From a virus: a stretch of 35,319 nucleotides of DNA. Positions 1 to 35,319 of the stretch are shown here, one piece after another. Below the pieces are notes generated by a model, which made no database searches, was not told the DNA's origin, and saw nothing but the letters and a program-made list of their open reading frames with translations. The translations under genes were made by a program, and so were the position numbers. Numbering within the stretch: the stretch's first letter is position 1; every line of letters starts with the position of its first letter. The stretch spans positions 1 through 35,319 of IMG/VR virus record IMGVR_UViG_3300032731_000141. The stretch is one strand, 5' to 3'.

Positions 1-200
1 GGGGCTGAGTATCTTGTTAAGGTATCATAATACTTAACAAATTGAGTTCGTATATCCCAAGGGAATATATGAATTGATTTCACATATTCTAAAATTTCCT
101 GTATCGCAGCGAATTGATCTCCTTGGTCTATTTCTAGACTAGAACCATCTCTTCGCTTTCTGTTGATTTCGTCTATTATGTTCTGTATTGTTGTTGCCAT
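1..200 (-). CDS. Partial hypothetical protein (N-terminal part)
   Basis: An open frame starts with ATG at 200 and runs off the left edge of the window, giving at least 66 residues beginning MATTIQNIIDEINRKRRDGS. It is hydrophilic and probably helical, with no motif I recognise. It lies 19 bp downstream of the large surface-protein gene on the same strand, so it is probably the next gene of the late operon. The C-terminus and any function are outside the window. Confidence 0.6.
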   Translation of the reverse strand, partial: MATTIQNIIDEINRKRRDGSSLEIDQGDQFAAIQEILEYVKSIHIFPWDIRTQFVKYYDTLTRYSA

Positions 201-219
201 AGTTTTGTGTCTAAGTTAT

Positions 220-2013
220 TTATCTAAAAAATGTTGTTGTTGCGGCGAACTGTTCGTTAGCACCACCAACAGATGGACCAAATACTGTGAATGCAGTTAA
301 ATCATCTGGGTTCCATTGAAATTCAACATAAAAGTTCTGATTTCCCCCGACTTGAATTGAACTTGACGCTGTAAATCCCTCATTTTCTCCAGAAATAACT
401 ATCTCTGAAATACCAGCTTGTATTTTATTATCAGTATGATATCCTGCGCGTATTTTTATTGCTTTCGTTCCAGCTGGAACTGTCATAACTCCATAAGTAC
501 CATCTAATCCTACAACTGCATCCTGACTTATATATTCCCAAGATGGTGTTTCACTTCCTGCCACACAAGTCCCATCAACTGCATAACAACCATCAGCTAA
601 ACTAATCCCATTCGCAAAAGTAGAAGTAGCAGTTGAAGTCGTTACATTTAAAACCCCTGTTTCAAGTCCACTCATTATTGTAGAAGTTGCTCCTGTGTCG
701 CCTACATATAAAGTTCCAGAGGCATAGATATTCTTCCACGCATACTCATAATAACCTAAATCATAAGTATTATTCGCCCACGGATAAAGATGAGATGTTG
801 TTGCATTCCCAGTAAGTAATAACGAACTGCTTGAGTAAAGATTAGAATCTATTACACTTAAAATTGTAAGGGTATCCGCATAAGCATTACCAATATCAAC
901 ATTACCGTCCATATTTAATCCAGCACCATAAATTGTGCCAGAAGCCATTATATCTTTCCAAGCTCCTCCATAACCACCCCAGTCAACCGAATTATTATTA
1001 AAAGCAAAGGTTGTAGATGCTACAGAGCCTATACCAACAGATCCAGTAATTGTAAGATTTCCTGCGAATGTAGAAGTAGATAATCCACTAACAATTAAAT
1101 CAGCTCCAGTACCATAAAATGTTCCTGTTGCTCCTACATAAATCGTTCCTGATGCACCAAAATTACCAGAAGTATTTAACCAAGCAATCGGGTCAACGCC
1201 ACCTGCCTGACCCCATATTGTAGAAGAAGCATTTAGCGTTTGAATGTATTGTGTTTCATCTACCCCGATAACTGATGATGCAATCGTGCATCCCTTTCCA
1301 CAAGTTAATCCTGAGCTACCTGCCGCAAATGTAAAACTATTGCTTGGGGCTATTGGGTCTGACCAAGAAAGATAACCGCCAATATCTCTTATAAATCCAA
1401 TTGTAGAAGTACCTGTGAATTTAAGCCCTGTATCAGGATTATATAAAGTGCTTGTTGCTTGTGTCTTTGTTCCAGAAATTGTTTGATTAGAGTCTAAATC
1501 AACAAAGCGTTCAAATATGAAATGAACATTTGTCATTGCAATAGATTCACCTGCTCCGTGCGGATAGGAATTACCAGATACAGTTGAAGTAGCTGAAGAG
1601 GTAAGAGATAATCCTCTATTACAATTGCCCCACCAATTTTGTGTTGTTGATGTTGTAAATTCCCAGCATTCAATAATTTCTACCCCATTTACCATTAAGT
1701 ATGCAGGAAAGGAAGGATTTAATTCTTCCCCACTCGGAACTTTTGAAGATGTAACACGAAAAGAACTTGTTGTAGAATTATGAGATACAGCTAAAGATGT
1801 AGTGTAAAGCGAGTTGAGGCTATATCCTAAAGTATCGTCTATTTCTTCTTCGTTCTGTTGTGATAGTATATTATCATTTATCTCATTTAGCTTTACAACA
1901 ATTGGTTCTAAATCAACACTATTACTTTTAATTGCAGGCACAATTAAGAATCCAACGAATGTAATTGCCACTCCTATTAAAAGTCCAACGAATATTTTGT
2001 CTTTTGTTAGCAT
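220..2013 (-). CDS. Large Thr/Ser-rich surface or fibre-like protein with N-terminal membrane anchor
   Basis: The 597-residue protein starts with a short basic segment and one hydrophobic helix (about residues 8-29). A long low-complexity region rich in Thr, Ser, Ala and Gly follows, with recurring units such as 'AWKNIYASGTLYVG' and 'AWKDIMASGTIYG', and a 'DGCYAVDGTCVAG' segment near residue 480. The last 110 residues look like a distinct beta-rich domain. Similar repeat units occur in the proteins at 4924-6000 and 7235-7975. Long TST-rich extracellular proteins of this style are, to my knowledge, typical of Patescibacteria. I infer a surface-displayed or fibre-like adhesin; the N-terminal membrane helix is unusual for a virion fibre. 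The specific role is unknown. Confidence 0.75.
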   Translation of the reverse strand: MLTKDKIFVGLLIGVAITFVGFLIVPAIKSNSVDLEPIVVKLNEINDNILSQQNEEEIDDTLGYSLNSLYTTSLAVSHNSTTSSFRVTSSKVPSGEELNPSFPAYLMVNGVEIIECWEFTTSTTQNWWGNCNRGLSLTSSATSTVSGNSYPHGAGESIAMTNVHFIFERFVDLDSNQTISGTKTQATSTLYNPDTGLKFTGTSTIGFIRDIGGYLSWSDPIAPSNSFTFAAGSSGLTCGKGCTIASSVIGVDETQYIQTLNASSTIWGQAGGVDPIAWLNTSGNFGASGTIYVGATGTFYGTGADLIVSGLSTSTFAGNLTITGSVGIGSVASTTFAFNNNSVDWGGYGGAWKDIMASGTIYGAGLNMDGNVDIGNAYADTLTILSVIDSNLYSSSSLLLTGNATTSHLYPWANNTYDLGYYEYAWKNIYASGTLYVGDTGATSTIMSGLETGVLNVTTSTATSTFANGISLADGCYAVDGTCVAGSETPSWEYISQDAVVGLDGTYGVMTVPAGTKAIKIRAGYHTDNKIQAGISEIVISGENEGFTASSSIQVGGNQNFYVEFQWNPDDLTAFTVFGPSVGGANEQFAATTTFFR

Positions 2014-2034
2014 ACTCTTTAAAAATTAGATAAT

Positions 2035-3096
2035 TTAATCTAAACTTATTTTCTTATTTTTTGCCCAAAATTTTATTATATCTATCAATGATTGACCATA
2101 CATACTTATAGGTCGCCCAATATCATAAGATTTAAACATCTCATAATCAATATCTTGAACTATTGAAAAATCTTTAGAACTTGACACATATTCCTCATAA
2201 GTATCTTCTTCACAAAAATGGTGTAAGCGATTTGAGAAATCCAAGACATAAATCTTTACTCTTTCGTCTTCTTTTGGATGATTTGTACACATTAAAATTT
2301 TCATAATTCTTTTTTCTTTGGCTTTAATTATTAAATCATCTGGAATATCACGAACCGATATTGCTAAGCCGATATAACTATCAGGCGATAATTTACGAAC
2401 ATCTAAAGCATCATCTAAAAATCCCTCTTGTAAATCATAATTCCAATCTTTATCTATATCATTTATTAAGGTGAGATGATTCATTGCTCTTGTTTTAGAT
2501 ACAATTACCTCATCATTCCAGTTATCATTTAAAAAAACACCTGCAATAACTGGTCCGTGCTTTAAGGCTGAATGAATGGAATTTCTACTTAAATCTGTTA
2601 ATCTTGATGATTTTCCCATCTTCCAATGCTTTCCCTCTTCTCTCATTTCATCTGTTATAAAATTCTTATTATGTATTCCTTTTTCGCCATACTTATAAAT
2701 AGCATCATTTTGTGAAAAATTTTTATCTAAGCATTGTCCTACATCTCTTGATAATTTTAAGCATTCATTAACAGAAGTCCCTTTGCCTGGAGCGAAACCT
2801 AATAACGCATACCACATAGCCCAAGATGGTTTGATTAAACTTTCACTATTAAACCAAGAATGTTGTTGATTAAGCATTGAAATATGAAGAGGAACACACG
2901 ACAAAAGATTCATCTGTTTTAAGATATTATCTTTATGTGCTAACGGACTATCTAAAATAGCTTCCATTCTACCAATAGGTTTTATATCTTCTTGTGGAGC
3001 AGAGCCAAAACAATCCTCATAAATTATATTACGAGAATCTGGTGGATCACATAATCCAGAACCATCTTTATATTGTGAGAATATCTTGTTTGTCAT
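2035..3096 (-). CDS. Papain-like (C1-type) cysteine peptidase candidate, lysis region
   Basis: The 353-residue protein shows the layout of a papain-fold peptidase. Near the N-terminus is 'DPPDSRNIIYED', then a candidate nucleophile Cys67 in 'LLSCVPLHISML', a 'GPVIAGVFLNDNW' strand around residue 185, and a candidate catalytic His in 'AMNHLTLIND' about residue 206. No signal peptide is seen. Its start overlaps the stop of a 35-residue membrane peptide by 4 bp (ATGA), and holin-like and XhlA-like genes lie just upstream. It therefore occupies the slot where an endolysin is expected. It could be a lysis peptidase attacking peptide cross-bridges or surface protein, or a virion-maturation protease. 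The fold call rests on motif order only. Confidence 0.6.
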   Translation of the reverse strand: MTNKIFSQYKDGSGLCDPPDSRNIIYEDCFGSAPQEDIKPIGRMEAILDSPLAHKDNILKQMNLLSCVPLHISMLNQQHSWFNSESLIKPSWAMWYALLGFAPGKGTSVNECLKLSRDVGQCLDKNFSQNDAIYKYGEKGIHNKNFITDEMREEGKHWKMGKSSRLTDLSRNSIHSALKHGPVIAGVFLNDNWNDEVIVSKTRAMNHLTLINDIDKDWNYDLQEGFLDDALDVRKLSPDSYIGLAISVRDIPDDLIIKAKEKRIMKILMCTNHPKEDERVKIYVLDFSNRLHHFCEEDTYEEYVSSSKDFSIVQDIDYEMFKSYDIGRPISMYGQSLIDIIKFWAKNKKISLD

Positions 3097-3200
3097 AACA
3101 ATGATTTTATAAATAAATAAGAATAATAAACCGCCCTATATGATGCAAAAATAAACAAACCTATGAATATCAGTTTTAGAATCTGTGTTATTGATTTCAT
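3093..3200 (-). CDS. Small single-span membrane peptide in lysis cassette
   Basis: A 35-residue frame from ATG at 3200 to TGA at 3093 contains one hydrophobic helix (residues 8-20, 'LKLIFIGLFIFAS') followed by Tyr-rich and basic residues. Its TGA overlaps the ATG of the downstream peptidase (ATGA), and it begins 2 bp after the stop of the XhlA-like gene. This tight coupling argues that it is translated. A role as holin partner or antiholin is inferred from position only. Confidence 0.5.
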   Translation of the reverse strand: MKSITQILKLIFIGLFIFASYRAVYYSYLFIKSLL

Positions 3201-3202
3201 AT

Positions 3203-3418
3203 TTATTTGAGTAATAGCATTACGATACTACTTAAAAAACCTATACAAATAACTGTAAGCACATACCATAATCTGGTATCCACTCTTTCTATCGCTAACT
3301 TCAAGTGCTGGAGGTGGTTATCTCTTATCTCATGCACATCTTTCTTTACGCTATTGATTTCAATCTCAACACCTTTTACCCTTTGGTATAATTCTACGTC
3401 TTTGTTTTCTTCTGACAT
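3203..3418 (-). CDS. XhlA-like lysis accessory protein
   Basis: The 71-residue protein has an N-terminal amphipathic coiled coil (about residues 8-48, heptad-like Val/Ile/Leu spacing) followed by one C-terminal transmembrane helix ('WYVLTVICIGFLSSIVMLLL') ending in Lys. This is the size and architecture of haemolysin XhlA-type proteins, which act with a holin in some phages. It is 2 bp from the holin-like gene upstream, supporting a lysis cassette. The call is by architecture; sequence identity was not checked. Confidence 0.6.
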   Translation of the reverse strand: MSEENKDVELYQRVKGVEIEINSVKKDVHEIRDNHLQHLKLAIERVDTRLWYVLTVICIGFLSSIVMLLLK

Positions 3419-3420
3419 AT

Positions 3421-3684
3421 TTATTTAGTAAATAAAACCCACAACTTACGAAATAATCCAACACAAACCGTAAGGGTTGATGCAAGAACTGTTATCTGTT
3501 GAACGGCTAATACAATTATATTTATTATTTCGTTTAAAAGAGTTTCTGGTAAATCAACGTTTGTTGTTAATCTGACACCTGCGATTATGATAGGGATTAG
3601 TCCCAATAATAATCCCTTTACTGTAAGAGAAAGATTTTGACTATTTGACGAACTTCTTAAAACGTCATTGTATACTTTTTCCAT
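3421..3684 (-). CDS. Putative holin
   Basis: The 87-residue protein has two predicted transmembrane helices: residues about 22-42 ('LTVKGLLLGLIPIIIAGVRL') and 52-78 ('IINIIVLAVQQITVLASTL'). The N-terminus is hydrophilic and the C-terminus short and basic. Size, topology and position before an XhlA-like protein and a peptidase match a phage holin that forms membrane lesions at the end of infection. Sequence family is not identified. Confidence 0.6.
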   Translation of the reverse strand: MEKVYNDVLRSSSNSQNLSLTVKGLLLGLIPIIIAGVRLTTNVDLPETLLNEIINIIVLAVQQITVLASTLTVCVGLFRKLWVLFTK

Positions 3685-3703
3685 ATAAGTTTATTTTAGT
3701 GAA

Positions 3704-4171
3704 TTAACACGATTTTAGTTCTACGATTCTTAATTTACCCTTTGGACTATCTTGTTTATTATTTTGTGCTGATTCAATACACTTATCTACTTGCTCCATT
3801 GAATAAAATACTGCTTTATTTGCGTGATGCCATACATTATCTGCTTCATCCAAAACCATATACTCCCTATTCTCTTCCCAGTGGAATTTAGGAGGTTCTT
3901 CGTTTTTTGGGTTCTGTAAATAACATTCTTTATTTGAACATTCAACACCCCATTTATTATCATCTACAAATTTATTCTCTCCCCCACATTGACAAATCGC
4001 CTTATGTCCGAGTTCTAAATGTAAGCGGGTTATCTCGCCCTCTCTTTGTAATCGTATCTCCCTTTCAGCTTTTATAAACTCCCGAACCTGCCCCAATGCA
4101 GTTAAGTCTTTTGTGTCGTGTTCCTCATTACTCTCCTTTTGTAAAATGTCTAATGCTTCTTGTAGTGTCAT
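3704..4171 (-). CDS. Hypothetical protein with zinc-ribbon-like Cys pairs
   Basis: The 155-residue protein has a charged, helical N-terminal half (residues 1-55). A Cys cluster follows ('ICQCGGENKF' ... 'VECSNKECY', about residues 59-83) that could bind zinc. An acidic 'YMVLDEADNVWHHAN' segment and a basic C-terminus complete it. It sits between the surface-protein genes and the holin and is transcribed with them. The function is unknown. Confidence 0.55.
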   Translation of the reverse strand: MTLQEALDILQKESNEEHDTKDLTALGQVREFIKAEREIRLQREGEITRLHLELGHKAICQCGGENKFVDDNKWGVECSNKECYLQNPKNEEPPKFHWEENREYMVLDEADNVWHHANKAVFYSMEQVDKCIESAQNNKQDSPKGKLRIVELKSC

Positions 4172-4201
4172 ACTATTTTGTATTTTAGTGAATTAATTAA
4201 A

Positions 4202-4921
4202 TTATTTAACATCTTCAGTTCGTGAGCCAAGTGAATCTAACTGATAATGGAAATCAACTTCAAATCCCCAAACATTACCAGTAAAAGTATCAGCCCCATC
4301 AGCCCCATCTCTTTTCATCGTACAGTTTATAAGTGGTGATAAAGAATCAAGAGCCGAGCCATCTATTTCAGCAAAGTCAGTAAGTGTGTGTTGATTTATT
4401 GTACCTCCGCCAGCGACTGTTGATGTTGAGAAATAGGTTTGAGTAAATATTCCATCTTCTTCTCCTAACCCACACTCTAAAACAAATACTATGTCATCTG
4501 TGTTGGTTGAATCAGGAGCCCAATGAACGTGCGGATGTAAGTTTGTACCATATTTATATGCGTGAGGTAATTGTGCTGTAAAATGAACTGCGTCTAAGGT
4601 TGTCGGAGCAAATAGATATGCGAATGTTGAACCCTGAAAATTAGTATAAACTGGTCTGCTTGTAACTGGATTTATTCTTGTACTCTCAAGCGGAACTCTT
4701 AAATCTGCCCAGTTTGTGCTTTTAATCGTGGAGCTTGTAGTTCCGTCGCCGACAATAATATCTTTATTTACTGCTACAAGATTTAAGTCATCATCCATTT
4801 CTAACATTCTTGACTGTGTATATACACCGAATACAAGTTCATTCTGACTAAACCATAAATAACCAACAGCGATTAGTGCTATTACACTTATTATTAGACT
4901 GATGATTATTAGTTTCTTCAT
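4202..4921 (-). CDS. Membrane-anchored virion or surface protein with 'HPHVHW' domain
   Basis: The 239-residue protein begins with a lysine start and a hydrophobic helix (residues 4-24), then a short TST-type linker ('GDGTTSSTIKST'). A C-terminal domain contains 'GTNLHPHVHWAPDS' and ends 'FEVDFHYQLDSLGSRTED'. That combination recurs in phage structural proteins of unknown role as far as I recall. It lies 2 bp downstream of the next surface-like gene and is presumably co-transcribed. I infer a head- or tail-fibre-type domain on a membrane or signal anchor. The molecular role is unknown. Confidence 0.6.
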   Translation of the reverse strand: MKKLIIISLIISVIALIAVGYLWFSQNELVFGVYTQSRMLEMDDDLNLVAVNKDIIVGDGTTSSTIKSTNWADLRVPLESTRINPVTSRPVYTNFQGSTFAYLFAPTTLDAVHFTAQLPHAYKYGTNLHPHVHWAPDSTNTDDIVFVLECGLGEEDGIFTQTYFSTSTVAGGGTINQHTLTDFAEIDGSALDSLSPLINCTMKRDGADGADTFTGNVWGFEVDFHYQLDSLGSRTEDVK

Positions 4922-4923
4922 AT

Positions 4924-6000
4924 TTATTCTTCACAAGTTCCCGCAAAACAGGTTAAAGAAGTCCCGTCTATATAGCACGCCGTATCTGCTCCCTGTATAT
5001 TTAATCCTTCAATACACAAAGTTCCAAGTGTATGCTTTACAGTTGATGTTGATGTTCCGCCATTACCTGCCTGAATTGTCCCACTCGCACTGACATTACC
5101 CGTTGAATCGACGTAAAATGTTCCGACGCCGTCGGAGAGTGTGTCGTTTAAAGCAAGTGTGGTATTTGTAAGTGTAGATGTCGCACTGCCATCGCCGACT
5201 GCGATGTTGCCATTCAGTACTTCTAACTTTTCACCTGGGTTTCTTGTTCCTACACCAACATATCCGTTTCCAAGAATAGTAAATGAATATACTCCACCCT
5301 CTTGTATTGAAAGCATTTCACCTCCACTGGATACACTAGCGTTTGTACTAATACGAAGTCCACCGCCTGCTGTTCTTGTAAGATTTGGATATACGGCACC
5401 ATCTCGAAGCGTAATCCCGGTCGGAGAAACTTCAACGTGTGGAACATTGCTTCCGAATTGTGCTGTCCCGCTCGCACTTACATTGCCAGTTGAATCAACG
5501 TAGAAAGTTCCTACGCCATCTACATCTGAACCTGTGCCAGAAGATAGCGTGGTTGCATTTATTATTGCGTTTGAGCGTAGTGTTCCTGAGGCGAAGATGT
5601 CTTGCCACGCCAAGTCGTATTCGCCTATGTCGTAGGTGTCGTTTAGTGCTGGGTCTAGGTCGCCTGATGCACTTATTCCTGTGCTATAAATTGTGCCTGA
5701 GGCGTAGATATTCCTAACTGCACCATCGTAAAAACCTAAATCATAAGCATTATTGGTGGTAAAAGTCAGTGAATTGCCAAAAGACGAAGAAGCATTGCCT
5801 TGTGCGGACAATGTTCCGTGTGTTGTGATATTTCTAACTATCTTTGCCCCTAAAACATCATTACTTGTTGTTAGTGCTTTATATTCCGCAAGTTCTTCTG
5901 GTGTTCCCTTAAAATATTCCATCGCAAAAGTAGGAGAAACAATTAAGAATATCGCACATAAGATTACTGCAGTATCTTTAATTATTGATTTTAGTTTCAT
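4924..6000 (-). CDS. Secreted Thr/Ser-rich repeat protein, fibre or surface-like
   Basis: The 358-residue protein has a clear signal peptide (residues 1-26, ending 'IVSPTFAMEY'). Next come two tandem copies of a module: 'AYDLGFYDGAVRNIYASGT' then 'TYDIGEYDLAWQDIFASGT'. Two copies of 'DGVGTFYVDSTGNVSASGT' also occur, at about residues 160 and 290. The middle contains 'NGYVGVGTRNPGEKLEVLNG', a unit typical of repetitive fibre-like proteins. The C-terminus has Cys pairs ('GADTACYIDGTSLTCFAGTC'). It shares the ASGT module with the protein at 220-2013. I infer an exported, surface-displayed repeat protein. Confidence 0.7.
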   Translation of the reverse strand: MKLKSIIKDTAVILCAIFLIVSPTFAMEYFKGTPEELAEYKALTTSNDVLGAKIVRNITTHGTLSAQGNASSSFGNSLTFTTNNAYDLGFYDGAVRNIYASGTIYSTGISASGDLDPALNDTYDIGEYDLAWQDIFASGTLRSNAIINATTLSSGTGSDVDGVGTFYVDSTGNVSASGTAQFGSNVPHVEVSPTGITLRDGAVYPNLTRTAGGGLRISTNASVSSGGEMLSIQEGGVYSFTILGNGYVGVGTRNPGEKLEVLNGNIAVGDGSATSTLTNTTLALNDTLSDGVGTFYVDSTGNVSASGTIQAGNGGTSTSTVKHTLGTLCIEGLNIQGADTACYIDGTSLTCFAGTCEE

Positions 6001-6006
6001 ATTGTT

Positions 6007-6777
6007 TTATTTTTTAGGTTTTTTAGTCTTAGGAGCAATAACTTTTTTTGATTTTTTGATTATTTTAGCCATATAATTATTAAAATAATTTGTCCAATTT
6101 TCTCTTTTAAAATTTGTTTTAGCGTGGCAATTAAAACATAAACTAATCAAATTATTTTCTTTGTTATTTTTTTTATTATAATCTATATGATGAATACATA
6201 AGCCATATTTCAAATCTTTCTGTTTGTGTCCACATTCTTGACAAGTATAATTATCTCTTTGTTTAATTTTTAATTTTAACCTCTTGTTAAATCCACAAGA
6301 ATATGGTTCAAAAGATATTCCACCTAACCAATTAGGATGATTTTTACCAGATATTTGGGGTCTTGGTTTTCCTTTTTGAGCTATACTTATTTTTCTTTTT
6401 ATTTCTTCAGGGCAAGGTTTTCTTTTTTGCCCTCTACTTGAAAGGATTTTTCCTTTATTTGCTTTACTTATTTTTCTTTTTGTTTCTTCACTCATTGCTC
6501 CTCTTTTTTTTCCCGTATTCCAAGGGAGGTGTCCTTTTTTAAAACTTGTTTTATTACCTCCTTTCATCGCTTCACTCATCTTTCTTTTAGTTTCTTCTGT
6601 AAATTTCTTTCCTTTATGGGCTACACTTAATTTTTCTCTTTCTTTTGGGTCTGCAAATCTCTTAAAATTTGCCTTACTTATTTTTTCTTTCCATTCTTGA
6701 GTTAATTTTTTTCCTTTATGAGCCTCGCTAATTTTTCTTTTGTGTTCTTTTGTTTGTTTATATTTTTTTTTAAACAT
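6007..6777 (-). CDS. HNH homing endonuclease with NUMOD3 repeats (free-standing)
   Basis: The 256-residue protein is very basic. Residues 1-145 contain at least six NUMOD3-type DNA-binding repeats ('KRKISEAHKGKK', 'KRKMSEAMKGG', 'KRKISKANKGK', 'KRKISIAQKGK'). A C-terminal HNH domain follows: 'CQECGHKQ', then 'IHHIDYNKKNNKENNLISLC', then 'CHAK'. It closely resembles the intron-encoded enzyme at 8223-8792. No group I intron core is visible beside it, so it appears to be a free-standing mobile gene between two structural genes. It ends in a Lys-rich tail 'KIIKKSKKVIAPKTKK'. Confidence 0.85.
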   Translation of the reverse strand: MFKKKYKQTKEHKRKISEAHKGKKLTQEWKEKISKANFKRFADPKEREKLSVAHKGKKFTEETKRKMSEAMKGGNKTSFKKGHLPWNTGKKRGAMSEETKRKISKANKGKILSSRGQKRKPCPEEIKRKISIAQKGKPRPQISGKNHPNWLGGISFEPYSCGFNKRLKLKIKQRDNYTCQECGHKQKDLKYGLCIHHIDYNKKNNKENNLISLCFNCHAKTNFKRENWTNYFNNYMAKIIKKSKKVIAPKTKKPKK

Positions 6778-6781
6778 TTTC

Positions 6782-7153
6782 TCATTTATTTATTCCACAT
6801 ATAGACAGAGTTAAAACAGGAGAAGTTCCTTCTAGTTGTGAAATCTTTATCCAAATTTCATCTTCTCCTTCAAAACCTTCAACAAAATCAATTGTTTCCT
6901 TAAAATCAGCTGATACTACAAATTCTGCACCAACATAAATAGTAGAACCAATTCTAACCAAAATTTGAATTGCAAATTTTGTAATTGTTCCAGTATATGA
7001 TGGATATATTCTTAGTATTTGCTTACTTGCCATTACTGTGAGTGCTGCTGGAGCATCTCCCCAAGCAGATGGGATATCTGCAGAACCTACAGCTCCATCT
7101 ACCGCAGTTCTTGCACTACGATGTGTAACGATTAAACTTTTGCTTACTAACAT
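6782..7153 (-). CDS. Hypothetical structural-region protein
   Basis: The 123-residue protein is predicted mostly beta ('TITKFAIQILVRIGSTIYVG', then 'EDEIWIKISQLEG'), with no Cys pairs except near the end and no membrane helix. Its start is preceded by a 3-codon mini-ORF (ATG CCC ATC TAA), 1 bp before the true ATG. It lies in the late structural operon. I cannot name a family; a minor virion protein is plausible. Confidence 0.55.
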   Translation of the reverse strand: MLVSKSLIVTHRSARTAVDGAVGSADIPSAWGDAPAALTVMASKQILRIYPSYTGTITKFAIQILVRIGSTIYVGAEFVVSADFKETIDFVEGFEGEDEIWIKISQLEGTSPVLTLSICGINK

Positions 7154-7184
7154 ATTAGATGGGCATCTATTTTATTCCTAGTCA

Positions 7185-7211
7185 CCGCACATAATTTTAT
7201 TTTATGTGCGG
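7185..7211. repeat. Intergenic hairpin (10-bp perfect stem)
   Basis: CCGCACATAA (7185-7194) and TTATGTGCGG (7202-7211) form a perfect 10-bp stem with a 7-nt loop, between two leftward genes. No U-run follows on the leftward transcript, so it is not a standard intrinsic terminator. It may be a partial terminator, processing site or mRNA-end stabiliser. Confidence 0.55.
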
Positions 7212-7234
7212 AATTAAGAATTAAAAAGCTAATT

Positions 7235-7975
7235 CTATGTTGAGGTTGCGTATTCTAATACTTCAAGTGTGTACCAAGAGGAAGCACTGAAACCACGACT
7301 TGCTGTTGAGGTTGTAGATAGAATTGAATTTCCACCGTCTGCATCTCCACTCCATAAACCACATAACACGTACTCATTATTTCTTACAAGTTCTACTGCG
7401 ACATTTTGTCCAGCATTAGTAAATGTTGAACTTGAATATACGCCACTTGCTGTACTTGTTGCAATATACTTACCAAACAACGCCTCTGGGTCTGTGTTTA
7501 AAGCCCCGTGAATACCATTTGTTGTATGAAATGCAATTGTGGATGTTCCACAAGACAATCTCAATGTCCCCGAAGCTGTTGCATCTAACTTCAGTGTAAA
7601 TCTATCCACTAGCCAGTCATTACCAGAGGTATTCTGAATTGACAAGAATGTAGAAGATGCTGTACCGATTGTTCCACGGAATACTCTATTAGATAACCAA
7701 AAGGTATCTTCAGAGCTATCGCTATCCTTTAGAGTTAAATCGTATAGTCCAGTGACATTTCTGTCTCCACCAGATTCTCCTGTATCACCTAATGAAGTAT
7801 CACCTTGAACTTCACCATACAGCTTCTCTGCCACCAACTTTTCTACATTACTCCAAGAAAATCCCGCATCGGCTGCAACTACTACACCCACAAGAAACAT
7901 ACCAACTACTATTCCAGCGATTACGCCAGCAATAGGAAAATTGACTTGTTTACTTGCAATAATTTTCTTTTTCAT
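7235..7975 (-). CDS. Membrane-anchored Thr/Ser-rich surface protein
   Basis: The 246-residue protein has a basic N-terminus and one hydrophobic helix (residues 13-35, 'IAGVIAGIVVGMFLVGVVVA'). A Ser/Thr/Ala-rich exported part follows with 'TASSTFLSIQNTSGNDW', 'DATASGTLRLSCGTST' and a C-terminal 'STTSTASRGFSASSWYTLEV'. Directly downstream of the capsid gene in the late operon, it belongs by composition with the proteins at 220-2013 and 4924-6000. The start is preceded by a mini-ORF (ATG TCA AAT TAA). It could be a virion-surface or host-surface protein; the role is unproven. Confidence 0.65.
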   Translation of the reverse strand: MKKKIIASKQVNFPIAGVIAGIVVGMFLVGVVVAADAGFSWSNVEKLVAEKLYGEVQGDTSLGDTGESGGDRNVTGLYDLTLKDSDSSEDTFWLSNRVFRGTIGTASSTFLSIQNTSGNDWLVDRFTLKLDATASGTLRLSCGTSTIAFHTTNGIHGALNTDPEALFGKYIATSTASGVYSSSTFTNAGQNVAVELVRNNEYVLCGLWSGDADGGNSILSTTSTASRGFSASSWYTLEVLEYATST

Positions 7976-8008
7976 AAGTTAATTTGACATCATTTATTAG
8001 ATATTATT

Positions 8009-8106
8009 CTAGCTACCAGATCCATCACTGAATAACCATCCACGATAATCCTTTACACCGTGGTCAAACATCATACTAGCTCTGTATTGCATTTCCTGTG
8101 TTTTAA
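8009..8106 (-). CDS. Major capsid protein, exon 3 (C-terminus)
   Basis: Downstream of the second intron the frame resumes as KTQEMQYRASMMFDHGVKDY and ends RGWLFSDGSGS before TAG at 8009. This is too short to be called alone but reads naturally as the C-terminus of the capsid protein. The join used here is inferred: exon 2 ends at 8985, exon 3 starts at 8106, and the intron ends in G at 8107. It gives '...KYSTLF-KTQEM'. Exons 1-3 (287, 623 and 98 nt) then sum to 336 codons, a 335-residue protein. The 3' splice site is supported by a 'TAGTAACAA' sequence shared with intron 1. Confidence 0.7.
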
Positions 8107-8984
8107 CTTTATTGTTACTACCTCTTTTTGAGGCGGATATGTCATTTCTGCATATCTCTCTATGTCTCCATAGAGAACGGACTATCCCACAATCTACAAC
8201 ATTACTTGTTTAGATTTTCCGATTATAGTCTCTGAAGCTTCTCTTTAAAATAATTTGACCAATAATTACGATTTTTATTTACCTTAGCATTACAACTTCT
8301 GCACAAGGTTATAAGATTATGTTCATTACAATTATATTTATCATAATCAATGTGATGAACTCCTAATTTCTGAAAATAATCCTTTTCATTTACATTGCAT
8401 TTTTGACAGATAAATTTATCTCTTCGTCTTATTCTTAATTTTAATCTATTATTGAATTCACAAGTATATGGCTCAAAAGACCTACCATCTATCCAATTAC
8501 CAGCTTTATCTCTCAATCTTTTAGATGCTATTATCTTCATCTTTTCTCCCATACTTTTAGGCATTTTCTTGCCTTTATTCCAAGCAGTTTTGCCTTTTTG
8601 CCATTCACCCATTTTCGTTCTTGTTTCTGGAGAATTAAGATAACCTAATCTTTTTTTTCTTTCTAATCTTGATTTACTCATCTTTTCTCTTATCTCCTTT
8701 GAAAGTTTATGTCCCAATCCATTCTTATTTCCCATTAACTTTTTAGAGATTTTCTTTTTCTGTTCTTCTGACATCTTTTGATTTTTTTTCATATAAATAT
8801 ATTTTTTAATTATTATACTTATATTATACTGTATTTCTTGTGTTTTGTCAAATTATTTTAAAGAGCTTGCCTGCGGATTGTCTTTATTCTTTGAATTTTT
8901 ACTGCATCTATTTTTAGATACGAGTATCAAAGACCTAACAAGAGTTTCCCGCAATTTACGGAATTTTCAATTATGCTTTCGCAT
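8107..8984 (-). other. Group I intron 2 in the major capsid gene
   Basis: The leftward strand carries the group I core. Element P is at 8946-8956 (AATTGCGGGAA), Q at 8869-8879 (AATCCGCAGGC), R with the P7 5' strand around 8226-8236 and S at 8179-8188 (GGGATAGTCC). P3 pairs TTCCG with CGGAA. P8 is the hairpin at 8191-8216. Two hairpins follow P7, one with the loop CAGAAATGA shared with intron 1. The HNH ORF lies between Q and R, inside the P6 loop, and its stop codon falls in the R element. The 3' boundary is a G followed by exon 3. The 5' boundary (8984) is the least certain because no perfect U-G P1 was found. Confidence 0.8.
8223..8792 (-). CDS. Intron-encoded HNH homing endonuclease (intron 2)
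   Basis: The 189-residue basic protein has N-terminal NUMOD3-type repeats ('EEQKKKISKKLMGNKNG', 'KEIREKMSKSRLERKK', 'AWNKGKKMPKSMGEKMK'). A C-terminal HNH domain follows: 'CQKCNVNEKDY', 'VHHIDYDKYNCNEHNLITLC', 'CNAKVNKN'. It resembles the enzyme at 6007-6777. It lies in the P6 loop of intron 2; its last codons (LQRL and TAA) overlap the conserved R/P7 region of the ribozyme. It presumably cuts intronless capsid alleles to spread the intron. Confidence 0.85.
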   Translation of the reverse strand: MKKNQKMSEEQKKKISKKLMGNKNGLGHKLSKEIREKMSKSRLERKKRLGYLNSPETRTKMGEWQKGKTAWNKGKKMPKSMGEKMKIIASKRLRDKAGNWIDGRSFEPYTCEFNNRLKLRIRRRDKFICQKCNVNEKDYFQKLGVHHIDYDKYNCNEHNLITLCRSCNAKVNKNRNYWSNYFKEKLQRL

Positions 8985-9607
8985 AAAGGGTGCTATATTT
9001 TAACACAACGTTTGGACCTTGCATATTGATTGCTTCTGATTCTTTGTATTGCTGTCCGTGTTTATCATCAATGAATCTTGTATCTACTGCAGCCCAAGCA
9101 GTTGAAGATGACATATATACGAGTTCAACAAGTTCAAAATCATCAACAGCATTACCATCATTTGAAAAGGTTTGTGGTAATTTTCCTGCCTTAATCGCAC
9201 CTTTAATTTCTTTAAAAGTGTGATAAGCTTCTCCACCTTTCTTTACAAAGATACGGTCAGCTTTAATATCTAGTGGATTCCCTTTTGGTGATAGAATCAA
9301 CGACTGCGTTCTGTCTAATGCTTTTAGTGCATTATAACTTGCTGCAGGATTATAATTACTGCCATTATAGACAATATTATTGTTGTTTGTTCCACCATCC
9401 TCACGAGTATGTGATGAACTTCCCCAAGGTTGTCCATCTGCAGAGGTAACTGTCTTTGTGTAATTACCATTCGCATCTAATACTGAGTATGTACTACTGG
9501 CGTATTCATTGATTGTATCTGTAATCATCTTTTCTCTCTTGCGTAAACAAGTCTTTTTCAATTCATCAACAATTCCTTCCAGTTTTCTTTTTTTGATACC
9601 AAACTTC
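8985..9607 (-). CDS. Major capsid protein, exon 2 (central part)
   Basis: The exon continues the capsid frame from exon 1 and reads KFGIKKRKLEGIVDELKKTC at its start. It then includes 'ASYNALKALDRTQSLILSPK', 'RIFVKKGGEAYHTFKEI', and 'NMQGPNVVLKYSTL' at its end. Without intron knowledge a shorter gene starting at an internal Met (9561) and ending at a stop inside the intron (8971) would be called. The motif 'KALDRTQSLILSPK' followed by 'KGGEAYHTFKEIKGAIKAGK' is capsid-like in my judgement. It lies downstream of terminase, portal, scaffold-like and cement-like genes, exactly where the major capsid gene is expected. An HK97-type fold is likely but unverified. Confidence 0.75.
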
Positions 9608-9617
9608 CCGTTTGTTA

Positions 9618-10259
9618 CTATTCATACAAGTTTGACTTTAATTTTTTTGCTTTTTTTAAAATATATAATTTATGATATTTTGCGTGTTCTGATTGAGAAG
9701 AAAATAAATATAAATTTTTCAATCTGCTATCTTCCCTAATAAAATTTATATGATGAACAATTTCTTCTTTCTTTAAATATCTTTTAAGTTGGTTTTCAAC
9801 AACCAAACGATGCTCCATTACATAACCACGACTATTACAATTTGGATGTTCTGGCACATATATCCACGTATATCCTTTTTTACTTTTATATTTGCCACCC
9901 GTCCACCAAGGGCTATCTTCTCTTTTTCTTGGGTCTCCAACTTTACGTGGTGTAATGTTATATTCAATTATCCAACGATGAACAGTCTTGAAGTCTTCAT
10001 TTATTTCTTTTGCAATTTCTCTAAGAGATTTATTTTTTTTTGTGTATTCATTTATTAACCACTTTTTTGATTTCTTATCTCTACTCCCACCAAAACCTCT
10101 TTTTTTAATCTTTGCTTTTGCAAGCCATTGGTCAATTGTTTTTCTACTTGCACCGACAATGTCTGCAATAGCTCTACTTGGCAACTGTTCAATTATATAT
10201 TTTTGATATAACCACTCTTTAGAGCGGTATTTTTGTGAAACATTTAGTATTTTTGGCAT
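9618..10259 (-). CDS. Intron-encoded HNH_3-type homing endonuclease with HTH repeats (intron 1)
   Basis: The 213-residue protein has two N-terminal helix-turn-helix units: 'LPSRAIADIVGASRKTIDQW' (about 29-48) and 'KSLREIAKEINEDFKTVHRW' (about 76-95). An HNH_3-type nuclease domain follows: 'RGYVMEHRLVVENQLKRYL', 'EEIVHHINFIREDSRLKNL', 'HAKYHKLY'. This differs in family and DNA-binding domains from the intron 2 enzyme, so the two introns acquired endonucleases independently. It lies downstream of the complete ribozyme core, ending 10 nt before the 3' splice site. Confidence 0.85.
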   Translation of the reverse strand: MPKILNVSQKYRSKEWLYQKYIIEQLPSRAIADIVGASRKTIDQWLAKAKIKKRGFGGSRDKKSKKWLINEYTKKNKSLREIAKEINEDFKTVHRWIIEYNITPRKVGDPRKREDSPWWTGGKYKSKKGYTWIYVPEHPNCNSRGYVMEHRLVVENQLKRYLKKEEIVHHINFIREDSRLKNLYLFSSQSEHAKYHKLYILKKAKKLKSNLYE

Positions 10260-10384
10260 AATAGTTATTTAGTTATTATACCTTTATTCTACCAAATTTC
10301 CACATCTTTGTCAAACTTGTCAATGAACGATGTGGTCATTTCTGCCACATTCTGCATATTTCTATGCAGTCCAGACTATCCAAT

Positions 10385-10482
10385 AATCTACAACATTATT
10401 TGTTTAGATTCCCTGATTATAGTCGTTGAAGCTCCCCTTTCGGGTTTGCCTGCGGATTGTCTACAACATTACTTGTTTAGAT
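10385..10482 (-). repeat. Duplicated hairpin inside intron 1 (P5 and P8 arms)
   Basis: The hairpin with ends TCTAAACAAGTAATGTTGTAGA appears at 10460-10482 (between P and Q) and, with one base change, at 10385-10410 (P8). A third copy is the P8 arm of intron 2 at 8191-8216. Two non-homologous positions of the ribozyme therefore carry almost the same stem-loop. Confidence 0.7.
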
Positions 10483-10536
10483 GTTCCCGCAATTTACAGG
10501 GTTGCAACTAAGTATTTCTACCTAGTGATGCCGATT

Positions 10537-10823
10537 AACATATGTTTGGTAACTGCGAGCATTTTCCCAAATTCAACTTGGGTAAATGTCTGGTCAAATC
10601 CTTGAACAGGACTCTCTGCTATTACTGACGCATTTTGTGTTATACGCCCAGCAAGACCTAAGTCAGAGATATCTGTCTCTTTTAGGTAGTAATCGGTCAC
10701 ACCAGTTTCAACATTACAAATCTTATTGAAATTCTCTGGTTCTTTATTGTCCCAACTACCCCACGCCTTTTGGATTGCGACATCTACTAAATCTGCCGCA
10801 CTATTTAAATCCAATGGGATCAT
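10537..10823 (-). CDS. Major capsid protein, exon 1 (N-terminus)
   Basis: The exon starts at ATG 10823 (MIPLDLNSAADLVDVAIQKA), preceded in frame by a stop. It runs to the 5' splice site after 'EFGKMLAVTKHM'. Beyond it the frame reads only seven or so intron-encoded residues before a stop at 10518, as expected for an intron. Together with exons 2 and 3 it encodes a protein of about 335 residues, presumably the shell-forming subunit. An out-of-frame ATG (MLKEYD...) overlaps the start, part of the GATG leader pattern seen before several head genes. Confidence 0.75.
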
Positions 10824-10852
10824 ATTCTTTTAGCATCTTTTAATTATTTACC

Positions 10853-11305
10853 TTAGACATTCAACTGATTCATTGAACCAACATACATCACAAGTGCCTT
10901 TTTATCTGAAGCTGCTCCAACTGGTACAAGTTGTAAAAATACACCTTCTTTGGCAGCATTATCAGTTCCAGTATTATTTAATGTATCGTGGTCAGTTAAA
11001 ACCATCCTTTGTAGATTATCATCTGCGGAACTATCATTAGTTAAGTCTGCTTCTAATATCATACCGTGAATAAGAGGTACTACCTCTACTGTTACATCTG
11101 CTGAAACTTGAATTGATTTCGCTACACCAAATAAGCCAGTATTTGCACTTGCTGGATAAGAAGCACTTGTAGCTCTCTCAAGTCCATTATTTGCAGTATC
11201 TCTTTGTAGAATATCACCAACTGCTACTGCCGCACCTGCTACCTTTGCAAGTTCAATACCAGCTGTGTCTATCTTAACTCCAGCACTATTTACAATTAAG
11301 AACAT
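10853..11305 (-). CDS. Capsid cement / head decoration-like protein (paralogue 2)
   Basis: The 150-residue beta-rich protein has 'GAAVAVGDILQRDTANNGLE', 'GLFGVAKSIQVSADVTVEVV' and 'LTDHDTLNNTGTD'. The pattern of a 'GD.L' strand, then 'G.A', then a Val-rich strand resembles DUF2190-type capsid cement proteins. It shares 'LTDHDTL(D/N)N.GTD' and 'AASDKK' near the C-terminus with the next gene (11332-11781), so the two are tandem paralogues. It lies just upstream of the capsid gene, fitting a role stabilising the shell. Confidence 0.65.
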   Translation of the reverse strand: MFLIVNSAGVKIDTAGIELAKVAGAAVAVGDILQRDTANNGLERATSASYPASANTGLFGVAKSIQVSADVTVEVVPLIHGMILEADLTNDSSADDNLQRMVLTDHDTLNNTGTDNAAKEGVFLQLVPVGAASDKKALVMYVGSMNQLNV

Positions 11306-11331
11306 ATTTTTCTTTTAGCATCTTTTAATTA

Positions 11332-11781
11332 TTAGGCTGTTGCCTGCCCAGCAGGATTTATCACTCTAACGTGAACTTTTTTATCTGATGCAGCACCTAT
11401 AATCTTAATCACTTCAAAAATATCCTTTGCTGATGTGCCATCTGTCCCATCATTATCAAGTGTGTCGTGGTCAGTTAGATGATACCTATGTCCTATCTGA
11501 CTTGTTGCTGTGTCTGAATTACAATCAACTTCAAAAACTTGATTGTGTTGAAAGAATAAAACATCCACTTCTGTATCAGTAGCAGCTTTATCACCCACCA
11601 CTACGCCAGCATAACAATCACTTCCGTGATTATCTGTATCTGATGTAGCTCGCTGGACATAGTTCTCACTTCTGTCCCAAGCTAATACATCACCGCCAAC
11701 TAATGCTTGTGAAGTATTCTTGGCGATAGGAACGTGACTATCATCTTGAATAGACCCGACATTATTAATTCTTTGAAACAT
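11332..11781 (-). CDS. Capsid cement / head decoration-like protein (paralogue 1)
   Basis: The 149-residue protein is of the same length and layout as its neighbour: 'ALVGGDVLAWDRSENYVQRA', 'CYAGVVVGDKAATDTEVDVL', 'HLTDHDTLDNDGTDG', 'AASDKKVHVRV'. It has no signal or membrane segment. A mini-ORF (ATG TCA AAA TAA) ends 2 bp before its start. I infer a trimeric-type decoration protein on the capsid exterior; the family name is a suggestion only. Confidence 0.65.
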   Translation of the reverse strand: MFQRINNVGSIQDDSHVPIAKNTSQALVGGDVLAWDRSENYVQRATSDTDNHGSDCYAGVVVGDKAATDTEVDVLFFQHNQVFEVDCNSDTATSQIGHRYHLTDHDTLDNDGTDGTSAKDIFEVIKIIGAASDKKVHVRVINPAGQATA

Positions 11782-11798
11782 ATTTATTTTGACATCTT

Positions 11799-12599
11799 TT
11801 ATTTTTCCATATCCTCAATTTCTTCTTCCGAATAACCGCCATTTCTGAATACATCTTTTTGGTCGTTTGTAAACTTTCTTGCTTTAGGGGTATTTCCTTT
11901 GGCTTTACCTCCACCTGCACCACCAATAGTGGCTGTCTTATTCTTTTGGATTTTTGCCAATGTTCGTGCCTCAGAATCGTCTTTTTTAAAAACCCCCATT
12001 GCCTTTTCTAGTAAAGCACCAATCTTAATTGGATCTGTTGGCTTCTTAAAAAGATTAAACTCTTGCATTAATGCTCCCCACCTTTCATCATTTAAGTCAT
12101 TTTTCTTTGCGAATTCTGGATGTTTTTCAATAAAAGATGCAACTTGTTGGTCTTGAACTTGTTTAAAAGTTAAACCAGCAACATCTTCTTTCTTAACATA
12201 TCCAGAGTTTTGCATTATCTTCTCAATTGTTCTTGTTAAAGATTTGACTTCATTCTCTTTCCAACCCTCTTCTTCTGCAATTTCTTTCGCAATCTTATCT
12301 GCATCAATTACTTCTCCTTTGTCTTTTTTATCTTCAACTTTATCTTCAATTGTTCTCTTTAAGTCTGCATTTTCTCTTGACTTTTTATGATAATCGGGTA
12401 AAAGTTTATCGTATTGCGATGCTTTCCATCGCAATTCATTCTCATCTTCTTTTTCAACCTCTTCCTCTTCCTCTTCTTCTTCTTCTTTCTCAACAAGCTC
12501 TTCTGCCCCCTCCTCTTTTTTCTCAGGAGAGCCTTCTTCTTTTTCCTCTTCTTCTTCAATTTCTTCCTCTTCCTCATTTATTTTTTTTTCGTCTAACAT
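11799..12599 (-). CDS. Putative capsid scaffolding protein
   Basis: The 266-residue protein is extremely acidic in its first 55 residues (runs of Glu broken by Lys, Pro and Leu). It is then highly charged and helical with coiled-coil potential (residues 60-140), with a Gly-rich basic linker 'ATIGGAGGGKAKGNTPKARK' about residues 220-240. No protease motif is visible. Position (after portal-side genes, before cement and capsid genes), length and composition fit a phage scaffold that fills the procapsid. The reverse-strand frames across the Glu run are low-complexity shadows. Confidence 0.65.
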   Translation of the reverse strand: MLDEKKINEEEEEIEEEEEKEEGSPEKKEEGAEELVEKEEEEEEEEEVEKEDENELRWKASQYDKLLPDYHKKSRENADLKRTIEDKVEDKKDKGEVIDADKIAKEIAEEEGWKENEVKSLTRTIEKIMQNSGYVKKEDVAGLTFKQVQDQQVASFIEKHPEFAKKNDLNDERWGALMQEFNLFKKPTDPIKIGALLEKAMGVFKKDDSEARTLAKIQKNKTATIGGAGGGKAKGNTPKARKFTNDQKDVFRNGGYSEEEIEDMEK

Positions 12600-12624
12600 A
12601 TAAGCTGTATTTATTTTACTTGGA

Positions 12625-12669
12625 TATTGTAGATATAATTGTTTTGAAAACTTGAGAATATCTATAATA
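12625..12669. repeat. Intergenic hairpin upstream of the scaffold gene
   Basis: TATTGTAGATAT (12625-12636) pairs with ATATCTATAATA (12658-12669), 12 bp with one G-U, in the leader of the scaffold-like gene. It may be a regulatory leader structure. Confidence 0.4.
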
Positions 12670-12710
12670 GCTGTAAAAATTTAACTTGGGTTATTATGTT
12701 TAATTTTTAT

Positions 12711-12789
12711 ATTGATATTACTTTCTATATGCATTGTTCTCACAAGATGCCTTATTGCAAGATGCAAAGTTATAGAAAGTAATATCAAT
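12711..12789. repeat. 19-bp perfect inverted repeat with 41-nt loop
   Basis: The sequence at 12711-12729 is the exact reverse complement of 12771-12789. The loop itself can fold (GCAT and ATGC arms) and contains GATGC twice. The element fills most of the 200-bp gap between two leftward head genes. No U-run follows on the leftward transcript. Candidates are an RNase III-type processing site, an attenuator of late transcription or a small mobile inverted repeat. Confidence 0.6.
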
Positions 12790-12799
12790 GTTTAAAACT

Positions 12800-13252
12800 C
12801 TATTCAAATATTGGCTGTGGTGCGTGATTATTTCTGAATCTAGTTACAATTTCTTCCTTTACTAGATTAAGCCAATTTTCTATTTGCTGTTCACTACCTA
12901 TTCTGCAACTTCTTACATCTCCCATTACTTCTTTAGCTCTTGGATGATTTTTAGGAAATACTTGTTTTCTTTCTAATACAGCTGAATCAACTAATTCTTC
13001 TGGAACTTCTATTTCAAGAAGCTGAAATTGACCGAAGCCCAATATCCTAAATACAAATTTTGTTCCTAGAACACGTTCAACGATTGCACTTACAGTTTCG
13101 TCTGGTGTGCTAACTGGAACATTACTTACCTTTTCTGTTCTAAGCTTTAGATTCTCTGTCTTTAGTTTTTGTATTTCTTCTTGTAAACTTCCTATTGATG
13201 TATCCTCCTCCCTTTCTAACGCCTTTAAATCGTTTGTAATTTCTTCTGACAT
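12800..13252 (-). CDS. Hypothetical head-region protein with coiled coil
   Basis: The 150-residue protein has an N-terminal coiled coil (about residues 5-42, 'LQEEIQKLKTENLKLRTEK'), then a globular domain. The latter includes 'FRILGFGQFQLLEIEVPEEL', 'HPRAKEVMGDVRSCRIGS' and a Trp/Leu-rich helix. It is preceded by a mini-ORF (ATG CCA ATA AAA TAA) upstream of its ATG. It lies in the portal-capsid interval; a head assembly role is possible but I do not recognise the family. Confidence 0.55.
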   Translation of the reverse strand: MSEEITNDLKALEREEDTSIGSLQEEIQKLKTENLKLRTEKVSNVPVSTPDETVSAIVERVLGTKFVFRILGFGQFQLLEIEVPEELVDSAVLERKQVFPKNHPRAKEVMGDVRSCRIGSEQQIENWLNLVKEEIVTRFRNNHAPQPIFE

Positions 13253-13282
13253 AAATTATTTTATTGGCATCTTTTTTTAATT

Positions 13283-13582
13283 TTATTTTTTCTTTAGATG
13301 TTTCTTTGCTTGTTCTGTTTCTATTGCTTTTAAAGATTCAACTTTATTCTTACTCTCAGATTCTTTTATGTTCTTATATTCAACTAACTCCAAATTATCA
13401 CTTACTAATTTTCTGTTATCTTTTTTAAGCTCCTTAATTTCTTCTTTTAGTAATGGAATAGAACGTAGAACGTCATCCAATTTATCATCCTCAATTGACT
13501 CAAGACAATCGGCAAGATTCTGAGCCTCTTGTGCGGTTGTGCAGTGAATAAGAACTTCCTTTTGGGATTTATTAAAACGCAT
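13283..13582 (-). CDS. Hypothetical small coiled-coil protein
   Basis: The 99-residue, strongly charged protein has 'HCTTAQEAQNLADCLESIED' near the N-terminus and a long coiled coil ('LLKEEIKELKKDNRKLVSDN') to a basic C-terminus 'AKKHLKKK'. A 2-codon mini-ORF (ATG CCC TAA) sits just before its ATG. No known family is recognised. Confidence 0.5.
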   Translation of the reverse strand: MRFNKSQKEVLIHCTTAQEAQNLADCLESIEDDKLDDVLRSIPLLKEEIKELKKDNRKLVSDNLELVEYKNIKESESKNKVESLKAIETEQAKKHLKKK

Positions 13583-13597
13583 ATTTTAGGGCATCGT

Positions 13598-13987
13598 TTA
13601 TATTAAATCGTTTATCTCTGGAATGAATCCAGACTTTCCTTTATTAACAAATAGTTCTGCAGGGACCTTTACTCTATATGGGAATGTTACCAAATCACCT
13701 GCCTTTTGATTGCTTTTTAGTTTAATTGTTACATTAGTGTTAATATGTCTTACCGTATTTAATGTAGTAGGCATAAGAGCTTCCTGTTGTTCGTCATTAG
13801 ACATTAGAAAGATTGCAGACAATATCTCTTCAAACTTTATTGTTGATTTTCTCTTTCCTACCTTGATTTGTAGCAATTTCTCTTCCTTTCCAGTGCTATC
13901 AATATCAATTACTAATTGAATGGAAGTTTTATCTGTTCCTGAAAGATTCTTGATAAATATTTCGTCATTTTTTATATTTTCTAACAT
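13598..13987 (-). CDS. Hypothetical head-region protein
   Basis: The 129-residue, mainly beta protein ('TSIQLVIDIDSTGKEEKLLQ', 'NTNVTIKLKSNQKAGDLVTF', 'YRVKVPAELFVNKG') has no Cys pairs or membrane segment. It begins 1 bp after the stop of the upstream small gene, so it is translationally coupled. Gene order (portal, small gene, this gene) would suit a connector or head-completion protein, but there is no motif to prove it. Confidence 0.5.
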   Translation of the reverse strand: MLENIKNDEIFIKNLSGTDKTSIQLVIDIDSTGKEEKLLQIKVGKRKSTIKFEEILSAIFLMSNDEQQEALMPTTLNTVRHINTNVTIKLKSNQKAGDLVTFPYRVKVPAELFVNKGKSGFIPEINDLI

Positions 13988-13988
13988 T

Positions 13989-14237
13989 TTATTTCATTGG
14001 TATTGGTGGTTTATCTTGTAGAACTTCTGTTTCTAGTTCTTCAAGTAATCCTACAATATTTGATAATCCATAATTAACACACGCCTCTCTATATACTTCA
14101 TCTTTAGTTAGTGTTTTTACATCAATTTCCGAACTTGTAACCTCTTTTATCTGTTCCTGTATATTTAACTTAAAATTATCCCAGTGCTCTGATTTAATTA
14201 GTGCCTTTGTATTAGCATTTGGTTTTATTTTATTCAT
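13989..14237 (-). CDS. Small hypothetical protein downstream of portal
   Basis: The 82-residue helical protein contains 'IKSEHWDNFKLNIQEQIKEV' and 'VGLLEELETEVLQDKPPIP'. Its ATG overlaps the TGA stop of the portal gene (ATGA), which shows translational coupling and shows that TGA is read as stop here. The family is not recognised. Confidence 0.55.
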   Translation of the reverse strand: MNKIKPNANTKALIKSEHWDNFKLNIQEQIKEVTSSEIDVKTLTKDEVYREACVNYGLSNIVGLLEELETEVLQDKPPIPMK

Positions 14238-16252
14238 AGTATTTGTGTTTCTTCTTCTGGAACTTCCGTTGTAGAAGTTTCAGGAATTTGTGATTTTAAA
14301 TCTTGTGGTAGTTTATCTTTGCCATATACTTGTTCTCCAAACTTAGCCATTTCAGATTCTTTTGATGGTTTTTCATTCAACCAAGTTTCGGGTAGCCAAT
14401 CCTTTTCATTCTCATCCCACGCCTTTAATAATTCTGTTAGTGGCTTCTTTGCAAGCTCTGGACCAAGCTGTAAAAATTCAATAACTTTTGAACCAAGCTG
14501 TAAAACATTACTCTTTTCAACCTCTTTCCACGTAGCAAGTAAAGATTGTGCCTTGATAGTAATATCGCCTCTCCATCTTATAAACTCAGGTGTCATTCTA
14601 AAGAACTTCTCTTTATCACTTGGAACGAACATTCCACTCTCATCTTTTTTAACATTTAATGAAAATTCTTTATATCTCTTAGCATAAAAACTACCCTTTT
14701 CATCAATAAAATAGAATTTAGTATTATCCTTTATCTCTTCTCTATATGCTTTTATTTCCGCTTCATCAACAAGATGTTCTACCATTGGAATGGTATATGA
14801 TTGATAAGTAAGGTCTATTGTCTTTAAAGCCTCTACTTCAAGGGCAAAGCCAATATTATCAAGAGGTAATTTTAATCTTTTCAATGCGGACTCCTTTGCT
14901 TGTCCTATCTCAAATGCAGTTTTACCTGATATTTCTCCCTCAAGTGTTGGTGTTATTCCAGTATCATTATCAATATCTTTCTGTAATAAATCCATTCCAA
15001 ACTTTGCATCTTGCCCTGGACCTGGAACTTCAAGCCAAGAAATCTTACCTATTACTTTTCTAATTAACCCTGGAACAATCTTTATCTTTTCTTGACTTCC
15101 GAATGCTTTCTTATCTTCTATAAATCCCATCTTATAAATTGAAAGAACAATCTGGTCAATCGTCATATTCTTTATCTTATTCTTGAGCTTCTTATTGCCT
15201 CTCATTATTTCAATTGGAGCTACACCATAAGGAGTGTCTGGATGTCTCATATTCCAGAATGTAGTCCAACAGGATAATTCTTTATGGTCAGCTGGTAAAG
15301 GAGTATTAACAAGAATAATCCAATATCCTTCTGATTTAATTCTTGCTATAAATCTATCTTTCCAGTAAGTTTCATAGAACTGAACTGTGTATATATCTTT
15401 TGTTGTCAGTTTTTTCTTGCTCTCTTCTGGCTTATTTTCTTCTTCTATTACTGAACCATTTATTTGAACGAACTTAAAGTTTGCACAATCACCAAACTCG
15501 GATTCTAATTTGTCCCAATTATAATCTTCTTCCCACATCCAATCTCCAATAGATTCAGGGTCATTTGCCTTTGCCATATCATCAAACCATACTCTATGTG
15601 GATTCAATCTTTTTCTAATTGGCTCGGTAAAGCTCTTTATTTCTTTCTCTTCTTCTTTTGACTCTCTTGTTTCTGGATTATATTCAGTAATTTCTGAAAT
15701 AGTCCTTACTTTTTGTTTTAAAAAGGTTCTTCCAACTGCCCAGCCATATTTACCTAAATCAAATATAAATGCTTTAAGTTGTTCTCTTGAGTATTGTGTC
15801 TTCCAAGATTTTTCGTAGAGCTGTTTTTGAATCTCTGTTGTTGCTTTATATTTCAATCCATCAGGAGATAAAACTGCCTTTGGGTCATTCTCAAATAAAA
15901 TAGATAATGCAACCATTAACTTAACATAAGGGTCATTACTTGCATTATTAGATTGCCAATCTTCTACTCCTAATTTTGCAAATTGACTTGTTCCTCTCCA
16001 TCCGAGAGTTTCATTCTCAACTAAAACAGCTTTGCCTGAGCCACTTGCAGTTCCACCGAGTTCATCTCTAACTTGACAATCTATATCAGCCTGTGCCATT
16101 AAATTATCAATATTCTGTCCAAATACATCCTTTCTATTTTCTTTCAATTCAGTTTCTCTGTTGTCAAGATATTCGTTAATATCATTCTCATCATCACTCA
16201 ATTCTATCTTTGGTATCTCTTTATCTTCTTGAATTTTTAGTTTATTAGTCAT
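14234..16252 (-). CDS. Portal protein
   Basis: The 672-residue protein lies directly downstream of the large terminase gene (stop-to-start distance 0). An N-terminal helical region precedes the segment 'LMVALSILFENDPKAVLSPD', then 'FIFDLGKYGWAVGRTFLKQK' (about residues 165-185) and 'RLNPHRVWFDDMAKANDPES', typical of portal cores. A long stem/crown part follows, with 'MRGNKKLKNKIKNMTIDQIV' and 'GEISGKTAFEIGQAKESALK', both of the kind found in podovirus-like portals. It forms the dodecameric DNA channel and docks the terminase. The size is at the large end for portals. A Pro/Glu/Thr-rich tail ends the protein. Confidence 0.85.
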   Translation of the reverse strand: MTNKLKIQEDKEIPKIELSDDENDINEYLDNRETELKENRKDVFGQNIDNLMAQADIDCQVRDELGGTASGSGKAVLVENETLGWRGTSQFAKLGVEDWQSNNASNDPYVKLMVALSILFENDPKAVLSPDGLKYKATTEIQKQLYEKSWKTQYSREQLKAFIFDLGKYGWAVGRTFLKQKVRTISEITEYNPETRESKEEEKEIKSFTEPIRKRLNPHRVWFDDMAKANDPESIGDWMWEEDYNWDKLESEFGDCANFKFVQINGSVIEEENKPEESKKKLTTKDIYTVQFYETYWKDRFIARIKSEGYWIILVNTPLPADHKELSCWTTFWNMRHPDTPYGVAPIEIMRGNKKLKNKIKNMTIDQIVLSIYKMGFIEDKKAFGSQEKIKIVPGLIRKVIGKISWLEVPGPGQDAKFGMDLLQKDIDNDTGITPTLEGEISGKTAFEIGQAKESALKRLKLPLDNIGFALEVEALKTIDLTYQSYTIPMVEHLVDEAEIKAYREEIKDNTKFYFIDEKGSFYAKRYKEFSLNVKKDESGMFVPSDKEKFFRMTPEFIRWRGDITIKAQSLLATWKEVEKSNVLQLGSKVIEFLQLGPELAKKPLTELLKAWDENEKDWLPETWLNEKPSKESEMAKFGEQVYGKDKLPQDLKSQIPETSTTEVPEEETQIL

Positions 16253-17806
16253 TTAATAGTTTTTATTAGCAATTTTTAAATCTCCGTGAGTATCTTTTTT
16301 TATCTTATTATCAAAATGCTGTTCTGCTTCTGATTTTACAAAATCCTCTTGTTCTGCGTGAGGAGCATAAGCTATGTCGTCAATATAAGCCAGTGAATCT
16401 ATAAGATCATCATTCCTGCTTTTTGGAAATAATAAACACTGCTCAATTAGTTTATCTGTATGGTCAAAGCGTTGGTCTTTGTGCTTAAAATATATCTTAC
16501 CATATTGAAAGCGTGGGACTAACTTTCCCTTAATTCTATCTTCCTTTCTAACTCCTTTATCTTTTAACTCAATTACGTTCGGAAAGATACCTCTAACTTG
16601 CATTTCTTTTTCTATTAAAGGAGCAATAGTATCTTCATACGCCTTTTCTTCCACTCCGATCATAACTAGATTATAACTCTTGAAACCAGCCCAAATATCA
16701 AATAGTAATTCAATTCTTTCTGTAATGTTTAATTTGAGTTGTTTTGAATATATTATAAACCAATTAAATACTTCATCTACTCCTACAACCGTTATTCCAG
16801 TATAATCAGCTCCTTCGTTTTTACTCTTAGCATAATCAATTGCACAAAATGTAACAATCTTCTTTTCGTGTAATTCATTTAGCTTAAAATTGTTATTCAT
16901 CCACTCTTCTTTAAAATCCTGTAATTCTGTTGCGATTGGATGTTGTTGATATAAAGAACTCCAATTATATAATCCTTGACTCTCTTTAATCTGTTGTAAT
17001 TTTTCTAAATCAAATTTCCATTCCCATAATGCTTCTCCTTTTTTTCTATATTCTTCATCTTCTTCTGATATTGCCTTAAATTCTATAAGCTTACATCTAT
17101 CTTTAAAACCCTCATCTTCTAATAAGCGTCCAGCCAAATCATCTAAATGCCATCTTGTAAGGATAATAATAACGCTTGCATTCTTCTCTAAACGGGTGTA
17201 AGCGGTGGTTTTGAACCAATTCCAATGCTTATCTCTTATAACCTTACTATTAGCCTCTTCGCTGTTCTTGATTGGATCATCAACCACTAAGACATTCGCA
17301 CCACGTCCAGTAAGAGCTCCTCCAATACCAACAGAAGTATAACTTCCATTCTTTTCTGTCTGCCATTTTGCCTTTGCCTTTGCATCTACTCTTAAAGATA
17401 AATCAAATATCTCTTTATATGCTTCTCCAGATACTAAATCCCTTGTCTTCGTTCCAAAATCTTGAGCTAATTCACCTGAATAAGATGCTGTGATTACTTC
17501 TTTTGTTGGGTTTTTGCCTAAATACCAAGCAGGAAAATTGATTGTTGCAAGTTCTGATTTACCGTGCCTCGGAGGTAAGCATAAAATAGTTATTTCTTTC
17601 TCTCCTTCCCCTCTTTCTATCTTCTCTAATTCATTTGCAATCACCTCTAAATGAAAGTTTGACTTATAATTCGGATTGGTTGCTATGCAAAAGTCCAGTA
17701 GGTGTGTCCTCGCTCTTTGGTTCACCATCTGTATCTTCAACAACTCTTCGTGCGATTGTTCGGATTTGATTTTCGTCATAAATAGAAACTTTAATTGGTT
17801 CTCCAT
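16253..17806 (-). CDS. terL: Terminase large subunit
   Basis: The 517-residue packaging motor has a Walker A 'LPPRHGKSE' (about residues 77-85), 'ASYSGELAQDFG', 'GGALTGRGANVLVVDDPIKN' with Walker B, and coupling motif 'ILTRWHLDDLAGR'. The C-terminal RNase H-like nuclease includes 'FCAIDYAKSKNEGADYTGIT' and 'NDDLIDSLAY'. It cuts and pumps DNA into procapsids through the portal. The start is uncertain: ATG at 17806 has an SD-like GGAG but overlaps the upstream gene by 143 bp. An internal Met at 17728 ('MVNQRARTHLLDFC') matches the usual N-terminus of the family better. Confidence 0.95.
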   Translation of the reverse strand: MENQLKFLFMTKIKSEQSHEELLKIQMVNQRARTHLLDFCIATNPNYKSNFHLEVIANELEKIERGEGEKEITILCLPPRHGKSELATINFPAWYLGKNPTKEVITASYSGELAQDFGTKTRDLVSGEAYKEIFDLSLRVDAKAKAKWQTEKNGSYTSVGIGGALTGRGANVLVVDDPIKNSEEANSKVIRDKHWNWFKTTAYTRLEKNASVIIILTRWHLDDLAGRLLEDEGFKDRCKLIEFKAISEEDEEYRKKGEALWEWKFDLEKLQQIKESQGLYNWSSLYQQHPIATELQDFKEEWMNNNFKLNELHEKKIVTFCAIDYAKSKNEGADYTGITVVGVDEVFNWFIIYSKQLKLNITERIELLFDIWAGFKSYNLVMIGVEEKAYEDTIAPLIEKEMQVRGIFPNVIELKDKGVRKEDRIKGKLVPRFQYGKIYFKHKDQRFDHTDKLIEQCLLFPKSRNDDLIDSLAYIDDIAYAPHAEQEDFVKSEAEQHFDNKIKKDTHGDLKIANKNY

Positions 17807-18056
17807 CCTTATCTCCAGCTATTGTTGTCTCATTTGGGAGTAATTTATTCTTTGCATACTTCTCAGCATATTCCAGACATTTCTTATGTCGTTGCTCTTC
17901 TGTAAATCGTTCGTTTGTGCATTCATATAAAATAGCATCTAAGAAAATATTCATCAGCTTCTTCCTTTTCATTTCAATTGTCTGTGGTAATTCTATTGCC
18001 ATATTATTGTTGGTATGAAAATTATACACATATAAATATTGCCCCACCTCAGCCAT
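17664..18056 (-). CDS. Putative terminase small subunit
   Basis: This protein of up to 130 residues lies immediately upstream of and overlaps the large terminase gene. It is helical ('MKRKKLMNIFLDAILYECTN', 'RHKKCLEYAEKYAKNKLLPN'). A Met at residue 19 (18002, in 'TAATATG' context) may be the real start, giving about 112 residues. Small size, position and helical N-terminus suggest the DNA-recognition subunit, but no clear HTH is visible. The call is mainly positional. Confidence 0.5.
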   Translation of the reverse strand: MAEVGQYLYVYNFHTNNNMAIELPQTIEMKRKKLMNIFLDAILYECTNERFTEEQRHKKCLEYAEKYAKNKLLPNETTIAGDKDGEPIKVSIYDENQIRTIARRVVEDTDGEPKSEDTPTGLLHSNQSEL

Positions 18057-18096
18057 TATTTAATCATTTAGTGTAAATATGATAAAGGCTTACGAA

Positions 18097-18116
18097 TTTT
18101 GTTTTAAAACAAAATA
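18097..18116. repeat. 20-bp perfect AT-rich palindrome
   Basis: ATTTTGTTTT followed by its exact complement lies in the 100-bp gap upstream of the small terminase gene, next to a run of eight T. It could be an operator or a weak rightward terminator. There is no rightward gene it would serve. Confidence 0.35.
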
Positions 18117-18158
18117 TCTTTTTTTTAATCAATCACTTATAAGGCGTGAGGTAGGACA

Positions 18159-18464
18159 TTATTTAGTAATTATTTTAATAATTTTATACTTGAAATAATC
18201 CCACAAATTCATATTCATCTTCTTCTTTGTCCTTATACACCAAGCTATGAATAAGGAGTCCTTTGGTTTATCTATTAGCTGGGACTTTAAATATACTGAA
18301 ATTCTCTTATTGCGTAGGTCTTTGTTTATAAACTTTGCACTAGCTGAACATTCGTGTGTAAAGTTATTACTTTCACACAATAAACATTCTCCACCAACAC
18401 TAAAATGCTCTTTCTTCTTCAATGCTCTTCTAATTGATAGTGCTGTGATTAGAAATTTATACAT
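18159..18464 (-). CDS. Hypothetical Cys-containing protein downstream of tRNA-Tyr
   Basis: The 101-residue basic protein starts at ATG 18464. A longer frame would begin inside the tRNA (18491), so I reject that start. It has 'GGECLLCESNNFTHECSASA' (CxxC plus Cys), 'LRNKRISVYLKSQL' and 'LFIAWCIRTKKKMNMNLWDY'. No family is recognised. It lies 5 nt after the tRNA 3' end on the same strand and may be read from the same transcript. Confidence 0.5.
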   Translation of the reverse strand: MYKFLITALSIRRALKKKEHFSVGGECLLCESNNFTHECSASAKFINKDLRNKRISVYLKSQLIDKPKDSLFIAWCIRTKKKMNMNLWDYFKYKIIKIITK

Positions 18465-18469
18465 AAAGT

Positions 18470-18556
18470 TGGTGACGGTAGTAGGAATCAAACCTACCCA
18501 GCTATATTAGCAACAGTTTTACAGACTGCCTTGTGTTCATAACAATATATACCGCC
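18470..18556 (-). tRNA. tRNA-Tyr (GUA anticodon)
   Basis: The strand complementary to 18470-18556 folds as a class II tRNA. The acceptor pairs GGCGGTA/TACCGTC (one G-U), the D stem TTGT/ACAA, and the anticodon stem CAGT/ACTG with loop CTGTAAA (anticodon GTA). The long variable arm is GCTA-ATA-TAGC, and the T arm is GTAGG-TTTGATT-CCTAC. Discriminator A and an encoded CCA complete it. The long variable arm is normal for bacterial tRNA-Tyr. It sits just downstream of the large structured RNA. Confidence 0.95.
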
Positions 18557-19185
18557 TATAAGTCCCTACTTTAGGAACGGAGCGAATAAACGCCAATAGT
18601 TTGCTTAAATCATCACTTAGTCGGTAGAGGTTTGACTCTACAGCTTACACAGCATAGTTAGTGCTTTTTGCATTTACAGGGAGACCGACTCCCACACCTA
18701 TTACTAATAGGCATAATCGGCATAAGAGCTACTTAGTTAAGGTAGATTGTCACGGTTCACAGCCCGCCCACAACTAAGTGATAGTTTAAACAAACTTACA
18801 ATGCCCTCCGATGGCTAACAATTTCCTTCCTAGGGAGGTATGTACAGGGTCGTTAGACCACCATCGGAAAGCTAACCCCATCGACTAAGCACGTGTCTTC
18901 TTAGCAGGTAGGGCGTGATTAGTGCTTTACGTAAGCATTGTAAATTTGTTTAAATCCTTACGCTTCCAACCGAGTTTACTTTAGTTGTGGATATTATTTC
19001 GGAGGTAAACGTCCGTAACCACGCATATCGAGTAGCTGACCTTACTTGTAAACTACGACTTTCTCTTGTTGGAAGTGTAAAGATTCAATTTTGTTAGCAC
19101 GAGACACAAAAGATTTAATACCCACTGCTCACCTCGTGAGAAATGAGCGGAAAGACTTATGTCTGCATAAAGCAGGCGGAGGATA
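18557..19185 (-). ncRNA. Large ornate structured non-coding RNA upstream of tRNA-Tyr (GOLLD/ROOL-like candidate)
   Basis: About 630 nt without a plausible gene, GC-richer than the neighbours, fold into many exact helices on the leftward strand. A 20-bp helix joins 18954-18935 and 18804-18785 (one G-U). A 22-nt helix joins 18795-18774 and 18620-18599 (one mismatch). CTTCCAAC 19075-19068 pairs GTTGGAAG 18970-18963, enclosing AGTTTAC/GTAAACT. TCCGATGG pairs CCATCGGA, CTTAGTT pairs AACTAAG, and hairpins include GGGAG/CTCCC, CCTATT/AATAGG, GTAGAG/CTCTAC and CTCAC/GTGAG. RNase P, tmRNA and group I/II signatures are absent. Size, complexity and the adjacent tRNA resemble GOLLD and ROOL RNAs of phages; identity is unverified and the ends are approximate. 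Confidence 0.75.
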
Positions 19186-19368
19186 CTATTCTTTAGGATG
19201 TATATATAGTTCAGCTTCCTCGCTTTTATAATAGCTCTTACCACACTCTGGACAAGTAGGTGTTGAAGAGAATCTATAGTATGTTCCATCTCCCTCTACC
19301 CTCATACCCCACTTAGCTATTGGTACAAAGTCTCCTTCAAGTATACATTTCCTAGTTTCTTTAGTCAT
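19186..19368 (-). CDS. Small zinc-ribbon-like protein
   Basis: The 60-residue protein MTKETRKCILEGDFVPIAKW... has one clear knuckle, 'TCPECGKSYYKSEEAELYIH', with Cys-x2-Cys and a distal His. It starts 2 bp after the stop of the HExxH gene and is followed at once by the structured RNA. It is probably in the same transcript as both. Role unknown. Confidence 0.6.
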   Translation of the reverse strand: MTKETRKCILEGDFVPIAKWGMRVEGDGTYYRFSSTPTCPECGKSYYKSEEAELYIHPKE

Positions 19369-19370
19369 AC

Positions 19371-19652
19371 TTATATCAATTTATTATCCTTCAAAACTCC
19401 AAAGAGCTGACTACTTAGAGCATCAACAACAAGCTCTTCTGTTAGTTGTGCGTGCTGTAGACCTGAATTACAGAAGCAAGCGTGCATTATTTCGTGTAGT
19501 AATACTTTCTTCTGTTGGTCTTCTGATAACTCCTTAGAGATTATTATTAAATTCTTAGCAAGGTATATCTTACCTAAGAAACCATCTTCTCTTATCTCAT
19601 CACCTAACTGTATCTTATACTCCTCACCGCATATCTTTATTTTATCAAGCAT
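19371..19652 (-). CDS. ImmA/IrrE-like or SprT-like zinc metallopeptidase
   Basis: The 93-residue protein contains the zincin motif in 'KVLLHEIMHACFCNSG' (His52-Glu-x2-His56) with a downstream Glu in 'LTEELVVDALSSQLF' that may be the third ligand. This minimal layout occurs in small phage metallopeptidases of the IrrE/ImmA type. Family members often cleave repressors or serve as toxin-like enzymes, but this one has no fused HTH domain. It is the first full gene downstream of the promoter-leader-terminator cassette. Confidence 0.7.
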   Translation of the reverse strand: MLDKIKICGEEYKIQLGDEIREDGFLGKIYLAKNLIIISKELSEDQQKKVLLHEIMHACFCNSGLQHAQLTEELVVDALSSQLFGVLKDNKLI

Positions 19653-19653
19653 A

Positions 19654-19684
19654 TAAATAAAAAAGACAGCTAAAAACTAGCGTC
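19654..19684 (-). terminator. Intrinsic terminator (attenuator-like)
   Basis: On the leftward strand GACGCTA and TAGC-T-GTC (19684-19665) form a stem with one bulged T. A run of six T and further T/A follow (19664-19654). It lies between a strong promoter and the HExxH gene, and the stop codon of a 13-residue ORF falls within its stem. Confidence 0.7.
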
Positions 19685-19718
19685 TCGGTTTGCGTTTTTT
19701 ACTTGAACCACACGGCAT
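19677..19718 (-). CDS. 13-residue basic leader peptide (candidate)
   Basis: ATG at 19718 opens a 13-codon frame, MPCGSSKKRKPRR, ending in TAG at 19677 inside the terminator stem. It is the first ATG of the transcript predicted from the 19746-19775 promoter. Six of the last seven residues are Lys or Arg. The arrangement is like a leader peptide of an attenuator; translation is unproven. Confidence 0.35.
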   Translation of the reverse strand: MPCGSSKKRKPRR

Positions 19719-19745
19719 AGGTTTATGGTTACTATTTATGTATTA

Positions 19746-19775
19746 ATTATATAATACTATTTTCAAGAATGTCAA
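19746..19775 (-). promoter_or_regulatory. Strong sigma70-type promoter
   Basis: On the leftward strand TTGACA (19775-19770), an 18-bp spacer and TATAAT (19751-19746) match both consensus boxes. The predicted start is near 19739. It would drive the leader ORF, the terminator and, by read-through, the peptidase, the structured RNA and tRNA-Tyr. Confidence 0.75.
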
Positions 19776-19815
19776 CTATTCTCTATTTTTAGTCTTATCT
19801 CACATTACTACCCCT

Positions 19816-20028
19816 CTAAATCCTCAATCCAGATGGTATCTGTCCACATTTGCCACATTGTCCCAAATTCTTATCAACACAGACAAAATAACTAAAGCAG
19901 TATTCACATCTGCGTAATAGTCCTCCCTTTTGTAGTGCTAATTTCTGAGCGTATGATAATCTATCAGCAATTTGTTTAGGAATCGCCTCAAGAGGATTTG
20001 TGGATTGTGGTGTTGGTTTTTTTAGCAT
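19816..20028 (-). CDS. Small zinc-ribbon protein
   Basis: The 70-residue protein has a C-terminal zinc ribbon, 'RRCEYCFSYFVCVDKNLGQC' then 'GKCGQIPSGLRI' (two CxxC knuckles), after a Pro/Gln-rich N-terminus and a helical segment ('AIPKQIADRLSYAQKLAL'). It overlaps the upstream gene by 41 bp. A nucleic-acid or regulator role is a guess from the zinc site. Confidence 0.55.
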   Translation of the reverse strand: MLKKPTPQSTNPLEAIPKQIADRLSYAQKLALQKGGLLRRCEYCFSYFVCVDKNLGQCGKCGQIPSGLRI

Positions 20029-20215
20029 ATTTATAATTCTTTATTTCACTATAACATTTCTTACAAATTAAAGTATGTGCTTTAAATTTATTAGGAATAC
20101 AACTATAACCCCATTTAAAAGAAATATATTCAAAACAAATAGCACACTTTGCTTCTTGTGTATTATAAATCAGAATATTGTTGATGACACATTTTGGTCT
20201 TTTTGGTTTTGGCAT
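19988..20215 (-). CDS. Small zinc-finger protein
   Basis: The 75-residue basic protein has two Cys knuckles: 'AKCAICFEYISFKWGYSCIP' and 'HTLICKKCYSEIKNYKYAKK'. The spacing suits a treble-clef or HNH-like zinc finger, but no HNH catalytic His pair is obvious. It shares transcription with 19816-20028 and partly overlaps it. Confidence 0.55.
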   Translation of the reverse strand: MPKPKRPKCVINNILIYNTQEAKCAICFEYISFKWGYSCIPNKFKAHTLICKKCYSEIKNYKYAKKTNTTIHKSS

Positions 20216-20253
20216 AGGCTAAATTTAGATATAATTTAAGAGTTATGCACAGT

Positions 20254-20343
20254 TTAACATAGTTTTTGTTGCCTATTTTCTTCTTCTTTTTTCTCTTTCC
20301 AGTATTTTAGGCGGGCTTCGGCTACTTTAAGAAAGTCAGCGTT
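20254..20343 (-). pseudogene. C-terminal remnant of a DNA methyltransferase
   Basis: Directly after the endonuclease gene another frame reads NADFLKVAEARLKYWKEKKE and ends at TAA 20254. The motif '(D/E)F-x-(K/E)-(I/V)-A-x-A-R-(I/L)-x-x-W' is the usual C-terminus of phage-type DNA methyltransferases. It has no start codon of its own and matches the N-terminal remnant at 21162-21242, with the whole catalytic middle missing. Confidence 0.55.
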
Positions 20344-21124
20344 TATTATTTTTATTATAAACATCTTGTTCCCAAACTACTTTTACTTTATAACCAAGTG
20401 AAATAGCTTTTTTAATTTTGTTTTTATCATTTTCTAAATTCTTTATTTGTATAGGATATAATTTTTTATTTGCATAAACTCGTGGGTCGGCGTGCCAAAA
20501 TGTTCCATTAACTTCTATTAAAAGGTTTTCTTCTGGGATATAAAAATCAAATAAATATTTACTAACCCTATACTGTTGAACAAATTTTATATCTTTACTT
20601 TTTAAATATTCTGCATAAAGATTTTCTAACTTATTATACGCCTTTCCTGTTTTTCCTTCTTGAATTTGTTTGCAAGTAAGTAATGCGTGCTTATATCTAT
20701 TTTTTGGATTTAAAAATTGCCTCGTATTAGCTTCTCTTATTTTTTCAATAGCTTCTGGTGTATGTGTTCTACCAAACATTCCATTTTTTTCTCCAATTCT
20801 TGCTTTACCTTTTGATTTTATTCCACATCTTTTAATTATATTTCCAATTCCAGTTTGACTAAATCCTAAAATTTTAGAAATTTCTTCCTGAGTTTTATCT
20901 TGCTTGATATAAAGTTCAATAAGTTTTTCTTTCGTAATTTTATCACTTCCATTTGATAGTATTTGAGCAGTAGAAAAATCTCGTCTTGGAATATTTAATT
21001 TAATCATCCATCTTCTAATAGCAGGATAAGAAACATTAAACATTTTTGCTATTTCTGGAACTGTTTTATTTTGATTCCAATATAAATCTTTAATTTGATT
21101 AAGTTGTTTTTTTGTAAGTTTCAT
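20336..21124 (-). CDS. Vsr-like (EDxHD-type) homing endonuclease with HTH and NUMOD3
   Basis: The 262-residue protein has two N-terminal HTH units: 'KTVPEIAKMFNVSYPAIRRW' (about 19-38) and 'KTQEEISKILGFSQTGIGNI' (about 77-96). A NUMOD3-like segment 'GMFGRTHTPEAIEKIREAN' comes next. The C-terminal Vsr/PD-(D/E)XK-type nuclease has 'YLFDFYIPEENLLIEVNGTF', then 'WHADPRVYANKK', and 'GYKVKVVWEQDV'. This arrangement matches the EDxHD homing endonucleases related to very-short-patch repair nuclease. It lies between the two ends of a methyltransferase gene with almost no flanking non-coding DNA, so it is not in an intron. Confidence 0.8.
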   Translation of the reverse strand: MKLTKKQLNQIKDLYWNQNKTVPEIAKMFNVSYPAIRRWMIKLNIPRRDFSTAQILSNGSDKITKEKLIELYIKQDKTQEEISKILGFSQTGIGNIIKRCGIKSKGKARIGEKNGMFGRTHTPEAIEKIREANTRQFLNPKNRYKHALLTCKQIQEGKTGKAYNKLENLYAEYLKSKDIKFVQQYRVSKYLFDFYIPEENLLIEVNGTFWHADPRVYANKKLYPIQIKNLENDKNKIKKAISLGYKVKVVWEQDVYNKNNKR

Positions 21125-21161
21125 ATACTAATATAGTAGCATACCTTGAAACTTTTGTAAA

Positions 21162-21242
21162 ATCACATAATAAGGCGTGGAAAGGCTCGCCTTTATAGGT
21201 TTTGCACCATTTAATTATATCTTGATTTTCTATTTTTATCAT
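21162..21242 (-). pseudogene. N-terminal remnant of a DNA methyltransferase
   Basis: From ATG at 21242 the frame reads MIKIENQDIIKWCKTYKGEP then FHALLCD, the familiar N-terminus of phage DNA methyltransferases. There it should continue 'PPY' (the catalytic DPPY motif). Instead similarity stops at the Asp (21162) and the frame runs to a stop through unrelated sequence containing the endonuclease start. The gene was broken exactly at its catalytic motif. Confidence 0.6.
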
Positions 21243-21250
21243 AAAAAAGT

Positions 21251-21781
21251 TTAATGCTCAAATCGTTTCATACTTGCCTTATCATAAGCACTTAAAATCT
21301 CTTTTTTATTTCGTAATGGGTATCTTTCATTATCATCTGTGGATAATTCTGTATTTATTAAATAATGAACCGAAGAATCACCATCTGTAATAAAACATAG
21401 TTCAGGTTTTTTAGATCGTCTTGCTAAAGCAAGTAAGCCATCTTCATTTTGAATATGAATATCTGTAAGTAATCGTGCAACATAATTTCCTAAATAGGGA
21501 GAGCCTGCAATAACTAAAAACTGCTTATCTTTAAGTAATTCTGCAAATTTTAAGCATTTGTTGTCTTTAAATTGAAAACTACTATTTTTTATTTCTATCC
21601 ACAAGTTATATTCAGGTAAGTAAAAATCAGGTAAATACCAGAAACTACCTAAATCAAATCCTTTCGGCTCATATTCATATTTTATCTGTAAAGAATCAAA
21701 GAAAACTGACCACCTCGCTTCAAGACGACTTCTGTAATAATTACCATTATAAAACGTATCAATTGCTTTTATTTTTTTCAT
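21251..21781 (-). CDS. PD-(D/E)XK-type nuclease-like phage protein
   Basis: The 176-residue protein begins with the recognisable 'YRSRLEARWSVFFDSLQIKY', then 'EYEPKGFDLGSFWYLPDFYL' and 'YNLWIEIKNSSF'. The Asp in 'LPDF' and the Glu-x-Lys in 'IEIK' form the nuclease core. Proteins of this kind are common in phage genomes near replication genes; the substrate is not known. Its C-terminal 60 residues are poorly conserved-looking and charged. Confidence 0.7.
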   Translation of the reverse strand: MKKIKAIDTFYNGNYYRSRLEARWSVFFDSLQIKYEYEPKGFDLGSFWYLPDFYLPEYNLWIEIKNSSFQFKDNKCLKFAELLKDKQFLVIAGSPYLGNYVARLLTDIHIQNEDGLLALARRSKKPELCFITDGDSSVHYLINTELSTDDNERYPLRNKKEILSAYDKASMKRFEH

Positions 21782-21809
21782 AAATTTTTAACTTAATAAT
21801 TAAGTCCGC

Positions 21810-21871
21810 AATCCCTAACCTTTACATAAACTTTAACCAACCTAAGGGTTAAAGGTTATGTAGTAGGGATT
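21810..21871. repeat. Long interrupted hairpin in the replication region
   Basis: AATCCCTA (21810-21817) pairs TAGGGATT (21864-21871). Inside it ACATAA pairs TTATGT, and CTTTAACC (21831-21838) pairs GGTTAAAG (21847-21854) around an 8-nt loop. The 62-nt structure lies just downstream of the primase-helicase gene. There is no U-run, so a terminator is unlikely. It is a candidate replication origin or protein-binding element together with the adjacent iterons. Confidence 0.6.
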
Positions 21872-21891
21872 CAACAACCTTCTCCATTTTT

Positions 21892-21932
21892 CACCCATAA
21901 CCTTTCCATAACCTTTTACATAACCTTCTCAT
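21892..21932. repeat. Iteron-like direct repeats (CATAACCTT)
   Basis: CATAACCTT occurs three times in about 35 bp (starting near 21895, 21907 and 21919), with related 'CTAACCTTTACATAA' at 21815 and the inverse 'AAGGTTATG' at 21852. The repeats sit between the hairpin and the end of the primase-helicase gene. Short clustered iterons beside a replication gene suggest initiator binding. Confidence 0.55.
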
Positions 21933-23806
21933 AATAAACTACCCTTTATTTGCTCATTTTCAGCCAAAAAATATCTCTTTTCATTGCTTCCTTGCCCCTT
22001 GCCTCCACTCTTCCTTGTAGACATAATTTTCTGTTCTTTTTCAAGATAAATAATGTTTTTATTTATAGTATCAAACTTACCAAAATCTTTAAGATGTTCT
22101 GCAATTTCTTTCTTTGTTTGATTTGTTTCCATTTGCAATTTAATTGTAATTGCATTACAAATTTCTTCACTTATACCAGACGAATCAATCTCACCTCTAT
22201 ATTTCCAATTAGTTAATTTAGTTACAGAATCATAAATAATATCAACACCAATTTTATTTATAAAATCAGGACGTCTTTTCTTTTCTTGTTGAATGGTCAT
22301 TTCAATCACACTTTTATCATTATCAAGTTTAGCAACAGAATTTACTAATAAATGACTACCAACCTTATTTATAAGCACAGTTGAACCTCTTGCAGATGCT
22401 TGACTAAATCCCTCACCATTTTGAGCCTTTCTGTGATGATGTAAATATAAAACTGTAACCTTTGTATCAACAATTAATTTAAGCATCAATTTAGTAATTT
22501 CACCCATATCCTTTGTTTTATTCTCATCTAATCCGTGAATTGTGCTAAAAGTATCTAAAATTAAAAAGCCAATATCATTCTTAATAATATATTTTTTAAG
22601 CCAAACATAATCACTTTCATTATCAATTTGCCAAAATTGTTCATACAAAAAGAAAATATCAGAACTATCTCCCTTAAAAATAGATTGAATTCTACCAATA
22701 ATTAAATCTTCATCCATTTCTTGGTCAATAATTAATACTCTTTTTTTCTTAGCACGATATTCTTCAAACAAAGCTCCACCAGTTGCAATTGCTTGTGCCA
22801 TTATTAAGGCAATCAATGATTTACCTCTTCCAGAATCAGCAGTTAAAGATGTAATCGCACCCTCTGGTATAAGACGATCAATCAAATAAGGAAACTCTTT
22901 TATCTCTTTTTTAGCTAAATCATCAAGTTTTATTACATCAAATAATTCTATTCTATTACTAAATTTACCAAAAAAATCATCAAATGTTCCATCTTTATCA
23001 AAAAAATCAGTAATATCTCCCTTTTCACCTATTTCATCTGGTAATATAATATTATAAATATCTGACTTTTCAACCTTTTCACACATCTTACATAAAGTTT
23101 CGGATTCTTTTCTACCATCATTATCTAAACAAATATAAATATTACGCTGTTTATTTAACTTATCAATAGGTAATTTACTTAAAGCACCCTTGCCAAATGG
23201 TAAAGAAATTGCAGGTATACCGTTTGTAAGCAACATAAGGCAGTCTAATTCACCTTCAGTTATTACTACTTTATCGTGATCAGTATTTAATATATCTCCA
23301 TTATAAAATGCACTTACTTCTTTTTGCTTCCCAGTAGGAAATACTCTAAAATCCTTTTTCCTTTCTGGAGTTGATTTACATTTTACATACATCCATTTAT
23401 CATTAACTTTATATGGAAATGTTATCCAACTTAAACCTTGCCTATCTATATATTCACCGATTTTAAAATCTGCAATTATCTCATCTGTAAGAAAGCGTTC
23501 TGTTTTAAGATATTCTCTTATTTTTGGAGATAAGTTTAAATGCCAGTTTTCTACTTGATTATCAAATCCTTTTGGCGGTTCAGGTTTCTTATAGACTATA
23601 CTTGTATCACCTTGTGCTTTTTTAAGAGTCAACAGATTACCTTTTTCTCCACACTTAAAACAATGAAAGAGTCCTTCATCCTTTGAAATATAAAAATGCC
23701 ATCCAGCATCTTGACAATACGGACAAATTTTTATCTTCCATTCCTTATTCTCAGGTTTATGTTCCCATCCTTTGGATTGTATATATTGTTGTATATCTTG
23801 ATTCAT
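21929..23806 (-). CDS. Primase-helicase (CHC2 zinc finger, TOPRIM, RecA-like ATPase)
   Basis: The 625-residue replication protein has an N-terminal primase zinc finger (Cys28, Cys31, Cys49, Cys52 in 'CPYCQDAG' and 'FHCFKCGEKGNLL'). A TOPRIM domain ('VVITEGELDCLMLL', 'ICLDNDGRKE') comes next. A RepA/DnaB-type RecA-like ATPase has Walker A in 'TSLTADSGRGKSLIALIMAQ', 'VLIIDQEMDE', Walker B 'IGFLILDTFSTIHGL' and 'VLYLHHHRKAQNGEGF'. A C-terminal winged-helix-like part ends it. It would prime and unwind phage DNA at the fork. It is the first gene of the leftward arm, with a long structured leader. Confidence 0.9.
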   Translation of the reverse strand: MNQDIQQYIQSKGWEHKPENKEWKIKICPYCQDAGWHFYISKDEGLFHCFKCGEKGNLLTLKKAQGDTSIVYKKPEPPKGFDNQVENWHLNLSPKIREYLKTERFLTDEIIADFKIGEYIDRQGLSWITFPYKVNDKWMYVKCKSTPERKKDFRVFPTGKQKEVSAFYNGDILNTDHDKVVITEGELDCLMLLTNGIPAISLPFGKGALSKLPIDKLNKQRNIYICLDNDGRKESETLCKMCEKVEKSDIYNIILPDEIGEKGDITDFFDKDGTFDDFFGKFSNRIELFDVIKLDDLAKKEIKEFPYLIDRLIPEGAITSLTADSGRGKSLIALIMAQAIATGGALFEEYRAKKKRVLIIDQEMDEDLIIGRIQSIFKGDSSDIFFLYEQFWQIDNESDYVWLKKYIIKNDIGFLILDTFSTIHGLDENKTKDMGEITKLMLKLIVDTKVTVLYLHHHRKAQNGEGFSQASARGSTVLINKVGSHLLVNSVAKLDNDKSVIEMTIQQEKKRRPDFINKIGVDIIYDSVTKLTNWKYRGEIDSSGISEEICNAITIKLQMETNQTKKEIAEHLKDFGKFDTINKNIIYLEKEQKIMSTRKSGGKGQGSNEKRYFLAENEQIKGSLL

Positions 23807-23815
23807 ATGTTTTTA

Positions 23816-23912
23816 ACAATTAAAAAACTCTTACAGGGCATTACATCCGCTTCTGGCTCGTAAAAACCAGTCCATGCTTGGAAGATATAATGCCGTATAA
23901 GAGTTTAATTGT
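23816..23912. promoter_or_regulatory. Long imperfect hairpin in the leader of the primase-helicase gene
   Basis: ACAATTAAA, ACTCTTA and GGCATTA on the left arm pair with TAATGCC, TAAGAGT and TTAATTGT on the right, with small bulges. CTGG and CCAG form an inner hairpin. The 97-nt element ends just before the primase-helicase ATG on the leftward transcript and lies downstream of the leftward promoter. It may be a regulatory leader, a transcription attenuator or a DNA cruciform. Confidence 0.55.
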
Positions 23913-23937
23913 TTACGATTTTTAAGCATATACATTT

Positions 23938-23966
23938 ATAATAACATATTTTTAAAATCATAACAA
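23938..23966 (-). promoter_or_regulatory. Leftward sigma70-type promoter of the replication/late arm
   Basis: On the leftward strand TTGTTA (23966-23961), a 17-bp spacer and TATTAT (23943-23938) form a good promoter about 130 bp before the primase-helicase start. Its -35 box is 26 bp from that of the rightward promoter. Confidence 0.5.
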
Positions 23967-23992
23967 GTGTATAACTATTTGCACTAAAGTTG

Positions 23993-24021
23993 TTGACTTA
24001 TTTTTAGATATGTGTTATGCT
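23993..24021 (+). promoter_or_regulatory. Rightward sigma70-type promoter of the early arm
   Basis: TTGACT (23993-23998), 17 bp, TATGCT (24016-24021). Transcription would start near 24028, two bases before the ATG at 24030, so the first mRNA may be leaderless. The sequence TTGACTTATT is repeated in the promoter at 24243. Confidence 0.65.
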
Positions 24022-24029
24022 TATTATAT

Positions 24030-24227
24030 ATGAAAGAATCAAGAACAACAGGACAATTATTAAAAAGAAGAATAAACCTAGCTTTATGGCTTTATTATGA
24101 AGAAGAATATAATATGATAGAAATATCTAAAATTCTAAATTGGGATAAAAGCCAAATATCAAGAGCTATAAATAATTGGAAAGGATTATCAGAAAGTATT
24201 AAAGTTGTGGATAACTCTTCAAAATAA
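24030..24227 (+). CDS. Small helix-turn-helix DNA-binding protein
   Basis: The 65-residue basic protein has an HTH like sigma-factor region 4 or resolvase recognition helices: 'YYEEEYNMIEISKILNWDKS' then 'QISRAINNW' (about residues 22-50). I choose ATG 24030; a GTG at 24012 would lie upstream of the predicted transcription start. As first gene of the rightward arm beside a divergent promoter pair it is a candidate early regulator or repressor. The C-terminus is short and polar. Confidence 0.6.
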   Translation: MKESRTTGQLLKRRINLALWLYYEEEYNMIEISKILNWDKSQISRAINNWKGLSESIKVVDNSSK

Positions 24228-24242
24228 AGCTAAAAAAAGCAC

Positions 24243-24271
24243 TTGACTTATTCTGGTGGATGTGGTAATAT
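24243..24271 (+). promoter_or_regulatory. Sigma70-type promoter for the structured RNA
   Basis: TTGACT (24243-24248), 17 bp, TAATAT (24266-24271), with predicted start near 24278. It lies just after the HTH gene and upstream of a structured 200-nt stretch. Confidence 0.65.
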
Positions 24272-24277
24272 GTAGTT

Positions 24278-24475
24278 AGGAGGTAAAAACAAAAGATTAA
24301 CTCGTCAAAAGTAATTTTCGGAAATAACGACAATGTCGTCAAAAGTAATTGTAAAAATTATTTCTAAAAATTTACTATGACGAGCTAAACAAAGCTTGTT
24401 ATTTTTTTATAGTAAAACGGGAAAAGATGCGGAGATTTGGAGAAATCCAAAAAAACTTTTGACGAGGTCTCCGCT
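24278..24475 (+). ncRNA. Structured RNA or switch-like leader with repeats
   Basis: Two copies of CGTCAAAAGTAATT lie at 24303-24316 and 24337-24350. CTCGTCAAAAG (24301-24311) can pair either with TGACGAG (24378-24384) or with CTTTTGACGAG (24456-24466). The latter lies inside a second hairpin closed by GCGGAGA/TCTCCGC (24429-24435/24468-24474), which also holds TTTGGA-GAAA-TCCAAA. AACAA-AGC-TTGTT followed by seven T (24388-24407) may be a terminator between the alternatives. This could be a small RNA or a leader of the gene at 24496. Confidence 0.6.
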
Positions 24476-24495
24476 TCTTAACCCTTATAAGTTCT

Positions 24496-25011
24496 ATGCC
24501 AAAAAAATTAGATTTAGTTGGGCAAAAATTTAATAGATTAAAAATAATTAAATTTGCTTATATGAAAAATACAAGAAGTTATTGGTTATGTAAGTGTGAA
24601 TGTGGAAATGAGAAAGTTATTTGTGGAACATATATTAAACAAAATCGAATAAAAAGTTGTGGATGCTCAAAAAAACTTCTAGTGGGTAAAAAAAATGTTT
24701 TATACAGGCACGGAATGTATAAAACAAGATTTTACAGAATATGGAAGGGAATAAAAGATAGATGCTTAAACTATAACTGTAAAGATTTTAAATACTATGG
24801 AGCAAGAAACATTAAGTGTTTATGGAAATCTTTTGAGAATTTTAGAGATGATATGTTAATTTCTTATCTTATTCACTGTGAAGAATTTGGAATAAAACAA
24901 ACTACAATAGATAGAATAAATAATGATGGAAATTATTGTAAAAAAAATTGTAGATGGGCTACAAGACAAGAACAATCTAATAATAAACGAAAAAAACTAA
25001 AAAATAAATAA
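24496..25011 (+). CDS. Mobile endonuclease-like protein (zinc ribbon plus 'IDRINNDGNY' domain)
   Basis: The 171-residue basic protein has a zinc ribbon 'WLCKCECGNEKVICGTYIKQ' with a later 'KSCGCSK', then 'YRIWKGIKDRCLNYNCKDFK'. 'YYGARNIKCLWKSFENFRDD' and 'TIDRINNDGNYCKKNCRWAT', followed by 'EQSNNKR', complete it. This combination is common in phages and is often annotated as HNH- or AP2-like mobile DNA-binding/endonuclease protein. It is preceded by the structured RNA, but no group I core is visible there. Confidence 0.65.
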   Translation: MPKKLDLVGQKFNRLKIIKFAYMKNTRSYWLCKCECGNEKVICGTYIKQNRIKSCGCSKKLLVGKKNVLYRHGMYKTRFYRIWKGIKDRCLNYNCKDFKYYGARNIKCLWKSFENFRDDMLISYLIHCEEFGIKQTTIDRINNDGNYCKKNCRWATRQEQSNNKRKKLKNK

Positions 25012-25022
25012 ACCAAACATAT

Positions 25023-25253
25023 ATGACTACTCAAATAAACCAAATCGCAAAACTACAAGACATTAAACACAAAAAATCAAACACATACAGTATCTACATA
25101 AAAAGCCACTGTTCAGCACCAGATTTTGAAAGAGAATTTAAGGCGGAAAATATAGAAGAAGCATATAATAAAGCAAGAAAAATGATTGGTAATAATTGGA
25201 CGAATGAGATGCTTTTTGGAAAGGTATGCTTAATGGAAGGAGGGTTGATTTAG
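25023..25253 (+). CDS. Hypothetical small protein
   Basis: The 76-residue protein MTTQINQIAKLQDIKHKKSN... contains 'YIKSHCSAPDFEREFKAENI' then 'EEAYNKARKMIGNNWTNEML', a compact alpha/beta look with no known motif. It begins the run of small rightward genes; the next gene follows 1 bp after its stop codon. Confidence 0.5.
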   Translation: MTTQINQIAKLQDIKHKKSNTYSIYIKSHCSAPDFEREFKAENIEEAYNKARKMIGNNWTNEMLFGKVCLMEGGLI

Positions 25254-25254
25254 T

Positions 25255-25419
25255 ATGTCAGTTTTTAATCCAACATCAGATTGGGAATGTCTAAGTCTAT
25301 CACTCTTATTGATTGTAATAACAGTAGTAGCAATAGGTTTATGTATAGTATTTCCAATACTAATTCCAGTATTTATAGCATTTATTATAGCTAGATATAT
25401 ATTTACTGGAATTTACTAA
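25255..25419 (+). CDS. Small membrane protein
   Basis: The 54-residue frame from ATG 25255 to TAA 25419 has one long or two short hydrophobic helices ('LSLLLIVITVVAIGLCIVF', 'LIPVFIAFIIARYIF'). The sequence GGAGGG lies 11 nt upstream of the ATG. It is followed 1 bp later by another membrane protein gene. Together they may form a membrane pair; function unknown. Confidence 0.5.
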   Translation: MSVFNPTSDWECLSLSLLLIVITVVAIGLCIVFPILIPVFIAFIIARYIFTGIY

Positions 25420-25420
25420 T

Positions 25421-25648
25421 ATGATAGCAATACTATTACTAATAATCATTTTCATATTATGTCCTCCAATCTTCTTTATATTCCTTGGAATTTTAGGACT
25501 TGGTGTGGCTATAACAGCGATTGTATATATTGTTCTTGGATTCCTTGGTATTATAGGAATTTTACTTAGACCAATAGTTATGATTTTTGAATGGATAAAT
25601 GAATATTCTGAAAAAATTAAAGAAGAGAAAGTTAAAATTGAAAAATAA
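25421..25648 (+). CDS. Small multi-span membrane protein
   Basis: The 75-residue protein has two hydrophobic helices (residues 2-30 and 33-55, Ile/Leu/Gly-rich). A charged C-terminal tail 'EWINEYSEKIKEEKVKIEK' follows and probably faces the cytoplasm. No family is recognised. Confidence 0.5.
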   Translation: MIAILLLIIIFILCPPIFFIFLGILGLGVAITAIVYIVLGFLGIIGILLRPIVMIFEWINEYSEKIKEEKVKIEK

Positions 25649-25652
25649 TAAT

Positions 25653-25883
25653 ATGAAAATTGATACCAACAAAATGCTTTATGGATTCTCAATTATAGGA
25701 AAAGGATTTGGCAATGATGTGGAAGAAGAGGAGAAATTAGTATTTGCTAATTTAGAGGAAGAAGAAAAACAAGAAGGGAATTTTATTGAAGAATATGAGG
25801 AAGAAGAAGATATGGAAGCCGAGAAGTTAGAATTGGAAAAGCAAAGGGTGTTTGAAGATCAGATGGATATAAATAATAATTAG
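25653..25883 (+). CDS. Acidic hypothetical protein
   Basis: I place the start at ATG 25653 (MKIDTNKMLYGFSIIGKGFG), since an upstream ATG at 25599 lies inside the previous gene. The remaining 55 residues are very Glu-rich (for example 'EEYEEEEDMEAEKLELEKQR') and probably helical or disordered. Unknown role; acidic early phage proteins may be DNA mimics, but nothing specific supports that here. Confidence 0.5.
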   Translation: MKIDTNKMLYGFSIIGKGFGNDVEEEEKLVFANLEEEEKQEGNFIEEYEEEEDMEAEKLELEKQRVFEDQMDINNN

Positions 25884-25895
25884 ATAAATAATAAT

Positions 25896-26105
25896 ATGGA
25901 AAAATACTACTTCACATTTGGTTTTGGTCAACCAATGAGAGAATTATTAGATTATGTAGAAATTATTGCAGAAGATTATAGTAAGGCAAGAGAAGAAATG
26001 GTTAAAAATTTCAACGCCCGCTGGTCTTTTCAATATGATGAAGAGAAATGGAAGGGTCAAGCCGAAGAATTTAATCTTACTAGATATATTACAATATGTG
26101 CATAA
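25896..26105 (+). CDS. Hypothetical small protein
   Basis: The 69-residue protein begins MEKYYFTFGFGQPMRELLDY and continues 'VEIIAEDYSKAREEMVKNFN', then a Trp-rich segment ('RWSFQYDEEKWKGQ'). The layout resembles small phage proteins that start with 'YYFTFG' and carry an 'A-x-x-x-M' helix, but I know no function. It overlaps the next gene by 10 bp. Confidence 0.55.
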   Translation: MEKYYFTFGFGQPMRELLDYVEIIAEDYSKAREEMVKNFNARWSFQYDEEKWKGQAEEFNLTRYITICA

Positions 26106-26413
26106 ACTGCAAATCAAAAGAAATTAAATATAAAACACTAAAACTATGTAAAATTTGTTATAACAAAAAGTGGAGAAAAGAAAATACAGAGAGTGATTCT
26201 ATATATCGTAAAAAGTATTTTAAAAAGAACTGGGCTAGACAGTTAGAACGGATTAAAGATTGGCAGAAAAAGAATGCGAAACGATATAAAGAACTTCTCA
26301 AAAAGTATCGTGAAAACAATAAAGAAGCTATTGCGTTGAGAGGTAGAGAATACTATAAGAAGAATCGAGCAATGATACTTGAGAAAGCTAGATTAAAAAA
26401 ATTAAATAAATAA
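26096..26413 (+). CDS. Hypothetical basic zinc-knuckle protein
   Basis: The 105-residue protein has an N-terminal double CxxC ('CINCKSKEIKYKTLKLCKIC') and then a long basic, Tyr/Lys-rich helical region ('RIKDWQKKNAKRYKELLKKY', 'EYYKKNRAMILEKARLKKLN'). It is likely to bind nucleic acid. It looks like the N-terminal half of phage HNH-type proteins, but no HNH motif follows. Confidence 0.55.
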   Translation: MCINCKSKEIKYKTLKLCKICYNKKWRKENTESDSIYRKKYFKKNWARQLERIKDWQKKNAKRYKELLKKYRENNKEAIALRGREYYKKNRAMILEKARLKKLNK

Positions 26414-26425
26414 ACTATCACAAAT

Positions 26426-27298
26426 ATGCTACAAGTAAAGAATCTTGCAGAAATGCAAAAAAAAGGAAATCAAACTATAAGTATTCTAATTTATGGCGAA
26501 AGTGGTTCGGGTAAGACTACATTCGCATCAACATCTGCTCAGCTCGGAAAGGTTCTATATATAGATTTAGAGAATGGAACGAAATTTATAGACAAAGAAC
26601 TATCAAAAAACATTGATATTATGAACATTTCCAGTATTAACGATTTAGATGATATTTTTGTTGAAAGCAACATTACAGAATATAAAACGGTAGTTATAGA
26701 CAGCATTACTGATTTATTAACTCGTTTAATTGAAGAAGTGAAAGGAGGAAAAGAAAATGTTTCATTGCCTGATTGGAATATAATAATCGGGAAATTTGAA
26801 AGGTTAATGAGGAAGCTAAGAAAATATGAAAAAAATGTTATTCTAATTGCCTTGTCTCAAGACAAAGAAGACGAGAATAAGATTATTAAAAGACCTATGC
26901 TTGCGACAAAAGGATTGCCTCATAAAATACCAGCATTATTTGACTATATACTATATATTGCACAAGATGATTTACACAATAGATTTATTCTTACAAACGA
27001 AACAGGTAAATACCTCGCAAAATGCAGAGTATTTAAAAATCAAGAACTTCCGAATAAATTAGAAAAAGAACAGATTAATTTTAAATGGTTCTATGAGTAT
27101 GTTTTAGTTCCTGCCCAACAAGCATCTCCCGAGCAAATCCAAGAAGTAAAAGATAAGTTTAAAGAATTAAAAATTACACAAAATCAAATTACAGACGCTT
27201 TAATTTGGGCAGGTGTAATAGATATAAAGCAATTAACTGTGCCTGCGTATCAGAAGCTTGTAGAATTATTGGATAAAAAATTAGCGATGAAGAAATAA
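26426..27298 (+). CDS. Phage P-loop ATPase (RecA-like nucleotide-binding protein)
   Basis: The 290-residue protein has Walker A 'LIYGESGSGKTTFAS' (about residues 21-35) and 'VLYIDLENGTKFI'. Walker B is 'TVVIDSITDLLTRLI' (about 88-102), and sensor-like 'NVILIALSQDKEDEN' follows. The C-terminal 70 residues resemble a small helical domain. Such ATPases usually sit beside a Cas4/RecB-type nuclease and an SSB-like protein in phage recombination modules, as here (28458 and 29136). Role: ATP-dependent loading or annealing in recombination or replication. Confidence 0.8.
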   Translation: MLQVKNLAEMQKKGNQTISILIYGESGSGKTTFASTSAQLGKVLYIDLENGTKFIDKELSKNIDIMNISSINDLDDIFVESNITEYKTVVIDSITDLLTRLIEEVKGGKENVSLPDWNIIIGKFERLMRKLRKYEKNVILIALSQDKEDENKIIKRPMLATKGLPHKIPALFDYILYIAQDDLHNRFILTNETGKYLAKCRVFKNQELPNKLEKEQINFKWFYEYVLVPAQQASPEQIQEVKDKFKELKITQNQITDALIWAGVIDIKQLTVPAYQKLVELLDKKLAMKK

Positions 27299-27319
27299 TA
27301 ATTAACTAAAAACAAATTT

Positions 27320-27715
27320 ATGTGGACATATATAATATTAGGAGGAATATCAATAATTGCTTTCTTGTGCTGGTTTTTTCCTGTTTATGGGGTTTGGGTA
27401 AGTAAAAAAAGTGGTGAAGCAGAATTGGAGGAAGCAAATTATAAAGAACAAATAGCTGTTGCAGAAGCAAGAGCAAGAAAAGGAGCTGCAAATTTAAATA
27501 AAGAAGCTGAGATAATAGATGCAGAAGCAGTTTCTATTTCAATAAATACAATCGGTAAATCATTACAAAAAAATGATAGCTATCTTAGGTGGCAATGGAT
27601 AAAAATGATGGATAAGACCGAGAACTCAACTATTTATGTTCCAACAGAAGCTAATTTACCAATACTTGAAGCAGTAAGAATGCAAAAACCACCAATAACA
27701 AAAGAAGAAGAATAA
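27320..27715 (+). CDS. Membrane-anchored SPFH/prohibitin-like C-terminal domain protein
   Basis: The 131-residue protein has an N-terminal transmembrane helix (residues 3-25, 'YIILGGISIIAFLCWFFPVY'). An Ala/Glu-rich coiled coil follows ('EAELEEANYKEQIAVAEARA', 'NLNKEAEIIDAEAVSISINT'). The tail 'YLRWQWIKMMDKTENSTIYV' then 'PTEANLPILEA' resembles the end of prohibitin-type proteins. Phages carry such short membrane proteins; the role is unknown. Confidence 0.6.
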   Translation: MWTYIILGGISIIAFLCWFFPVYGVWVSKKSGEAELEEANYKEQIAVAEARARKGAANLNKEAEIIDAEAVSISINTIGKSLQKNDSYLRWQWIKMMDKTENSTIYVPTEANLPILEAVRMQKPPITKEEE

Positions 27716-27746
27716 ATATATGCTATCAGCCTCATCATTACAATGT

Positions 27747-27775
27747 TTTACAATTCCTTAAAAATATGATATAAT
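27747..27775 (+). promoter_or_regulatory. Sigma70-type promoter
   Basis: TTTACA (27747-27752), 17 bp, TATAAT (27770-27775), a perfect -10 box. Predicted start is near 27783, six bases before the interleaved-stem element. Confidence 0.75.
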
Positions 27776-27788
27776 ACTTATATAATTT

Positions 27789-27848
27789 AGCTAAATGAGA
27801 ACCCAAAAGACCGCCAAACTATACTCTCATTTAGCTGGCGGTCTTTTG
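27789..27848 (+). ncRNA. Pseudoknot or switch RNA with two interleaved 12-bp stems
   Basis: AGCTAAATGAGA (27789-27800) is the exact complement of TCTCATTTAGCT (27825-27836). CAAAAGACCGCC (27804-27815) is the exact complement of GGCGGTCTTTTG (27837-27848). The order is A, B, A', B', so both can form only as a pseudoknot; otherwise they are alternatives. The second stem ends in a short T-run and could act as a terminator, giving a transcript of about 65-70 nt. The element lies in the 147-bp gap before the gene at 27863. Confidence 0.75.
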
Positions 27849-27862
27849 TGTGATTAAATAAT

Positions 27863-28456
27863 ATGCCAACAGGTATTTATAAGAGAAAACCACTAACAGA
27901 AATACATAAAAAAAGAATAGGTGATAGTAATAGAGGAAAATGGGAATATATCAACTGTAAATTTTGTAATAAAATAGTATATACTAAAGAAAGTGCAAAA
28001 AGAAAATATTGTTCAAAAAAATGTGTCGATAGAGATAAAGTAGGAAAATATGTAGGTGAAAATAATCCAACTTGGACAAAAAACCCTAGCTATACCGTTG
28101 TACATCAGTGGATGAATAAAACTTATGGACATTCTAAAAATTGTGAACATTGTAAAAAGGTTGGAAAATATATAATTTATGAAAGACAAAATCAAAAAAT
28201 AAAAAGATGGTCTATTGAATGGGCATTAAAAAAGGGTTGTAAATATGAACGAAAAAGAGAAAATTTTCTTTATCTATGTGTAAGTTGTCATAGATTATAT
28301 GATGGAAATACAGGAGTTAATCGCAAAAATGGTAAATTTGTTAAGTGTAGAATTTGTTCAAAAGAAATTTATAGAATAAAATGCCGATTAAATAAAAATG
28401 GAAATTATTTTTGTTCACATAAACACTATGTTAAATTTTTAAGAAATAAACAATAA
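27863..28456 (+). CDS. HNH-type homing endonuclease-like protein
   Basis: The 197-residue basic protein begins 'PTGIYKRKPLTEIHKKRIGD' with a NUMOD3-like unit ('KKRIGDSNRGKW'). A zinc knuckle 'CKFCNKIVYTKESAKRKYCS' then 'KKCVDRD' comes next. The HNH-like core is 'NCEHCKKVGKY', 'SIEWALKKGC' and 'LYLCVSCHRLYDGNTG'. A second zinc knuckle is near the C-terminus ('VKCRICSKEIY', 'FCSHKHY'). It separates the ATPase and nuclease genes of the recombination module, so it is probably a mobile insertion. It is preceded by the pseudoknot element and its promoter. Confidence 0.75.
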   Translation: MPTGIYKRKPLTEIHKKRIGDSNRGKWEYINCKFCNKIVYTKESAKRKYCSKKCVDRDKVGKYVGENNPTWTKNPSYTVVHQWMNKTYGHSKNCEHCKKVGKYIIYERQNQKIKRWSIEWALKKGCKYERKRENFLYLCVSCHRLYDGNTGVNRKNGKFVKCRICSKEIYRIKCRLNKNGNYFCSHKHYVKFLRNKQ

Positions 28457-28457
28457 T

Positions 28458-29078
28458 ATGTATTCATACAGCTCCCTATCTCTCTACAAAACCTGTCCTT
28501 ATAAATACTTCAAAAAATACTTTACAAAAGAAGTAGAGCCAGCCAGCCCAAGTATGCAAAAAGGTATAGATTTTCACAAGTTAATTGCAATGAAGAATAT
28601 TGATTTAGTTGCAGATCTATATGACCCAGAAATTATTAAAGCCGTGAGGATGTTAAAAGAAACAGAAGAATATAAATCACTTAAAATAATAAAGACCGAA
28701 GCTAAAATCCGACAAGAGGTTGATGGACATAACTTTTTTGCAATAATTGATTGTTTGGCTAAAACAAAAGATGGAAAAGATTTGATTATTGACTGGAAAT
28801 ACACAAAAGGAAATTGGACAGAAGAAAATGAAGAACAATATGCAATCCAAAAAGCATTGTATAAAAAAATCACAGGAATTACTGAATTTTGGTTCGTAAA
28901 TATCACAAAACACAAAACTCCAAGAATTGAATTTTTAAAAGATAGTAAAGAAATGGAATGGTCAGAAGTTTTAAACCTTATAAAGAAACTCAATGGCGAT
29001 TTTCATTATATTCCCAAAGATTCTAATTCTTGTTTCTGGTGTTGTTGGAAACAAAAAGACTGTTCACTATATTTTTAA
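28458..29078 (+). CDS. Cas4/RecB-like PD-(D/E)XK nuclease with Fe-S cysteines
   Basis: The 206-residue nuclease has the family start 'YSSLSLYKTCPYKYFKKYF' (Cys13) and 'KGIDFHKLIAMKN'. The core is 'FFAIIDCLAKTKDGKDLIID' then 'WKYTKG' (Asp and Asp-x-Lys), followed by 'EEQYAIQKALYKKITGI' motif. Three C-terminal Cys lie in 'SCFWCCWKQKDCSLYF'. One N-terminal and three C-terminal cysteines indicate a 4Fe-4S cluster as in Cas4 and AddB. It probably resects DNA ends for recombination with the ATPase at 26426 and the SSB-like protein at 29136. No CRISPR array is present, so a phage recombination role is favoured. Confidence 0.85.
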   Translation: MYSYSSLSLYKTCPYKYFKKYFTKEVEPASPSMQKGIDFHKLIAMKNIDLVADLYDPEIIKAVRMLKETEEYKSLKIIKTEAKIRQEVDGHNFFAIIDCLAKTKDGKDLIIDWKYTKGNWTEENEEQYAIQKALYKKITGITEFWFVNITKHKTPRIEFLKDSKEMEWSEVLNLIKKLNGDFHYIPKDSNSCFWCCWKQKDCSLYF

Positions 29079-29135
29079 ACAAAAAATAAACTAACAGCTA
29101 TATCCGAAACAAATAAGGATAAAGCAAAAAAACGT

Positions 29136-29582
29136 ATGTCAGACATAATGACACCAGAAGCAAAAGAACATTTGGATATGCCAGATGATTCTTCTGCACT
29201 AAAGTTTCTCAAGAATGAACATTTTCTTGGAGAAGGATTACAATTAAGTTTATTAAAATCAGTTGAGAGAATAAAAGGAACTTTCAAGAATGAAAAGACT
29301 GGAGAATTTCCAAATGCTTTACTCTTTACATTCATAAATGCACAAGGCGTTGAGCAGACCTACGAAAATCAATCTAAAAATGGGAAGAGATTATTGAAAG
29401 CAATGGTAGAGGCTCATATACAATTAAATGAAGCTATGCTAATCAAATCAGAACAGATTGATGATTATAATTGGAGTTTTGCAGTCACAAAAGGAGTCCA
29501 ACCAACTCAAACACCAACAACCCAACCAACCCAAACTCCAGAACCAAGCACTCCAGTAAATCCAGATCAAGTTCCTTTTTAA
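29136..29582 (+). CDS. SSB-like single-strand DNA-binding protein
   Basis: The 148-residue protein has an N-terminal globular domain ('ALKFLKNEHFLGEGLQLSLL', 'RIKGTFKNEKTGEFPNALLF', 'YENQSKNGKRLLKAMVE'). A Thr/Pro/Gln-rich disordered linker and the terminal 'NPDQVPF' follow. A flexible linker ending in an acidic/aromatic tip is the interaction tail of SSB-type proteins. The N-domain does not show an obvious OB-fold motif by eye. It follows the Cas4-like gene in a recombination cluster. Confidence 0.6.
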   Translation: MSDIMTPEAKEHLDMPDDSSALKFLKNEHFLGEGLQLSLLKSVERIKGTFKNEKTGEFPNALLFTFINAQGVEQTYENQSKNGKRLLKAMVEAHIQLNEAMLIKSEQIDDYNWSFAVTKGVQPTQTPTTQPTQTPEPSTPVNPDQVPF

Positions 29583-29589
29583 TCAAAAC

Positions 29590-29630
29590 GGGCAGAAGCT
29601 TTTTATTTAGTCATATTTGGTCTTCTGCCC
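29590..29630. repeat. Hairpin with GGGCAGAAG stem (copy 1)
   Basis: GGGCAGAAG (29590-29598) pairs exactly with CTTCTGCCC (29622-29630), starting 8 bp after the stop codon of the SSB-like gene. The same 9-bp stem with a different loop recurs at 30005-30041. There is no clean U-run, so the terminator role is doubtful. Confidence 0.55.
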
Positions 29631-29646
29631 CCCTATTCCTGGGTGT

Positions 29647-29682
29647 CCTCGCTAGTGTTCTTTAGCAGTTCTTCTAGCGAGG
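29647..29682. repeat. Hairpin with CCTCGCTAG stem
   Basis: CCTCGCTAG (29647-29655) pairs exactly with CTAGCGAGG (29674-29682). It immediately follows the first GGGCAGAAG hairpin, making a two-stem element of about 95 nt upstream of the gene at 29716. Confidence 0.55.
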
Positions 29683-29715
29683 CATCAAGATTTAATAAAT
29701 TAAGTAGAAGAATAT

Positions 29716-29952
29716 ATGAAAAATATAAAAACAATAGAATTTCCAAATACAGTTGCTGATATAGATATGAGGTCTTATGAAATTGGGAAAAACTGTGATG
29801 ACATAAAATTAATAATGAAATCTGGTGAAATGTCTGGAATACAGTGGTTTCAAATAATAAAAAATAACAATATAATAGCAGAAATTAAAGAAAGTGTTTG
29901 TAATCTATACGGAGAAGATGGGGTTGAAAAAGATACAGATTGCTCTTTGTAA
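29716..29952 (+). CDS. Hypothetical small protein between structured RNA elements
   Basis: The 78-residue protein MKNIKTIEFPNTVADIDMRS... is mainly beta ('DDIKLIMKSGEMSGIQWFQI', 'IKNNNIIAEIKESVCNLYG') with an acidic C-terminus. No motif is known. It is flanked on both sides by hairpins sharing the GGGCAGAAG stem. Confidence 0.5.
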   Translation: MKNIKTIEFPNTVADIDMRSYEIGKNCDDIKLIMKSGEMSGIQWFQIIKNNNIIAEIKESVCNLYGEDGVEKDTDCSL

Positions 29953-29954
29953 CC

Positions 29955-30110
29955 CATAATCAACACCTGAGAAGGGGACTGCTAGGGTGGTAGGATTGGA
30001 GGATGGGCAGAAGAAAGTTTAAAACCTTTTCACTTCTGCCCAATAACGAGCAATTCAATCCAAAGTTGTGACCTCCATCCTTCTAAAGATTGAATCGCTC
30101 ATTATTGGGA
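29955..30110 (+). ncRNA. Structured RNA region with mutually exclusive hairpins
   Basis: In a 216-bp gene-free stretch, GGGCAGAAG (30005-30013) pairs CTTCTGCCC (30033-30041). CCCAATAACGAGCAATTCAATC without one base (30039-30060) pairs its near-complement at 30088-30109, about 20 bp with two bulges. AGGATGG (30000-30006) can pair CCATCCT (30075-30081). The first two share three bases and the first and third share two, so they compete. Nothing else is seen up to the gene at 30169. Confidence 0.55.
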
Positions 30111-30168
30111 AATAACTTAATAAAACCAAAACAACAGCCACGTTGGCTTGAATAAACTAAAAAACACT

Positions 30169-30585
30169 ATGACAATAAAAGAACAACTCAAAAAATGGTA
30201 TTTAGAAGACCATATTTCTATTAAAAAAATAGCTAAAAAATTAAACCTTTCCTACGGAACAGTTAAGAGATATTTTGAAATAAATAATATAGAGATTTAT
30301 CGTAGAACAAAAACAAAAGAAGAAATAATCGTAGAAAGAATAAGTAAAGAAGAGATTATTGATTTATTAAAAAAATATAACTGGAGTGCGATTAAAGCCG
30401 CTCAATCCATAAATATAGATTATAAACATTTTAGAATTTGGACTGACTCCTATAAAATCCCAAGAAAGTTTAAAAGAAAACCAAATGGACAAAAAATGAC
30501 AGATGAGGAATATATACAAAGGTTTGAAGAATGGTCAGAATTTAGTATAGAAAATCTATCGGAACTAACCCCAACAACAGAATAA
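30169..30585 (+). CDS. Helix-turn-helix protein (resolvase-like double HTH)
   Basis: The 138-residue protein has an HTH 'HISIKKIAKKLNLSYGTVKR' (about residues 14-33) and a second 'NWSAIKAAQSINIDYKHFRI' (about 72-91). A basic stretch 'IPRKFKRKPNGQKM' and an acidic C-terminus follow. There is no catalytic domain, so it is a DNA-binding or regulatory protein, or a remnant of the HTH part of a homing endonuclease such as that at 20336. I use ATG 30169; an upstream TTG would add seven residues. Confidence 0.6.
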   Translation: MTIKEQLKKWYLEDHISIKKIAKKLNLSYGTVKRYFEINNIEIYRRTKTKEEIIVERISKEEIIDLLKKYNWSAIKAAQSINIDYKHFRIWTDSYKIPRKFKRKPNGQKMTDEEYIQRFEEWSEFSIENLSELTPTTE

Positions 30586-30586
30586 T

Positions 30587-30796
30587 ATGAAAAAAGAACT
30601 CCTAAAATATCTAAAAACTAAATATCCAGAAATAGATACAGAGGATTGGTGCGTGCATCGTTTTGGTAGAGATTATATCATAATATATAATAGCCCTGAT
30701 TTGAGAATTGAATTAGATGTTGAAAAAGGCAAATACACTTTAGAAGAACTGAGAACAAAGGTAATTAAGCAAGGTAATGTAAAGAATATTTTATGA
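30587..30796 (+). CDS. Hypothetical small protein
   Basis: The 69-residue protein MKKELLKYLKTKYPEIDTED... contains 'WCVHRFGRDYIIIYNSPDLR' and an acidic helix near the C-terminus. The stop is TGA. It begins 1 bp after the HTH gene stop ('TAATATG'). Unknown function. Confidence 0.5.
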   Translation: MKKELLKYLKTKYPEIDTEDWCVHRFGRDYIIIYNSPDLRIELDVEKGKYTLEELRTKVIKQGNVKNIL

Positions 30797-30832
30797 CAAA
30801 AACTAAAACACCAAAGGCGGAGGGATTTAGGT

Positions 30833-31135
30833 ATGACGAAATATAACAAGAATATTAACCTATATCACGGAACATCTAAGAGAAATTTAAAATCTATTTT
30901 GAAGCACGGACTTCGGAGAGCAAAAAAACGTGGAAGTTTGTTACGAAAAGGTGGAGATACAGTTTATGTTTATTTTTCTCCAAAGATAGAAATAGCACAA
31001 AAATATGGAAACTTAGTTATAAAAATAAACGGAAAAGGATTTGATTTAAGAGTATGGGAGACAGATACAGAAAATCAAATTATGGTATGCGGTGATGTTC
31101 CGCCAGATAAAATTGAAGCAACATTTAAATACTAA
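30833..31135 (+). CDS. ADP-ribosyltransferase-fold protein (KptA/ART-like)
   Basis: The 100-residue protein has the three ART-like landmarks in order: 'NLYHGTSKRNLKSILKHGLR' (His in the first motif), 'VYVYFSPKIEIAQKYGNLVI' (aromatic strand and helix), and 'MVCGDVPPDKIE' (third motif). This is the compact form seen in RNA 2'-phosphotransferase/ADP-ribosyltransferase-like phage proteins, which use NAD. Whether it modifies nucleic acid, protein or nothing cannot be told. It is one of few genes here with a good SD (GGAGG, 9 nt before ATG). Confidence 0.65.
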   Translation: MTKYNKNINLYHGTSKRNLKSILKHGLRRAKKRGSLLRKGGDTVYVYFSPKIEIAQKYGNLVIKINGKGFDLRVWETDTENQIMVCGDVPPDKIEATFKY

Positions 31136-31146
31136 TTACTTGCAAT

Positions 31147-31257
31147 ATGACTAAAATAGAAGATTTTTTAACACAAATAATAGGTATGGGTATCTTAATA
31201 TTTATTTTTTATCTTGCCTACTTGTGGATTAAATCAGAGGGATTATTATTAAAGTAA
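31147..31257 (+). CDS. Small single-span membrane peptide
   Basis: A 36-residue frame (ATG 31147 to TAA 31257) has a hydrophobic helix 'GMGILIFIFYLAYLWI' between a polar N-terminus and 'KSEGLLLK'. It fills the only gap between its neighbours, with normal 8-11 bp spacing. Unknown role. Confidence 0.45.
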   Translation: MTKIEDFLTQIIGMGILIFIFYLAYLWIKSEGLLLK

Positions 31258-31264
31258 AAATATT

Positions 31265-31462
31265 ATGGAAATAACAAAAAACAATACTAAAGTAAAGAAT
31301 ACATATATTTTAGACAGTACATTTGTTGGTGCATATGAACCTGGTTTAGTTTATGAGCTTGAAAATGGAGTATTCCTAAAGCAGGTAGAAACGAATCGTA
31401 TAGGATTTGAAGAAGTAAAAGACAAAGAGACAATACTATTTTTAAATAGTTTATCTAAATAA
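31265..31462 (+). CDS. Hypothetical small protein
   Basis: The 65-residue protein begins MEITKNNTKVKNTYILDSTF and continues 'VGAYEPGLVYELENGVFLKQ', suggesting a small beta-barrel-like domain. No motif is recognised. Confidence 0.45.
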   Translation: MEITKNNTKVKNTYILDSTFVGAYEPGLVYELENGVFLKQVETNRIGFEEVKDKETILFLNSLSK

Positions 31463-31466
31463 AAAT

Positions 31467-31829
31467 ATGAAACAAAAAACCAACCCCCTAACAAAAAAAC
31501 AGAAAGCAAAAATTGATAAGGGTGTAGATAAAACAATAAAAGATTTCGGCGATACACTTAAAATGATGGGTGGAGAAGAGCCAAAGGTTGCGGAGAAGTG
31601 GGAGGATGAATTTTATGATAAATTCAAGCTCATTCGTACAGAGGTTTTATATGAAATGGAACAATTCATCGCCAAACAAGTCGCACAGGCACGAGAAGAT
31701 GTAGTAGCAGAATACAACAATTATTTACTGGCAAGATTTAATGACTATGATGTCCCACTCCGTATGACAGCAAATAAAGTTAGAAACTTACTTAATGAAT
31801 TTTTAAATGAATATGACACAAAAAAATAA
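31467..31829 (+). CDS. Hypothetical helical protein ('AQARE' family)
   Basis: The 120-residue charged helical protein contains 'EEPKVAEKWEDEFYDKFKLI' and 'QFIAKQVAQAREDVVAEYNN'. The segment 'x-x-(I/V)-A-Q-A-R-E-(D/E)' recurs in the genes at 31807, 32345 and, loosely, 32785, so these form a small family. Function unknown. Confidence 0.5.
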   Translation: MKQKTNPLTKKQKAKIDKGVDKTIKDFGDTLKMMGGEEPKVAEKWEDEFYDKFKLIRTEVLYEMEQFIAKQVAQAREDVVAEYNNYLLARFNDYDVPLRMTANKVRNLLNEFLNEYDTKK

Positions 31830-32082
31830 AAAGGAATACGATTTTGAAGAACTCGCACACGCCTTTCAAGATGCTATGCAACCACCTCATTGCGAAGAAT
31901 GGGGTGATGGGTATTGGAAAGCTATTGATTTTTGCAAGGATTATTTTGAAGAAGAAATCGCACAAACACAAAAGGAAAAACAAAAAGAAATCAATAGATT
32001 ATTAAAAGAAACTTTAGAACGAGGAGATGATTTGAAAGGTAGTATTAAGAATTTAATAAAGATTTATAACAAACTAAAATAA
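31807..32082 (+). CDS. Hypothetical helical protein
   Basis: The 91-residue protein contains 'FEELAHAFQDAMQPPHCEEW', 'YWKAIDFCKDYFEEEIAQTQ' and a Lys/Glu-rich tail. It overlaps the previous gene by 23 bp. It belongs loosely to the 'IAQ(A/T)' helical family of this region. Confidence 0.5.
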   Translation: MNMTQKNKKEYDFEELAHAFQDAMQPPHCEEWGDGYWKAIDFCKDYFEEEIAQTQKEKQKEINRLLKETLERGDDLKGSIKNLIKIYNKLK

Positions 32083-32083
32083 T

Positions 32084-32341
32084 ATGAAAAAACCAACAGA
32101 AAAATTTTTAAACGAAGATTTATCATCAAGTAAGTCAATAGACGAAGATACAATAATAAATGCTGAAGGAGCATATAAAAAATTTAAGGTTCCAAAAAAG
32201 CTTTGGTATGAATTATCAAAACATCACAAACTACTTTTTTCTATAAGTCAAAACAAAGAAAATATAAATATAAAAATAAATACTGCATTTATGGCTGGAT
32301 TTGTTGTTGGATGGATTGAAAATAATAAAAAAATTAAATAA
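32084..32341 (+). CDS. Hypothetical small protein
   Basis: The 85-residue protein has a polar N-terminus, a central 'GAYKKFKVPKKLWYELSKHH' and a weakly hydrophobic C-terminal helix 'TAFMAGFVVGWIENNKKIK'. No family is recognised. It starts 1 bp after the preceding stop. Confidence 0.5.
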   Translation: MKKPTEKFLNEDLSSSKSIDEDTIINAEGAYKKFKVPKKLWYELSKHHKLLFSISQNKENINIKINTAFMAGFVVGWIENNKKIK

Positions 32342-32344
32342 TAT

Positions 32345-32788
32345 ATGAAAAAAAATAAAACACCAAAAAACATAACACTTGAAGAACACCTAAGCATCGC
32401 AGTAGATTCGGCTAATAAAGAACAGAGGGCGGTTGTGGAGAGGGCTAGAACACCAAAGGCGGATATTGTAGCAAACATTGTTAATAACCTTTTTTTACAA
32501 AGTGATTACAATGGCAAAGATTGGGAATCTGTCAGAAAAGAACTAATAAGAAAATTTCGTAAGCAAATCGCACAGGCACGTGAGGAAGCGTATGGAGAGG
32601 GAGCAAGAGATGGTGAAACAAAAACTCGTAATGGTGTTAAGCGTTTTCTATTTGGACATAAAGCTGGACGAAAGGAAGCGTTGCAGGAGGTGAATAAACT
32701 AATCACCGAAGAGATAAGCATCGCACATAGCGAAAAAGCTCCCACCAGCAGGCTTACAAGCTTATTTATGAAAATTACAAAACTATGA
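32345..32788 (+). CDS. Hypothetical helical protein ('AQARE' family)
   Basis: The 147-residue charged protein has 'KELIRKFRKQIAQAREEAYG' then 'EGARDGETKTRNGVKRFLFG' and 'GRKEALQEVNKLITEEISIA'. The Gly/Glu-repeat helix after 'AQAREEAYGEG' is of the type found in short phage proteins. The stop TGA overlaps the next ATG (ATGA). Confidence 0.5.
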   Translation: MKKNKTPKNITLEEHLSIAVDSANKEQRAVVERARTPKADIVANIVNNLFLQSDYNGKDWESVRKELIRKFRKQIAQAREEAYGEGARDGETKTRNGVKRFLFGHKAGRKEALQEVNKLITEEISIAHSEKAPTSRLTSLFMKITKL

Positions 32789-33033
32789 CAAAAGAAAAAA
32801 ATAAAGATGGGTGGGAGGAGGAGTTTGAAAAATTATACGAACCAAGTTTACTTGACGGTAAAAATCATCATCAATGGTTACCATATGAATTAAGGGGTTT
32901 TATATTGCGACAAATCACCAAAGCAAAAGCAGAGGGCAGGCGTGAAGCATACCGAGATATTCTCGCAGGCGTGCCTTTGGCTGAAAGTTTAGAAGATTTA
33001 CAACAAACTATTAAAGAAAGATTAAAAAACTAA
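32785..33033 (+). CDS. Hypothetical helical protein
   Basis: The 82-residue protein contains 'DGWEEEFEKLYEPSLLDGKN' and 'RGFILRQITKAKAEGRREAY', similar in layout to its upstream neighbours (acidic 'W-E-x-E-F' start and a basic 'A-K-A-E-G-R' helix). Translationally coupled to the gene before it. Unknown role. Confidence 0.5.
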   Translation: MTKEKNKDGWEEEFEKLYEPSLLDGKNHHQWLPYELRGFILRQITKAKAEGRREAYRDILAGVPLAESLEDLQQTIKERLKN

Positions 33034-33059
33034 TGCGATACGTCGCTAAATATATATGG
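33023..33059 (+). repeat. 37-bp direct repeat with TACG-loop hairpin (copy 1)
   Basis: This segment recurs at 33249-33285 with two A/G differences. It covers the last codons of one gene (L-K-N-stop in both copies), a GCGA-TACG-TCGC hairpin and the start region of the next gene. It may be a recombination relic of gene duplication or a regulatory hairpin between genes. Confidence 0.6.
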
Positions 33060-33259
33060 GGAAAGAAAAACAAATTAAATATCCAGCCACCTATACAGTT
33101 CATTGGCCTACTGGCCCAGTTGATTGTTGTGATGAACACGCAAAAGGATTGATACTAATAGGTAAGCACTTAGGTAGCCATACAGTTGCAACCAAATTAG
33201 AAAAGCCATCAGAGTGTTCTAATTGTGTAAATGAAGCGAAAGATAACCTAAAAAACTAA
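33056..33259 (+). CDS. Hypothetical Cys-containing protein
   Basis: The 67-residue protein contains 'YTVHWPTGPVDCCDEHAKGL' and, near the end, 'ECSNCVNEAKDNLKN'. A Cys-Cys/His and a CxxC could bind zinc. It lies between the two 37-bp repeats. No family is recognised. Confidence 0.5.
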   Translation: MGKEKQIKYPATYTVHWPTGPVDCCDEHAKGLILIGKHLGSHTVATKLEKPSECSNCVNEAKDNLKN

Positions 33260-33285
33260 TGCGATACGTCGCTGAATATGTATGG
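33249..33285 (+). repeat. 37-bp direct repeat with TACG-loop hairpin (copy 2)
   Basis: Second copy of the repeat at 33023-33059, again spanning the end of one gene, the GCGA-TACG-TCGC hairpin and the start of the next. Confidence 0.6.
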
Positions 33286-33479
33286 AATTAAAATTATCAC
33301 AAGAAGAATTAAGCGAAGCATTAAATAAACTATTTTGTGATTGGCGTTGTGAGGTAGCTGGAAGACAGCAAATAGGGTGGCAAGAAAAAGTTGATTTTAT
33401 AAAAAATCCCAATAACTTTACTTTTTTTGATTTTATGCTTTGGTTAAAAGCTAAGGAAGATAAAAAAAAAGAAGAATAA
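33282..33479 (+). CDS. Hypothetical small protein
   Basis: The 65-residue protein MELKLSQEELSEALNKLFCD... has a helical N-terminus, a central 'WRCEVAGRQQIGWQEKVDFI' and an acidic/basic tail 'LKAKEDKKKEE'. Unknown function. Confidence 0.45.
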   Translation: MELKLSQEELSEALNKLFCDWRCEVAGRQQIGWQEKVDFIKNPNNFTFFDFMLWLKAKEDKKKEE

Positions 33480-33538
33480 CCCACCACCCTCGCTGAAACA
33501 GTCTTAACAACCCCTAAAATCAAACTTAACAACCCACT

Positions 33539-33907
33539 ATGATTAAACCTAAAAAAATAACTCCATCAGAATACGAGGAACAGAAAGCATTGGTAGAGTG
33601 GCTAGAACTCACTAAACACACCTTCTCCGCCATTCCACACGCAACGTGGACAAGTAGCTGGAAACAAAAGAACATCAACAAAGCAACAGGAGTAAGGTCT
33701 GGCGTGCCTGATATGATTGTGATTTTAAAAACTAAAGTTCCTCACTTATGCTTTATTGAACTCAAGCGTGTAAAAGGAGGTGTAATTTCTGGAACACAAA
33801 AAGCTTGGATAAAAGAATTAAACGAATGTGATGGTGTATATGCGAAAGTATGTAGGGGTTGGATAGAGGCTACAAATTATATAGAATTATTAGAAAGAGA
33901 ATTATGA
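33539..33907 (+). CDS. VRR-NUC domain nuclease
   Basis: The 122-residue protein matches the stand-alone phage VRR-NUC family. An N-terminal 'EYEEQKALVEWLELT' is followed by 'NKATGVRSGVPDMIVILKTK', then 'LCFIELKRVKGGVISGTQKA' and 'WIKELNECDGVYAKVCRGW'. The Asp of 'GVPD' and Glu-x-Lys of 'IELK' are the PD-(D/E)XK catalytic residues; the Gln in 'GTQ' is also conserved. Such nucleases are linked to cleavage of branched or single-strand/duplex junction DNA. A Holliday-junction or end-trimming role is likely. Confidence 0.85.
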   Translation: MIKPKKITPSEYEEQKALVEWLELTKHTFSAIPHATWTSSWKQKNINKATGVRSGVPDMIVILKTKVPHLCFIELKRVKGGVISGTQKAWIKELNECDGVYAKVCRGWIEATNYIELLEREL

Positions 33908-34179
33908 CAAAACAAAAATCATTTCAAATCCGTTTAATCGGATACTGCCTAATCTGTTCTGCTATTGCATTCTACGGAATGTATAATATGGCGGTTGGCA
34001 GACAAATTGATTTAGAAACTTCAAAACTTGTAAAGCAACCTATAGAAACTCAATTTGTAATAGAAGATGTAGTAAAATATCCTATCATAACTTATAAGCG
34101 TTTAGCTGATATTTTAGATACAGAGGGGTATGATTGCAGAATGACAAAGGGAGATAATAATTATTATATTTGTGAATAA
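33904..34179 (+). CDS. Small single-span membrane protein
   Basis: The start at 33904 overlaps the TGA of the VRR-NUC gene (ATGA), giving 91 residues. There is one N-terminal membrane helix (residues 11-28, 'YCLICSAIAFYGMYNMAV'), then a polar domain with 'VIEDVVKYPIITYKRLADIL' and two Cys in 'CRMTKGDNNYYICE'. It is probably membrane-anchored with an external domain. Unknown function. Confidence 0.55.
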   Translation: MTKQKSFQIRLIGYCLICSAIAFYGMYNMAVGRQIDLETSKLVKQPIETQFVIEDVVKYPIITYKRLADILDTEGYDCRMTKGDNNYYICE

Positions 34180-34201
34180 TTTAATTAAATAAATAAATAC
34201 T

Positions 34202-34459
34202 ATGGAAAAAGTACCACCTAAACCCAAAAAAAGTAGTAAATATATTGAGATGAATTATACAAATATAATTCTTATTGGAGCGGTAATACTGTTTCTTGCG
34301 AGTATAGTTTTATGGGGAGCTAGTATAAAGAAATATAAAGAAGTTGAAGATTATGTTCGCACACTTGGGATTAAAAACATTCCTGCCTCTAATGTGATTA
34401 TTGATTCTCCAGCAGGAGATATTGATTTACAAGAAATTATGAATAATACTTTCAAATAA
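34202..34459 (+). CDS. Small single-span membrane protein
   Basis: The 85-residue protein has a basic N-terminus 'VPPKPKKSSKYIEM', a membrane helix 'IILIGAVILFLASIVLWGAS' (about residues 19-38) and a polar C-terminal domain ending 'DLQEIMNNTFK'. Unknown function. Confidence 0.5.
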   Translation: MEKVPPKPKKSSKYIEMNYTNIILIGAVILFLASIVLWGASIKKYKEVEDYVRTLGIKNIPASNVIIDSPAGDIDLQEIMNNTFK

Positions 34460-34460
34460 T

Positions 34461-34742
34461 ATGCAACTACAACTTTACAAACGATTAGGTAATTTCGTTC
34501 TAAACTTACTGCTCGTTCTCGGCTTGATGTCGCTTGGAGCTATCATAGCGTTCTACTATTTCTTCACTTCCGATAGATTAGCAGTTCAAAACTTAAAGGA
34601 AATAAGAGACCTTAAATATCAAGTTCTTCAATTAGAAATTAAAGTAGATGCAAATGCTAGTGCTGAGGACGACAGAGACGATTTTATAGAAGATTGGTTA
34701 AAAGATAATTTTAGGTGGACATTTAAGAAATATCAAGAGTAG
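34461..34742 (+). CDS. Small single-span membrane protein with coiled coil
   Basis: The 93-residue protein has one hydrophobic helix (residues 10-32, 'NFVLNLLLVLGLMSLGAIIA'). A short coiled coil ('LKEIRDLKYQVLQLEIKVDA') and an acidic/aromatic tail follow. The layout is like small spanin- or holin-associated proteins, but it lies in the early arm, so lysis is doubtful. Confidence 0.5.
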   Translation: MQLQLYKRLGNFVLNLLLVLGLMSLGAIIAFYYFFTSDRLAVQNLKEIRDLKYQVLQLEIKVDANASAEDDRDDFIEDWLKDNFRWTFKKYQE

Positions 34743-34743
34743 T

Positions 34744-34983
34744 ATGAAAAAAATATTAAACGAAGAAAATCTTGGAGAAATGTTCCGTGTAACCTCTGAT
34801 GGCTATTTTATAGGTATTTTTGTTGGGTATAAAAACAATTATTATATTTTTATAGAGATTGGTACTCCAGCCCACCAAGTATGGTTAAAAAAGAAAGATA
34901 TTGAAAAACTTGAGACATATAAGAAGATTGAAAAGATTGAGACAAAATTATTTTATAATAAACCACTAAATAAATTGAAGTAG
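34744..34983 (+). CDS. Hypothetical small protein
   Basis: The 79-residue protein contains 'GEMFRVTSDGYFIGIFVGYK' and 'HQVWLKKKDIEKLETYKKIE', an SH3-like beta N-half with a basic helical C-half. No family is recognised. Confidence 0.45.
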   Translation: MKKILNEENLGEMFRVTSDGYFIGIFVGYKNNYYIFIEIGTPAHQVWLKKKDIEKLETYKKIEKIETKLFYNKPLNKLK

Positions 34984-34984
34984 T

Positions 34985-35194
34985 ATGAAAAAAAATAAAA
35001 TACCAAAAGACAAAGAGCTTGATTTTGAACAAACATTGCATTGTATACTTACAGGAGTTTTACTAAATGGTTATTTTCAGGGTAAACTGGATAAAAGTTT
35101 AGATAAAAACATTGTTAACTTAGCAGATAAAAATTTAGATATAGCTGCCATTGAATTAGCAAAGAAAGAAATTAAAAAAGCCCTAAATAAATAG
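34985..35194 (+). CDS. Hypothetical small helical protein
   Basis: The 69-residue protein contains 'FEQTLHCILTGVLLNGYFQG' and 'KNLDIAAIELAKKEIKKALN'. It is the last gene of the rightward arm, and its stop lies inside a hairpin shared with the convergent gene. No family is recognised. Confidence 0.45.
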   Translation: MKKNKIPKDKELDFEQTLHCILTGVLLNGYFQGKLDKSLDKNIVNLADKNLDIAAIELAKKEIKKALNK

Positions 35195-35198
35195 GGCT
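35178..35198. terminator. Hairpin between convergent genes (possible bidirectional terminator)
   Basis: AGCCCTA (about 35179-35185) and TAGGGCT (35192-35198) form a 7-bp stem around AATAAA, preceded by six A on the plus strand (a U-run for leftward transcripts). It lies between the end of the rightward arm and the convergent partial gene at 35204, suiting termination of the leftward transcript especially. Confidence 0.5.
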
Positions 35199-35203
35199 AT
35201 GAA

Positions 35204-35319
35204 CTAATTTTTGGGATTTAACCAATCCTCTGAAGAAATCTCAAATTCCACGTCTTTTGCTAATTGAATTGTTTCTCCGCAAGAACAACACCTGTAAATA
35301 CCTCTCCTCTCATTTACAC
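35204..35319 (-). CDS. Partial hypothetical protein (C-terminal part)
   Basis: A leftward frame enters at the right edge and ends at TAG 35204. At least 38 codons read '...VNERRGIYRCCSCGETIQLA' and end 'SSEDWLNPKN'. The Cys cluster suggests a zinc knuckle. The N-terminus is outside the window. It is convergent with the rightward arm, so it marks the start of another leftward unit. Confidence 0.5.
   Translation of the reverse strand, partial: VNERRGIYRCCSCGETIQLAKDVEFEISSEDWLNPKN

Follow-up and report, generated by a model that had tools for sequence, protein, structure and literature searches.

A stretch of about 630 nt on the minus strand of a viral genome was found that most likely represents a real and functional large structured non-coding RNA of the phage, a reading held with moderate confidence; no relative of the RNA was detected, and we infer that it is processed. 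The window was the whole record of this virus (IMGVR_UViG_3300032731_000141; 35,319 bases). The fold of the stretch was non-random, its coding content was scant, it abutted a tRNA-like gene exactly, the genes around it lay on the same strand, and no known RNA family was matched. The features are collected in Table 1.

Table 1. Coordinates of the candidate RNA, its helices and neighbouring or related features in the window
Feature	Position	Strand	Basis or remark
Candidate large structured non-coding RNA	18557..19185	minus	fold z -5.2 to -6, no long frame, raised GC
Helix I3, 5' arm	19068..19088	minus	pairs with 18950-18970; 21 nt
Helix I3, 3' arm	18950..18970	minus	pairs with 19068-19088
Helix I2, 5' arm	18935..18954	minus	pairs with 18785-18804; 20 nt, 95% complementary
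Helix I2, 3' arm	18785..18804	minus	shares 12 nt with I1 5' arm
Helix I1, 5' arm	18773..18796	minus	pairs with 18598-18621; 24 nt, 88% complementary
Helix I1, 3' arm	18598..18621	minus	pairs with 18773-18796
Apical hairpin domain, closing 13-bp helix GCUUUCCGAUGGU/GCCAUCGGAGGGC	18803..18872	minus	RNA 314-326/371-383
AAAGCACUAA, first copy of 10-nt direct repeat	18919..18928	minus	repeat search
AAAGCACUAA, second copy of 10-nt direct repeat	18658..18667	minus	repeat search
Class II tRNA-Tyr(GUA)-like gene, CCA encoded	18470..18556	minus	RF00005 + MFE cloverleaf
Terminase large subunit (terL)	16253..17806	minus	phrog_38, E 9e-99; downstream of RNA
60-aa protein with CPECG motif	19186-19368	minus	directly upstream of candidate RNA
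M78-like small protein	19371-19652	minus	upstream of candidate RNA
Consensus sigma-70 promoter, TTGACA-18-TATAAT, 12/12	19746..19775	minus	consensus match alone; upstream of small genes and RNA
Group I intron	10352-10547	minus	RF00028, 69.2 bits, E 8e-18

Folding statistics and coding content

The minus strand of 18557-19185 (629 nt) had a minimum free energy (MFE) of -192.6 kcal/mol, while 100 dinucleotide shuffles gave -159.4 +/- 6.4 (z -5.2). The lowest of the shuffles was -172.4, and none reached the native value. For a longer segment (18500-19200, 701 nt) z was -6.0. The sequence-only reading had placed a strongly folding stretch at precisely these coordinates, and they were correct. It had also assigned the folding to the leftward strand; the z of -5.2 agrees with this, but the plus strand folded almost equally well (z -4.95), so that energy alone proves neither an RNA nor its strand. 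Comparably striking folds were present at other spots of the phage in 400-nt windows, one of them being the verified group I intron. Strong folds also occurred at 23601-24600 and 28801-29400, of which one spans a divergent-operon junction and the other overlaps coding genes.

All frames of the stretch contain stops, and the longest stop-free run inside it was 47 codons. The region had been described as gene-free and is gene-poor; a 78-aa ORF (19053-19289) enters and overlaps its 5' end. The G+C content was 42%, whereas the window as a whole has 32%; a raised G+C content is common for structured RNAs within AT-rich genomes. Direct repeats were nearly absent. The start of the tRNA would put the 3' end of the RNA at 18557, while the 5' end, near 19185-19220, is not fixed. 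The proposal of a putative large structured RNA is supported by the folding statistics, by the scant coding and by a tRNA that abuts the stretch exactly.

Long-range helices

Fourteen helices of at least 9 bp were counted on the minus strand, whereas 50 mononucleotide shuffles had a median of about 4 such helices and never more than 10. At least ten exact helices had been claimed; the long arms are not fully exact, as they carry seven G.U and two C.A positions. I1, I2 and I3 form a chain of three long inverted repeats in which adjacent helices share a strand. Their lengths (24, 20 to 22 and 21 nt, respectively) agree with the claim of long-range helices of 20 to 22 bp, but with overlaps of 5 nt between I2 and I3 and of 12 nt between I1 and I2, the three cannot all be complete at once.

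Probabilities in the thermodynamic ensemble were near 1.0 for I1 and I3 and at most 0.33 for I2. Except for one C.A position in each, pair probabilities were 0.8-1.0 in I1 and 0.7-1.0 in I3. Helix I2 reaches 22 pairs when G.U is counted and is then the longest uninterrupted helix. The 13-bp helix closing the apical hairpin was mostly present in the MFE structure. I2 may conflict with I1 and I3 because the RNA switches between them, because one of the folds is a kinetic alternative or because one strand is free to pair with another copy; the data do not choose among these.

Seven of the nine non-Watson-Crick positions in I1-I3 were G.U on the minus strand, as opposed to two of nine on the plus strand, and positions of any other kind than G.U and C.A did not occur. 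These counts, small as they are, lean towards the minus strand.

The near-equal folding of both strands makes a DNA-level element the main rival explanation. The long inverted repeats would then make up a pac/cos or replication site upstream of the terminase genes, with the RNA fold as a by-product. The position about 750 nt upstream of terL fits such a site, and several phages with related terminases (L021, L023, L062 and L079) carry long, repeat-rich non-coding regions upstream of terL, with strong folds on both strands. However, the regions of the relatives that were read were mostly AT-rich or made of recurring motifs, whereas 18557-19185 is raised in GC and nearly free of direct repeats. 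The end of the stretch at the start of the tRNA and the ratio of 7 to 2 for the minus-strand RNA at the non-Watson-Crick positions also speak against it. We consider a DNA-level element unlikely, if worth serious weighing, and prefer the reading as an RNA.

Comparison with known RNA families

When 18100-19400 was searched with cmscan against Rfam, tRNA was the only significant family. A match to another RNA class had been named beforehand as grounds against the proposal; the sole further match up to E 10 in this segment was SAM-V with 18.2 bits, far from its cut-off of 41. The ROOL (RF03087) and GOLLD (RF02032, conserved 3' region) models, which the sequence-only reading had suggested for a search, were run on the 1.3-kb segment with cmscan and on the whole record. 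Neither matched at E<=10, with eight candidates scored for GOLLD in the whole record and with a ROOL search that had no positive control. The claim that the RNA is a member or relative of the GOLLD/ROOL class was thus not upheld. HEARO (RF02033; no control above the cut-off) and OLE (search without a positive control) had no match at E<=10 in the whole record, and the group II D1D4-1 model had none either. RF00028 matched the genome only at the intron listed in Table 1 and not in 18100-19400.

Cmscan of longer stretches missed this real group I intron, which was found by a 301-base scan and by the genome route (69 bits). Empty scans of long stretches are therefore weak.

ROOL env-120 has 659 nt and GOLLD often more than 800 nt, and both occur near tRNAs (PMC12286853). 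The candidate resembles ROOL in size (574-position model), in its phage or prophage origin, in the tRNA neighbourhood frequent in that family and in its many long-range helices (PMC12286853). It differs in having neither a sequence nor a structure match to RF03087 at E<=10. ROOL is a pseudoknotted, covarying multi-helix fold that forms a homo-octameric nanocage. With GOLLD it shares the character of a large structured phage RNA near tRNAs, and some GOLLD members have a tRNA inside or adjoining (PMC12286853), but RF02032 gave no match at E<=10 and the candidate is shorter than many GOLLD RNAs. Judged by kind, as a large structured non-coding phage stretch of 629 nt with a tRNA-Tyr-like gene abutting, it appears GOLLD/ROOL-like.

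A ROOL or GOLLD member too diverged for the Rfam models to reach would show the comparable length and tRNA neighbourhood (PMC12286853) and the elaborate long-range pairing seen here, and covariance scans can overlook true members, as happened with the group I intron. Matches at E<=10 were nevertheless missing by two routes, the second of which did recover that intron, and we find such membership clearly doubtful. The candidate is better treated as an orphan RNA for which, by analogy, GOLLD and ROOL are the right comparison in size and tRNA setting; it is not a demonstrated member.

Two further systems were compared. The pRNA of phage phi29 is about 170 nt long and part of the phi29-type motor, and its copies form a ring on the packaging motor. 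Work on this ring is cited in PMC12286853. The candidate shares the phage origin with pRNA and is located upstream of terminase genes, but this terminase is of the phrog_38 type and the only significant Rfam match is the tRNA. Group I introns (RF00028) are likewise structured phage RNAs, with one verified elsewhere in the same phage, but RF00028 did not match a catalytic core in 18557-19185.

The adjoining tRNA-Tyr-like gene

The tRNA-Tyr reported just downstream of the stretch was confirmed. RF00005 matched at 18473-18556 in the 1.3-kb cmscan (33 bits, E 1e-4, gathering 29), and the tRNA begins at the very base next to the end of the structured stretch (18556/18557). The 87 nt including CCA folded alone (MFE) as a cloverleaf with a GUA anticodon loop and a 4-bp variable arm; cloverleaf, GUA anticodon, long variable arm and CCA end are thus all as in a tRNA-Tyr. 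The conserved G18G19 and C56 of the elbow were absent, the D-loop reading UAUGAAC without GG and the T-loop UUUGAUU without C56 (both read by eye). The gene was missed by the whole-window Rfam scan, which the shorter cmscan made good, and, probably because of these two loops, by ARAGORN.

GG of the D-loop and C56 of the T-loop both belong to the tRNA elbow, and their losses go together. The joint loss suggests that the gene may be a reduced tRNA that has been retained for processing. An 11-nt complementarity of the T-arm of the tRNA to the RNA (I4) was rejected as a pairing, as the longest tRNA/RNA duplex was equalled in 124 of 300 shuffles.

Gene setting

The neighbouring genes lie on the minus strand, in the same direction as the candidate RNA. 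Past the CCA of the tRNA a 101-aa ORF begins within a few bases and is followed by a 130-aa ORF, terL and a portal-like protein; the distance from the RNA to terL is about 750 nt. A second promoter candidate (9/12) was located at 19228-19255. No terminator was found.

The same-strand gene string, the strong promoter-like site upstream (19775-19746) and the competition among I1, I2 and I3 would also suit a long structured, attenuator-like leader of the late operon, or a spacer serving its processing, with no function as a free RNA of its own. The size is far above that of known attenuators, however, a terminator-like hairpin was not found, and the element that follows is the tRNA and not directly an ORF, which makes a leader or spacer quite improbable.

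Homologues and host

The collection of homologues yielded only two further IMG/VR contigs of the same virus (L002 and L003), which are identical over 18473-19185 and hence over the RNA. In blastn searches the phage records matched the tRNA only and the plasmid records contained no homologue of the RNA. Pattern scans of IMG/VR and genomes returned only contigs of the same virus, chance matches aside. An nhmmer search of about 160 loci with related terminases detected no homologue, nor did that of some 750 sampled genomes; none of 47 loci and 362 genomes matched a covariance model made from the I3 domain.

Several candidates were rejected. A two-motif pattern occurred at 22 other loci, none of them homologous to the candidate RNA. 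The matches in L202 and L126 lay inside coding genes, L204 and L205 had only an 18-nt pattern in common with the RNA, and in L181 the similarity was confined to an AT-rich repeat array. In MW202426 (L008), the seemingly empty region upstream of terL contains unannotated ORFs.

The best terminase relatives were 44-49% identical and shared no other gene with the phage except for an HNH endonuclease match in L013. By terminase and gene sharing the phage is isolated, which accounts for the missing RNA homologues and is neutral on function. In genomes, the closest terminases came from an Ignavibacteriae MAG (49%), a Pacearchaeota bin (43%) and a Paceibacterota bin (39%). Of 380 genomes of the phylum to which the Paceibacterota bin belongs, two had a chromosomal tRNA-Tyr gene that the tRNA half-matched, both of them ordinary tRNA genes; for the Ignavibacteriae bin, 375 genomes of its phylum gave no match. 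The half-matches lean weakly towards a possible host among the Patescibacteria.

Other RNAs and mobile elements

On the minus strand, the 106 nt at 8141-8246 share 76% identity with 10335-10440, the core of the group I intron, and the element TTCCCGCAATTTAC at 8941-8959 is also shared with this intron. The two flank an HNH gene (8223-8792), around which a second, ORF-bearing group I intron is probably present. At least four HNH or homing-endonuclease-like genes were counted in the 35-kb record (6007-6777, 8223-8792, 9618-10259 and 20336-21124). A degenerate or unusual mobile intron or ribozyme at 18557-19185 would suit a phage with a group I intron and several HNH genes, but with RF00028 matching at 10352 only, the HEARO and group II D1D4-1 models unmatched and an interrupted gene flanking the RNA not seen, this explanation is extremely unlikely.

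In the prophage-like contig L181 (IMGVR 2703719226) a strongly folding non-coding stretch of about 700 nt (930-1640; z -4.4) has an integrase on one side and more phage genes on the other. It had no credible Rfam match, is followed by an array of AT-rich repeats of about 60 nt with AAAGCACTAATATATGAG, and is possibly another uncatalogued large phage RNA. L062 carried a structured non-coding stretch of about 290 nt (635-920; z -3.2) with a helix of the 20-bp class. It lies about 1.3 kb upstream of a related terminase and showed no similarity to the candidate RNA.

Proposed maturation and significance

If 18557-19185 encodes a functional RNA, its transcription, processing and any assembly may be pictured as follows. 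Minus-strand transcription within an operon running into the terminase and portal genes would produce the RNA together with the tRNA-like element. The exact abutment of the two suggests a simple maturation route: a cut by host RNase P at the 5' end of the tRNA would free the RNA with a defined 3' end, and as this cut would set that end, the tRNA may be, wholly or in part, a signal for processing. The RNA would fold into long-range helical domains, and the strand at 18773-18804, having two possible partners, could act as a switch between conformations or join one copy of the RNA to another. If it behaved like GOLLD and ROOL, the RNA would, speculatively, accumulate as a stable free molecule late in infection and serve as an assembled scaffold. 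That it represents a third family of large self-assembling phage RNAs, independent of these two, with domain swapping through I1, I2 and I3, release by RNase P and a role in or near packaging, is conceivable but very improbable.

The RNA stands as a strong candidate rather than a discovery. It is an open question whether cages of RNA alone, recently shown for GOLLD and ROOL and of unknown function, are also built by other large natural RNAs (PMC12286853). An unrelated large RNA of the same size and tRNA setting, from an uncultured lineage, would be a fresh test case for RNA cages.
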